Part shown: piece by piece, positions 1 through 64,000 of the stretch
Layout: each line of letters opens with the position of its first letter
Position numbering within the stretch: the stretch's first letter is position 1
Source: Paramacrobiotus metropolitanus
Lineage: Eukaryota > Tardigrada > Eutardigrada > Parachela > Macrobiotidae
Length of the DNA: 64,000 nucleotides
Reading direction: 5' to 3'
Assembly (NCBI RefSeq): GCF_019649055.1
Contig: NW_026570409.1
Location: 1 to 64,000, forward strand
Translations under genes and position numbers: made by a program
Notes under the pieces: generated by a model
Told to the model about the DNA's origin: nothing
Seen by the model: only the letters and a program-made list of their open reading frames with translations
Database searches by the model: none

Positions 1-120
1 ACTCGCAAAGCATTTATACGGCGAAGTAAGCAGTACCCGGAATATACTCATAAATACACGTGACGTACGTCTTGCACGCTTAATGTAGGTGATGATTGTA
101 CAGTGATGAAACGTCCGTCT

Positions 121-361
121 TCAGTTTTTTCCTTGTTTATTCTTAATTAACCAGGCGCCTACACAGCTGGTTTCCGTAGGAAGTGTTCCGAGGGAATTCT
201 TAGCCAGACGCTTAGTTAACACATACCACCCGAGGTAAAGCGTTGTCGCCCAAACGAGCTGAAAGTCAGCTATCACAAGGATTAACTGTATTGCCATAGA
301 AAAGGATAATACTGTGTAGTACGCGCGCTCGTAGCCGATCCTCTCTGCCAGTCTTAACAAC
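121..361 (-). pseudogene. Isolated terminal exon of an unrecognised membrane protein
   Basis: A splice acceptor (ccacag) is followed by an open frame that reads LLRLAERIGYERAYYTVLSF, then two hydrophobic stretches (around IQLILVIADFQLVWATTLYLGW), a basic tail and a stop. It looks like the last coding exon of a small membrane protein. No upstream exons are visible inside the window, because the gene would have to continue to the right where only a second inverted copy is found. I do not recognise the family. It may be a real exon or a duplicated fragment; its near-perfect match to the copy at 1230-1296 argues for recent duplication. Confidence 0.35.
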
Positions 362-1195
362 CTGTGGTCGAGTTGTAATGAATTGTGTAAACACGCTGTA
401 CCTGCAGTTTTAATGAGAAGCGATATCTCGAGATATTGTGGTCATATTTAAAAACTAAACACACGGTTGTGATCGTTAAAGCGTAAGGAGTATGAATCTT
501 GAAAAAAAATTGAAAAAGAACATACGCATAAGCAAATAATTCATTATCCAAGCTAACGGGGGGCATAAATCGCGGATGGAAATGCATTCTCAATGGGGCA
601 TGCCGACCTTCTCTCCGGCTCCCTTGGCTCGGTTCCGGACCAGTAGCACTGCAGGTGTGCCTTTGTTTGCATAGACCGGCCGGACCAGCGGAATGCTCAG
701 TGTATTTGTGTTAGCAGTTAGCTCAACATAATAATTATGCAACTAAAAATGCCACTTTGTGATCAAATATGGATGGATGCGTGTTTGGTTAATGATTGCA
801 AATCTTTTTAAATGGGCTCAATGCACATCTCGGAGATATAGTCTGCATTGATTCCTTTAGCATTACGCTTGGACTGTAGAGTTCAAAATAATTGTTGTTT
901 TTCGTTGAGAACTGCATATGTCATTGTTTGTAATTTCCAACACGTAATATTAAGCACCATATACTTATACTTGCACGAAAATACACAAATGTGTCTGTAC
1001 AATTAAGTGCTTTAGTAGTAAGTACATCAATAATTTTGTAAGTACTGTACTTTATGGTATCATTTTTGGAAATAGTAACGGCTACTGTAATGAAAGTACA
1101 GTAAGTGCATCTACGGCTCGGAATCAGTTCAGCTCTGAACTGCAAATTGCCTGAGCCGTTGCTTCGCCGTCCGATCAGCAAATTTGTGGGTACAG

Positions 1196-1297
1196 TTTGT
1201 TTGCACAATTCATTACAACTCGACCACAGGTTGTTAAGACTGGCAGAGAGGATCGGCTACGAGCGCGCGTACTACACAGTATTATCCTTTTCTATGG
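1196..1297 (+). repeat. Inverted duplicate of the exon at 294-395
   Basis: About 100 bases match the reverse complement of roughly 294-395 almost exactly, including the splice acceptor and the AERIGYERAYYTV coding segment. Similarity stops right after TTTTCTATG, where this copy continues gtattgc instead of gcaatac. The result is a truncated, inverted copy about 0.8 kb from the other. The 360-1200 interval between the two copies shows no other gene. Confidence 0.7.
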
Positions 1298-1686
1298 TAT
1301 TGCTTTCCACGCGCTCCGCAGTCCGCCATCTCTGTATGACTTGTATCGTTCAAGCCACAGCCTTTGGTGTGATGCCCACAGCAAACGCCTGTGTATAATG
1401 TGTATCTACTGTAATTTATCACACACGATATGCCGATGAATATGCATGTGGTTCGCTCATGCACAGCACACGTGCTTAACCGCGATCAATACAAGCAAAA
1501 TACATTCGCAAGCAACATACATTCGCTTCACATTCACAACCAACATGCACGTGTTACGAACTGACTGACGGTGGTCACGCTGTAAGAAAACCTAAGAAAC
1601 ATCCGAAAACAGTGCAGTGCCGGGACGCATGACACCGGCCGGCGGCACGCGTGCAGAGGGAAAGAGGCGTCCGACGCCGGATGCGG

Positions 1687-4364
1687 TTAGGGGGGATGGC
1701 GTTCGGCCGGCCGCCCACGCCCCCGCCCCCGCCCCCGCTCCCGCACCTGGCGGGCCGCGGCCGCGGGCGGCATGAGGCGCAGACTGCCGGCCGGGGGCTC
1801 CACGGCGCAGCGGATCCGGGTCGGCGGCGCTCCGGCCCATGCGCTGTCCGACATCGTCGACGCCGCTCGCTTCCGCTGGGCGCCGCCGGCGCGCGGCTCC
1901 GTGGGGAAGGGCAGCGGCGGGCGCAGCGCGGCGTGCCTGTACGTGTACAGGTCCACGATTTCACTGGGCAGCAGCAAACCGCTCTGCAGACACCACAACT
2001 AATTCAATATTCAATCAGAAAAAGAGGAATTTTCAAATTTCAAATATTAATATTTTTTATTTGTTTAATTTATTTTAAAAAGAGGAATTTTCAGTTTCGC
2101 TGCAGTCTTCCAAGACCGGGCGGATTTGCAAACGATTGGCAACGGAAAGACATTTGTGCATCCAAAACTAAGTTGCAAGAATGAATGACCGGCTTTTGAT
2201 GATGATCAATGGAAAATTAATGATGTTCATTAAATGGTGGCTTTTATTCGGTAGCTGTAGCGCACAGCGACGCCAGGCACTGCAATCTTCTAAATAAACA
2301 AGTTATTCCCGTTAACAGGACACGGAACGGTGCCAGAGTAGTGCCGTTTCCCACCCTCTGTTTAACTGAATATATCGCAATTGTTTAAATTTACTTTCCA
2401 AAACATAGTGTATTTCTGGTCTGAACTTGGCAGTTACCTTGACAGGTCCGTCCGTCAGCTGCGCATCGGTCATGAGGGGGAAGCGGATGAGGAAGAGCGC
2501 CTCGTCCAGCTGCGCGCGACAACTATCCGGCGACGCATCCACATCATCGCGCAGGCACGCCGCTTTCGCCCATCTGGTACCACGACAATTATTATTCCAC
2601 CGCCATCAACTTCATTATGTGAAGCGAATGAAATCAGGAAGAGCGTACTCACTTCTCGGCGGCCAAGTAGACGGCGTTCTCCTCCACGCGCAAACTGCCG
2701 CGCTGCAGAATGCGTAGCAGTGTGTCCCGGCTGACGGCGCAGAAACGCTCCGCAGCCAGGATGACGTCCGTGAAGCAGTCCACCCAGTTCAGACACTTTT
2801 GCACCACCCGCGCACAACTCTCCATCCCACAACGCTGCGCCTACAATGCACAATCATACACAATTAGAGTTCGTAAATCGTCAAGATTTCAGCAGCGAAA
2901 CGGAAATTTTCAGCCTTTTGGAAAACTTGACGAAACTTAACTGTTTGTAAATTTCGAAAAATAATAACGAAACTTAGCGATTTTACCAAACCATTTAACG
3001 AAACTTGGCGATAACGGAAAATATTTTGCTGGCTAAAAAACGGAACTGAGCGAAAAACTTTCAAAAGAAAAAATACTTACCAAAACTGAGTCTGAATTTT
3101 GCTCATGTTCAGTTCATACCAAGCAAAATCTGTTGAAGGCAATAATTTTGGAAAAATTAAAGAAAATAATCAAATTTCGCGCGAAGCGCGAAGCTGACAG
3201 ACAGATTTGTTTAAAATCTTCCAGAAATTTACAAAAAATCCGAAAAAATTAGCGAAGTTTTAGCGAACGAAAGTACCAGTAATAACTAGACTAAGCGAAA
3301 AGATAAGCTGCAATAACGAAGCTTAACGAAGCGGTGTCTTTTGGCCCTGAAAACCTGCGCGAAGCTTGACGAACCGTTCGTTAACTATCGTTACGCTTCG
3401 TCATTTTGACGACTTACGAACTCTAATACACATATAAAAGATCCTACTGATAATCGGGTGCCTATGAAATACCGCATTAAATTGTGGATTATATACATAA
3501 TACATTCAATTTAAAAAATGTCAGTGTACAGTAAATATAAATTCCTTTGCTTATGCAGTTCGCATTTAATCGGTAATTCTTAATAAAAAAAACAACATAT
3601 TACATATATAATAAAAGTCGATAATAAACGATAAATTGTTATGTCTGCAATAAAACAAAAATGATACTGTTGATAATAACGGTAGATAAGGAATACTTAA
3701 AATAAGGTTTTTTACACTGTGTAAATACAGTTATTTTAGTACTTTACTAACATTTTCCAAATAATCCAGGCAGGTGTCATGGTCCAGGCGACGGAAAACG
3801 ACATGGAGCGCTAATTTCGTCAACTCTTTCAGATTGTACTTGTCGGCGCAGTACAGCACCTCGAACACGCTGTCCACGCCCGACAGCGAACACGGCTCGG
3901 GCAGGCCCTCCACGGCGTCCACCGTGCCCGTGTACACGAAACTACAACCAAGAACCACAGTTCCTCCCCAGTCCACAATCCACATTACAGAACAGAGAAT
4001 ACGGCGCATGCGGTTGTCCACCTGTACCTCAGCATGGCAGCAAACGCTGCCGGCCGAATCTCCGGGATGTCGATGGGTTGCGCCGTGTTTTCTCGCAGGT
4101 CTCCGTTGAACATACGGTCGAACACGTCGCTGCGCACACTTAACAGGAACCTGCGCACACAGGATCAATGAAAACCAGAACGTTGCACTGCGGAGTGAGG
4201 AAGCAGCATGCTTACTTGTGCGCGGCAAAGATCTTCGCCTCGCCACTTTCACGTCCGACAGCGAACCGCACGTCGCTCTTCTCTCCGCTGACCAACAGCT
4301 GCTTCCACACATCGTGGAATCCCGCGACGGGACGCGCAACAGAGGATGCGAAATGCTCAGTCAT
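1687..4364 (-). CDS. BTB-BACK domain protein, copy 1 (BTBD3/6-like)
   Basis: Six exons on the minus strand: 4216-4364, 4028-4150, 3752-3941, 2653-2840, 2438-2573 and 1687-1983, giving 360 residues. All junctions are GT-AG and phases close without a gap. Exons 1-3 encode the BTB/POZ fold (SDVRFAVG, LLSVRSDVFDRMF, VYTGTV, EVLYCADKYNL). Exons 4-6 encode the BACK region (LFLIRFPLMTDAQLTDGP, then SGLLLPSEIVDLY and RPPLPFPTEPR). This order matches BTBD3/BTBD6-type proteins, which usually act as cullin-3 substrate adaptors; that role is inferred from the family. The tail after exon 6 is low-complexity, rich in Arg, Pro and Gly, and probably disordered. The start is set at the ATG matching copy 4; no earlier in-frame ATG was seen. 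Confidence 0.85.
2863..3427. mobile_element. MITE-like element in intron 3 of BTB copy 1
   Basis: The ends are inverted repeats: ATTAGAGTTCGTAAATCGTC on the left, and its near-complement ending gacgacttacgaactctaat on the right. Flanks show a possible 5-bp duplication (acaca). The inside is non-coding and contains many degenerate copies of a cgaaactta-like word. It lies wholly in the 2841-3751 intron, which explains why that intron is about ten times longer than its neighbours. Confidence 0.6.
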
Positions 4365-7300
4365 AATGCTGTACGGGCAAAGGAGCAAAGGTGGCAATGC
4401 AGATCTTGTACAATGTCAAGGAAAGTCAAAAACTGGAATGTGCAAACTGCAAAGAACGAGATGAGAGTCTGAACGGTCTGATGAATCATGACTCTGTCAC
4501 TCTGATCACTATTAGAACGTCGAACGAAGCATGCAAAATGCAGGCGCCAGGCGCGAGTACGAGTACGGAACGAAAAGCAACGTAACTGCCACCACCTGGT
4601 GGACGGCCCACTTCTGATTCGACTACGGTTTACAAGCACAAGGACCCGTCCCGGTTGTGCTCGGACTTCCAGCCGGTGGTGAGGCTTAAAACGAAGCTTT
4701 CTAATGATTCTGTTATCACCGATACATAAGACAAGTCACAGTAAGCATGGAACAGCGCTGCATGTCGTCGGTATGCGCGCAGAGTAAACTTGATATGCCT
4801 CGCCCACCTACAAGAATGAAGAATGTACTGCAAATACTGTGCCACTTGCAGCACTTACTTGATGGCCGCTAATGTACTACGAAAACGCGTTACTTTCACA
4901 GATTTCACATCAAAACTGTTGGGAATCATGGTTGGGAAAACTAACACAGTCGCCACAACAGAAGCTAACCTTTTTGCTAACCTATGCCAACAGTTTTCGC
5001 AAGCATGCACAAGCAGCAGACTGCCGGACCCGGTTCCCCACCAACGTACCCGCGACAATATGAATCATTATATGATATAATCATATTAATTTTAATGTCA
5101 AGCCTTTCCAGTGCTGCGTCCCGCGGCACTGCCGGCCCACCCGCGAGTGCGTGCTGTGATCCACGGGAAAGAGTCCGGACCCGCCACCGTCTGGGTCAAC
5201 CAGTCAACAGGACGGTCACCACCATCCACAAAGCGTCCGGCTACCACCGCCGCAGCATATTGCAATGACAACTTCTAAGCTGTCCCTAGTGGAGTGGGTT
5301 ACAACCCGTACCACGATCGGAAGTGCTGGTGGTGTTAACGAATTACTTTAAGATCGCTTATGTAATTAGCTCTTAACGAAAGCCGGCAACGGAACACACT
5401 GACAACGCGTACGCACACATTTTAATCAGCTGAAAACCATTAGGGAAGAGCAAGGGCAAGGGCAAGAGCAAGAATGATCTTAGATCAGTTAGACATTTCC
5501 CAATTGCTTCGATGTAAGTCAATTTTTGCTCAAAGTCTGTCGCGGGGCGGTGACGAAAACCGTTACACAGATGGGCGTACCTTGTAACGGGTCTAAGCGA
5601 CGCCCTGTTACTTACAAACTTCCCTTTTCTATGGTTTTGATTGGTGGGTCAGCATTCTGAGTTAGATCGAGGCTGCCCACCGCCAGTGGCAAAATTTGCC
5701 CACCACCAATGGAAACCACGTGGTACAGATTCAGTACTTTGAGTGATCTATCAAGAAAAAATCACAACCTGCTTGCTGTGTCCTTATTTTAATACGAGTA
5801 TCTCTTTTTAATTATTTATTAAAAAGAATTATTAATTATACGAGTATCTCTTTTTAATTATTTTTTTCAAATATTTGTCCATATAAATGAAGTTTTCACA
5901 TGAAAGGCTTTTTCATTTTACAATTTCCTGACGGAGATCGTGCAGGGTAGCCTGCTTACTGGGTTCCCAGTTGTTTGCGTCTGAGCTTTTATCAGTGCTA
6001 CGAGCAAACGTTGTTTATCCTTTACCCACTCAGATATTTTGTGGATAAGTATTTCAGCAAGTTATGCGGATAAGCTAAGAAGTAGCTGGAAAAATTTCAA
6101 ACCTTTTCCGCTTTCTTGGAAAATCTGCAAAACAATGTTGTTGACGTTTCTTCAATTATGTTGTGGGGAACCCTGCGTGCTGGCTAGCCAGCTGGCTCTT
6201 GTTAATGCAGCAGTACTTACTGGGCAGAGTGTTTGATTCTTGCCAGCCTTTATTTACTGGACACCCATCCATGGTAAGCAAGACCATCAAACGAAAACTT
6301 TCATTATTTTACGACTGTTATAGTATGTGAAATACTTTCAACCAAAACTTTCAGATTACGCAACAAAGCGAGCATGTTTGTGATTATTCTTTTTCATCTG
6401 GTTGCGGGTTCCCGCTTATCTGGCTACCCAGAGGAAGATATTTTGACAAATAACTGTCATTTTGCTGTTGTGCGGTGTATAAGGCCAGCTTGGTGAAATT
6501 TTTAAGTTGCGAGTCAGGCATTTATTTTATATTTCTGACGCCAGAAAAAAGTAATTCTCAATAAAGCCGTAATTTCAATAAATATCGGCAATAAGCAGCA
6601 CGTATAAATCGTACCTGTCAGCGTCGCCTGTTGAGGTATGTGCGTCCTGTCTGTTTTGCGCACACCGTCCCCGTTAACACGGACAGACATACATGTACAC
6701 GCAAGCCGTGAAAACGGGCGCGGTTTTGCATACTTTGTATGTAAATGCACGCTGAAATCTTTGTAAGTAAGTCCCTGATGCGCCTATGCGCAATGACTAT
6801 AATGTCTCGTGAATTGTCCAGCTTTACCGGTCGTAACAACCGCTGCAGCGAAAGTAAGCGTCACGGTTACCGTCACGGTACCTGCGAAAACTCGAACTGG
6901 ATACCTATGTTTTTGTTGCACACTGTTCGTTAATTGCACCATTCAAATTTTTTAAAACTGACCGTTTTCCCTTGTTTTCTCTCCTACACATGATCGTTTA
7001 GTTACTTCCAACTACGAAGAAACCCAGGACCACTATACACATACGGTTCTTATAGCGCTATAGCGTTTATATATAGCGTTCTTGACAAAAAACCTTGTGA
7101 CTGCTAAACAGCTCAGTATCTTCCATGTTCACGTGATACTGCAAAAGGAAATTGCGTGCAGATTGCCAGGACTTTTTCTCCGTGTACTGGCGATTTACGT
7201 GCACTGGATGCACTTCTATGACCCTGTCGCGTGCTGTTTGTTGGTTTTATACTTCGCTTTTGTAATTACGCTGACCGCACACCGAATTAGTTCGTCCACG

Positions 7301-7380
7301 CCGGTGGCCAGTTTAATCACGTATACAATACACGATGTGCTAAAAAAGTAAACTAAAGCCACTTAGAAAACCATCCCTTC
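4365..7380. other. Spacer between BTB copies 1 and 2
   Basis: No coding region is supported. Positions 4870-5010 share scattered similarity with 10270-10400, the equivalent spot upstream of BTB copy 2 (both read catcaaaactgtt followed by a ggaaaa.taacac.gt.gc.acaa pattern), so the tandem duplication included 5' flank. At 5793-5866 a word of about 24 bases (acgagtatctctttttaatt...) is directly duplicated. The rest is unassigned AT-rich DNA. Confidence 0.6.
4580..4598. promoter_or_regulatory. Conserved upstream element of BTB genes, copy 1
   Basis: The word acgtaactgccaccacct lies about 216 bases upstream of the copy-1 start codon. Close matches occur in the same orientation upstream of copy 4 (17714) and copy 3 (14124), and a shortened match (acgtaactgg) lies upstream of copy 2 (10140). 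Conservation within otherwise diverged spacers suggests a promoter element or 5' UTR feature; function is inferred. Confidence 0.4.
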
Positions 7381-8079
7381 TCATCGGATAGAACGCCGAC
7401 GCGGCGGCGAACCGCGCGGCCCTCGTATACTCCCGCGGCCGCGGCTCCCGTGTCCCCCGCGCGCCACGGGCGGCCGGATGGCGCCGCGCCCCGCCGGCAT
7501 ACGGGCACGCGGCGGAGTGGTCGGTTCCTCCGGGAAGCGCGTCTTGGGCGCTTTGGCCGGGACACTGTCGGGCGAATCCCGTGGCGCTCGCTTCCGGCGC
7601 TGATCCGCGCCACCACGCGGCTCCGTGGCAAAGGGCAGAGGCGGCTTGACGGCGGCGTGCTTGTACAGGAAGAGCGCCGTCACTTCACTGTGCAGCAGCA
7701 AACCACTCTGCAAAACACGTATCTGCACACTCCGGTGACATATCACCGACCGTTAAATCTAGATTTATTTCCAGGGAATGTTATTCCCCAGCGCCACAGC
7801 ACGGACACAACAGCCTACCTGGATGGGTCCGTCGGCCAGCTGCGCGTCGGTCAGGAGCGGGAAGCGGATGTGGAAGAGAGCCGGGCCCAGAATCGCGCAC
7901 CGATTGTCCGGCGACGCGTCCAGGGCGTTGCGCAGGCACGCCGCGGTCGCCCATCTGTAGCCAGACAACATCAGCCATGCGTCAGGAAGAACTAATTCGC
8001 ATTACGCGCTAAATACAATTTCCAGAGCTACAGTGTCGGAGAATTCGTTGTACTGTAAAGTCCTTTAATGAGTAACGAC

Positions 8080-8350
8080 CAGACCTGGGCAGTTAATTTT
8101 AACTATTTAACTTAACGCGAGATATTTTCGAGTTATAACTTAACTCATTAGCGCAACTCGCTCAGAAGAAAACTTAACTCTAACTTAACTCTGAGAAAAA
8201 GACTATATATTGTCTAAGGTAGCGTAACTCGAGGTGTAACTCGAAACTCGGTTTTCCTGCATAAATAACTTAACTCTTAGCGCAACTCGCACGCACACTG
8301 TAACTCTTAACTCTAACTGCGGGTCAATTTTCTATAACTGCCCAGGTCTG
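8080..8350. mobile_element. hAT-type MITE in intron 4 of BTB copy 2
   Basis: The 271-base element starts CAGACCTGGGCAGTTA and ends with the complement (ctgcccaggtctg). It is flanked on both sides by the 8-bp direct repeat gtaacgac (8072-8079 and 8351-8358). An 8-bp duplication with CAG-type ends is the signature of the hAT superfamily. The inside is non-coding and made of repeated aactcttaactc-like words. Confidence 0.85.
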
Positions 8351-8636
8351 GTAACGACATCAGATACAAACAAGGTACCAAAAACAGATTAACTATTACA
8401 AAAGAAACACTTCCTCTATGCTATCCTGATCGGGGATCGTACCCGGTACACAAATCGCGTTTCCCCGTTGTATTTGCATAGAACGTTGTACTTGCTCTAC
8501 AGACTACAATCACTGGCTACAGAAATGAAATTACTGCTGTATAAGTTTCAAATAACAAATAAACAACAAATAATGTACAGCAATAACTGAAAACCAGTAT
8601 AAAAAAAAACTTGTAATAGGTATCAGATTGCAGTTA

Positions 8637-8688
8637 TTATTATCACACTAAACACACGCATTATTATCACACTAAACACACGCATTAA
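8637..8688. repeat. Two-copy tandem duplication in intron 4 of BTB copy 2
   Basis: A unit of about 25 bases (ttattatcacactaaacaca followed by cgca) occurs twice in direct tandem. It lies in the intron, just before the donor of exon 4. Confidence 0.7.
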
Positions 8689-9968
8689 GCAACAAAAACA
8701 ATGCTGTACTATACGCAAGGAGCGCTGCTGACTGCTTACCTTTCCACGGCCGCGTACAGAGCGCTTTCCTCAACGTCCAGGCCGTGGCGCTGCAGGATGA
8801 GCAGCAGGGTCGCTCGATCCAGGGAGCAGAAGCGCTCCGAAGCCAGGACAACGTCACTGAACGTGTTCAACCAGAGGAAACAGTAATCCACGATCGCCGC
8901 ACAACTCCCCATCGGCCAACGCTGCGCCTATACCGCGGCGAAACACAGCACTGGTTGCACTGACAATTGTGGGCCGCGTTTACATAATTTGAAATCAAAA
9001 ATAATTTGCACAAATTATTTTCAGAATATTTAAAATAAAAAAAATTTTAAAAAAAATTAAAATCATAATTTTTAAAATTCAAAATAATATCTACTTACAG
9101 AATATGTGTTCTGCTAATAGATAGCAACATCGCCTTTTTGCAGCATTTGCTTCACTGCCTTTTTATTAACCGATCTTTCTTCAATTTATTTATCAATCGT
9201 TATTAATACGAGTGCAGAAAATTAAAACCGATCTGCAGACGAAAGAGGAACTCACATTTTCCAGATAGTCGAGACAGTTGCGGTAGTCCATCCGCCTCGT
9301 GACGGTATTGTGCGCCAGCTCCGTCAACTGCGGCAGATTGTACATACTTGTCGACGCAGTACAGCACCTCGAACACACTGTCCACGCCCGACAGCGAACA
9401 GGGCTCGGGCAGGCCCTCCACGGCTTCCACCGTGCCCGTGTACACAAAACTACAACCAAGAACGAAGAACCAGATCCTCCGCATCACAGAACGGAGAATG
9501 CGGCGCATGCGGTAGTCCGCCTGTACCTCAACATGGCAGCAAACGCTGCAGGCCGAATCTCCGGGATGTCGATGGGTTGCGCCGTGTTTTTGCGCAGCTC
9601 CCCGTTGAACATACGGTCAAAGACGTCGCTGCGGACACTGAGCAGAAATCTGCGCATAAAGAATCAGTGTATAAACCAGAACGTTCAACTGCAGAGTGAA
9701 TGAGCAGCATGCTTACTTGTGCGCGGAGAAGATGTGCACTTCGCCACGCTCACGTCCGACGGCGAACCGCACGTCGCTCTTCTCTCCGCTGACCAACAGC
9801 TGCTTCCACACATCGTGGAATCCCGCGACGGGATGCGCAACAGAGGATGCGGAATGCTCAGTCATAATGCTGTACGGGCAAAGGAGCAAACACTGGAAAA
9901 ATGCCAAGGAAAGTCGCAACGATAAAGAGCCAGATGAGAGTCTGCTCAGTCTGGCAGTCTGCACGGTC

Positions 9969-10035
9969 TGATGGCTCTGTCACTCTGATGAGTCTGATGA
10001 TGGCTTTGTCACTCTGATGAGTCTGATCACTGATA
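9969..10035. repeat. Short minisatellite upstream of BTB copy 2
   Basis: Two tandem copies of a unit of about 33 bases built from tgtcactctgatgagtctgat. A single related word (ctgtcactctgatcac) is present at the equivalent place upstream of BTB copy 1 (about 4494), so the repeat grew after the gene duplication. Confidence 0.6.
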
Positions 10036-10709
10036 AGAAGGATGGATGAGTCACCAAAAATCCAGGCAAACGAGCAGTAAAGTTAGTAAACCGTTCACGC
10101 ACCACACCAAGTCTCAATAGCGAATACGAAGCAAGAGAAACGTAACTGGTTAAAACCTAGCATGGGAATTTAAACCTGGCTCGCAAAAACGAAAATTAAT
10201 AAAATGTAGACTCGGGGAAGGAAGTAACAATTAAAAAAGGATACTTGTACAATAGCAGTTGTGAAAAACGGAAGTTACAATAGCATTACATCAAAACTGT
10301 TTGAAGAAATGGCCTGGAAAATTAACACGGTTGCAACAAAACGAACTAGAATTTTTGTCAGCATGATGCAGACTGGCATTGGGCGGACATTTGCCAGTAA
10401 TACAGCGAACCGAAACGGAAAAATTTCAAAATGCTTTCTACCAAATTTTCCAACTTACGCGCTCTGTCTGCGTAATCGTGAAGAATATTCCTGGCTGTTT
10501 CCCGATGTCAAGAAACAATACCGGGGCTTTGAATGGTCAGCAACATGCAACCGCACTCAAGCCCGTTACCCGGCCTCAAGCCCTTTCCCGTGCAGTCGGC
10601 ATTCCTCAAGGACGCTAGTACTGCCACAGTTACCAGTGTCACTAGAAGCGTCCGGTGCTTTAACTGAGCTGCTGCCGGGCAAAACAGCTACCTGCCTGTG
10701 AATGCCTCT

Positions 10710-11401
10710 TAAGGAAAATGGCCCGGTACAAAGCGTCAAAAATGGGATACATACACTAAAACTTTCGCTTTCGCGCGCTCTGAATCACTTTCTTCCAATA
10801 CTTTATGTCATTCGAAAGCTAAATGATTTGTACACACTGTTCTGAAAACCGTTTGCGCGCGCAACATCCGGTTGCCGCCATATAACGTACTAAAATTGGC
10901 GAAAAGTTTAAATGCATTGTTGTGCACCAAAAGTCTGGTTATTACCCGATCTTCTTGAAACTTTGCTGCAAAAGACACATGACCACAAAGTCAAAAGTGA
11001 ACCAATTTCAGGTCCATAGCACTTTCCCATAATTTTAAAATGAATTTTAAAATTTTTGAAATTCATTTTAAAATCGGAAAAAATGCTATGGATCTGGTAT
11101 TGGTTCACTTTCGACTTTGTGGCCATGTGCCTTTTACAGCAAAGTTTCAAAAAGATCGGGTAATAACCAGACTTTTGGTACACGCCCAATGCGTTCAAGC
11201 TTTTCGCCCATTTTAATTCCTCATATCTCGTCAACCGGATGTTGCGCGCGCAAACGGTTTTCAGAGCAGTGTGTACAAATCATTTAGCTTTAGGATGACA
11301 TAAAGTATTGCGAAAAAGCGATTCGGAGTGCGCGAAAGCGACAGTTTAGTGCATTTTCTAGTATCCCTGTTTTGACGCCATGTACCCGGCCATTTTCCTT
11401 A
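10710..11401. mobile_element. Foldback (long inverted repeat) element
   Basis: About 692 bases form one imperfect palindrome centred near 11050. The ends are TAAGGAAAATGG...CCGGTACA and tgtacccggccattttcctta. Matching inner blocks include ccaaaagtctggttattacc / ggtaataaccagacttttgg and caaacggttttcagag / its complement. No transposase frame is present. The flanking tct/tct could be a 3-bp duplication. It sits between BTB copies 2 and 3. Confidence 0.75.
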
Positions 11402-12253
11402 TCTAGGCAGAGCCGGAAGTGACCCGTCGCGGCATCGCCTGCGACCGGGACAAGCGGTCAGCGGGACCGGTCGCCACCTTTTAAATACCACTCGAAAGTG
11501 CCGAAACAGGTCATCCCGCTAGACTGCCGCTTTTACCTGTCGATCGTCGCTACGCAGAGGTGCGGCTTAACCGGGACGCAACCAACTGCAACCAGGAAAC
11601 CGATGTGCAAGTTGACGTCCAGCGGGTTGGCGTCCTTCCACGACAATCACGACGAGGAAATTGATGGCCAAAGCGGTGCCATTCAACTGATCGAAACTAA
11701 ATTATTACGTTTCGTAAGTGCGCATATACGCGCTTAAATTGTATATCGGCATGTACGAGTACGTACCTACACGACACAAGTGACGCAGCTGAACCCAGTA
11801 CCAGTTTAAAAAGTAAGACTGACAAATACTGCCGTAATCGGCCAGTTGGTCAGCGATCGAAAAACTTCTAATTATTTTGATATTATGTCATGCAGCTGTG
11901 CAACAAGAGCACAGCCAATTTCTTATTTTATTCCAAAACGAACGCTTTCAAACCGCTTTCAACATCCATTTTGCGCATAAATCGCTAGCTTTGAATTCGA
12001 ACAGAGAAGCGGGTTTCTTACACACGATAAACCAAGCCATTACTTCGTGCGCTCTTGCACTAAAGGTCATGGGTTCATCAACTTTATTCGGAAGACACAT
12101 TAATGCCTCCAAAAATCCCTACATGAAACACATTCAAGGCAGAACAGTGCAGACAAACAGTTTAATCCGGCGCTGGTGCCCAGAAGCGACAAAAGCCGGT
12201 ACGCTCGATCAGGGAAAGGCCTCTGGAAGAGGGCCGTCGCCGCGGCGGGCGCG
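11402..12253. other. Spacer downstream of BTB copy 3, no gene seen
   Basis: I see no coding region, RNA gene or clear repeat here. Open frames are short and have no family resemblance. Confidence 0.5.
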
Positions 12254-13959
12254 TCACTTCCTGGCAGCCAGTCGAGCTTGGAAGCCTCGCCCAGAGGCGG
12301 CGCCATTGGTGGCTCCTTCGGGGGCGTCCGGTGGTGTTCGCGTCGAAGGCGCACAGACCGCGCGGGGCCCCGCGGCAAAGGGCAGCAGCGGGCGGACGGC
12401 GGCGTGCTTGTAGCGGTAGAGCGCCACCACTTCGCTGTCCAGGAGTAAACCACTCTGCACAACACAACACACCGGCGATTAGGATACACTGGAATTCCGC
12501 GGACCCCAGCCCCACCTGGACAGGTCCGTCCGTTAACTGCGCGTCGGTCAGGAGCGGGAAGCGGATGAGGAAGAGCGCCGGACCGAGCATCGCACGCCGA
12601 TTACCCGGCGACGCGTCCAGGGCATTGCGCAGACACGCCGCGGCCGCCCATCTGCAATGCGACGGTACACGACAGTTACAAAAACCCGGTTGCAATTAAA
12701 TTATAAAGTCTGCGGGTTTGCTGAGAGCGGACTCACTTTTCAGCGGCCGTGTACACTGCGTTCTCGTCGACGCAGAGAGTATTCCGCTGCAGAATCAGCT
12801 GCAGGGTCTCCGGTGCGAGGGCGCAGAAGCGCTCCGTGCCCAGCACGACGTCGCTGCAGACGTCCACCCAGTACAGGCACTCCTGCACCACCCGCGCACA
12901 ACTCTCCAACGGCCAACGCTGCGCCTACACCACAAGCACACCCAAACCCGTTAATTTTGTTAATAATGCAATAATCATATGTTTAACTACATTTTCCAAA
13001 TAATCCAGGCAGCTGGCGTGATCCAAGCGGCTGAGGACGGCATTGAGCGCCATCTTCGTCAACTGCGGCAAATGATACTTGTCCGCACAATACAGCACCT
13101 CCGTCACGCTCTCCGCGCAGACCAGCGAACTCGGCGGCGGCAGGCCCTCCACGGCTTCCACCGTGCCAGTGTACACAAAACTGCAAATCAGCAATCTCAC
13201 CAATTTAAATATTCTAGAAAAATGTAAAGGAAGTATTTTTTTGTGGCGAAACCTCGAAAACCACGAAGGGAAGGGATGGGAAACTGAGAATTTCTCGAAA
13301 CGCTTAAGATGAAACTAACGTATCGCTGCAACAGCGGGCGGTTGCAACTGCGTCAAGCACCGGAAGCCCCTAGATTTCTTTATTTAAGATTTGGGCTTTG
13401 CTTGTGGTTAAGAAACATGAAATATTTCCGGTTGGACGTTGAATTCCCCTGAAATATTATAGGCCATTTTGAAGAAAATCGCTCATGTGCGTCATGAGCT
13501 ATGAGAAAACCTATGCCCTTGCAGGCAGACAAAATGTCGCACTGCAGAAAACTGAAAAGTACAACGACAATCGTTAACCACTAAAAGGTAAAATGCGGCG
13601 CATTCGCGCGCCCACCCTGTACCTGAGCATACAGGCGAACGCTGCGGGCAGAATCTCCGGAATGTCAATGGGTTGCGCGGTGTTTTCGGGCAGCTCCCCG
13701 TAGAACATGGCGCGAAAAACGTCGCTGCGGACACTGAGCAGGAACCTGAGAGTAAATTAACCGATCAGCTTGCCAGTCTGATTACACTGCGAAGTGAGCG
13801 GGCTTACTTGTGAGCGGAGAAGATCTTCACTGCCCCACGCTGCCGTCCCACGGCGAACTGCACGTCACTCATTTCGCCGCTGACCAGCAACTGCCTCCAG
13901 ATATCGTGAAACCCTGGGACAGGGCATGCAGCACGTCATGAAAGGTCCTCCCCAGCCAT
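12254..13959 (-). pseudogene. BTB-BACK domain protein, copy 3, early stop codon
   Basis: Exons 13808-13959, 13623-13745, 12991-13180, 12737-12924, 12516-12651 and 12254-12454 reproduce the family plan, with identical lengths for exons 2-5. The total length is divisible by three and the frame holds across every junction. However, the ATG aligned with the starts of the other copies is followed by an in-frame TGA at codon 8 (13936-13938), before FHDIWRQLLVSGEMSDVQF. No other ATG in frame precedes the BTB fold. The copy is therefore either newly inactivated or starts from an unseen upstream exon. The rest (FLLSVRSDVFRAMF, EVLYCADKYHL, LFLIRFPLLTDAQLTDGP) is undamaged, which favours a recent lesion. 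Confidence 0.7.
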
Positions 13960-14123
13960 GACGGTATAAACAAATACGAAAAAACGATCTGGTAGAGAGC
14001 AGAAACCTGAAGTTCGCTAATTAAAAAAAATGAGAATATCCTGTTGATCGAAAAAATTTGGCAGTTTTACGTTTCAGTAAGAGAACAACCCGAATATTTC
14101 AGCCACCTCCATCGTCCATCAGT

Positions 14124-14142
14124 ACGTAGCTGCCACCCCCTT
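14124..14142. promoter_or_regulatory. Conserved upstream element of BTB genes, copy 3
   Basis: acgtagctgccaccccctt lies 165 bases upstream of the copy-3 start region, nearly the same distance as in copy 4 (164). It differs from the copy-1 and copy-4 versions at a few positions. Role inferred only from conservation. Confidence 0.35.
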
Positions 14143-14439
14143 GGGGATGGTTACGTTAAAGTGGCGTTGACCCGATTAGTGACTACCTGCTTGCGCTTCC
14201 TTATCCACCCTGCTAGAAGTTTTTCAAGGCGACGAGGTCAATACTGCGCGTTTGCCAGCTCATGGTCAAACTAACCCAGAAGCCGGCATCTGGTTGAACG
14301 ACCTATTGCTCATATTGATAACCTTTTGGGAGACGACGAACTGAAGATCAGCGTTGAATCTGTCTGAAATTTTACAAGTCCGTGGACTGGGTACAGGTAC
14401 CACAGACTGTCATGTACTTTTTCAGCCGGAAGGCACACC

Positions 14440-14650
14440 CGCGCCATGGCGGTTGAACAGCATCTCCTGCAGAGGTCGTGTGTCTGCCGACTGCCGGCGT
14501 TCCCGCAAAAATGGATCCGCTGCGCATCCACACCATCCGCACATCGGAACGCCGCCCGGACGGTTGCACGACTTCCGCCTGGAAACGCGGACTGGGTATC
14601 GCGTGGGACGCGACGTGCGTGGAAACTGTTGCGCCGGAGCAAAAGCATGC
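14440..14650 (+). pseudogene. Relic of a retroelement C-terminal domain
   Basis: One frame reads RPDGCTTSAWKRGLGIAWDATCVETVAP. This matches the pattern KRPDGVTLTPW...WDATCVNTMA in the larger relic at 45307-46820. In that retroelement family the segment lies at the far C-terminus of the reverse-transcriptase polyprotein. Only about 200 bases survive here, with no reverse-transcriptase core and no poly(A) tail. Confidence 0.55.
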
Positions 14651-15087
14651 GAACATAGTAGCCCTCCGGTGTGGACGACGGCGATGGTACATCGTTTGTG
14701 GAACGAACAGGTAGCGGCCATCCAGATAGCTGCCTGATTACTTTATCAGTTATCTGTGCTTGCACGGCGGCCGCTCCCACAGAGGCGGATGTGACCCTGA
14801 CCATTGCGCCAGCGCTTGTCAGCAGAAATTCAACGGCAGAATGCGGCGTCGGTGATGGGGATAACGAGATATTTTTGGTGTAATTTTGCGTACATTTTCG
14901 CAATGTCGTTTCAAGTTAGCTTTGACCAATAAAGCCAAACCCAGTCTTAGCGTAAGCATTAAGCACTTATAAAGTCACCGCTGTCTCGGTATCGAGAAAA
15001 TTCTCGGTTTAGGCTCGCACAGAGGAGCGCTTATTTTGCGAAAATACGCGTTAAAACCAAGCATTTACTTTGGATTCTTGCATCAAA

Positions 15088-15280
15088 GATCATCGGCCAT
15101 TTAGACTAGAGTCATGTCCGTCATCGGAATTAACCAGACTACACTGTAGGACCACAAAAGTGGAAACCAGACACTCGACAAGCGGTTGAAAACTTGAATA
15201 GTAAATAACATCAACAATCAAAGTACAGTTACAGCAGAAACACATCCAATGCACACAGTAACTCATCAGCACCGGATCTG
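15088..15280. repeat. Dispersed repeat, copy A
   Basis: The words agatcatcggccattt, ctagagtc and cggaattaaccagactaca recur in the same order at 48926-49010 (agatcattggttattt, ctagagtc, cggaatcaaccagactaca). This marks a diverged dispersed repeat. Family and borders are not clear. Confidence 0.45.
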
Positions 15281-15471
15281 GATGCCGGAGCGCCTATCTG
15301 CGGTAAAACGCTAACCGAAGCATTCTTTATCCAGTCGCACCACTATACACTGGCAAGAGTAGGCACCAAATAATCCTTGGACGCTCTCGATACAGCAAGT
15401 CTTCCCTCTGCCGATAATTGTGAAATCCATTGCATCGAGGCGAGTGGAAATTCATTCGGCGTGAAGAGCGG

Positions 15472-17550
15472 CTACAAAACAGCGGGGTCAATGAGGCGGA
15501 TCTTCGGCACCCGCAACGGGGCGCCGCCGCCGGGGGATTCCGCCGGGGGTCCTCGCTTGCGCCGGCCGCGCGATTCCACCGGGAAGGGCAGCGGTGGGCG
15601 CACGGCGGCGTGCTTGTACTGGTACAGCGCCACCACTTCGCTGTCCAGCAGCAAACCACTCTGCCCAGCACACATATTATTGTTATTATTATTATTATTA
15701 TTTTTCCAGCATATTTTTCCTATTATTATTATTAATTTTCATATACCGGCGAAATATAACTGTTCCCTTCAAATACATTTATTTGCAAGGAATGGGTGAT
15801 ATCAAATACGAGATATTACTGTAATTTTAGAGCGCGGAATTGTTAGTTGAATATTTTACTGACGACTGTTTCCGCTGCGCTGATGCAGGGAAACCGCAGC
15901 TTACCTTAACGGGTCCATCAGCCAGCTGCGCGTCGGTCATGAGGGGAAAGCGGATGTGGAAGAGCGCCGGGCCCAGCATCTCGCGCAGGTTGCTTGGTGA
16001 CGGATCCAGGCCGTCACGCAGGCACGCCGCTTCCGCCCATCTGCAATCCAAAAGTACTTCACATTCACTTGAATCCGTTGTTTGAAATAAATAAGTACAG
16101 TACCAAATTAAATAAATGCAAAATAAATTAATTAAAATTCAAAAAGGCATTTTATCAGCGAATTTATTATCAAAACGAATAAATGCATCTAAATACTGGA
16201 CTCTCTAATCTGAATTAATAATCAAATCAAATATTAATTCGCATGTGACTTAATCCTCAATTCGAATTAAACATCCAATCGACTAATCAGAAATTGAAAA
16301 TAACAAACCGGTGCAGATTAAAAACGAAATAACAACAGACACACAAGACTGACCTCTTAACGGCCGTGTAAATGGCGTTCTCGTCCGCTTGCAAGAGGCG
16401 GCTCTGCAGAATACACAGCAGGGTTTCCCGCGACACGCCGCAGAAGCGCTGCGACGGCAGCACCGTGTCGCTGCAGATGTTTAAGCAGTCCAGACAATCA
16501 TCCGCGATTCGCGTACAACTCTCCAGCGGCCAGCGCTGCGCCTACAATTTAGCAACGAAGCATTAACAATTAAATTAATTAAATTGACAATACATAAATC
16601 AATTAGATAAATCAAGTAAAATTAAAACTCAAGTAAAAATTAATCAAGTAAAAAATAAAAATCGAATAAAAACCAAAATTAAATAAATATAAATAAATTA
16701 AATTATTGAGAATTAAATAAATACATAAAATAAATTAAAAAAGTAAGCGAAATAGATAAATTAAATGAGTAGAGCAATAGTGACTAACGGAAATTAAATA
16801 AAATTATTCAACTAAAAATTAAATAAAAACAGAAATTTAATAACGAGACGCTGCATATATTAAATTCAGAATTAAATAAATATATAGTACGTAACAAAAG
16901 TGACAGCAATAATCAAATTTTGTAGAGCAACTGTCACACCGTACTTACATTATCCAGATAATCGAGGCAGTTTTGCTGGTTAATCTGGCGGAAGACGGTG
17001 CGCAGCGCCAGCTCCGTCAACCGCGGCAGATTGTACTTGTCGGCGCAGTACAGCACCTCGAACACGCTGTCCACGCCCGACAACGAACAGGGCTCGGGCA
17101 GGCCCTCCACGGCTTCCACCGTGCCCGTGTACACAAAACTACAACAATTCCCATTTCCACATTCTCAGAAATTCAATACCATGCAATGAGAAATTAAATA
17201 CGGCGCAAGTGGCCGTTCACCCGGTACCTCAGCATACTGGCAAACGTCGACGGCAGGATTTCCGGGATATCAATCGGTTGCGCCGTGTTTTCGCGCAGAT
17301 CGCCGTACAGCATGCGCTCGAAGACGTCGCTGTGGACGCTCAGCAGCAACCTACACCGCATCCCGCGTGTTTTGCAACTGGATCAACAACTGAGGAGGAA
17401 AAAGCAGCATCCTTACTTGTGAGCGGAGAAGATCCTCACCTCGCCCCGCTGCCGTCCGACGGCGAACTGCACATCGCTCTTGTCTCCGCTGACCAGCAGC
17501 TTCTTCCATCCTCCGTGCGATCCCGCGGCTCGCGGCGCCGTCTCCGACAT
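15472..17550 (-). CDS. BTB-BACK domain protein, copy 4 (BTBD3/6-like)
   Basis: Six exons: 17417-17550, 17228-17350, 16949-17138, 16354-16541, 15905-16040 and 15472-15660, giving 319 residues with all phases closing. Exon 1 is 15 bases shorter than in copies 1 and 2, so the N-terminus starts MSETAPRAAGSHGGWKK. BTB motifs: SDVQFAVG, LLSVHSDVFERML, FVYTGTVEAVEG, EVLYCADKYNLPRL. BACK motifs: LFHIRFPLMTDAQLADGP, SGLLLDSEVVALY, RPPLPFPVESR. No frame damage is visible. Introns 3 and 4 are AT-rich. The conserved upstream element at 17714 and a start close to the guanylate kinase gene (468 bases, head to head) suggest a shared promoter region. Confidence 0.85.
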
Positions 17551-17713
17551 GACAGCGTCGAGAAATCATACACTTTATAAACCTTGAAAATAAAAAGTAA
17601 AAACGAAAAGATATAAACTTGAAAACAGCAAGGCGAGCCAAACTAAAAAGAACCAAAAGGCGAAACAGAAAAATGAATTTAAAAATGCGAAAATAATCTG
17701 CTGCGGGATTCTA

Positions 17714-17732
17714 ACGTAACTGCCACCGCCTT
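17714..17732. promoter_or_regulatory. Conserved upstream element of BTB genes, copy 4
   Basis: acgtaactgccaccgcctt lies 164 bases upstream of the copy-4 ATG, in the divergent region shared with guanylate kinase. It is nearly identical to the copy-1 site. Role inferred. Confidence 0.4.
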
Positions 17733-18018
17733 GACGATAGCTGCGTTGACGTGACGTTGCCTCGACTGACGGCATTTGCCACTGCATGTCAGAACATGAA
17801 AGTGAAAAATCGAAAATCGATGAATTTTTCCCCATTTTTTCTCTGTCCTCATTTTGAAAAACTCTGTGGTTTTTTGTTTCCCCAATTGAAGGGATATTTT
17901 TGTGGATAGGATTAGGTATAGTTTACCGAGCGATTGTTGATCGAACGAGACCACTGCGCTGCGCATTCGACATTGTTTTCGTTGTTGATCCCGTTGATTC
18001 GCAGTTTTCAGCCTGATC

Positions 18019-19512
18019 ATGTCTTCCCCCGGACCGCATTATTACGACATGGATTTAACCCACGCCCCGGCCCCCTCCGTAGCCCGCTTGGTCGTCATCG
18101 CCGGCCCCGCGTGCAGCGGGAAATCGGGCCTGATCAAGCGGTTGTTGACCGATCTGGGCAAGGACAAGATCGGGTTCAGCGTGTCGCACACGACACGGCC
18201 GCCGCGGCCCGAGGAGCAGGAGGGCATCCACTACCACTTCTTCACCGACGAGGCCTTCGAGATGGCCGTGCAGAACAACGAGTTCGTCGAGCACACCGAG
18301 TTCTGCGGCCACCGCTACGGGACGTCGAAGCGCGCCGTGTTGAGCGTGCTGGAGACGGGCAAACTGTGTCTGCTGCAGCTCAACATGCAGGGCCTCAAGA
18401 ATCTCAAGAAGCTCGACTTGAATCCGGTGGGTGGGCGCTGCTTTTCTAGCCAAATTTTATTATTTCCGTATCCGTGATTTTTTTGCGATTTTTATCGATT
18501 TATTCCGTCATTTTTATGCTTATTGATCAAGTAAAATTCAAAATAATTATTTGGCATGTTATAATGTTATAAGTTATATTTCAATAATAATTGTTATTAT
18601 TAATTCCAAAATAAGCCAATTTCGAAATTTAACATATGAAAAATCTCGAGCCTAATCCAGTCAGTGCGCGCTGGTTGTCTGGCAAAGTCTATTTTCTGTT
18701 TTTCGTCGACGTATTTATTTATGATTTTTTATCATTTCTGCTGATTTATTCTGAATTTTCTTATTTTTTAAGTTATCAATTCCGCCAATTTATTATTTAT
18801 GATAATTTCACTGATTTAATCCGTTTTGATTTTCATCCGTTGAATCATTTTTTTAAAAATTCGTATTTTTAAATCTTTGTTATTTTTAGTTTTCTTGTTT
18901 CTTTTCCGTTGTTCTTATAATCTTGTTATATTTAATGCCTCGATTACTTCAGAAATTTGGTTGATTTATTCTGTGTTTTGGAATTAATATCGTTTTGTGT
19001 AATGTTTTACATTTAATTTTCCGGTATTTTTGTGTGTGGTAAATGAATGATTTTTTAAAAAAATTTCTGTTAAACTTTCCCGCGGTACGATTCTCGTGTG
19101 CATTATCCTTTAAAAATAGATTAGAATTATTTCCTAGTGTTGTGAACTTGTGAGAGCGACTGATTATTAATTTACGGGGAATAATTATTGTAAGCAGTAA
19201 ATAAATTATGGTGCTCCTTTTTTGGTGCAGGTGTGCATCTGGATCGACACGCCGAACCTGGAGGAGCTGGAGGAGCGCATCACGGAGCGGGGCGCGGAGT
19301 CGGAGGCGGAGCTGGAGGAGCGGCTGGCGGCGGCCAAGGAGGAGAAGGCGTACGGCCGCACGCCCGGCCTCTTCGACTTCCTCATCGTCAACGACAACTT
19401 CGACGTGGCCTACGACGAGCTCAAGCAGCTCATCGAGCGCCTCTACACGCAGACCGCCCACCAGCAGCAGCAACAACAACACGACCAGGCCAACAGCCAC
19501 GCATCACCCTAA
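18019..19512 (+). CDS. GUK1: Guanylate kinase
   Basis: Two exons, 18019-18426 and 19231-19512, joined in phase 0 by a GT-AG intron of 804 bases, give 229 residues. The enzyme phosphorylates GMP to GDP with ATP in purine nucleotide metabolism, in the cytosol. Seen: P-loop GPACSGKSGL (residues 29-38), the GMP-binding stretch SVSHTTRPPRPEEQEGIHYHF, then EFVEHTEFCGHRYGTSK, and in exon 2 VCIWIDTPNLEELEERI and the lid/C-terminal VNDNFDVAYDELKQLI. The usual Ser/Thr after GKS is Gly here, a mild oddity. A Gln-rich tail follows the fold. About 20 residues precede the fold. It is a single copy. Confidence 0.92.
18630..18700 (+). repeat. Degenerate copy of the exon 1 end inside the guanylate kinase intron
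   Basis: The stretch aaaaatctcgagcctaatcc, followed by a gtcagtgcgcgctgg-like run, resembles the end of exon 1 and the donor region (aagaatctcaag...cttgaatccg/gtgggtgggcgctg). It looks like an old partial duplication of an exon end plus its 5' splice site. It is not needed to explain the mRNA. Confidence 0.45.
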
Positions 19513-21987
19513 ATCCACAAAACGTAAGCCGGTATTTTCTTCCTATTTTTGTCTTTATTTTCCTTTCTTTTTTCCTTGTTTTTCGTTTAATTTTTATTTT
19601 TTTTCCTTATTTGATATTTTCTTAGCTTGTTTCTTCTTCATTAAGAGGGTATTTTTTCCTTGTTTTTTCTTTGAGTTTCTTCTTGAAATGTTTATCAATT
19701 TTCTGTATGCTGTGTTGTTTTCCCTTATTTTTAGTTATATTCGTAGGTTCATTTCTCAATTTTCTGTACTACTTGGTATTATTTTATGGTTTCATCTCTT
19801 CTTCATTTTGATAGTATTTTTCGTAGTTTTCTTCTTCATTTTTCATTATCAGATTTTTTGGGGTAAAATTTATTCATTTCTATCCGTACTGTAAGTGTTA
19901 AGTAGAGGTTTAGCTGTATTTCCTCTTAATCTTTTATTGGTTTCTATATTTATTTTTTATCTTCGTACTTGTATACTGTTATCCGTAATAATTAATTTTT
20001 TAATTAAGTACGTACTGTGCTAGCATTTTCTTTTCCGTGGCGGTTCGTATTGTGGAAAGATAAAAATGCGGAGAAATTATTGCATGTTTCCAGGGAAACC
20101 CTTAAATTAGGCTAAATTAATTTTCTGGCTATACAAGTACTCGTACGGTATTTTCTTGTAAGTTGCGTTCGTGTAGCGTAGTAGACGTATACTTGATGGA
20201 ATTCCTTGGTTAACCGTTCATCGGTGCCGCGTTATTTGCCGGTGTTGTTGTGCTTTGGCTAATCTCCACGTGCGACTGGCGCGCATGTGCTCCGGCGTGT
20301 TTGGCTTTCTCTGGCCGGCGTTGACTGTGCCGCGGGCTGTTTTTACCGCTCTCACCATCAGCTGTTCGGCTAACCGGTGCATGCGCTATTCACGTCAACA
20401 CTTTCCTGAATTTGGCCTTTTTTGTTTCTTCTTTCGTCCTCCCGGAACAAAACTACGCTGCTGACTGGATTGAATCTGAACCACCTAATTTTACTCTTAA
20501 CTGCTTTGTATTTTACAGTAGTAAAATTGAACAAAACAAAATTTAATAAATTTTTTATCGTGCAAAACGTCAACATTTAAAAACCGTCGTTGTACAAACT
20601 GTATGCAGAATTTTCTGGGAAAAATCTGAGACTGGATAGAATTTGTACCATCAATGTTTACACATATGTACTCGTATGATACGTATTTTATGTATTTCTT
20701 ATTTAACCGATTTTTAATTCAGTAAAATTTTGGACTTAATCGATTAGATTGATTAGAGTTTGGTAAAAAATACCGGGAAAAAATCGCAGAATAAATGCGT
20801 GTACAGTAGCTTGCGTTGAATTTTCGCAAAATTAATACACAGAAAATTGTGGCAAATAGAACTTTTTACATTGTCGGTAAATGTTGTGTCGTTGTAGGTC
20901 GTTGGATTTCTTGGCGTTGGGGAATGTGAAGCAAGCTGGGAAATTATTTATTAGAAAATACAGATACCGGCACAGAAATGCACTTTGTTGGTTGTTTTTT
21001 TTGTAAGATTTTGCGCGTGAGGATGAATGTGATGTGGATGCTTTTTTATCTCTCCATGTAACGTTGTGACATTAGGCTCGAATTGACTTAATCCATTTGT
21101 ATTTCGATCATCATTCTAATTCTGTACAGCTGTACTCTATATTTCCGATATTTTTCTTGTTATGTGCTGCAAAAACCCGCATTTAATTCAGTGCTTGCCT
21201 ATTTCTTCGGTCTGCATGGAAAAAAAATCTTCAACGCAGTTATTTTCTGTACTAAAATTGGTATAATAATAAATTTTAAAACAGTTTAAAATGTATTCAG
21301 TTCATTTCGATGCAAAAAATGAACATTTATGAACGTCGTTATACTCCTGCGTGAATCGACAAACGTAAAAACTCCCGCAGAAAGAAGATAACAAATTTGA
21401 AATCTTAGAAAATATTGGACTTTAAAATGAATTTTTCAATAATAATCCTGTCACTAATTAAAAATCTAGTTTTGCCGTTACCGGAAAAAATTATAAAAAC
21501 TACGCAATTGTGGTCGTAGAGTAACCAAAAAAATGCATTTGTTTTAATAGCGTCAACAAATAAAATCTGATTCGGTCGTTTGTGAAAAAAATCGTAGAAA
21601 AACCGCGCAATACAAATAGACAGTGAAGAGGTCATGTTCCCGTGCTGCGGGCGTAACGATATGCCTAACAGAAAAACTCATATCTAACAAATTTAAGAAA
21701 AAAAATGTGGTTTGTACAGAATATAGTTTGCGTACTTCTGTGTTGCTTTTTTAATCATATTGGTATCTTCGATTTTTTCATTGGACAAAGTTACAGATTA
21801 ATTAAGTTATTTGTACTTTTGCTTCCGAACTCTTCTGAACTTGGACTTTGAAGAGAGCATTAAAAATAGGAAAATTAAAAACAGGAAAAACACGTCAAAA
21901 GAATTCGGATTCAACAGGTAAAAAGAAGCAAGGTCAACAGAAAAGCTCTTCAAAATCATCGTGAGGCGGGGTCATACGAGGACGTAA
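19513..21987. other. Guanylate kinase 3' side and intergenic DNA with a relic of a B-gene flank
   Basis: Positions 19513-20990 are T-rich and show no gene. Positions 21000-21650 are collinear with 31715-32370, the DNA between gene B2 and the UGT pseudogene: shared words include tgttatgtgctg, tttcttcggtctgcatgga, gtcgttat and a gaaaaa...cagacagt-like end. It is in the same orientation, so a third duplication unit once lay here and has lost both its genes. Positions 21660-21987 resemble the 3' flank of B3 (ctttttacctgttga, attcttttgac). Confidence 0.6.
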
Positions 21988-24150
21988 CTACTTGGCCGTT
22001 TTCTTGCTGCGCCTGCACCAGTACCCCTTCCAATCCTTCAACAGTTGCACAAAATACCGGCCCAAGGGAACGGTGAACTGCCGGGAGGATCCGTCTGGAT
22101 ACAAGATATCCAGGTTGAACTGCACACGGTCGTGGATGTTGCTTTCGACGGCGCGGTGCGTATACACGAGATGCATATCAAAAACACGCAGGATATCGGC
22201 GGCCGACATCGTCTGCACCTGCCGATCATACACTTTCTCGCCGCTCACTTCGAAAGGTTTCTTATGACCTTTAGCGCCCGGCGCGGCTCGACTATCCACC
22301 TCGTTGGTCGGCGTCATAGTGCGGGGATCGGCGACGCGACGAAAAACGTACAGGGCCGCCCAGAATGCCTCCTGTTCCGGCGGCTGATCGCTGAACTTGA
22401 CGGCAAGGCAATACTGGATCTGCGTCGCCGGGCCCAGCAGATTAGCCGCTTTTAGGAACGCGTGTGTGGTCTTCTCGTGGGTGAAAGCCACTTGACAAGC
22501 GATGACATCCGGACTGGGAGCATCTCCCGTTAACAAACTGGAAAACGTCAGTATCTCATCGACTTTCGCTTTGTACACTATGCCGCAGCCCAGCCTGTCG
22601 GCAATCCCCTCCAAATCCACTGCTGCATAAGAAGTAAAATCATCATCGTCAATCGAGGGGTTCAGCTGCTTCTTGACCGCGTCCATCAGCTGGCTGACGG
22701 CACCGCTGTGGACGGCGGAGGCGCGGGCTACGGCGTACGTCCAGTTCATGTGTACCAGAAGGCGACACGAGCCGCGGTACTCGTCCGCGTAGTACTCCCA
22801 GTCCGCGGTGTCGTAATCACTGTGCAATCCCACAGCGAATGCTACATCCGTCGCGAACAGCCGGGCGGCCACCAGGGCCTGCACCTGGTCCAGGTCGCGG
22901 ATCAACGCCGGTTTATTAGACATTTCTGCAGAACAACCAAAAACACAAGTTGCAAATTATGCAGCATAAACGGTCCAGAGGCACTACCAATTCCGTAGCC
23001 GTAAGAGGTATGCCTGCACACCTACCCAGGGATTCCGGGAGTTCGTGTCCGCTAATCAAGCGGCCGACGGTGGACAGCAGAGTGTCCAGCACAGCCAGGA
23101 AGCGCGCCGTCGTCTCCTGCAACATACAGAAAATGGGAAATGTGAAGGAAAGATGACTGGGGACAAAACAACTCACTTGGCGATCGCCACCGGTAAACAG
23201 CTGACCGACTAACGGCTCAACGACGCTGCCAAGCTCCACCCGCAGCTCCTCGGAAACAGCATACCGCAGAGCTTTACTCATCCCGCCCGCGACGCCTAGA
23301 ACCGCTTCGCGCTCGGTGTCACGGCAGCTGCGAAGCGCATGCAGCGCACTGTCGGACAGCTCCCCCGGGGCGGCCAGCGTCGCCGACAGGACCTTCAGGC
23401 GGGAGCGGCGCTGCAGGAGGATCAGCTGGCAGGCCGACGCCAGCAGCAGGCACTGCCGGGGGGCCAGCTCATCGGCCACGCTGAACAGCTGCGCCTGTTG
23501 GCCGCGGAAGGCCGCGTATCCGTCGCGCTGCAGCGTCGCGACCACTTCCTCCACCGGGAACGAGCCGGATGCGGCGCTGTCATCCGCACTCGCGGCATCT
23601 CCTGCAAAACAGCTGCAGCCACTTACAGCACGACAGGGCGAAAGAAAATGAAAATTCCAGATTCGAAATCAGCGCATCAAATAATCTCTAACAAGCCAGT
23701 TTCAAGCGATTTGACCGTGTACTTTTCGAGATCTGGAAAATATGACCGGCGTCCGCGCTCAGCGGACTGATTAACCGCACGACGTACCTAACCTGTTTAG
23801 CCTCGTTCTCACTTCCTGTACAGCAGACAAGAGAGCAACACTGTCAGAGAAGCGCAGCGAGGTTCCAGGCAAACAGACACGACTACCTCAATGATCTCGG
23901 CGGCATTGACGGGGAAGGGCGCTTGCGGGGCAAAAGGTCGGGAAATATCGCGGGTTGTAGTGTTGTTGCCCTGGGACGGGAGGGCAGCTAAGGGGCGGGC
24001 CGTGGCGAGGCCTCGGTCGCCCGGGCGGCACGACCAGGACGGCCAGAGAATATCGCCGTCCAGTGCGAACAGCCGCAACGGTTGCCCTCGGCTGGCTGTG
24101 GAAGGGAATGGTATCCTGTTCAAGGAGTGAATTATCCAGTTATCAGTCGG
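21988..24150 (-). CDS. Family B protein, copy B1, 5' end uncertain
   Basis: Exons, 3' to 5' on the plus strand: 21988-22925, 23026-23116, 23177-23601, 23788-23815 (28-base microexon) and 23887 to about 24150. Junctions are GT-AG with the same phases as in the other family members. The last exon starts MSNKPALIRDLDQVQALVAA and contains FAVGLHSDYDTADWEYY, LVHMNWTYAV, LLGPATQIQYC, FWAALYVFRRV and LDILYPDGSSRQFTV. The 23177-23601 exon holds the helical domain (SFPVEEVVATLQRDGYAAF, CQLILLQRRSRLKVLSATL). I do not recognise the fold. No ATG or presequence-like exon is visible, and a LINE begins about 120 bases upstream, so the 5' end may have been displaced or lost. Confidence 0.7.
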
Positions 24151-24427
24151 CAACTGCTATTACTCCAGTACACCCGAATGGAAATTAGGTAAAAAAGGGT
24201 AGTGTGGCGTGCCGAGCTCAGCTGCATTGACTGCTTGTACAGTGCTGTATAGTGTCTACTGATCCTCATCCGTTTATTGTTTATTGTTTATTGTACGGCA
24301 GGCAGGTAACCCATTAAAAGGCTAGGATCGAGTTCTAGCCTGGGAATTTAAACCTGGCTAAATAACAGGAATCATGAAATTAGAGCAAAAGCCACAAAAC
24401 AAGAGAAGTACTAAGAAAAGAAAGGCA

Positions 24428-25675
24428 TCAATTAATAGTAACATGCTTCAGTGATTTACGAAAAACAGCAAGCGAACTGCTCTTAAGAATGTCGCTTCCG
24501 GCCTCGGTTAGCTGGCTCATAACGTTGTTCAGCCTCCACGCCAACGTGGACTTCCCCGTCCTTGTCCTTCCCTGTCCTTCGATGAAGGTCCTGTTTCCGC
24601 TTCGAAGGCTGTACGGTTTGGAATCGTGTTTTACGACGATCATTTCGGTGAGGTAACGGGGCACTTGGAACTTCTCCGGGTGCAGAATTTTGTAAAGCCA
24701 AGTTGCTTCCTGGTGTTTCCATCGCTTAAACAGTGGCGTTATCTCGTATTGCTTCATCAGGTCGGTGGTGGACACTTCGGCATAGTTGGCAATAGCTCGA
24801 ATGGCTTTTCTTTGCGCGACAGCCAGCGGCTCCAGCGTGGACACAGGCGCACCGCTCCACACAGTGGAGCAACGGTCCAGATGAGACTGGACAAATGCGT
24901 GATAAAGTCCAACGCGTTGGGGCACCGGCAGCCCGCTCTTCACACTGTTTATGAGGGCGACTCCATGATAAGCACTTTTTTGAACCTTTTTAATTTGGTC
25001 GGTCCATTTTAAATGCTCGTCAATTATCACTCCCAAGTGCTTCACTGATTTTTCCGGTTCAAGCTTATGCCCATTCAAATCAACCGACACGATGCTTTTG
25101 TCCCGACTGTACGCTGAAGTGATCATGAGCAGCTTAGACTTCTTTTCATTGACAACCAAGCGGTTCAGTTCAAACCACTCACAAATTATTGGAAGCACAG
25201 CGGTTATTTTGTCTGCTGCACCTGACTTCGTGTCTGCTATCGCATAGCAGATCGTGTCATCAGCGAAACTTTCTAACCGGACATCAGGACAACGTAAATT
25301 TATTTTCAACAATTCGTTCAGGTAAATGATAAAAAGTAATGGACCGAGAATGGAACCCTGTGGCACACCTGCGTACACACGTTCCCATGAAGACATCCGC
25401 TCACCAATTCGCACCCGTTGCATTCTGCCAATGAGATACGAGTGTAACCATTCAAGTGCATCACTGTTGAAACCAAGATCGCGCAGTTTTATTAATAACA
25501 AATCATGACACACTGAAGGAAAAGCACTTTTTAGATCAAGGAAAACACAAGCCACCGCCTTTTTGTTGTCAACAGCCTTTTTCCATGTTTCCGTCACTTT
25601 AAGAAGCAACGTTTCACACGAATGACCGTTTCGAAACCCAGACTGGCATTCAGATAGAATGTCGTGACTTTTCAA
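24428..25675 (-). pseudogene. LINE reverse transcriptase domain
   Basis: The long frame of about 415 residues contains reverse-transcriptase blocks in order: SGFRNGHSCETLLLK, VFLDLKSAFPSV (first catalytic Asp), AGVPQGSILGPLLFIIYLNEL, the active site SFADDTICY (FADD rather than YADD), then VVNEKKSKLLM and KHLGVIIDEHLKW. The C-terminal part (RAIANYAEV, EITPLFKRWKHQEATWLYK) is typical of CR1/Jockey-group elements. Upstream, SKNKCAGPNGIPHKLLQE (25795-25995) and the intervening palm-entry region lie in other frames, so the polyprotein is frameshifted. Confidence 0.85.
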
Positions 25676-26284
25676 AATTTAACAATTTGCGACTGTGCAA
25701 CTTTTCAAACACTTTCGACAGATTACACAATAAGGATATCGGCCGCACTTGATCTACCGATTTTGGCTGACCGCACTTCGGCAGGGCGATTACTTCAGCT
25801 TTTTGAAAATGTCTGGAAATATTTTTTGATAAAACACTGATTGATCAGGTGAGTCATAGGCTCCACCAGCAGTGGATAAATCTCCTGCAAGAGTTTATGC
25901 GGGATACCGTTAGGCCCGGCGCATTTGTTCTTGCTGAGAATGTTCGTAAACGCTTCCGCAACTGTCACAGCAGTTACCTGTTCAAACGCAAACAACGGAG
26001 ACTCGCTGGCAGCTGGTACCGCCGCCGGCGGGTGGGGCTTCCGTGTTCTCCCATCTGGGCGAAGTGTTTATTCAATTCATTAGGTTCAAAGTCCACAACA
26101 ACATTCGGTTTACTTCGATTCAGCATCCGGTTTAATTCCCGCCAAACTGCAGCACCGTTTTGGAGTTCTGCTCAAAGTAACGTCTTTTGGCTTCTTTGAT
26201 TTTAAGAGTTACTTCGCGCTTTAAATGTTTAAATTGTCGATTATTACTTTCGTAATCGGAAGTATTTTTCGACAGTTTTTACGT

Positions 26285-27289
26285 TTATACGCGAGATCTT
26301 TTCTTTAGAAGCCTTTTGATGTCACCTGTTACCCAAGGAGCAGTTTTCTGAGAAACGTGTTTAGAACGTAATGGAAAACACGAATCAACAATTTCAAACA
26401 AACCACACACAAAATTCGTTACTTCAGAATCCACGTCGCTGTAGTCGACGTAATTGACGTATTTCTTGGTAAATTCAAAAACCTTGCCCTTAAACTGATC
26501 GATTTGCGTCGCTTTCCAGTCTCGAAAACTCTCAGTGCGATGTTGCGGTTTCTTACATGGAAAAGCTGCAATAGTTTTACATACGCGGTGGTCGGAAATA
26601 TCAGTGTCTGCTGGAAGGCACGGCAAATATGAGCTGGCTGGTCTGCATAGAATGTGGTCAATCTTCGACTGGGATACGTTCAGGATATTATCGGGTTTCT
26701 TCAAGTACTGCGCTACTCGAGTGTACCCGATTACATTATCTGCGAGCGAAAAATCTTCAATAAAATCGACAGATAGTTTGTAAAAAGAACTTTTAGAATT
26801 AGGAGAAATATCGATATTAAAATCGCCCATAACCACATGATCGTAATCGGGATACTTCAGCAGGACCTCTCGCAAATGATCAAACAGCATTTGGGTCTCC
26901 GACGTATTACTATCCGGCTGACGATACACAATACCCAAAATGATTTTTCTACCAGAAATACGCAATTTTAACCACAAACACTCGAAGCCCTTAACCTGAA
27001 AGTTTACTTCTATACGAACGGCGCTAATGAAGTAGGGAACATAACAGATAATTCCTCCACCGCGCTGCTTCCCGTGAATTTCAGATCGGTCGGTGCGAAA
27101 CAAACAGTAGTCCGGGATACAATAAATCTGGTCTGGATCAAGCGATGAAAGATGAGTTTCCGTAAGAGCAAAAACTTTAGATACATTATCATCAAAGCCA
27201 AGATAGCGGGTTACAACATCTAGTTTATCGTAAGAGAAACCTTGAATGTTCAGATGGTAAAACTCAAGTGCTGGCTTTTGAGCGTAGAC
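26285..27289 (-). pseudogene. LINE apurinic-type endonuclease domain
   Basis: The open frame has endonuclease motifs in order: FYHLNIQGFS, ALTETHLSSLDPDQ, GGGIICYV, GIVYRQPDSN, VMGDFNIDI, IDHIL and DISDHRV. These are the metal-binding and catalytic blocks of the exonuclease-III-like domain that nicks target DNA for target-primed reverse transcription. No in-frame ATG is seen at its 5' side, consistent with truncation. It is separated from the reverse-transcriptase frame by damaged sequence. Confidence 0.85.
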
Positions 27290-27430
27290 ATCTCACACAT
27301 TGGACTTAGCAGGCTATACTATAGATCATTCGATAGAGAAAAAGCTCTTTTACTTGCCAGAACTAAAAGTAAGAAGAGAAAGTTTGTACAAAATGAATTA
27401 TTTAAAGAAAACTACGCTGGCTGCGCGGAT

Positions 27431-27986
27431 TAAAATTTATCCGCCAGCCAGCCAGCCAGATGGCGGATAAATTGGCTCGTCCAGCGTCCAGCCAGCCAGG
27501 TGCGTCCAGCCAGCCAGATGTACACTGGCTCTGTGGATGCCACTGATGATCTGAAGGTTAATCTTGTCGTGTCGTGCGTACCGTGTCGTGCGTACCTGGA
27601 TGCTGCGATACGAGTTGCTCGGCGCCAGGGGATCATTCTGGGATTGGGATGCCAGCTGGAAACAATTCGCTTAGGCAGGTTTCGTCAGTGTCCATGATTC
27701 ATGGACGTTTGCATCAGCTGGATGCAGCACAGGCTGCACAGCATAGCACTTTTGCCGTTCTACAGTAACCAGAAATTACAAAAGTATTCCATATTCTCCG
27801 CCCAATGTTTAATGCACAGGGTTCGAGAGGTCAACTGATTCACAAATGACGTTCCGCGTGAGTAAATCAGCAGATGGAGAAAACGAGTGGAGAAGCAATT
27901 CAGGAGATTCAGGGAATTGTAAGCAGAAAATAAATTAACGAGAAAGCTGAAAGCTGAAAATGTTGAAAATACTTTGTGTAAGCATA
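27431..27986. other. Spacer with gccagccag direct repeats, no gene
   Basis: Positions 27435-27525 hold several gccagccag and gtccagccagcc words and a small palindrome (aatttatccgcca/tggcggataaatt). The rest up to 27986 shows no gene. Confidence 0.5.
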
Positions 27987-28560
27987 TGTAACAGTTGCAA
28001 CCTTCCCGGTCTGGCAGCGCGATTTGGCTTTATTTTCTCTCATTGATGAAAATTCTGTGTCAGTCAGTCTGTCGATTCTGTGAGGCTGCGAGCTATTACT
28101 GTTTTTTGTCTTTTTGACTTGATGATAATTACCAAGGATGATGATAATCTCGATGGGAAATAATTCGCACTGATTAAAAGAGATCATTTTGGTTAGAATA
28201 ATCGCCAGGTAAGGTGGTGCAGGTGGAAAGATGGCTGGCTAACGGCGACGGGCTGCGTGCTGAGTGTTTGAGAGCTCAGTCTGCGCAGAGCTGACAACTC
28301 TGCAGCAGCATGCAGTCTGCCAGACGAGAAAACTGTTTTTCGGGGCCGTTTTGTCAGTGCAGACACTTTTGAGTATTTTGTAGACTTTCCAGCGGGTGTC
28401 GTGTTACTAGTGGCATCATCTCCGCGGCTCCGGCTCAGAAATAGTTCTTTGGTTGTTCCTTCGACAGCGACGTCCTCTCTATGTGCTGCGTGCTGTACGG
28501 CTCTGTCAGGCGCCGTTGCTGCCGTCCTGCAGGCGATGACACTCACTGTCTGCAGGCAGC
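27987..28560 (+). promoter_or_regulatory. Duplicated promoter region upstream of B2
   Basis: This block is strongly similar to 33535-34095 upstream of B3. Shared blocks include cccggtctggcagcgcgatt, aataatcgccaggtaaggtg, gccagacgagaaaactgttt, tttccagcgggtgtcgtgtt and ctagtggcatcatctccgc. It directly precedes the B2 first exon. Retention of long identical words suggests either recent duplication or promoter constraint. Confidence 0.6.
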
Positions 28561-28623
28561 GTTAGTCCTCTCCGCAGTGCACCACATCTTGCACATACTA
28601 CGCTCAGCGCTCCGTGGACCGCG

Positions 28624-31600
28624 ATGATGCGGCGCACACTGGCCGGTTCCCTGTACTGGCGCCGCGGCTGCGGGCGTGCCGCGGGCGCTGTACGCCGCAG
28701 TGCGCTGCGCCGTCCCCTCCGGACCACCCCCGCCGCCTACCAGACCGTCGCGGAGGCGGAGGCCGGCCTGCCCCTCTACGACCACATCATCAACCAAACG
28801 CTGCGCGCCTTCACCGAGCAGGTCCCCATCTGCTGGCGCTATCTCGGACGCCAGGTGAGCATTTCTGTATTAATTTTTATGCTTTTTATACAAGGTGTTA
28901 GTAATATTATCCAAATTAAAGGTTTTCTTTATCGATTTGGCTGTAATTATTTTGTGAATTTGTAGCTAATTATAATTTATTTTGTCGTATAATTAAATGG
29001 TTTCGGTAGTAAGTAGTTTGTCATTTTCTTGTAAATAATTGGATGCATCTTGCCAGTTTTGTTGCGGTTTAGGGGAGCGGAAGATCCGCCATGCGGTGTG
29101 CCTGTTTATTTTCCCCACAATAATTCTGTGGTTTATATAAGGTGTCCGCAGCCGGTTTTCTCTTTATTCGCGGTTCATTTCAGATTGGTTCGTTGCAGTT
29201 GGCCGGCATACCCTGCGGAATTCCCAACGGACAGGTCCCCGTCCGTCGCGAGGGGACGAAGCCTGACACCGGCGGAGGAGCGCGGCCGGGCGGTTGCCTC
29301 CTCGCGTCCGTCGGCAGCCGGTTCCCGGGCGCTGTCCGTCGTCTTCCCCTCGTGAGTCCGCGCTACATGACTGTCCGGCGCAGCTCGAAGGCATTCGTCC
29401 CGCAAGCGCCGGTTACCCCGGCTGACGCGCGCGATCTAATCGAGGTGTCTGGCCCGTGTTTTGCCCGGGTGTGATCCGTACTGGCTTCTATGTCCGTTGT
29501 CGTTTGCAGAGACTCCGTGAGAAACTCGGCGAGGCTGACGGTCAGTTGTGGAGCAGTGTGCCGTATCAACTGTCGGGTCTGACTGACCTGGTTGGCGTTC
29601 GTTTCGCAGAAGACAGTGCGGAGGCCAGCGCCGAGTCCGGCTCATTCCCGGTGGAGGAAGTGGTCGCTGCGCTGCAGCGCGAGGGATACGCGGCCGTCCG
29701 CGTCCAACTGGCGCGGCTGTTCAGCGTGGCCGATGAGCTGGCCCCCCGGCAGTGCTTGCGGCTGGCGTCGGCCTGCCAGCTCATCCTTTTGCAGCGCCGC
29801 TCCCGGCTGAAGGTCTTGTCGGCGACGCTGACCGCCCCAGGGGAGCTGTCCGACACTGCTCAACGCGCGCTGCAGGACTGCGTTCGCGCGGAGCGACATA
29901 TTGTTCTGGATGTCGCAGGTAGGCTGAATAATCTCATGGGCTACGCCGTTGAACATGAATTACGGGAGGAGCTGCAGAGCGCGGTGGAACCGTTAATCGG
30001 CCAGTTGTGGACCGGTGGCAATCGCGAAGTGAGTAGGCGTGTCCACTGTCAATTTTTTCAGCGCATCCTCCGATTTGACGTGTTTTTTTCGTGTTTCTTG
30101 CAGGAGATGACCTCCCGCCTACTCACCGGGCTGGACACCTTGCTGTCCGCCGTCGGCTGTTTGATCAGGGGACACGAGCTGCCGCCGACGCTGGGTGGGT
30201 GGGTGCGCCCGTCGCGCACCGCGTTGTGTGCCTGTGACGCCCGCTCTTAGTTACCTTTGTGTTTCGGTTTGCAGACTTGCTGCAGAAACCCCCTTTGATC
30301 CGTGACCTCGACCAGCTGGCCGCCCTCGTCGAAGCCAGTGTCTTTCCGCCGGATGTCCAGTTGGCTGTGGGTCGGCACAGTGATTACGCGGACGCCGAGT
30401 GGCGCTACTTCGTGGACCACTACGATGGACCCTGTCGGATTGCGGTCCATATGGGCTGGGTGTACGCCGTTCTCCGCGCCACCTCCGTCCACGGTGGCGC
30501 CGCCAGCGAACTGATGGACGCCGTCAAGAGGGGGTTAAACGCCAAGAGACAGGATTTCATGTCGCAGACGGAGGTGGATCTGAAGGATGTCGTGGATCGA
30601 CTGGGCTGTGGAGTCTTACACCCGCGTAAACCCGCAGCGATAGTGGAGTTCTCGGGACTGGTGACAGGAGAATTTAACGAGAAAAATCCGGATGTCCTCG
30701 TCCTGGAGATCGCCTTTACCCATGAGCAGCATGCCCTCCTGTTTATCGAGGCGGCCAATTTGTTGGGCCCCGCGACCAACTTCCAGTATTGTCTCGCTCT
30801 CAAAGTAAACGACCGCTCCCCCGAGACGTCGCCCTTCTACGCCGCACTCTACGTTTTCAAACGTGTAGCCAATCCGTGTACTAAGCCGCCGACGCGCTCC
30901 ACCAGCTGCAGACCGGCCCACGAAGGCCTGCCGGTGGGGAGTGGCCATCCAGCGGAGTACGAGGTCAGCATAGCGATAATTAAACTCTTAATTATGCTGG
31001 GAATTAAACATTATGATTATTTCCATGAAAATTATGGCAATTTTGATTATGCTGAGCATAATTAAAATTGCGCCTTTTTAATTAAGCTTTATAGGTCATT
31101 TTTAATTATACTTAAGCTTAATTATGAGTCAAATTATGAATAATATGAATAGCTTGATTAAAAGAAAATGGATTTTAATTATGATAAGCAAAATTAAGAT
31201 TGGGCAATTTTAATTATGCATCAGTTTAATTAAAATTTTTGAATTTTGATTATGCTGATCATAATTAAAATTGAAAAATTTTGAATTTTGATTATGTTGA
31301 TCATAATTAAAACTGAAAATTTTTGAATTTTGATTATGCTGAGCATAATTAAAATTGATCAGTTTTCAATTATTATAAGCTTAATCAAAATTATAAGCAA
31401 AATAATTATGATGAGTTTAATACTCACTAGGTCAGCGGAGAGCGCGTAACTAATGAGAAAGCAAGGAACATGTCTGTTGCCGATATTCGGCGCATTTTCG
31501 ACATGGAGATGGTCTTCAGACACCGCGCCGACGACAGCAATTTGATGGATCCCGTGGAGTTCCGTCTGGACATCCAGTATCCGGATGGCTCGTGGCAAGT

Positions 31601-31709
31601 GTTCAGCATTTCCCTTGGCATATTTTTCCCGTATGTGAGAGGCCTTTGGGTGCAATACTTTAAAAAGCAAGCCGAAATAAAAGCGATCCGGAAGTCCGGG
31701 GCCAAGTAA
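28624..31709 (+). CDS. Family B protein, copy B2, with a private extra intron
   Basis: Seven exons: 28624-28854, 29199-29444, 29510-29540 (31-base microexon), 29610-30028, 30104-30194, 30275-30963 and 31431-31709, giving 661 residues with all phases closing. The N-terminus MMRRTLAGSLYWRRGCGRAA is Arg-rich with no acidic residue in the first 40, like a mitochondrial presequence. The middle has a helical domain (SFPVEEVVAALQREGY, LRLASACQLILLQRRSRLK). The C-terminal region (PPLIRDLDQLAALVEAS, AVGRHSDYADAEWRYF, CRIAVHMGWVYAV, LLGPATNFQYC, LDIQYPDGSWQVF) is the family core. I do not recognise the family. The intron 30964-31430 is absent from the other four copies. The gene is followed by a convergent UGT pseudogene. 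Confidence 0.75.
30964..31430 (+). mobile_element. B2-specific intron bounded by a 6-bp duplication
   Basis: The 467-base insertion has gtcagc at its start (serving as 5' splice site) and gtcagc immediately after its end (now exon). Removing it restores the uninterrupted exon found in B1, B3, B4 and B5. The inside is AT-rich and contains repeated palindromic units such as gattatgctgagcataatta. Both ends hold an imperfect inverted repeat around attaaactc. Best read as a transposable-element-derived intron gain. Confidence 0.7.
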
Positions 31710-32379
31710 AGAGAGGGCGTGAGGAGGATTGTGATGTTGATGCTTTGTATCTCTGCATATAGCACTGTGACATTGGCCTGAATTATGCCAACTCTTTTGT
31801 GTTTCGAGCATCGTTCGATACAGCTGTGCGTTATTTCCCATATTTTTCCCTGTTATGTGCTGTAAAAAACTGCATTTATCGTATTCCATTACTTGCTTTT
31901 TTCTTCGGTCTGCATGGACAAGTCTTCAGTGCAATCATGGCCTACTGAAACCAGAAAATTAAAATGTGTTAAATTTCATATCCTGCACAAGAAAACAAAA
32001 TTTATAACCGTCGTTATGCAACAAAATAGATAATGAAAAATTGATTATAAAGAATTGTCGCAAAAAATACGATATTAAATCTGTAAAGTGCCGTCAAGAT
32101 TTCTAAAAAAATCAGGCAGTAGTTCGGTTTTATTGTTTCATATGGTTCACCTCGAGCATGGACGGAATAAGCACATAAAGAGAAATATTTATCAATTTTA
32201 AAATGGTTATAATAGTTGCTAAAATCTGAAACCGTCGTTATACGTATTAGTACTGTACTGACACCCGTCCCCATGGATCTATTTTAATACCGTCAATAAA
32301 TAATAGTTAAATTGCTCCGGTACAGAAAAATTCACCGAAAAATCACGAACAAAAATCAGACAGTAAATTGGACAAAAAC

Positions 32380-32705
32380 CTGTAATTTGCGCGTGGACGA
32401 GCCGTCGGCGGCGAGCGCGTCGGCGATCTCCTGGCGGATGTCCTGCATATTATCGCGGTACGTCGGTTCGATTAACAGGGTGCCGATGGCGGTGCGGATC
32501 TCGTCGGCCGGCACGATGTGCCCGAAGAACATGTCGGTATTGCTCAGCATCAGCGCCGCGCCGCGCTTGACCAGCAGCTGCCCGATGCTGCGCTGGTCGG
32601 CGACAGCGGCCAGGATTAAACCGGGAGGTCCTGGAAGATGTCCTGCCTCTCGAAGGGGATCGTCGCCGTGATGTCCTTCAGCGGCAGCGGCTAGCGCAGG
32701 GCTAC
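32380..32705 (-). pseudogene. UDP-glycosyltransferase pseudogene with internal deletion
   Basis: The 3' part reads DQRSIGQLLVKRGAALMLSN and continues almost identically to the C-terminus of the intact UGT at 37929-41452. At about 32620 it is fused to DNA matching exon 2 of that gene (the KD.T.TIPFE.QD.FQDLP segment), in a different frame. The join removes most of exon 2, the intron and the donor-binding box. It lies convergent to B2, as the intact gene does to B3, so both came from one duplication. Confidence 0.8.
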
Positions 32706-32739
32706 ATACAGTACGTACTGCCTTCACATTTTATTAATT

Positions 32740-33534
32740 TTCGCGATTGACGATTCTCGCCAGGATGGTACCCTGTGGCGGTTGGCAGCCGTGCGCCTAC
32801 GGTGCGCCGGGAAGTCATCGTAGGCCCATAACAATAAGTGCTTATTCCGGCACTTTTTAAACAGCGTGCGTTCGCAAACTATGTTGTTGGTTAATTAGAC
32901 AGATACATGAAAATTTACAGAAAAGCATCATCTGCAAACGAGGAAAAAATGTGTGATAAAAATGTTGGCGGTATTGTTAAATTTAGCGTTAATGCTGTGG
33001 CCACGGTATTGGATTACCGCCTCGAAAATTTTAGCACACGAAGAGAAACAGAGCGAATGCATAATTCCCTGTTGGCGCACTTCAAGATCCCTGTTCGTTA
33101 GTGACGTCAAAAAGACACACTGCCAGTCTGCAGTCTCGGCGAGAATCACGAATATATATACTTCGCTTTGCCCATTATTTTAATCAGTACCGCTTTAGGG
33201 ATCAAATCCGATCAATATATTAATCACTTTACTGAATTGACAGCCTCTGTGTCGGGCGGCTACATGAACAACCACGGCTGACTCAAATGCAGTCTATTCA
33301 TTACATACCATTCAGTCCATGCAGTCTATGCAGCTTATCAGTGATGCAATCTATGCAGCAAGACCAGCACTGCATCTATGCAGTAAAAGTGATTAATATA
33401 TTGATCCTTAAAGTGGTACTGAATAAAATAATGGACCAAGCGAAGTATACTTCTATATATCGTTGTCGTGCGCTTATTAGATCGGGCCTACCTACTGTGG
33501 ACTTCCGGAGCGTCCAGCAGTATAAGCCAGTGCA
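32740..33534. repeat. Spacer with a foldback repeat
   Basis: Roughly 33145-33215 and 33382-33460 are inverted copies (cagtaaa.gtgattaatatattgatc and aataatgg.c.aagcgaagtata on one side, complements on the other). The loop contains several gcagtctatgcag-like words. No gene is seen in this spacer. Confidence 0.5.
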
Positions 33535-34095
33535 TAACAGATGCAACCGCCCGGTCTGGCAGCGCGATTTGGATGTAATTTGTCTAGTGATGTGTTTATT
33601 TGGCAATGGCCAATTCAGATAACAATTTGTCTAGACTCTAGTTGTTGAAAATTCTGCTTCGGTCTGTCGATTCTGTGAGACTGCGAGTTAATTGTTGGTT
33701 TTTAATTTGATGTCAATAAGCGATCGTCTGAATCTCGATGGGAAATAATTCTGATTGATTACACGGAATCATTTTGGTTAGAATAATCGCCAGGTAAGGT
33801 GGTGCAGGTGGAAAGACCGCTGGCAGACTGCGACATGCTGCGTTGTGCGTGCTGAGCGTTTGAGAGCTATCAACTCTACAGCAACCATCAGCATGCAGCC
33901 TGCCAGACGAGAAAACTGTTTTTCACGGCCGTTTTGTCAGTGCAGACCCTTTTGAGTATTTTGTGGACTTTCCAGCGGGTGTCGTGTTACTAGTGGCATC
34001 ATCTCCGCCTCGGAAATAGTTCTTTAGTTGTTTCTTCGACAGCGAAGCTCCTCTCTACGTGCTGCGTGCTGTACGAATCTGTCAGGCGCCGTAGC
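33535..34095 (+). promoter_or_regulatory. Duplicated promoter region of B3, separated by insertions
   Basis: This is the counterpart of 27987-28530. In B2 the block is about 100 bases from the first exon. Here about 940 bases of repeat-like DNA (34100-35040) separate it from the B3 start, after which similarity to the B2 leader resumes (acgctcagcg.cccgtgga). Confidence 0.55.
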
Positions 34096-34170
34096 TGAAG
34101 GCGCTGACAGTACTGGGAACAGCGAATAAGCAGGGCGCAATCCGAGGGAAACCGAGAAACGGCTGAAAAA

Positions 34171-34247
34171 GGCACCGATGGGGCAATCGAACTCCCGCAA
34201 CGTCGTTAGGTCCGCGTAGGCAGTACTTACCACTGCACCACGGCGCA
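34171..34247 (-). ncRNA. tRNA-like sequence, probable SINE head
   Basis: The minus strand has an A-box-like tggtgcagtggtaag, a B-box-like gagttcgattgcc at suitable spacing, near-complementary ends (gcgccg...cggtgc) and a TTTTT run directly downstream. A D-arm can be drawn, but the anticodon arm does not pair and the T-stem has mismatches, so it is not a working tRNA. A tRNA-derived SINE or tRNA pseudogene fits better. It lies in the DNA inserted in front of B3. Confidence 0.35.
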
Positions 34248-34497
34248 GTACGTTGAAATCCTTTGAAAGATTTTGTCGCTGTACGTGAGCCGCTTCTCTC
34301 CTCACAAGCCTATAACAGCACCATTTCGCAACCATGCAGTACTAAAAAATACAAGACTCATGAATGATGAATAATTTATTAATATACTCGTAATATTATT
34401 ATTTTATCGCTCTAACAATAGCCAGATTCAGGCTGCTCAGTTTTGGGAATTTGTTTGATTAATTTGGTAATTGTTTGCCTTCTTGTAGCTTGGTTAT

Positions 34498-35035
34498 ATG
34501 AGGTACGAGGATGCACGCAGTCAAACCGACAGTAAATTTTTTCAGCGAGACCAACCGACAACCGTGCATATAGTGCAAGCGACTGCCAACCATCCACGGA
34601 TGGCTGTCACCTGTTCCACGCATACAGTGCAAACGATACCTCCCTTTCACGGGTGGCTGTTATGTTAAAAAATAATTTGCCTGTGTGCGTGGTTGTCGGT
34701 TGGTCTCGCTGAAAAAATTGACTGTCGGTTTGACTGCGTGCATCCTCGTATCGTAACAGCGTGACAGCCCAAGTGGTCGCGGGACATTTCGTCGTGAGAC
34801 ATTTAGCCACACGTTTTTCGTCGCAGCCGCTAATTTGTTTTGAGACAACTCGTTTTGCACTCGTTTTGTTGTGCGGCATTTGATTGCGCGACTTTTGGGG
34901 AGTGGAAAAATAATCGACTGGTTTATGGCAACAAATAGTCATATGGCTATTTGCCATGAAAACGAGTTGTCCTTAAACGAAATGTCCGTAAAACCAAATG
35001 TCTCGCGACGACTTGTCGCGTAGCCCGTAACAGAA
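34498..35035. repeat. Two inverted-repeat elements in front of B3
   Basis: First, 34498-34755: acgaggatgcacgcagtcaa, cagcgagaccaaccgacaac and their complements form arms of about 65 bases. Second, 34765-35035: the left end (gtcgcgggacatttcgtcgt) and right end (complement of aaatgtctcgcgacgacttg) form looser inverted repeats. Neither has a coding frame. Both fall in DNA absent from the B2 promoter, so they were inserted after the duplication. Confidence 0.5.
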
Positions 35036-35159
35036 TCATCTCTGCTGCCAGTTGGGACTGGCTCTTTCTCACTTTGTACAGGCACCGTATATCGTCTCCT
35101 GAGTGCTCAACATCTCGCACATCTAACGCTCAGCGCCCCGTGGAGGCGTGGACCGCGCG

Positions 35160-37721
35160 ATGATCCGCCGCGCACTGGCCGGTTCCCTGTACTGGCGCCG
35201 CGGCGGCGGGCGTGCCGCGGTCGCTGTACGCCGCGGTGCGCTGCGCCGTCCCCTCCGGACCATCCCCGCAGACTGTCAGACCGTCGCAGACGGCGGCCTC
35301 CCCGTGTACGACCGCATCGTCAACCAACCGCTGCGCGCCTTCGCCGAGCTTGTCCCCATCCGCTGGCGCCATCTCGGACGCCAGGTAAGCTTTTATTTAT
35401 TAATATTTATGCTCATTGATACGAGGTATTAATATTATTATTTATTATCCAATTTAAGGGTATTTGTTTAATCGATTTTAGCCGTAATTATTTTGGGAAA
35501 AGATACAATTTAAGATAAATATACGAACTGTGGGCACGCTCATGTTGTCGTTGCAGTTGACCGGCATTCCCTGTGGAATTCCCAACGGACAGGTCCCCGT
35601 CCGTCGCGAGGGGACGCAACCTGACACCGGCGGAGGAGCGCGGCCGGGCGCCTTCCTCGTCGCGTCCGTCGGCAGCCGTTTCCCGGGCGCTTTCCGCCGT
35701 CCTCCCCTCTTGAAACCGCGTTGCACGGCTGTCCGGCGCAGCTCGAGATTCATCCCGGAAGCGCCCGTTCCCCTGGCTGATGCACACGATATAATCGAGG
35801 TGTCTGGCCGTTGTTTTGCCCGGGTGTGATCCGTACTGGCTTCTATGTCCGTTGTCGTTTGCAGAGACTCCGTGAGAAACTCAGCGAGGCTGACGGTTAG
35901 TTGGGCAGCAGTGTGGCTTATCTGCTGTCATGTGCTAACTGACCTGGTTGGCGTTCGTTTTGCAGCAGACAGTGCGGGTGCGGACGCCAGCGCCGCATCC
36001 GGCTCGTTCCCGGTGGAGGAAGTGGTCGCGGCGCTGCAGCGCGACGGATACGCGGCCGTCCGCGTCCAACTGGCGTACCTGTTCAGCGTGGCCGATGAGC
36101 TGGATCCCCGGCAGTGCCTGCGGCTGGCGTCGGCTTGCCAGCTGATTCTGCTGCAGCGCCGCTCCCGCCTGAAGGTCCTGTCGGCGACGCTGACCGCCCC
36201 GGGGGAGCTGTCCGACAGTGCGCTGCATGCGCTGCGCAAGTGCCGCGACACGGAGCGGGAAGCGGTTGTCGATGTTGCGTACGGGATGAGTAAAGCTCTG
36301 TGGTACGCGGTTTCCGAGGAGCTGCGGGTGGAATGCAGTAGCGTAGTGACACCGTTAGTTGGCGAACTGTTGAACGGCAGCTATCGCGAAGTGAGTAGTC
36401 CTGTCCCCATAATCTTTCCCACACATTTCTCCTTTTGTGTATGTCGTAGGAGACGACGGGCCGCTTCCTGACCGTGCTGGACACTTTACTGTCCTCCGTC
36501 GGCCGCTTGATCAGCGGGCAGGAGCTGCCGGAAACACTGGGTAGGTGTCTGCTGTGTACGCATATCCCGTACGGCTGCGATATCGCCGCCGTCGACGTGT
36601 TGGAGTTGTTCGTGCGTTCGACTGTTTATGCTGTATAACTCGCAAGTCTGCTTGCTGCTGACTTGTCCGTTTTCTGTCGTTCTGTAGAAATGGCTAATAA
36701 ACCGCCGTTAATCCGCGACCTGGACCAGGTGGAGGCCTTCGTCAACGCCCAGCTGTTCGAGACGGATGTGGAGTTCGCCGTGGGAATGCACAGCGACTAC
36801 GACGCCGCGGACTGGGAGTACTTCGCCAACGAATACCGCGGGGCGTGTCGCATTCTGGTCCATATGAACTGGACGTACGCCGTAGTCCACGCCACGGACG
36901 TGCACAGCGTAGCCGCCACCGAGCTGATGGACGCGGTCAAGAAGCAGTTGAACGGCAAGAGCAAAGATTTTGTGGCTTACAGAGGAGTGGATTTGGAGGG
37001 TATTGTTGATCGGCTGGGGTGTGGCTTAGTGTACCCGAGGAAAGTGGAGGAAATACTCAAGTTTTCCAAACGGTTAACCGGGAAATTCCCCAACCCGGCT
37101 GTGATTGCGTGTGAAGTGTCTTTCACGCACGAGACAATTACGCACCTCTTCCTTAAAGCGGCTAACCTGCTGGGGCCGACTACCGATTTTCAGTATTGTA
37201 TTGTCGTGAAGGTCAACGCTGAACCACCGGAGAAAGGCGCCTTCTGGGCGAACTTGTACGTTTTTCGTCGGGTCTCCCATCCCCACACCAAGCAGCCCAC
37301 CACCGACGAGGAGAGCTGTCGCCCCGCGCATATAAGCAGTCATGCCGCCGAGTACGAAGTCAGCGGCGAAAAAGTGACCAATCGACAGGTGGAGACGATG
37401 ACGGCCGCCGAGATCCTGCGTGTCTTCGACATGCACCTCATGTTTCAGCACCGCGCCGACGAAAGCAGCATCAACGACCGCGTGCAGTTCAACCTGGATA
37501 TTTTGTATCCAGACGGATCCTCGCGGCTTTTCACGGTCTTGTTGGAAGACGATTATTTTGACGACGTCTTGGATGAATGGCAGGAGTACTGGAAGAAACA
37601 GGCTGCGAAGAAATCCCTTGCCAAAACCGGGCGACGGCGGCCAGCCAGGGCAGTCAAAGGCACGAAACGGCAAGAAGAAGGCCAAGTAGTTATGTCCTCG
37701 TACGACCCCGCTTCACGATGA
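35160..37721 (+). CDS. Family B protein, copy B3
   Basis: Six exons: 35160-35384, 35557-35799, 35865-35895 (microexon), 35966-36390, 36450-36540 and 36688-37721, giving 682 residues in frame. The N-terminus MIRRALAGSLYWRRGGGRAA is a presequence-like Arg-rich leader, suggesting mitochondrial import (inference). Core motifs: SFPVEEVVAALQRDGYAAV, PPLIRDLDQVEAFVNAQLF, FAVGMHSDYDAADWEYF, ILVHMNWTYAV, LLGPTTDFQYC, LDILYPDGSSRLFTV. Compared with B1, the last residues are read in a shifted frame: the KKKAK-stop ending survives in another frame and the protein ends VMSSYDPASR. The basic tail is therefore altered but the core is whole. No family is recognised. Confidence 0.75.
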
Positions 37722-37928
37722 TTGCGGCGAGAGCTTTCCTACAGATTTTGTTTCTTTTTACCTGTTGATGTCTAACTGCAGTTTCGCACCAGTGTCATGG
37801 TAACAATACTGATGAGAATTCTTTTGACTTGTTTTCTTATTTTTATGCTTTTTTAATCGTTGGTACGAAGTTACGAACCACCGTTAACCAGTAAGAAAAA
37901 TTCTAATAAACCGCTGCCAACAACATAA

Positions 37929-40900
37929 TCAGACATTAAATTGGACAAATTCCTTTAATTCGCGCGTGGACGAGCCGTCGTCGGCCAGCGCATCGGCGAT
38001 CTCCTGGCGGATGTCCTGCATATTATCGCGGTACGCCGGCTCGATTAAGAGCGTGCCGATGGCGGTGCGGATCTCTTCGGCCGGCACGATGTGCCGGAAG
38101 AACATGTCGGTGTTGCTCAGCATCAGCGCCGCGCCGCGCTTCACCAGCAGCTGCCCGATGCTGCGCTGGTCGGCGAACAGCGGCCAGGATAAAACTGGCA
38201 CGCCGGCGCTCATGCTCTCCAGCGCGCTGTTCCAGCCGCAGTGCGATAAATACGCGCCCGTCGCACGGTGACTGAGGATGGCCTTCTGCGGCGCCCACGG
38301 CACGATCCAGAAATGCCGCTGCTCCTAAAAAATTTTACATTTTATTAAATTTAATTTTTATTAAATTCAATTTTTAATTTTATTAAATTTGATTTTTTAA
38401 TAATTTGTACACACCTCGGTGGCGTTGGCCATCTGCTCGCGCATCTCCGTCGGCAGTTTCTCCTCGTGACCTTTGCGTAGCGACCAAATAAATGCCACGC
38501 CCAGGTCGAGCAACGCCCGCGCGATCTCCTGCAGCTGCGGTTCCGTGGGCACGGCCATCGAGCCAAACGAAATATACAGCACCGAATGCGGCTTCTGCGT
38601 GTCCAACCAGCGGAAGATCGCCGCGTCCGTCTCACTTCCGGTGGTGTTGTTCACCGGCGGAATAAACGGCCCGACGCAATAAATCTTCCCCTTAATCTCT
38701 CCCTTTTCCTCCAGCACCGCGATATCCTCCCGGTCCACCGCGCGGTACGAATTGCACACCACCCCGTCCACTTCCGGGAGGTACTTCCCCAGGACGCCCA
38801 TCTCGTCCAGCAGCATCTGCGACTGCGGACCCAGGGGCTCCCCCGCGGGCGGCAGGTCCTGGAAGAAGTCCTGCTCCTCGAACGGGATCGTCTCGGTGAC
38901 GTCCTTCAGCAAGAGCAGGTAGCGCAGGAAGTAGGCCGGCGGCGTGTTGAAGTAGTAGTACAGGACGCCGGGGACCCGCTCCGCCATGATGGGCGGGGCT
39001 AGGAACATGTCGAAGATGACCACGTCCACCGGGCGGTGCAGGCCGTTGTCCTGCGTAGGAATATTTATTTTAAACTTTATCTACCGGGTATACACTATAT
39101 ATATTATATCTGTATGTACTATACACTATATCTAGCTATGTACTATACGTATTTATATGCATCAATACATTTTGACAGCAGACTTATTAACGCTAATACA
39201 AGTGCAAGTTTACAAGCGATATTACGGATGGCAGAAGAATACTGGTGCAATATCCTCATAACAGTTTCCTTATTGCACCAGCTGTTCTATCAAATCTCTC
39301 CGCATCGAGTAGTTTTTATTAGATCCCCATTCAGCTTTCAGAAAATTTTATACATTATATACATTAGATGCATTACAGTGAAACCTCATCGTACGTACAC
39401 CCCGAAGAAACGTACACCCCTTTATTACGTACGAAAAATTCTGTACCGAATTACGTCGTAGACTAAAGTACAGGGGGTAACCTCCACGTGACGTACACCT
39501 CAGCGTTGCGTACACGTACACTTAATGTCTGTACCGCCTAAGCATTTAACTGTACGCAGTCACCTCGTGAATGCGTACACTATTGTTTCGGAACTGGAGA
39601 TTTTAAACTTTTTGATGGTAATGTTGTGAAAATTCAAAGAAGCAAAGAAAACTACGCTCGAAATTTCTAGATTTTTGTATCCTGACAAGCTAAATATTTC
39701 CATTGAGTTATTCGCCCAAATACCAGACGCATATCGTCTTATAGAGAAAAATCAGCTCTATTAAGTAGTATTTTTTATAGCGGGGTGGTTTTTATACTTA
39801 CTGTTTAAAAAACATCTAAAGTTAGTATTGCGAATCGTCCAGTGGCGTGTCTGTGCGCACTTCACAGATGCCGCCCATCACGCATCCGAGATACCGATCT
39901 TCGGTGAAAACTGAGCGCTGGCCCGCCTGTACGACATCTACGTTAGCAATACAGAATTTTTTATTTGCTTTAGTTCTGAGTTTACAAAGGCTTCACAAAA
40001 TAGATTGTTGGTATTTTTACGTAGATTTAAGGTTCAAAATCATCAATATATAGATCTGCTAATTTTTAGAACACAAACTAAAATTACACCGCGTTCAGGT
40101 GTTCGGTGCTCAGAAGATACAGCGTACCGTATACCAGCTACCACTGAATCCGGATATGGTCAGCCAAGCTGATAACCACGCGATGCAGCATATCCGCGAT
40201 TAGCGCTGCAGAAGATCGGTATCTCCGATGCGCGATGGGCGGCATCTTTGAAGTGCGCACAGACACGTCACTGGACGATTTGCAATACTAATTTCAGATG
40301 TTTTTTAAACGATAAGTATAAAAACCACCCCGCTATAAAAAATACTACTTAACAGAGCTGATTTTTCTCTACAAAACGGTATGCGTCTGGTATTTGGGCG
40401 AATAACTCAATGGAAATAATTAGCTTGTGAGTAAGGTTTTGATAAATTTTTCTGCAGAAAGTGTCCGAGAGAATCTGTTTACATACACACAGACTGATGC
40501 AGTTTTGTATGTAAACTAATGATATCCGTGTATTTTTTGCAGTTCGCAGTATGTGCAGAGCATTTCGCAGTGGGGCACTGCCCCTAGGTCTGCAGTCACC
40601 CCCCAAGGGGGCTGGGGGTAGCTAATTTGAATTATGTACACCCCTGAATTACGTACGAAATTTTCCGTACGGAGGTGTACGTATTTCAGAGGTTTCACTG
40701 TATATGCATATATACAGTAGTATTTTATTTCGCAATATGTACAAAGTGAGCTTTGTTCAACAATTATAATCAAATGAAGAATTTGCCCAATTTGCGTGAG
40801 AAGGGACTGTGCACAATTGTATACTATAGGTATCTGTTGTGTATATATCTATATCTGTATCTATATATATATATGTATTTATATAGTAGACGAGATACAT

Positions 40901-41452
40901 AATTATATATCGTAGGTGTATTATATTATAATATGTATTTATATATAAAATTGTAAGTACTATATCTTATGTATATGTTTAATATACACAATTATACTCG
41001 TAGGTAGCTATATATTATATGCATTTGTATATCTATATATCTTTATTTTATATTAATTACGATATAAGTATCTTTATATGTACTAAACGCTTACACAGAC
41101 CAGCATGTATCACCTGGCCATTCTGAGTAAGCGCGGCCACCTCCACCATGAGGTTTTGGGCGCCGGGGAGGATGTGCTTGACGGCCATGTCGTGCGCCGC
41201 CTCCCACTCCTCCACGTTGACCGTCGCGTCGGACGCCACGCCGTCGTCGATGGGGAAGAGGACGACCGGCTCGTCCTCGCCCAACGCCGTGAACTCGCGC
41301 TGCCGCATGCGGTCGGCGGTGAAGCGCGAGACGGCGAAGGTGACGTGGTGGTAGCGGGACAACTTCCGGCATAATTCCAGTAGCGGCGTGGTGTGTCCGT
41401 ACGCCGGATACGCCACCGCCAGGATGTGCTTCTTGCCTTCTTGCAGCTCCAT
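37929..41452 (-). CDS. UDP-glycosyltransferase, plant/bacterial soluble type (GT1)
   Basis: Three exons, 41114-41452, 38415-39050 and 37929-38324, phase 0 throughout, give 456 residues. It would transfer a sugar from a UDP-sugar to a small lipophilic acceptor. Seen: N-terminal HILAVAYPAYGHTTPLLEL with the likely catalytic His, YISFGSMAVPTEPQLQEI in the middle, and the donor box PWAPQKAILSHRATGAYLSH, then CGWNSALESMSAGVPVLSWP and LFADQ, closely matching the plant PSPG signature. There is no signal peptide and no C-terminal membrane anchor, unlike usual animal UGTs. Intron 1 (39051-41113) contains a pogo-like element. An in-frame Asn-rich stretch upstream of this ATG comes from an (att)n repeat and is probably not translated. 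Horizontal origin is possible but unproven. Confidence 0.85.
39376..40700. mobile_element. Non-autonomous pogo/Tc1-mariner-like foldback element in UGT intron 1
   Basis: The ends are CAGTGAAACCTC and its exact complement GAGGTTTCACTG, flanked by TA on both sides, as in pogo/Tigger elements. Inside are inner arms at about 39683-39904 and 40208-40434 (caagctaa.tatttccattgagttattcgcc, aaaccaccccgctataaaaaa and complements). There is no transposase frame. It accounts for most of the 2-kb intron. Confidence 0.75.
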
Positions 41453-41781
41453 GGAATTATTATTATTATTATTACTATTATTATTATCCGGGCAGTATTG
41501 AGTTTTTTGGATTAATAGGCAACTCATACACTTTTTTCTGGGGAATACTTTGAGAAAAAAATGCTAGCCAACGCCGACTGCTGCCGCGATAACGCCGACG
41601 TACCAACAATGAGTGAACGTGAGCCAGATCGGAACATATTCAAGAAATTTCGGGCGAGCGCCAACAGTTATCTGTTTAAACAGCTATCAGCTGCCGCTTA
41701 AGATAATGTCTGTTCATATTGTCCGTTGATCATTGTTGTTACTGCTGACATTCAGTGGGTATGATAAGCGGATAAGCAGCG

Positions 41782-43958
41782 TCAGTATCGCCACAGGGCA
41801 GAGTGTGTTCGTGGCAGCCCGTGCAGCTCGCTGTCCCTCGTTCGCAGCCGGTAATTAACCGGCTCCTGCTGCTGTTTGATAAAACCCCGCAAATCTTCCT
41901 CCCATTCGCATTCTATCTCGGCGAAGAAGAATTTATTCAGATCCACCGTGAACTGCCGCGACGAGCCGTCGGGATAGTTAATCTCCAGCGGAAACTGCAC
42001 CGGCTTTGTGTAGTTCTCCGCGTCGGCATGGTGCTTCCAGACCAGGTCGATGTCGAAGACACGCCGAAGCTCCTCCGGAGACATGTCCTGGACGTCGGCA
42101 TTGCACAGCCGGACACCGTCGACCTCCAGACCTCGTGACCTTTCGCTCCCCGCGGCCGCCCGGTCTCGGTGGTTGGCGCGAGGGGCCGCGACGCGGCGGA
42201 AGAGGTATAGTGTGGCCCAGAAGGGGTCGTCGTCCCGTTTCCGGGGACTGACGTTGACCGACACGCAGTACTGGACGCTGGTGGTCGGGCCGAGGAGGTC
42301 GGCGATCTGGATGAACTGCTGCAGCCGCGATTCGTGCCGGTAGGACACGTGACAGGCCACGGGCTGCTTAGGATTCGGAGGGATTTTCTTGCCGTCGAGG
42401 TCGAGATAGGCTTCCAGGTAGATTTCGCACAGGAGAGGATACATGTCGCCGGCGCCCAGGCGGTCGGCCACCTTGAACGGCACGCGCGACACCAAGAAGT
42501 AATTACGATCGTACGTCGGATCCATTGCGCGCTGCACGGCGTTGCACACCAGCGAGGAGGCGGTGCTGTGGACGTTGCCGGGGCGGGCCACGGCGTACAC
42601 CCAGCCGCAGTGCAGCATGACGCGGCAGCGGCCGCCGTGATGGTCCGCGCAGTGCACCCAGTCGGCGGCGGGGTAGTCGCTGTGCTGGCCGACGGCAAAG
42701 GTCACGGCGGGCTCCAAGCGCCGGCTGTCGATCAGCGCCGCCACCGCGTCCAGTTCACGTTGGAAGACCGGCGTTTCACTGATTTCTGTGGAAATGCGGA
42801 AGGAACTCGGGATTGTGAAAAGTTTCTTATGTTTTCTTAGGTTTCTTAGATTTCTCCCATACTGACCGACAGTCTCGAAGAATTCCCCAGGCAATCCGGC
42901 TAGAAGACGAGCCGTCACCGATATCGTCAAGTCCAGCGCCGACAGCAAGTCGGACACATCAGACTGCAACACGAACGCATCACGCTGTTCAGCCTGATTT
43001 GGTGAACCGGCTTCCTAATGCTTACTGTATCGCGTGTCTGCAGCCGAGCCAACAGCGGCGTGAGGATACCGTCCAACTCCGTGAGCAACCCTTGTGGAAC
43101 GATCTGCAATAGGAAACGCTGCAGGAGGTCCGCCGCGTCCTCCACGATCCGCGCCGCCACGTCGCGGCACCGCTGCAGCGCGTCGGTCGCTGTGGCGGAC
43201 AGCTCCCCCGGGGCGGTCAGCGTGGCCGACAGGACCTTGATGCGGGAACGCTGGTCCAGCAGAATCAGCTGGCACACCGACGCCAACAGCACGCGCTGCC
43301 GCGGCGACAGCTCGCCCGCCCGCGGGGCTGGCTCAACTGCCGCAAACCCTCGCGCACGCGCGGCTCGCCAGTGCCGGCCGTGGCGCACTGCAGCGTCAAC
43401 ATCAGCGCGTCCACCGCTTCGGACGCGGCGGACTCCTGCACGTCCGCCGCGACCACCTCGCCGCCTTCTCCATCGGCGATATCGCTGCCTTTCAACGGTG
43501 GCAAGAGTCTGTCTAGTTTGGCTTTTAACTCGTCCACTTGCTAGCAAAATCAACGCGATCAAACAAATTGTGCCCGCAGCAATTGGTCACCTCCTCCAAC
43601 ACACCTGGATGATTTTCTCCGCATCAACGGGAAGTGTCAGCCGCTGCGGGGCGGTGCTGCGAGCAGAGACTCCCCGCACGCTACCGCCACGGGTTGTCAG
43701 TGCGGTCGGCCGCCCTGGAGCGGCGATGTGAAGGCTGTTAAAGGAAGGCAGGAAACAGCCAGCGCCGGCGCGGTGGGCTCCAACGGGCATCGCATAGCGC
43801 GCCGTCGATGTCGGCGCTAGTCGGCAGCTGCAGGATTCCCGCCGGGGGACCAGCGTCGCGCGTCGCCATCCAGCGGCAGTGGCCAGGGGGCAGCCGCCGC
43901 GACGGGACACGGCGGTGACGGCACGCAGTCCACCAAGCCTATTCATTCTGCTGGCCAT
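41782..43958 (-). pseudogene. Family B protein, copy B4, frameshifted
   Basis: Exons 43605-43958, 43026-43540, 42867-42963 and 41782-42785. The microexon and helical-domain exons are fused here, because the donor between them is lost. The 515-base exon breaks the frame: EAVDALMLTLQCATAG...LRQLSQ is in one frame and ELSPRQRVLLASVCQLILLD in another, with the break in a GC-rich run near 43318-43326. The first ATG in frame gives MASRMNRLGGLRAVTAVSRR, again acid-free and Arg-rich. The last exon is intact (FAVGQHSDYPAADWVHC, MLHCGWVYAVARPGNVHS, LLGPTTSVQYC, EINYPDGSSRQFTVDL, SELHGLPRTHS). Its closest relative is B5. The frameshift may be real or an assembly error. Confidence 0.7.
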
Positions 43959-45300
43959 ACTACGTGTGCGAGCCCCGAGGGCGGGCGCGGTGCACACAAA
44001 CCTGCGCAGGGCAGAAACATTTGACAACGTCACAACGGTCGCTGCGTAACTGCGCTCTAACTTCTACGTATCTGGACACCTAGTGGCTGGTATTTTACCT
44101 TGTCACAAACAGCAGCAGAGCCAGTATGCAGCAGAGAACGGTGTGGGAATGGATGCTGCTGCACGTCTGCACTGGCAGCTACAAATTCCACTAGACACAC
44201 TGACGCAGGTACTCGTCGATAGCTGCAGAAACAAGCACTCAATGCTCCGCTATGAACTGATCAACTTGCACTGCATGGTTGACAAGCAGGGCATTGGAAG
44301 CATACAACATCTAATCACCAGGCCAAAATTGTTCGGATAGAAAGTATTTCTGCTCAACTGGAATATTGGATGGATACAAGAAAAAACGCAGAGACAACAT
44401 ACAAATTCTGCACTGTCCTCCATAATGAGAAGTGCTTGCGATGTTAATCGGCAATGCGTTAGTTAGTTATGGACTGATGTGAGTCACAGTACTTTACTGG
44501 GCAAAAAGCTTTCAAAATAACAAACACTACTAAAAAACAATGCTTAAAAGTTCAAACGATTCACATTTAAATTTTACAACGAAGCAGACCACAGATGACA
44601 ATTTGACAAATCCACCATCGTCAGTAAATGAACTGTTCTGCTATGGGAACGGTAAACGCCTCCTGTGTGCAGTTTACCATTAAAGATGTCGTGCACAGCG
44701 GCAGCCACCCTTGCAGTTCGCAACACAAGTCGCACTTAATTAAATTAAGTCGTACTTAATTAAACTTTGGCAAATGCTAAATTAGCAAAGCGGATGTACA
44801 GAACAATAGTGCACATGGATGGGAACGTTTCATTAATTTTGTTCACGGGATAACGGAACCGCACTGCACTTTTTCATATGCTTTCAAACGATTATTTTAC
44901 TTTCGCCCTTCTCCCTACCAGGGCACATTTCCGGAGTGAAAATTCAGACAAATCTTATACATTTCAGAAAGTAGCATACGAGTACATATACAGTAACATA
45001 CAGAGTACTTGTACAAACGAGTACAATACATTACTTGCTGTTAAGCCTGAAAATCCAGATGCACGTGTTCTGCACATTCCTTTGCATTTCTACTCGAATC
45101 GGTTGATGTGGCCTAAATGTTTACATGATCCCAAAATATGTTTATGTTGGACCAAACTTACTTGAAGTCCCCTTGGAGTTAGTTCTCTGCTCTTGTGCCG
45201 TAACGGCACTTTACAATTGAACACACATCGCATAAGGTAGACAGTCCTGTCTGTAAGTGTACACCATCGTACCAGTACTCGTACTGATATTCATCTTTAA
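43959..45300. other. Spacer between B4 and a retroelement relic, no gene seen
   Basis: AT-rich DNA with only short words repeated (for example cttaattaaattaagtcg at about 44735-44760). No supported coding or RNA gene. Confidence 0.5.
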
Positions 45301-45306
45301 TCATTA

Positions 45307-46820
45307 ATGTCACGCCAAACCGTGTACGACGCGTTTCTTCATGCGTACCCAGACCTGCTTTGTCCCCAGCTGAAGGATCTGCATTACCTCGGTGCGCCAC
45401 TCCACGATGATGCGGTTGCAGGCGCACTCGTCAGTGCTACGGAGGTAATCGCCCGAATGACGGAGCGGCTAAATCTTATACCGGCCCACCAGGCTCTGTA
45501 CTTGTTAAGATGCAGCATGGGCACAGTAAAGCTGATCTATAAACTGCGCGCCAGCCGATGCTACCAGCAGAAAGCCCTGTTAAAAGCATTTGACGATATC
45601 ATTCGGCAAAGCTTGACTAGCATTACCAATGTCAACATTACTGAAGACATATGGATGCAGGCATCTCTCCCGATAATAGAAGGTGGTCTCGGAATTCGAA
45701 GCGTCGAAAAGCTTGCCCTTCCGGCCTTTCTGGCCTCTGCTTATTCGGTGGCTCCATTAACATCGGAAATTATCGAGTTCCAACCACAGATCTACTGTCG
45801 TGATGCTGCTGCAGAATGGCAAGTAACCCAACAAGACCTCCCACCATGACGCGCGACCGGTCCAGAAGGTATGGGACAATCCTATTGTCCAAAACACCGT
45901 TGAACGATTACGAACGGCAGCTGGGAACGACATCTCCGAACAGGCAAGATTGAACGGTGTTAGCACGAAAGAAAACGGCGCATGGTTGGTGCGCTCGGCT
46001 GCCTCCCTTGGCAACCTCCTTACAGACTCAGCAGTACGAATCGCCGCTGGTTTACGGCTTGGAGCACCGATCATCACCCCACACCGCTGTGTATGCGGTG
46101 AGTGGGCGGATGCCCGCGGTTACCACGGCTTAGCTGCAAGAAAAACCGCGGACGAATCCTACGCATAAATGCCTGAACGCCATTGTGAAGCGCAGCCTCG
46201 CATCGGCCGGCTTTGAAAGCGAACTAGAGCCACAAGGTATCTTCCCTACAGACAGCAAGCGCCCAGACGGCGTTACCTTGACACCATGGGAGAGGACGGA
46301 TGTTGGCATGGGACGCAACGTGCGTCAATACAATGGCCATATCGCACATCGTCGCGACATCCGCACGAGCGGGAGCAGCAGCAGCACAGGCCGAGCAGGG
46401 CAAGATCGAGAAATATCGCGATATCGGCCAGGACTACCTATTCCGTGCTCTGGGCTTTGAGACGCTCGGACCACCCGGACCGGAAGCTGTCCGAACAATA
46501 ACGGAATTCGGACAGAAAATACGTCAGGAAACCGGCGAAAAACGAGCCACGGAATATCTTCGCCAACGGATCAGTATCGAAATACAGCGAGGAAATGCTG
46601 CATCGATCATGGGGACGGCGCCGATGGGAGCGAATTTAGACCAAATTTTCTCTGTGATTAGGCCGCCGCTGTCGATTGATGCTTGATGAGTGATAGTTTC
46701 CGAAGCTTTTGTTAAAAGTGCTCGTGTTGTAATTTGTAATAGAAATTTAACATCGTGACACTGCATAGAACTAATTACAAGAATAAAGTACGAAACTTGT
46801 AAAAAAAAAAAAAAAAAAAA
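45307..46820 (+). pseudogene. 5'-truncated retroelement with poly(A) tail
   Basis: The first frame (45307-45849) reads LHYLGAPLHDDAV, ALYLLRCSMGTVKLIYKLR and LPIIEGGLGIRSVEKLALPA, the region downstream of the catalytic core in a non-LTR reverse transcriptase. It continues in other frames: CVCGEWADARGYHGL, then KRPDGVTLTPW and WDATCVNTMA, then RQRISIEIQRGNAASIMGTAP with a stop at 46686. The KRPDG...WDATC block may be a PD-(D/E)XK-type endonuclease (inference). An aataaa signal at 46781-46786 precedes a run of about 20 A at 46801-46820, marking a retrotransposed 3' end. Several frame breaks make it dead. Confidence 0.8.
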
Positions 46821-47027
46821 TTAATGTCACCATCCAATACAACTCGCAACATAAGCTATACTTGTACTGCAGATACTGAATGTAGCTTACACTTGGGAAT
46901 AAACGAAACAAATAAATAACTAAGCTAGAAAACCGACAACAAAAGATACCCAGTACGCAGACACATCTGGAAGTATTGCACACTTGTCCATGTATGGCTG
47001 AACGAGGGCCTGGTGATGAATTACAGT

Positions 47028-49664
47028 CTATGTTCGCCAGTACTGCCAGTGGACAAAATGGGTGCGCGGCAGCCCGTGCAGCTCACTGTCCCTCCCGCGC
47101 AGCATGCGGTTAGCCGGCAATGCCTGCCTTTCCAAACGAGTGCGGTAATCCTCTTCCCAGAAGCCCTTCAGCCGCGGGAAGAAGTCATTCAAATCGACCG
47201 TCAAGGGCCGTGACGATCCGTCGGGATACTGCAGCTGCAGCGCCAACTGCACCGGCTGCGTGTTATTATTATTATTATTATTATTATTAGTCGCGTCCAC
47301 GTGGTGCTTGGCGACCAGGTCAATGTCGAAGACGCGTCGGAGATCCTCCCGCGACATGGCCTGGACGTCGTCATTGCACAGCCGGACACCGTCGGCCTCC
47401 AGACCCCGTGACCTTTCGGTCCCCGCGGCCGCCCGCTCCCGGTGGCTGGCGCGCGGGTCCGCGACGCGGCGGAAGAGGTACAGCGTCGCCCAGAAGGCGT
47501 CGTCGTCCTTTGTCCGGGGACAGATGTCGACGGCGATGCAGTACTGGACTTTGGTGCTCGGTCCGAGGATGTCGACGATCTGGATGAGCATCTGCAGCAG
47601 CGATTCGTGCCGGTAGCACACGCGGCCGGCGATGGCTTCCTGGGGATTCGCAGGTTTCTTCTCGTCGAAGACGGGGACCAAAGGGTCGGCTAGCACGTCG
47701 CACACCAGTGGGTACACGGTGCCGCCGCCCAGGCGGGCAGCCACGTTCAGCGGCACAAAACACAGCATTAGCATCTTGTTATAAGCGGGATTGTTCAGCG
47801 CGAACAGCAAGGAACTCCACAACTCTCCGACCGTGCCGCCGTAGACCACACTGCCCATGCGGGCCATCGCGTACACCCAGTTGTAGTGAACCATCACGCG
47901 GCCGGTGCCGCGGTAGTTGTCCGTGAAATATTCCCAGTCGGAAGCGGGATAATCCGTGTACTGGCCGATGACGAAATTCACGTCGGGATCGAAAAGACCG
48001 CTGCCGATCAGCGCCGCCACCTCGTCCAGCTCGCGGATCAGGGCCGGCGTCGCACTGATTTCTGAGAAAAAAATACCGGAGTAACTGATTAATATTAAGT
48101 AATTTCATGACATACTCTGTATTAATTTTGTTACTATTCTGAAATGTTCTACTCTTTTCTATACAGTAATTTTGTGTAATCTGTTTCTTAGTTTTTAATA
48201 GTATGATTAGTATTTGTAGTGTTTGCTATACTGGTACTATTATATGTGCTGACCTAAAGTCTCGAAGAATTCCCCCTGCAGACCGGCAAGCAGACGCGTT
48301 GCCACCGATATCGACAAACCCAGCGTCGACAGGAAGTCGGACCCGGCAGACTGCAACACACACGCATCACGCTAATCAAGCCAAGCATGATTGTGCAGTG
48401 CACGACGAATCTACTGGGTAGTGCTTACGAAATCCCGCGTCTGCATCCGATCCAACAGCGGGGTGAGGATAGCATCCAACTCCGTGTGCAGCTGCTGCGG
48501 AAGGATGTGCGTCAGGAAACGCTGCAGGATGCCCGCCGCGTCCACCACGACTCGCTCCGCCTCGTCGCGGCAACACTGCAGCCCGTCTCTCCCCGTTGCT
48601 GACAGTTCCCCGGGGGCGGTCAGCGTGGCCGACAGGACCTTGATGCGGGAACGCTGGTCCAGCAGAATCAGCTGGCACACCGACGCCAACTGCACGCGCT
48701 GCCGCGGCGACAGCTCGTCCGCCTGCTGGCTGAACTGCCGCAGAGCGTCGCGCACTGCGGCGTCGGCCGTTGTCGTCGTTTCACTTTGCAGTGTCCACAT
48801 AAATTCGTCCATCGGTCCAAACTCGGCGGTCTGATGGGCGGCGTCATATTCCGCAGTGCTTTCTACAATATGCGCACCAAACGTTCAAAGGGAAGCAACT
48901 ACCCTAGGTTTTGCGATCGCGCACTGGAGATCATTGGTTATTTGGCAGGCTAGAGTCTCGTTCGTTATCGGAATCAACCAGACTACAAAGTCGGAGAAGG
49001 ACTGCAAAATTGTGCCGCGATTCAAGAATCAGGTTAGCTGAATTAGCAAACAGGGCGTTACCGCAGCATATCCAATGCGCATACAGCGCCAGGCTCCAGC
49101 ACTGCGTTCGAACAGACATACACTGGTTGGCGCACAATGCGTTCAACTAGCGTCAACACCAACCTGTTTCGGGCGGCAGGAGACGGTGCAGTTTGGCTTT
49201 CAACTCGTCCACTTTCTACAAAAAAGTTACTGTGGTAGTCATAATACCTAGTGACTGAAATGTACTCGTGATTCCCAATAAAATACCTCCAAGATTTGGA
49301 CCGAATCAGCTATAGTTGTGTGGAGTGGGGAGGCGGCACCCTGGCCAGCCATTCCGCGGACGCTACCACCACGGGGCGTCAACTGAGCCAGACGCCCTGG
49401 GCAGGCGACGTGCGGAGGAATGCCACTGCCCAGGCTGGGCCAGCGTTCTGTCCAATTACTGCAAGCCAACGTCAGTCAATACTCATTAACAGGGTCTCTA
49501 GCAGACAAAATATTTTGATCTCCGCAGTGATTTCTGTAAAGACGGACGCTGAGGAAGCTAGCGTACCTGTGGGCAGCCGTGCAGCGACGGTAAACACGAC
49601 TGCTACGACCCATCGACCCGATGATGCGCGCCCCGAGGGCGGCCCTCCTGCACGCGGGCAGCAT
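47028..49664 (-). CDS. Family B protein, copy B5
   Basis: Six exons: 49567-49664, 49287-49458, 49164-49215, 48429-48862, 48254-48350 and 47028-48061, giving 628 residues with all phases closing. The start MLPACRRAALGARIIGSMGR is Arg/Ala-rich and acid-free, fitting a mitochondrial presequence. The helical domain contains ADELSPRQRVQLASVCQLIL. The core contains PALIRELDEVAALIGSGLF, FVIGQYTDYPASDWEYF, MVHYNWVYAMARMGSV, ILGPSTKVQYC, FWATLYLFRRVADPRA and LQYPDGSSRPLTVDL. Near the C-terminus a (tta)n microsatellite encodes nine Asn in a row (47260-47290). It ends SELHGLPRTHFVHWQYWRT, as B4 nearly does. Function unknown. Confidence 0.75.
48926..49140. repeat. Dispersed repeat, copy B, in B5 intron 3
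   Basis: Shares ordered words with 15088-15280 (see that entry). It lies inside the B5 intron between the 52-base exon and the helical-domain exon. Confidence 0.45.
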
Positions 49665-50792
49665 CTGCTGGCCGTTGGCGATGTGGACCTGCTGGTCTCT
49701 CCCACCTGAATCTGCGCGATACAAGTCACGCAGTAGGCTCCAGTGGTTCTTCACATGGTATAAATGAAGTTAGTCAGCAGCTCCATACAGATGGAAGATG
49801 CAGGTTGTCGAAAGCAAGCTGCAAGATGCAAAGCCCACCTTTGTACAGTAATACGCAGGTAGTTTAGATCAAGCACTGCCCGTCACTGGGCCGCCCAGAG
49901 CATACGAAACCAACGTCCACGGCTAGCGACAAATTCCCCACTAGAAAAATTAACTATCAACTTGTTCCCTCCGAAACATAGAATCAGTTTATTTTAGAGC
50001 GTGCTCTGGAAACTGCAAGGTACGATGCTGGGCACTGGCAGCTGCACCAACCGCCACGCTGCAGGAGCATAAGTAGCAGCAGAAAACGCCACTGACAACT
50101 GTTCCTGCCTGAGCATTGAACAAACAGCAAATGACAACTTTTACTGGGTAAAAGCTAACAATATAACCAAGAGGTGCATTCGCGCGACGCTAATTCACAG
50201 ATTTTGTTTCAAAACTTCAAAGATTTCAACGCGCATCAATAATGGTGTTGAGTCAACAGCCGCCAGAGAGCACATGCAGCATGCTGATGGGCAAAATAAA
50301 AGTAATGTATCTGTAAGCCCTTCTTCGATGCGGTGCGCCATGGATAATGTCAGTCACCGTGGCAACCGCCCGTAGCTTTCGACGTTAGTATAATTATTGT
50401 TCTTTTTTTTACAGTTTGATAGTTTCGTTCGGTTCCAGCTTCCATGTGATAAATGTGACTTGTGATAAATATATGAGACGACTTGAGACAGATCGTTTAA
50501 TATATTTTTTACGCAACAATTATTAAATTGTCTATTGCCGAAACCAGCACTTATTGGCTAACAAAGCTAAACGTTAAAGAACTCCCACGCAACGCGCTCC
50601 AGAAAAAGAACATTTTTAACGAAATAAAAAGGGTCCAATTAAACTACTTTAACCACCTAACATTTCGGGCAAATTCCAGCATATCGGCGCTAGATTCATG
50701 GTTTTAGAAAGCATCTAAATCTAGTGAAACCAGCAATATAACCGCTAGCTATTGGAGTCCTATAAAGTATAAGCGGTGTAAAATTAGTTAAT
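49665..50792. other. B5 upstream region and Polinton left flank, no gene seen
   Basis: No coding frame with family resemblance. Possible promoter of B5; no clear motif was recognised. Confidence 0.45.
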
Positions 50793-50798
50793 TATATC
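50793..50798. repeat. Polinton target-site duplication, left
   Basis: tatatc directly precedes the left terminal repeat and is repeated exactly at 63962-63967 after the right one. Six bases is the usual Polinton duplication. Confidence 0.9.
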
Positions 50799-50933
50799 AG
50801 TAGTAATGCGATACTGTATAAGTAGATATGACTCATCAATTATTTAAAAATGGCGGCGCTTACGTCATAAACTGGAGTTGGGAGCTACACCTTCCAGCTG
50901 TAATTTCCGGTTGGACTTTATAACTATAGTTCC
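50799..50933. repeat. Polinton left terminal inverted repeat
   Basis: About 135 bases, starting agtagtaatgcgatactgta and ending ctatagttcc, match the reverse complement of 63827-63961 with scattered differences. The outermost base differs (a on the left, g on the complement of the right end). Confidence 0.9.
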
Positions 50934-51311
50934 TAGATCTACTTTATGAATCAGTAAGTTTGTACACTGCATATACTTTACAACTGTAGATACAGTGCAA
51001 TTTACATGGAACGTATGGGTCTGCGCCTTTATTCATACCTCTTTAATTAGAGTTACGCTGCGATGTTTAATGCAACTTTTCTATTGAGGTAACTATTAAA
51101 GAAACAATGTTCAAAGAAAACAAACACAATACCCAAACATAGTCTTGCTAAGATGGCTCGCATTGTGTGCAAAAAGAACTTCTGTGAGGCAGCAATAGGC
51201 TCCTGCATTGTCATGATGCTGATTCTAATAATATTGCTGGAAGCATTTTTTGGAATTAGCCATAATATTAAAACTATTATTAACAACTGTACGGTACTGG
51301 AAATTGAAGGC

Positions 51312-54300
51312 CTATTCTCCGGAAACATCACCCCAGGGACGAGTATGAAATTCGGTGTCGACAATTCGACGTTTTGAGTAGGTAAGTCTGAAGCGCTTAT
51401 TCATTTCCGTAGACAGAACCTCCAACTTGCGCTTATTTCGCGTGATGTTGAACGGATAATTAACCATAATATCGTTTGGTTCATCTGGCGGTGCAAGGCT
51501 TTCCAGTAGCAATTCCTTCAAACTTTCCAGATTCAGCTGTTTTCTGGCCTGCCGCGTTAACGTAAATCCCTTCACTTTTCTTGTTTCGTGACCAGTGTTG
51601 GTACGATAAGCGTAGCTTTTAGGCCCTATAAAGAAAAGTAATACACACGTATAGTACTCAGGAATAATTAATTATTGGTAGTTAATGGTGTACCAAGCGC
51701 CACAAATTCTTCTATGTGCTCGTTAGGTTCCAGCGATGATGACAAGTCGCCAAGACAAGTTCCCGTTGGTGGGTCAGGCAGTTCGTTTTTGTGAACATAG
51801 AAAATGCTATCTGCGAACCAAAACCCTATGAATAAAGAAGGCAAAAACAAAATCACTATTATTACTGCATACCGGTATCATGATATAGTAGGCGGTCCCC
51901 AACCATCTCCATAAATTTGAGGAGATGCAATCGTGCATAAGCAGTAGTGAAAGCCGCAATGACAACATTGGTTTTCTTATTCGTTACTATATAATCCTTC
52001 TTCAAACGGTATTGTACGGCCATGACTTCATCCGTAACCAAGTCGAATCCAGCAACTTCGTAATTATTTGAAAATAAAAGTCATGAAAGACCTCTTTCTT
52101 CTCCACCATTGCCGTGTTGAACGGTCTTCCTGCTGCCCAAACTTTCCCCAAAAAAAAAACAATTCATCCATAGTTAATTAATTAAGTCGGGTTTGGCAGC
52201 TTCACGATTCTTACCAAAACTACTATTCAACATAGAGCTTGCAAAGCGCTCTGAGCATCATTTTAGCAATATTATCTTTATCCAGCTGAATATTTTCTTT
52301 AACAAGGAATTCTTTAACATAAAGTCTTTCTCCTCGTTTGTGTGACAGTTTGAAGGATAGCCAGACGCTTCAGTTTTCAACTTCAAAAACAAGTCAATGT
52401 ACTCCCTGAATAGATATTGCATTTGCTCGGGTAGTGCCACGCAGAATAAATTTTATCGATGCGGTAGGCAACTTCTAACGCTCGATGAATTTCCGGTGTA
52501 CACCACGTTCCTTCCAGAGCCCTATCGTCATCCTCATGATCACAGGGAGAGTTAACACGCTCTTTCACGCACCTCGCGCATAACGGGAATGTTAGCTTAT
52601 CCGTTCGGTAGGGCAGCACTGGAAGGAATAAAGACGGTGGTGGAATAATGCGACATTTTACCACTGCAAATATTTCTTCCACTGGTGGAAAGTCGTTAAT
52701 AATAACAACCGACGGTCCAACGGGGTAGGGCAAATTTTTGTTGATGTATGGATATTCGCTAATAACGTCAAGTGAATAAATTTTCTCCCCTGGTCCGCAT
52801 TTATGGTAAAGCTTTATTGCATTTGTTCGACCACCAGTAAAGGCATCCCGCGGATGCAACGGCTCCATTACGTTGGCGAGCTCAGTTAGCTTTCGAAACT
52901 CAAAGTCAGATGCTAATTTCATGTCGTAATCGTGCTCCCAAATCGATACAATCGTGTATCCCAGAGTTTTTATTGCATCAAAGCGCAAAAAAGTCGCTTT
53001 CTGAACCTCTTCCATTGGTTTACCAAGAAACGGGTGCATTGTGCTTTTCGTGGTACAGTCGCTGCAGCCGTGCCACATACATCCTAGAGACAGAAATATT
53101 TTGTCGGTAAATGTCAAAGAATTAAACGTATTATCCTGTGACAGACCTAAAAATTCGTAAACTGTTTTGGTTTCTGAATGGAAGCCATCAACGGTCCAGT
53201 GCCCGATTCGAAATTCTCTTTCCAGTTTTGTATCGTTATCCAGTTCTATCGATCGTAGCCACCGTTCTGCTTTTACAGATGATTTCTTTCCCTGTCCTGG
53301 TGGACCGATTAAAGCAATTTGGCTCTTCTTCAGCATTCGCGCTCCCCAAAAATAATTGCACATTCCAGGGGTTGTAAGGCCAGAAGCAAATGGACATAAT
53401 CCACCAGATGCTTGTTGGAAAAGAATTCGAAATTTTTCACATGCTTGTTGTAGTACGAGAACGTCCTGGGAACAGTACCTGTGAAACAGTTGCATATAGC
53501 GAGTGTATTATTAATAAGAAAAGCTCGGACATACTTGATGAAATGTGCATTAAAATCAAACTGATTGTGATGACGACGTCGTTCCTTGCGAAACCATTTT
53601 ATGAAACGTTTCCGCTCACATCTTTTCATGGATTGGTAACCGTAGTCATGCCGATCTGGCCAAGGGATGATCTTGTTCCAATTTTCGGGTTTATTCAGCT
53701 TGTGTGGAAAATCTCCTTTAGTTTCTTTACAAACCAAACGCCTTCGCGAAATTCCTTAGTGACGATGGCACGTAGTTCATGGAATCTCGAAATTTTATTT
53801 TGAGTTTACTGAAATCCATTTGCATAATTTTACTACCATTAAAAAATCAGTGGGTGTGGAATAACACCATTTTTTTACTAAAGAGTTTAACAGGAAAAAC
53901 CCGTCGAACCCTGAAATACAAACCACATCAATCAGTTATGAATGAGCTGCTGCTGCTGTTGATTTCGATATTTTTTACCTTTAAATTATGCGCAATAAAA
54001 GTGTATCCCCGAAAACGTTCGCTGAAAATGAAATCCCCAAGAGCATTTGCGATGTCGCCATTAATGTTTCCATCCTAAGGGAGCACAAACTTCTCATCTT
54101 TCGTGGCGATGACTGCTAGATTCACTCGGAATTCACCTGTGTCATCTTGGTAGGTTTCGAGGTCGAAGTATGCAAATTTTTCGTTTAGATGTTTCGCTTT
54201 CTCGTTATCCGTAAGTTCGATGGGCTGCATATAGCAGACATGGCTTTCTTCCGGCATGTGAAAGAGTGAACAGATTGCGCAGTACACTTCACCACAACGA

Positions 54301-55625
54301 TGTTGCTGATCGTCAATATCCAGTTCGATTTCCGGTTCGTCTTCGTCGTCATCGCAGTTGTCAGCATCTCTTCTGTTATCTCGAGGTGCGTCGTAATTTG
54401 TCCGCATTCGACGTTTTACAAGAGAAACGAAAAATTTGCATATTTCACATACAAAAAACTTTGAACAGATGGGACTGGTTCCAGACTTGTGCGTTTCAAA
54501 ACACTCCTGGCCATAAAAGTCGCGATTACATTCCGAACAAGGTATTTTTGAATCTTTTTGCATCTTGCACGCTGCAGACAGACATTGGTGACATTTAAAC
54601 TCACACCGGTGGTCTTCTCGATGATTGTAGCCTTTCATGTAACGGTAACAGTAGTAGTGATGCTCGAAGTAAGCCGGCAAAGATGTCACAACATCAAAAT
54701 GCCGGTCATGATGGAGCAGCATAATCCGCTTCTCAGCATAAGCGCCACAGTAGACAACTGAGTTTCCGTGATCGACAGATACTACAATAATCTGATAATT
54801 TGGCAGAACTTCTTCAAACCGAGGAACGTCTTCCAGGCTGTATTCTCTATTTGGCAACCGGGCAGCCCGCAGCAATTCTCTGGTTTTTTCATCCTGCAGT
54901 TTCTTGGTTCGGTAGAGCTTTGTATAAAATTCTTTATCGCCATCCGCATGCGCTTTAGCGACCACAATTGCTCTAGCCATACATAAACTGTCCGAGTTTC
55001 GAATCTGGGTGATGCACCGTTTTTTGTCCAAAATTTGCCGCAACAACTGGGAGACGTTCTTTCTCCATGAGCCAAATGGTGTATCTGTATGCTGCACTGA
55101 CAGTTCAAAAGACTCGTCCAATAAAAACGCTTGATTTGAATTCAAAATTCTTTTGATTGTCGTCATCCATCGCTTGATAGTCAACTGATCGCGTTGAATA
55201 GGTGGCATCCAAATAGGGTACTGCAGTGCCGCCTGGTATATGCGAATTCTCACCAAGTTGTGCGCAGGTATTTTGGAAATCACCGTTTCAAGGATATCTT
55301 TCAACAACAGAGTTATGGTCTTTACTGCGTACTTGAACGATAAATTTTCAAGGCCGTTTATCTGACACTTATAAGTCTCAAATAAAACTGAAAACTTTTG
55401 CGAATATTTGGCTCCGGTTTTTTCCAACTCATAATGTTCTTTAATATCATACAAATCTGGATCAAGCTCTCCTAAACGCTGCGCAGGTACACCAGCCGGA
55501 GCTGCAGAATAATTATGATCAAGAAGCGCGTAGTTATGATTAAAGAGAGCACTATCTGCAAATTCAGTTTCCGCATCGGTCTCAAGGGCAGTTGACGGTA
55601 TTGACGGATCAGGAATTTGTGTCAT
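51312..55625 (-). pseudogene. Polinton protein-primed DNA polymerase B, intron-bearing and degraded
   Basis: The first block (54078-55625, start MTQIPDPSIP) has an OTU-like segment (NSDSLCMARAIVV), Cys/His-rich zinc sites (CHQCLSAACK, IPCSECNRDFYGQECFETH) and exonuclease motif I (YFDLETYQDD). An in-frame TAG lies at 54075-54077, then exonuclease motif II (FIAHNLK). Later blocks hold YCSQDVLVLQQ, GCMWHGCSDC, motif A (SLDVISEYPYINKNLPYPVG), motif C and the C-terminal KGFTLTRQARKQLNLESL. Short GT-AG introns lie at 53911-53978, 53479-53534, 51811-51872 and 51626-51693; the third splits an Asp codon of motif C. Several one-base frame breaks occur (around 53740, 53850, 53880, 52430, 52320 and 52210), most at homopolymers. 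The copy would not make a full enzyme as sequenced. Confidence 0.9.
51811..51872 (-). other. Spliceosomal intron inside polymerase motif C
   Basis: On the minus strand the donor gtatgc follows the YHDT codons and the acceptor ttcgcag precedes SIFYV. The intron lies within the Asp codon between them. Reading through it instead would remove catalytic residues and shift meaning, so splicing is required. Confidence 0.75.
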
Positions 55626-55930
55626 GGTGTAGAAAAACAACCTGATGGAAGTACTTTGCTATTCGCAGAAATCCAGCCTCATATAAGCAGCTTATTTATA
55701 TGTGTAAGCAAAATTCCGTACAGCATTTTATAGTTACATCGGCCAACAAAATTTAATGACTCATTCGATGAAACGTGCTGGATGCGATAATATTCGCAAC
55801 ACGTTTTTATTAGGCGCAATCAGCGTTCGAGGAGGAAACACAGCGCCACAGCGGATGCAACATCTATTTTCTTGGTCATCTGCAATAATATAGACCACCT
55901 CGAAATCTTTGTAAAATAGCGAGATATATA

Positions 55931-56416
55931 TTAACGCATACCCCAGTAAGAATTCTGATCTGGTCTTTTGCTGCGGCAGTGTCGTTGCAGTCGATGGGTA
56001 GCTCTTTCTTCAGGAATCGGCATTCGGCAAAGCAGGCATTTCGTACGGCTTTTTAAATAGTAGTCCAGCATCCAATTAGAGTACGATTGCGCTTTGTTAG
56101 GACTGTAGCACTTGTCGTTACTTAGAGCAGCAAAACGCGGACAGCCAAGTGTATCAAGATTAATGACATCAGATTTGAGCAGTTGTTGAAGAATGAGACA
56201 CTTTTGTCCCCCTTTTGCATAGAAAACGACAACGGCAGGATCATCAACATAGCGGAGATAATTTTTAAACGCTCGATTTAACTGATGTTCTAACTCTGAG
56301 AAAGCTTTATCGAACACAGCATCATTATCCGAAGAACAAATGCCAAATTTATTAACAATGTAATTGTTTGGCGCTAGCGCAAAAGTGGTATAATAAAGGC
56401 AATAAAAATTCGACAG
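55931..56416 (-). CDS. Exonuclease-like Polinton protein with C-terminal zinc finger, possibly truncated
   Basis: The frame is open from just after a TAA near 56417 to 55931. It has no in-frame ATG near its front (a GTG lies at 56315-56317), so the N-terminus may be lost or on an unseen exon. VVFYAKGGQKCLILQQLL, VINLDTLGCPRFAAL and SYSNWMLDYYLK align with FFAKGLEKLKILENYL, FNLEDIGCPKFKEL and TFANWLN of the gene at 61646-62104. The C-terminus adds CLLCRMP...THRLQRHC, a likely zinc-binding finger that the relative lacks. The fold may be a DEDD-like nuclease (weak inference). It lies between the polymerase and protease genes on the same strand. Confidence 0.55.
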   Translation of the reverse strand: MSNFYCLYYTTFALAPNNYIVNKFGICSSDNDAVFDKAFSELEHQLNRAFKNYLRYVDDPAVVVFYAKGGQKCLILQQLLKSDVINLDTLGCPRFAALSNDKCYSPNKAQSYSNWMLDYYLKSRTKCLLCRMPIPEERATHRLQRHCRSKRPDQNSYWGMR

Positions 56417-56721
56417 AACTTATTGCAAGTGACGTAATAATTGGCTTCCCATGAAGCGTATACCACTTAATGTCTACAACAATATGGTAAACCATTCTTT
56501 GAACAAAACAGAATCAGAAATCGGTAGTTTCCGCTGCGTAATGAGATGAAAAAACTGTTATATTTGTAAGTTACGCACTGACAAAATATTTTATATATAT
56601 AGCATCAAAACGGATGCAGCGCAACGTCACGCTGTGGTGGCAAAATACTTTGGTGCACAGCAAATTATTTTTTACTTCTATACAAACAGTACGTGAAAAA
56701 ACTGGCGTTGGTGACGTGACT

Positions 56722-57241
56722 TTATTGCATTAACTGGCGGAAAACAGACTGTGTAAGCATAGAGTTATCACGGACTACAGTTTTCAAACTGAAATAATAA
56801 TTAACATAAGCACAAACCATTCGATCATTCGAAGATTTGCTACTGGTAAATAAATGAATAAGAGAAGTAAACGACTCGCCGGAGCATCGTTTTAAAATAA
56901 AAAAGCAGCAGTACTGTCCACACGGTACTCCATTCCATTTGTAAACGATGCGCTTGCGAAATAACTCTGCCATCGTTCTTGCAAAAATTTTCAATGTGGC
57001 GGCCGTAGTAATATGGTTCATGTCCGTAGGAGTCAAAATATTCCAATTGTCCTGGTACAGCCTGGTAGAACGCCAGCCAATGCGAGCCAGGTTTTGCAGC
57101 TTCGTCAGTATTGACAACACATGCCCATGGCAGTTTGGCTGGAAGCGAAGATGGTAACATGTTCGCAGCAAATACACCAATGAAAGCGTCTCGTGTCACC
57201 GCGCTTGAACGTAATACATGGCTGATTTCAGCGGTGTCCAT
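56722..57241 (-). pseudogene. Polinton adenovirus-type cysteine protease, frameshifted
   Basis: Starts at ATG 57241 (MDTAEISHVLRSSAVTRDAF). The first frame has IGVFAANMLP, the catalytic His region GSHWLAFY and the acidic residue in YFDSYG, then LQMEWST. The catalytic Cys block (PCGQYCCFFILKRCSGES) is in a different frame, so an indel of one or two bases lies at about 56921-56926, immediately before the Cys. Downstream residues run to 56722. In intact elements this family matures capsid proteins. The break inactivates it as read. Confidence 0.8.
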
Positions 57242-57665
57242 TGTAGTGCCAGTCTGTATACAACAACAGCAACGTTAAAAATATTCTTTTTTGATTTTGT
57301 CCTGTAAGGTACGGGCGACCGAGAGCGCGAAGCGCTCCGGTCGCCCATTATACTACATCCGTCACGATTCACTTGAGCGTCGTCAGAGGCCGACAGCGCC
57401 CACCCCGCTTGCGCCCCTGAAGCGTACCGCTCAAAGCAACAACACTTTTGTGCAAAATCTTACACACTCACTTACGTTGTGCTTTTTATGCAGTAAAATC
57501 CGCAATCAACTGGCGATGTGAATTAACTTCAATGATATTATCCCACACCACCATTTTGTGCACACGTTCTTCTGTCCGCACAAAATCCGCGAGAGTGGCT
57601 GGAACGGAAAGAAATCCGAATCAACCTGCATAGCTGGTACGCTTCCTTCCAGAATAAAAGCCATT

Positions 57666-58034
57666 TTAAAATGCGTCCTCAAATTCTCTCGGGGGAATCC
57701 GTTTAAGCCGTTTCAATCGTATGGAATGTCTCTTGATCTTCTTCGTTTTCTTGTGCTGCTGCTTGAGCCGCTTGATGCCTCCTTGCTGTTGAGTTTGCGA
57801 TGTGAGTGCTTCCGAAATTTTTTCTCCTACTTTCCTGGACGTCTCATTAAGAACTGTTGTCGCTGCGTCGCGTAGGTGAAACCTTGCTGCTTCCATAGCT
57901 GCTCTAGCATGTGGCGCGGCAGCTTTAATAACCGGAGCCGCAAAATGCGCTAATTTACTGAGCATTGCGCGCAGAAAATTGGGCAGCATAAAACCACTCC
58001 CATTTTGCATTAAACTTCTGCGATACCGTGTCAT
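57666..58034 (-). CDS. Small basic Polinton protein, minor-capsid/core-like
   Basis: 122 residues from ATG 58034. The same frame is open upstream (ending SQHGYGAV before this Met) but has no earlier ATG, so the true start may lie in an upstream exon. An amphipathic Ala-rich segment (HFAAPVIKAAAPHARAAMEA) is followed by a Lys/Arg-rich tail (KRLKQQHKKTKKIKRHSIRL). This layout resembles adenovirus pVI/pX-style proteins and the small Gly-Tyr-start proteins found next to the protease in other Polintons. Assignment is by position and composition. Confidence 0.5.
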   Translation of the reverse strand: MTRYRRSLMQNGSGFMLPNFLRAMLSKLAHFAAPVIKAAAPHARAAMEAARFHLRDAATTVLNETSRKVGEKISEALTSQTQQQGGIKRLKQQHKKTKKIKRHSIRLKRLKRIPPREFEDAF

Positions 58035-58136
58035 GACGGCTCCATACCCGTGCTGACTACCGGCACCCGTGGCGGTCCCGGCAAATAAATCCAGATAGAA
58101 CGATGGTGACGGTTAAAAGAGGATAACGGGCATTTT

Positions 58137-59066
58137 TTAGCGATAGTAATACTGAATGGGCCGAAAGTGCAGCTTTACCATTGATTTTCCAATCTGAAAA
58201 ATTGCCGGTTCTCCCAGATCAGTTGCAATGTTGATGTCGATTGTGTCCAGCCGATCGTATAAAACAGGTAGATAATGTGGATCCTCGAACCTTTCCGAAA
58301 CAATTTCGAAGCGCGGAACACTTGCTTTAATGGGGAAAGCGCGCAAAAGTTGCATAGTTTCATCACCCACAATATTGTAGTCACACTTGTTGCAGTACAC
58401 AAAAATTGATTGGTTCCCAATGTGCATGTTCACAGGTTTATCCGCCGTCATTAGTACAGAAGTTTCCAAGAGCTGCAGCTCTGCCAATGCCTTTAACTGG
58501 TCGGACAGCGTGGTACTTGCGGAAGCAAAATTCGTTTTTTCCATCAAAAAATTTTCATACTGTTCGGAATGTGCTGCAGAAAATCGTCGTTCTTTGAATC
58601 CCAGTATACGGGATAGATGCAAAGATGAAGGAGGAAAATCCAGAAAAACCCGCACGCTAGGAAACTTTACTTTGAGCTTGGGTTCAGTTTTTAATAATTC
58701 GAATTGGAAAGCCTGTTTTTCCACTGCAGAATCGCCGAACGGCTTTAACCGCGGCACTTTACCGTTGATAAAATCAATGATATCACTTTTCTCATAGATT
58801 CCTGCAGGTACTGTAATTGTGTCGCGATCCATTACGAAAACACCGTTGCTATCCATGGATGTAATTTGGTTTACGTGCAATGTTTGGGGGCTGGGTAAAT
58901 TGTACATTGAATTAGGATACTGTATTTCCACCAATGCCATTTCCCATTGTCCCGGTAGTGATAAAACACTCTTTAGCTTTGTTGTCCATTCAGCTGCATT
59001 ATTCTTTGGAAACTGCTGCATACAGGCATCAGATGGAAGCGTGACATAGAAGCTGTTATGAGTCAT
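58137..59066 (-). CDS. Conserved Polinton protein, probable virion component
   Basis: 309 residues, starting MTHNSFYVTLPSDACMQQFP. The N-terminal pattern (FYVTLPS...FP.N..AEWTTKL...L.G.WEMALVEIQYPNSMYN) is a well-known signature of a Polinton-linked family, usually about this long and adjacent to capsid and protease genes. A beta-rich composition fits a jelly-roll or fibre-like virion protein, but I cannot assign it as the penton. The frame is undamaged. Its start overlaps the end of the integrase gene by 11 bases, suggesting one transcription unit. Confidence 0.7.
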   Translation of the reverse strand: MTHNSFYVTLPSDACMQQFPKNNAAEWTTKLKSVLSLPGQWEMALVEIQYPNSMYNLPSPQTLHVNQITSMDSNGVFVMDRDTITVPAGIYEKSDIIDFINGKVPRLKPFGDSAVEKQAFQFELLKTEPKLKVKFPSVRVFLDFPPSSLHLSRILGFKERRFSAAHSEQYENFLMEKTNFASASTTLSDQLKALAELQLLETSVLMTADKPVNMHIGNQSIFVYCNKCDYNIVGDETMQLLRAFPIKASVPRFEIVSERFEDPHYLPVLYDRLDTIDINIATDLGEPAIFQIGKSMVKLHFRPIQYYYR

Positions 59067-60027
59067 TTCTCACACGACTGAGTTCGGCTTCGTAATATTT
59101 TCCGCGAATTAAGTCCCCGTCTTCATCCACTAATACATAAAGCGGCTCTGGTTGTTGTGGTAGCACTTGATGTATTTTGTAAATTTCCTCCTTAAATGTT
59201 GACTCGTATCCTTTTTCAGAAAGTGTTTTGTCGATGGCTACTCGTACTGTGTCACCCACGCCGTACTTTGGTTTTTTCTGTTTTCCCATTAATAATTCTG
59301 CATATAATTGATTGAATATTTGCAGAGAATTAGACTGGCTAACATCATTGGGGGTGACTTTATGCGAAGAATGGATTGCGTTGTTGTAACTCTTAACCAA
59401 ATCACTCAAAACGTCCCAGTACACTTTAGACTGTCGGTGTCGAAATAATTGCCATATACGTTTCTTTAGATTACGTATGCCATTCTCAGCTAAGGATGCT
59501 TTGATTGCTTTATTTTCAGACGAGAACAGGAAAACCTTTTGGGCCGTCAAAAAATTCTTAACATCCTTATTGTAAAATTCAAGACCTTTGTTGCTTTGCA
59601 ATTTAATAGGTACGCCAAGTTCTGCAAAGACCTTTTCCAAACCAAGTTTAACTTCGGTACCGCTTTTATTCTTTAGTAGTTGACAGCTTACTTTCTTGCT
59701 GAAGACGTCGATCACAAACAGTATCCAACGGTACCCCTTGTTCTGTTTCGCATATTTTGACATGTCTGCCAGATCGGCTTGATATTGCTCCGCTAGGTTT
59801 GAGACAACTACGGGGTTTCTTTTGAACTTTTTTCGTCGAGATTTGTGGACTGTATATGGATCCAGATGTTCTAGCTGCTCCTGCGTCTGTTGGTAGCTTG
59901 TTGCTGGTAGATAGTGGTTGCGAAACTTTTGAATCCCCGTAAAGCTGCCCGGGTGTTGGGGGTTCAGATACGCTTGTCGCAACAGTAGATTGGCCATCGT
60001 CTTCGTCGTTGCTGCTGCTTGATCCAT
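59056..60027 (-). CDS. Polinton retrovirus-like integrase, active-site Asn substitution
   Basis: 323 residues from ATG 60027. YLNPQHPGSFTG is the typical N-terminal Polinton integrase motif. The catalytic core has the first Asp in YQADLADMSKYA, then YRWILFVIDVFSKK; the second catalytic position reads LQSNKGLEFYN with Asn (codon aac) where DDE integrases have Asp; the Glu is in KASLAENGIRNLKKR. A chromodomain/SH3-like tail follows (KYGVGDTVRVAI, YVLVDEDGDLIRGKYY). A single G-to-A change explains the Asn. The enzyme would normally insert the element; this version is likely inactive. Confidence 0.9.
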   Translation of the reverse strand: MDQAAATTKTMANLLLRQAYLNPQHPGSFTGIQKFRNHYLPATSYQQTQEQLEHLDPYTVHKSRRKKFKRNPVVVSNLAEQYQADLADMSKYAKQNKGYRWILFVIDVFSKKVSCQLLKNKSGTEVKLGLEKVFAELGVPIKLQSNKGLEFYNKDVKNFLTAQKVFLFSSENKAIKASLAENGIRNLKKRIWQLFRHRQSKVYWDVLSDLVKSYNNAIHSSHKVTPNDVSQSNSLQIFNQLYAELLMGKQKKPKYGVGDTVRVAIDKTLSEKGYESTFKEEIYKIHQVLPQQPEPLYVLVDEDGDLIRGKYYEAELSRVRNDS

Positions 60028-60093
60028 CGCAACAGCTAGATGTGCAATTCAAGTCATACCTTCTCCCAAAGACAAAGAGAACACATCCACCAC

Positions 60094-60591
60094 TCATTTG
60101 TTATTGACAGTCATCCAGTTGAACTGGGATTTAGTTCTTGAGCCGATGGGACCTTCGACTTGTAAAGTTTTTTCATCAAATACTTCTCGCTTTGCACGTT
60201 TGCGTTTCGCCGGCGGGGCAGGTGGAATAGGAGGGAAAGCATCTAACATACGATCAGGCATATTAGGGGGTACCCATGGCTTCTTTAATAGTTGTACTGG
60301 AATCGGTGGCACAGATGCTGGTGGTGGAATAACCATTTGGTCAGGACCGAACGCCGATTCCTTCAGCGCCAAAAAACGAGCCGAATTTCTTGATAACAAT
60401 TCTGCCTTTTCCCACACGCTCAGGGCATTCCTTGAAATGATTTCTTTCACCAAGTCATCAAGTCTTACAATATCTACAGCTTCAGTAGGCTGCTGTTGTA
60501 ATTGAACATCCGTTGCAATGCGACCAGCCGTGTCGCTGGCAAGTTTCTTCGTTTCGCTCACCGGGATAATATAATGCACTTCTGGTTTCAT
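60094..60591 (-). CDS. Conserved Polinton protein with Pro-rich segment
   Basis: 165 residues from ATG 60591 (MKPEVHYIIPVSETKKLASD). The start overlaps the stop of the preceding gene by ATGA, which sets it. The first part has helical LDDLVKEIISRNALSVWEKA and FLALKESAFG, similar to a small Polinton family starting M-x-x-x-(Y/F)-(I/L)-(I/V)-P. A Pro-rich stretch (VIPPPASVPPIPVQLLKKPW, PPNMP, PPIPPAPP) and a nuclear-localisation-like KRKRAKR follow. It may be structural or DNA-binding; function unknown. Confidence 0.6.
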   Translation of the reverse strand: MKPEVHYIIPVSETKKLASDTAGRIATDVQLQQQPTEAVDIVRLDDLVKEIISRNALSVWEKAELLSRNSARFLALKESAFGPDQMVIPPPASVPPIPVQLLKKPWVPPNMPDRMLDAFPPIPPAPPAKRKRAKREVFDEKTLQVEGPIGSRTKSQFNWMTVNNK

Positions 60592-60917
60592 TCTAGTAAA
60601 GCAGTTCCCAAAACAGCTGCCAATACAGGTAGAACCGCAGGTAAGAATCCTCCGCGCTGTAATAATATTTCCCTCTTGCTTCGTAAAGGATATTTTTTGA
60701 GGGCAATCAGCTTTAATGGTCGACTCCAACGTTGACACACCTTAAGCTGATCGGCGGTCAGAGGCACTGAATTCTTCACCAAATTTAAACAAATTTCTTC
60801 AAAGCAGCGAAGTTGTCGTTTCGAAATATTTTCCAAAAGAAAACGACGCTGCCTGGGTTTCAGCGATCGCAGGGTAAGGAGAAACGGAGCAAAGTCTTTT
60901 AAAATCTGATCACACAT
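60588..60917 (-). CDS. Small conserved Polinton protein (GGFLP family)
   Basis: 109 residues from ATG 60917. Features: LKPRQRRFLLENISKRQLRC, CLNLVKNSVPLTADQLK, then KREILLQRGGFLPAVLPVLA ending in a short hydrophobic tail. This pattern (basic, Cys-containing N-terminal half, then LQ-x-GGFLP and a hydrophobic end) recurs in Polinton-type elements next to the ATPase. Function unknown; perhaps a membrane or capsid-associated peptide. It is linked by ATGA overlap to the next gene. Confidence 0.65.
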   Translation of the reverse strand: MCDQILKDFAPFLLTLRSLKPRQRRFLLENISKRQLRCFEEICLNLVKNSVPLTADQLKVCQRWSRPLKLIALKKYPLRSKREILLQRGGFLPAVLPVLAAVLGTALLE

Positions 60918-60924
60918 TCTTGGG

Positions 60925-61605
60925 CTAGTTTGTCGTTTGTGGATCGATGTAAATTTTTGTCAACTCTCCCGGTAATATTGCTGAACGAATCCTTAAATAG
61001 GCAGGGGTGTCCGGTTTCATATCCAAAATGAGAAGTTGAAATGGTTCCTGACCGATTTCCTCGTAAGCTCCGCTAAGATGTTTTAAACCAGTCTGCCTTT
61101 CGAGAATCTTGATTTGGTTCACATCACGATTATTTTTGAACAGGATAAGATATTGCGCATTAAGATGAACGTCTCGCATAGCAGACCCTTGTTTATATAG
61201 GTTATTGAATAATAGAAATACACAAAGCCGTTTATGGTGTACTTTTTGAGTGAAAAGTTTAGATAAATGCTCATTCTTTGCCAAACCGCTTGCCACGTCA
61301 TCCATTATCAACAAAATATTTTGTTTACCATCAAAATAATTTTCATCCTCCACAATTTGCTGAATATTTTTTGTCAGTTCAATCCCAGGGATTTTTCGCT
61401 GAAGCATTTCGTATGCTGGCTGCATTTCTCCGTACACCAAAATAATTCGTCCAAATGGTTGGTCAAATAATTTATCGCGCTCCATAATTAATTTTGACAC
61501 ATACGTGGTTTTCCCCGAAGTCGTTGGCCCCACAACAAGAACTGAAGCAGGCAATCGGAATCTCAAATCAGCTGTCGTGCGCGGATACCTATTAAAGGAC
61601 TCCAT
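60925..61605 (-). CDS. Polinton A32-type DNA-packaging ATPase
   Basis: 226 residues from ATG 61605 (MESFNRYPRTTADLRF). Walker A is VVGPTTSGKTTYV (about residues 24-36), Walker B is ILLIMDDVASGL (about 96-107), followed by the sensor-like FLLFNNLYKQGSAMRD. These match the FtsK/HerA-clade ATPases that pump DNA into capsids in Polintons and nucleocytoplasmic large DNA viruses. It is the first gene of the leftward array, only 40 bases from the divergent gene at 61646. No damage is seen. Confidence 0.9.
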   Translation of the reverse strand: MESFNRYPRTTADLRFRLPASVLVVGPTTSGKTTYVSKLIMERDKLFDQPFGRIILVYGEMQPAYEMLQRKIPGIELTKNIQQIVEDENYFDGKQNILLIMDDVASGLAKNEHLSKLFTQKVHHKRLCVFLLFNNLYKQGSAMRDVHLNAQYLILFKNNRDVNQIKILERQTGLKHLSGAYEEIGQEPFQLLILDMKPDTPAYLRIRSAILPGELTKIYIDPQTTN

Positions 61606-61645
61606 TTCCAAAGGGAGGAGTTATTACTAGCGTACCGGCAGCAGA

Positions 61646-62104
61646 ATGGAGAATTCAAAGCGGAGGGTTGTCTTGGATATTGATTGGTTTATCGCTGGCT
61701 CCCAACGGCTTATAAAACAGCTGGCATTTTGTGATTGCCAAACCAGTGTTAGCAGGTGCTACACATTCACCATTCCATCCCACTTTAATCATTACCGCGT
61801 TGAATTTAGGAGCCAATCGCGCCACTCGCACGGACTTGTCTGGCATAATCGTGGAGATTATTTATACTTAGACATTGCTAGTGCCATTCAGGATATGCTA
61901 GAGCTTATTGGTGAACGACCTGCGCGTCTAACGTTTTTTGCCAAAGGATTAGAAAAGCTAAAGATTTTGGAAAATTATTTGCCTGAAGTGTTTAATCTTG
62001 AAGACATTGGGTGCCCGAAGTTTAAGGAGCTTACTTCATTACCACAAACAACGCTTGCGAAAGCGGAGACGTTTGCAAATTGGCTGAATGGCGAAGATAA
62101 CTAA
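61646..62104 (+). CDS. Exonuclease-like conserved Polinton protein
   Basis: 152 residues from ATG 61646 (MENSKRRVVLDIDWFIAGSQ). RVVLDIDWF, IKQLAFCD, HSHGLVWHNRGDYLYLDIA, FFAKGLEKLKILENYL and DIGCPKFKEL form a pattern seen in uncharacterised Polinton-linked proteins that resemble DEDD/RNase H-fold nucleases (D-x-D near the start, as in exonuclease motif I). Nuclease activity is inference. A partial relative lies at 55931-56416. It overlaps the next gene by 17 bases, so the two are probably expressed together. Confidence 0.65.
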   Translation: MENSKRRVVLDIDWFIAGSQRLIKQLAFCDCQTSVSRCYTFTIPSHFNHYRVEFRSQSRHSHGLVWHNRGDYLYLDIASAIQDMLELIGERPARLTFFAKGLEKLKILENYLPEVFNLEDIGCPKFKELTSLPQTTLAKAETFANWLNGEDN

Positions 62105-62627
62105 CGTTATTGCAACTGCTGACCTTGGCTGCGCAATTGACTTACCCAGCTTATACGAGCGCGCTCCGCTTTCTCATTATGCACCACATAAATATTCCGG
62201 GCTTCTTCTCCGTTCCATTCGTCCGCAGAAATCGCACTGCCAGGTGTACCGCAACGGCAAGATCACAGTTAATGGTGCAAAGTCCATCAATGATGCTCTC
62301 GCGTTATTGCATCATTATTGCCGGAAACTGCAAAAATATGGCTATCAAAAAGCATCGGTAAAGAATCCACGAATTGTTAACATTGTCGCCACTTTTAATT
62401 TTGGGAAATTTCTTAGTTTACAAAAATTATACAACTCAATAAGAGCAAAAGTCGATGCCATGTTTGAACCTGAATTATTCCCGGCCATGCGAGTCCGGCT
62501 TCAAGGTTGTACGGCGATGATTTTCCATTCTGGAAAAATTAATTTATTAGGTGCAAAAGATGCTGATACTCTTCAAACTGCTGAAAACGAATTGCGATTG
62601 TTATTAGAAAATGTACTACAGCAATAA
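62088..62627 (+). CDS. TATA-binding protein (TBP)-like protein encoded by the Polinton
   Basis: 179 residues from ATG 62088. Two direct repeats match the TBP saddle. Repeat 1: TNVIATADLGCAIDLPSLYE, YAPHKYSGLLLRSIRP, YRNGKITVNGAKSINDA, LQKYGYQ. Repeat 2: IVNIVATFNFGKFLSLQKLY, FEPELFPAMRVRLQG, MIFHSGKINLLGAKDAD. In TBP four Phe intercalate into the TATA box. Here repeat 2 keeps both (ELFP, MIFHSGK) and repeat 1 has Tyr at both positions (HKYSG, QVYRNGK). The Asn of each repeat that contacts minor-groove DNA is kept (TNVIAT, IVNIVA). Nearly the whole protein is the core fold, with no N-terminal extension. It likely redirects host transcription machinery to element promoters; that role is inference. 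Confidence 0.9.
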   Translation: MAKITNVIATADLGCAIDLPSLYERAPLSHYAPHKYSGLLLRSIRPQKSHCQVYRNGKITVNGAKSINDALALLHHYCRKLQKYGYQKASVKNPRIVNIVATFNFGKFLSLQKLYNSIRAKVDAMFEPELFPAMRVRLQGCTAMIFHSGKINLLGAKDADTLQTAENELRLLLENVLQQ

Positions 62628-63826
62628 ATAAAATTACCAAAAAGTGATCGTTGCAGATTTCTGTTGCGTGGCATTAGTAAACAGTAGTTGTTAATTTAGT
62701 AATAAACGTAAAAACGTTTACCCTTTAAAGTATGTGATACATACTACATATACAGTGCAGTACAGTACAGTACATTGCTCATTAATTAAACTAATTACAA
62801 TTCAGTACGAAATGTATTTTTGGTTATAAAAGCATTGAGTGAACATACGAGCATATAGTAATAAATACTCCGATGTAGAAAACTGCAAAATCAGCAAATT
62901 GCACAGACCGTTGACAAGGTGGAAAAAGTCTTTGAGAAGTTCAGGCCAACTTTTTCCACCCGCGCCCCCGTTGCTTGTAGCATCCCCGAAACTATTTGCA
63001 CATAAAAAATATAGCATGTGTTACAACGCAATATGAAATAAAAAACATTTGCTTCACTTACTTCGTGTGCAAGAAATCCATCAATTCTGCAATTAGTGGA
63101 GTATTTGTTAATAGAAATGCGACATTAGCTCTAGTGGAAAAAAATTTGCGGCGACCCTGGCGGACTTTTTTCAGTTGATCTGCACGCACGCAAAAGCATG
63201 TACGCAAATAACTGTAAAACTTGATTACACAGTACAGTCATAATGTATAGTAGTAAAGAAAATAGTATTCTATCGTACCTGTTAGTTTTCATTTATATAT
63301 GTATAAATAAGTTGCGAATAGAGCAAATAGTTATATCCACTGAAAAGTAATTATATGTCACTTACTATACGTTAAAAGGCTTTAGCGAGCTAGACGCAGT
63401 GATGTGCAAGTCCTTCCATGATGTAGAAGTATGTAAACAACTGGTCGAATAGAGCATTAAAACTGTATAATGCACTGTGTAATCATAAAGTGCATTGCGC
63501 ACATGTACAGTCCAGATTTATATGCCAGGCAGTGTGCACTCCCGATAATCAATTAATACTCATGGTAATGTAGAAGATAATTATGTGTAACATAAATGCA
63601 GGATAACTAGTAACTACTACGGTGATAAACAATTAAGCAGCAAAGACGCGTATGCTGTGCAGCAACATTGCTGACGAGCCATTTGAGCTTATGTGTTGGT
63701 GCCGCTCCACGCGGGAAAAGAATGTAAACAATGTGTGTTTGAATGTACTGTATATGTGTAATATACTGCGTACCATCTTATACAGTATACATGTACACTG
63801 TTGAAATGACTCGTATGCTGGAGTTG
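62628..63826. other. Non-coding right arm of the Polinton
   Basis: No coding frame is supported. The stretch holds short AT-rich repeats, for example cagtacagtacagtacagtacat at 62757-62777. It is the only gene-free stretch over 1 kb in the element. Confidence 0.6.
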
Positions 63827-63961
63827 GGAACTATAGTAATAAAGTCCAACAGGGAATTACAGCTGGAAGGTATAGCTCCCAACTCCAATTTATTACGTAA
63901 GTGCCGCCATTTTTAAATAATTGATGAGTCATATCTACTTATACAGTATCGCATTACTACC
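63827..63961. repeat. Polinton right terminal inverted repeat with internal hairpin
   Basis: Reverse complement of the left repeat. Within and beside it, tggagttgggaactatag (63819-63836) and tatagctcccaactcca (63873-63889) are inverted, so this end can form a hairpin that the left end has largely lost. Confidence 0.88.
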
Positions 63962-63967
63962 TATATC
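63962..63967. repeat. Polinton target-site duplication, right
   Basis: tatatc, identical to 50793-50798. Confidence 0.9.
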
Positions 63968-64000
63968 GAAGAAAATCCAAGGGAAAATTCCGAGCTGCAT

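Follow-up and report, generated by a model that had tools for sequence, protein, structure and literature searches.

Structure of the element in the window

The window, by which we mean the whole stretch of 64,000 nucleotides analyzed here, contains a 13.2-kb Polinton spanning positions 50799-63961, with inverted repeats at its ends and the 6-bp target-site duplication TATATC on both sides. A comparison of the first 160 positions of the two ends found 139/160 alike. The following features were identified (the evidence is given in brackets):

50793..50798, no strand: target-site duplication TATATC, left copy (sequence)
50799..50953, + strand: left terminal inverted repeat (end comparison)
52383..55640, - strand: DNA polymerase B region, split between three or more frames: 52383-53495, 53330-53737 and 54075-55640 (ORFs, Pfam)
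55931..56317, - strand: ORF128, similar to ORF152 (ORF, sequence comparison)
56722..57241, - strand: adenovirus-type protease in two frames (Peptidase_C5, E = 0.0037, below the cut-off; above it in the sibling element L025)
57492..57554, - strand: 21-aa match to the putative major capsid gene of sibling L025 (sequence match)
57666..58034, - strand: ORF122 (ORF)
58137..59066, - strand: ORF309, conserved in sibling elements, no Pfam match (ORF, sequence comparison)
59056..60027, - strand: retroviral-type integrase (rve, E = 4.1e-6, below the cut-off; above it in sibling L025)
60094..60738, - strand: ORF214 (ORF)
60588..60917, - strand: ORF109, with an adenovirus protein X-like stretch (Adeno_PX, E = 2.4e-4, below the cut-off)
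60925..61611, - strand: packaging ATPase of the A32 type (Pox_A32, E = 0.0011, below the cut-off)
60991..60999, - strand: TATT box TATTTAAGG, inside the 3' end of the ATPase gene, 82 nt upstream of the ORF109 start (motif scan)
61590..61598, + strand: TATT box TATTAAAGG, inside the ATPase gene, 56 nt upstream of the ORF152 start (motif scan)
61646..62104, + strand: ORF152, a conserved companion that overlaps the TBP start (ORF, sequence comparison)
62088..62627, + strand: Polinton TATA-binding protein (TBP), 179 aa (ORF, Pfam, PDB comparison, family profile)
63807..63961, - strand: right terminal inverted repeat (end comparison)
63962..63967, no strand: target-site duplication TATATC, right copy (sequence)

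Besides its inverted repeats and 6-bp duplication, the element presents the integrase, polymerase B, protease and ATPase expected of a Polinton; the integrase, protease and ATPase matches lie below the Pfam cut-offs in the window copy, and those of the integrase and protease lie above them in L025. The polymerase match (DNA_pol_B_2, E = 9.9e-12) comes from 52386-53495, and Pfam gave no polymerase match of its own for the piece at 54078-55640. The window copy is decaying: its putative capsid gene is down to the 21-aa match, and its polymerase and protease are split between frames. The capsid candidate, a 333-aa protein that we presume to be the capsid protein, was found in full or in part at 13 loci (the query's own included) and matched nothing in Pfam and nothing of weight in the PDB. 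The preliminary description of this DNA spoke of intact Polinton ends, which holds for the terminal repeats and the duplication but not for the copy as a whole. It also placed the TBP gene at a divergent start beside the ATPase. The arrangement is indeed divergent, but the direct neighbor of the ATPase is the 152-aa ORF, which overlaps the start of the TBP gene by 17 nt.

Identity of the TBP gene

The gene is a single open frame without N-terminal extension. Its product matches the Pfam TBP family (PF00352) in two stretches with E = 3.4e-35 and 120.2 bits (cut-off: 22.9), in line with the earlier reading of a two-repeat TBP core over the whole length of the 179 residues. When the single sequence was compared with the PDB, each of the 35 distinct sequences listed was a TBP or a TBP fusion (best E = 3.3e-19), and a profile of 29 family sequences also gave 35 PDB sequences (best E = 3.3e-41). 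The profile match that had been proposed as a check of this identity is therefore strong.

Alignment to yeast TBP, whose numbering is used throughout, agrees with the residues first described: the paired minor-groove Asn are kept (N69 and N159), Phe is found at F190 and F207, and Tyr replaces Phe at F99 and F116. The protein thus lacks the full set of four intercalating Phe, which is a trait of most cellular TBPs and not of the TBP fold. Among 29 window-type rows, F99Y was found in the window protein only (1/29); it is also present in two near copies outside this residue table (L040 and L003).

Distribution of TBP genes across Polintons

We searched the genome (169.8 Mb, 533 contigs) with the window TBP and the window ATPase, which gave at least 150 matches (295 candidates, 150 scored) and at least 151 matches (404 candidates, 150 scored), respectively. 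Merging 147 of the 150 TBP rows (three overlapping second rows were removed), 53 further places and 150 ATPase rows yielded at least 199 distinct TBP places and at least 146 distinct ATPase places. Among the matches listed, a TBP lies within 12 kb of 123 of the 146 ATPase places, and an ATPase was located near 127 of the 199 TBPs, leaving 72 TBPs without a listed ATPase and 23 ATPases without a TBP within that distance. In 200 rounds of random placement, the number of ATPase places with a TBP was 3.9 on average and 11 at most. Three gene orders predominate among the matches listed: TBP on the same strand 6-9 kb downstream of the ATPase (n = 46), TBP divergent from the ATPase within 2.5 kb (n = 38) and TBP on the same strand up to 2.5 kb upstream of the ATPase (n = 37); other orders are rare (n = 6). 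These counts indicate that TBP belongs to the normal gene set of many Polintons in this genome and is not the stray cargo of one copy. Absence of the gene from other copies, which had been named as grounds for abandoning the proposal, is refuted by the same figures.

At three loci (L032, L033 and L035), the ATPase and TBP genes stand head to head, and their predicted start codons overlap within the letters CATG. This overlap leaves no intergenic space for a promoter, so that each leader would fall inside the other gene.

Phylogeny and selection

The residue table and the tree draw on 28 of the 44 locus TBPs, after removal of 16 sequences that were near copies or partial; L001-L008 were not included, and one gene entered twice, as L018 and L030. 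The tree, built from 45 rows, places all element TBPs on one side of a branch that separates them from the human, yeast, host and Sulfolobus TBPs (support 97/92). Two subgroups were recovered, the window type, referred to as AB (97/93), and class C, which is joined by P0010 (99/95). The positions of L052, P0010, P0011 and P0012 are unsure, since these present long branches or joins in the tree. One of them, L052 (G000:C66:348500-350300), is a very divergent TBP-like gene with a 234-aa open frame; no Polinton gene was matched in the 1.8 kb read around it, and it is possibly a TBP-related factor of the host.

The tree bears on the simplest alternative, namely that the gene is a captured host TBP gene or pseudogene that has no function in the element. 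The same genome does contain a cellular TBP, located on another contig (C4) and of ordinary animal type, with human TBP as its closest PDB chains. This host TBP groups with human and yeast TBP, however, and the element TBPs fall outside the cellular group, come in three main gene orders and occupy more than 100 places adjacent to an ATPase. In addition, dN/dS ranged from 0.04 to 0.31, well below 1, across 11 valid pairs with measurable dS (0.25-0.31 for close copies of the window gene and 0.04-0.29 in seven other pairs; five pairs with L002 or L006 and two pairs with saturated dS are excluded), which indicates that element TBPs are under purifying selection. We consider a functionless captured gene very improbable, and the tree, the copy number and dN/dS reject its specific form, a recent host TBP pseudogene, which the preliminary description had listed as a possible refutation.

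The DNA-contact face

We compared DNA-contact residues across 29 AB rows (20 from genome loci, the window protein and 8 environmental sequences, representing 28 distinct genes); the residue-to-base contacts on this face are those we take to apply. Six substitutions are found in 29/29 rows: T112H, A113C, L114Q, F116Y, V122T and T124N. Five others are nearly as constant: S118N and V213N (28/29 each), T215L (27/29), L205V (25/29) and V203T (23/29). N159, F190 and F207 are kept in 29/29 rows, F99 in 28/29 and N69 in all 27 rows that cover it. Four cellular TBPs are identical to one another at these positions except at A113 (three Ala, one Ser), with N69 covered in two of them. The eight rows of class C share C113, Q114, T203 and L215 (8/8), and Phe116 is kept in 7/8. 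Judged from this alignment, the DNA-contact face of the element TBPs is rebuilt in a fixed way.

The preliminary description had proposed that Phe-to-Tyr changes in repeat 1 might have altered DNA preference. The altered face stands, but the emphasis shifts: a changed DNA specificity is suggested more by the mostly polar changes in both repeats than by the two Tyr. A yeast TBP mutant with altered specificity reportedly carries I194F, V203T and L205V, which resembles the Thr203 and Val205 observed here; our argument does not rely on this likeness.

Residues facing other transcription factors were also compared. N91, E93 and R107, which we assume to be TFIIA-side contacts, are lost in 29/29, 23/29 and 29/29 AB rows, respectively. 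E186, presumably a further contact of TFIIB, is kept in 10/29 AB rows and in 8/8 class C rows. E188, a TFIIB contact (PMC12529657), is kept in 26/29 AB rows.

A protein profile search returned 616 proteins, 120 of which were listed; among these, 111 were new and comprised 32 with the strict AB signature, 40 with C113/Q114 alone, 11 of cellular type and 28 others. The sole named animal protein with AB-like residues among the matches listed was RvY_00361 of the tardigrade Ramazzottius varieornatus, which keeps most AB residues but lacks Q114, Y116 and T122. IMG/VR viral contigs yielded no confirmed relatives when queried with the window protein, the family, the ATPase and three other TBP alignments. 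Phage records returned haloarchaeal virus TBPs only, at 29-32% identity and including a match in HRTV-9.

Candidate promoter boxes

Without assuming any motif beforehand, we surveyed the 8-mers of 12 AB stretches that contain an ATPase. The motif TATTTAAG was present on the ATPase strand in 12/12, and the only 8-mer to equal it was the overlapping ATTTAAGG. This TATT box occurs, mostly on one strand, in 12 of 13 window-type stretches once L038 is added, a stretch without ATPase in which TATTTAAG was not found (L033, L037 and L040 are omitted from both sets as relatives). The 12 stretches contain 30 sense and 6 antisense copies, relative to a sense mean of 3.4 and a maximum of 11 over 100 dinucleotide shuffles; on both strands, 36 copies were seen vs 5.9 expected. 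No enrichment was observed in window positions 1-50000 (1 seen vs 2.4 expected) or in class C elements (1 vs 1.8). Three of the antisense sites (L021, L022 and L023) lie ~200-600 nt upstream of the ATPase and face away from it. Another 8-mer, TGACCTTT, was also frequent in the 12 AB stretches (30 seen vs 6.1 expected), but it was dropped as an element box because it is also enriched in window positions 1-50000 (6 vs 1.0 expected) and is thus not element-specific.

In the window itself, TATTTAAG is located within the ATPase gene and ahead of the gene that follows, and the related box TATTAAAGG also falls within the ATPase gene. A shared motif had been proposed for the 40-bp divergent region and before other element genes; such a motif exists, namely TATTTAAG, but neither box is located in the 40-bp gap.

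Constraints on codons or RNA alone might produce the TATTTAAG signal, with TBP reading some other site. Relative to synonymous shuffling, for which L038 was included, coding stretches contain 17 sense copies vs 3.9 (0/300 shuffles as high) and 2 antisense copies vs 1.3. Consistent with codon constraint, 12 of these 17 sites fall in the ATPase, most of them at one position with a conserved Tyr-Leu-Arg. When the ATPase was removed, 5 copies remained vs 1.5 (3/300 as high), and the ATPase alone gave 13 vs 2.4 (0/2000 as high). The broader pattern TATT[AT]AA[AG] was in excess on the sense strand (39 vs 20.1; 0/300) and on the antisense strand (15 vs 8.6; 4/300). Moreover, TATTTAAG is also found outside annotated coding sequence, upstream of the ATPase (L022, L023 and L024) and of the integrase (L031 and L034), and the strand bias persists when the 12 stretches are pooled, both of which speak against codon constraint alone. 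These results suggest that TATTTAAG is kept beyond synonymous codon choice, and we regard codon or RNA constraint alone as an unlikely source of the signal.

We then counted boxes within 250 nt upstream of genes in 94 AB gene regions, which often overlap the preceding gene. TATTWAAR was found in 28 regions in sense and in 3 on the other strand; TATA-type boxes were found in 1 and 2, respectively, so that window-type elements show no enrichment of canonical TATA boxes. By gene, the sense box precedes ORF109 in 9/12 regions, ORF309 in 6/11, the ATPase in 5/12, the integrase in 4/12, ORF122 in 2/7, ORF87 in 1/3 and ORF152 in 1/8 (a box at ORF152 of L030 is excluded from the count). It was not found within 250 nt upstream of ORF214 (0/1), the putative capsid gene (0/6), the protease (0/7) or TBP (0/15); the 15 AB TBP genes have no TATA-type box upstream either.

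The case is weaker for the second TBP clade, class C, which appears to go with a different word, TATTAAGG. Across three non-redundant class C elements, TATTAAGG was seen 7 times vs 0.9 expected, always in sense (7/7), and precedes genes in 3/20 regions (ORF309 2/2, integrase 1/3, ATPase 0/6). It was not significant in the codon test (40/300), whereas ATTAAGG was weakly significant (4/300). The split of TATTTAAG and TATTAAGG between the TBP clades gave P = 3e-5 (Fisher test), with the sites in related elements not being independent. The TBP genes of class C present a TATA-type box in 5/6 cases, located 46-47 nt from the start codon in L026, L027 and L029.

The box counts and the residues together also speak to a role directed at the host, in which the TBP would compete for TFIIB or promoters and dampen host transcription while the element genes use the host TBP at TATT boxes serving as weak TATA boxes. 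The boxes are indeed TATA-like, and the loss of presumed N-lobe contacts (N91 and R107, each kept in 0/29 rows), together with the retained E188, would suit a protein that evades host regulators. Such a decoy would nevertheless leave unexplained both the fixed, remodelled DNA-reading face and the recurrence of a TATT box in the very elements where canonical TATA boxes are not enriched. We consider it unlikely.

Companion genes

In the window and in L023, L024 and L025, ORF152 comes before TBP and the ends of the two genes overlap. At L041:699-1598 (+ strand), ORF152 and TBP are fused into one open frame of 407 aa. Relatives of ORF152 present a common D-x-D-W-F motif. Neither ORF152 nor ORF128 gave a convincing family match, ORF152 being without a Pfam or PDB match of weight.

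A second companion was found in elements whose TBP lies far downstream of the ATPase. In L025, a protein with a PC4-like domain is encoded between the protease and ORF152 on the other strand:

L025:6397-7440, - strand: PC4-like domain protein (Pfam PC4, PDB PC4)
L011-L017, L021-L024, L038 and L041: matches to the PC4-like protein (sequence match)

Of six proteins scanned with an E limit of 1, five matched the Pfam PC4 family (best E = 6.6e-9), and the PDB comparison returned three PC4 sequences (E from 3e-4 to 5e-4). Relatives were found at 14 fetched loci, a count that includes the query's own locus and one place held twice. The window contains no PC4-like protein. PC4 is, by its family name, a transcription coactivator.

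This companion has to be weighed against a role outside transcription, in which the TBP would bend DNA for replication at the terminal repeats, for integration or for packaging. TBPs bend DNA strongly and Polinton-type elements probably initiate replication at their termini, both of which fit such a role. However, most of the boxes are located upstream of genes on the coding strand, and some lineages carry a PC4-like coactivator together with the TBP. We consider a role outside transcription quite unlikely.

Finally, no TFIIB-like gene was found with the elements. The genome-wide search with PF00382 gave 6 matches on 3 contigs, none of them in the TBP or ATPase lists; a very divergent TFIIB could escape this search.

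Proposed function

Our preferred reading is that the element TBP is a core-promoter recognition factor specific to the Polinton and acting on the Polinton's own genes, to which we give a probability of about 0.6. The idea of a promoter-recognition factor had been put forward from the window alone and gains support here, with the function being inferred from sequence. In the mechanism that we envisage, the element TBP would bind the TATT box better than the host TBP does, and its remaining Phe and Tyr residues would bend the box. It would then recruit host RNA polymerase II through host TFIIB, a route suggested by the mostly kept Glu188 and by the lack of a TFIIB gene among the genes found with the elements. 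It would work without TFIIA, most of whose presumed contact residues are gone. In class C, the TBP genes usually have a canonical TATA box of their own, so that the host TBP could act first: it would switch on the TBP gene, whose product would then open the TATT genes.

A stronger version of this reading proposes an orthogonal core-promoter system in this animal group's Polintons, in which the element TBP, joined in some lineages by the PC4-like coactivator, reads a TATT box that the host TBP ignores, and in which TBP and box have diverged together (the TATTTAAG and TATTAAGG clades). On either reading, the system would be a small counterpart (on the stronger one, a one-protein counterpart) of the late pre-initiation complex of beta- and gamma-herpesviruses, presumably of independent origin. 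We hold the stronger version to be plausible, at slightly less than even odds. Two observations argue against the preferred reading itself: no box was found at the putative capsid (0/6) or protease (0/7) genes, which a late switch should serve, and E186 is lost in most AB rows, whereas viral TBPs with a changed Glu are argued to be unlikely to use host TFIIB (PMC7221094). Furthermore, the host TBP may itself read TATTTAAG as a weak TATA box.

Comparison with known systems

Transcription in archaea and eukaryotes centers on TBP. Human and yeast TBP do not differ in the DNA-reading residues that we compared, and the TBP of an archaeon departs from them at one position. Like cellular TBPs, the Polinton TBP presents the two-repeat core over its whole length, the paired Asn, Phe190 and Phe207. 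It differs from them by HCQ, Tyr116, Thr122 and Asn124 in repeat 1, by mostly Thr203, Val205, Asn213 and Leu215 in repeat 2, and by the loss of most residues that we take to lie on the TFIIA side. The element shares with Polintons/Mavericks and adintoviruses the inverted repeats, the 6-bp target-site duplication, the integrase, polymerase B, protease and ATPase. Polintons are often considered as candidate ancestors of eukaryotic DNA viruses. We found no report of a TBP gene in Polintons in the open literature, to which the search was confined, in agreement with the earlier remark that none was known to be described as Polinton cargo.

TBP genes are known from other dsDNA virus genomes, namely those of giant viruses, as the preliminary description mentioned, of mirusviruses and of haloarchaeal viruses (PMC7221094, PMC10132985), and they are reported sporadically from mirusvirus-like elements of a green alga. 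According to PMC7221094, almost all viral TBP-like sequences are accompanied by a TFIIB-like protein, whereas none was found with these Polintons. The residue signature of the element TBPs is not mentioned in the available portions of PMC7221094 and PMC10132985.

There is also a likeness to the beta- and gamma-herpesviruses, whose late promoters often contain TATT boxes that are bound by viral TBP-like proteins and poorly by cellular TBP (PMC4893493, PMC6541308, PMC12529657). KSHV ORF24, EBV BcRF1 and CMV UL87 likewise represent TBP-like proteins of virus-type genomes with a polar, Asn-rich DNA face, and the KSHV mimic needs the extra Asn residues of this face (PMC12529657). The herpesvirus TATTWAA has the same core as the Polinton TATT box, and both TATTTAAGG and TATTAAAGG appear in a KSHV target table (PMC6541308). 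In the Polintons, boxes of this type (TATTTAAG, TATTWAAR) were found upstream of genes, but not at the capsid and protease genes. EBV BcRF1 is reported to bind TATA and TATT alike in vitro (PMC4893493), which suggests that a TBP alone may not provide the specificity. The herpesvirus mimics, as described there, are divergent and act within a six-protein complex, whereas the Polinton TBP is stand-alone, recognizable by sequence and mostly keeps E188. The likeness to the herpesvirus late pre-initiation complex is one of mechanism and not of membership, and no homology is claimed.

These Polintons present a large and diverse TBP family with rewritten DNA-reading residues beside candidate target boxes, which makes a change of TBP specificity testable. 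Our results suggest that Polintons can bring along some of the machinery for their own transcription, and they may represent a second, independent case of the herpesvirus-type TATT-box strategy.
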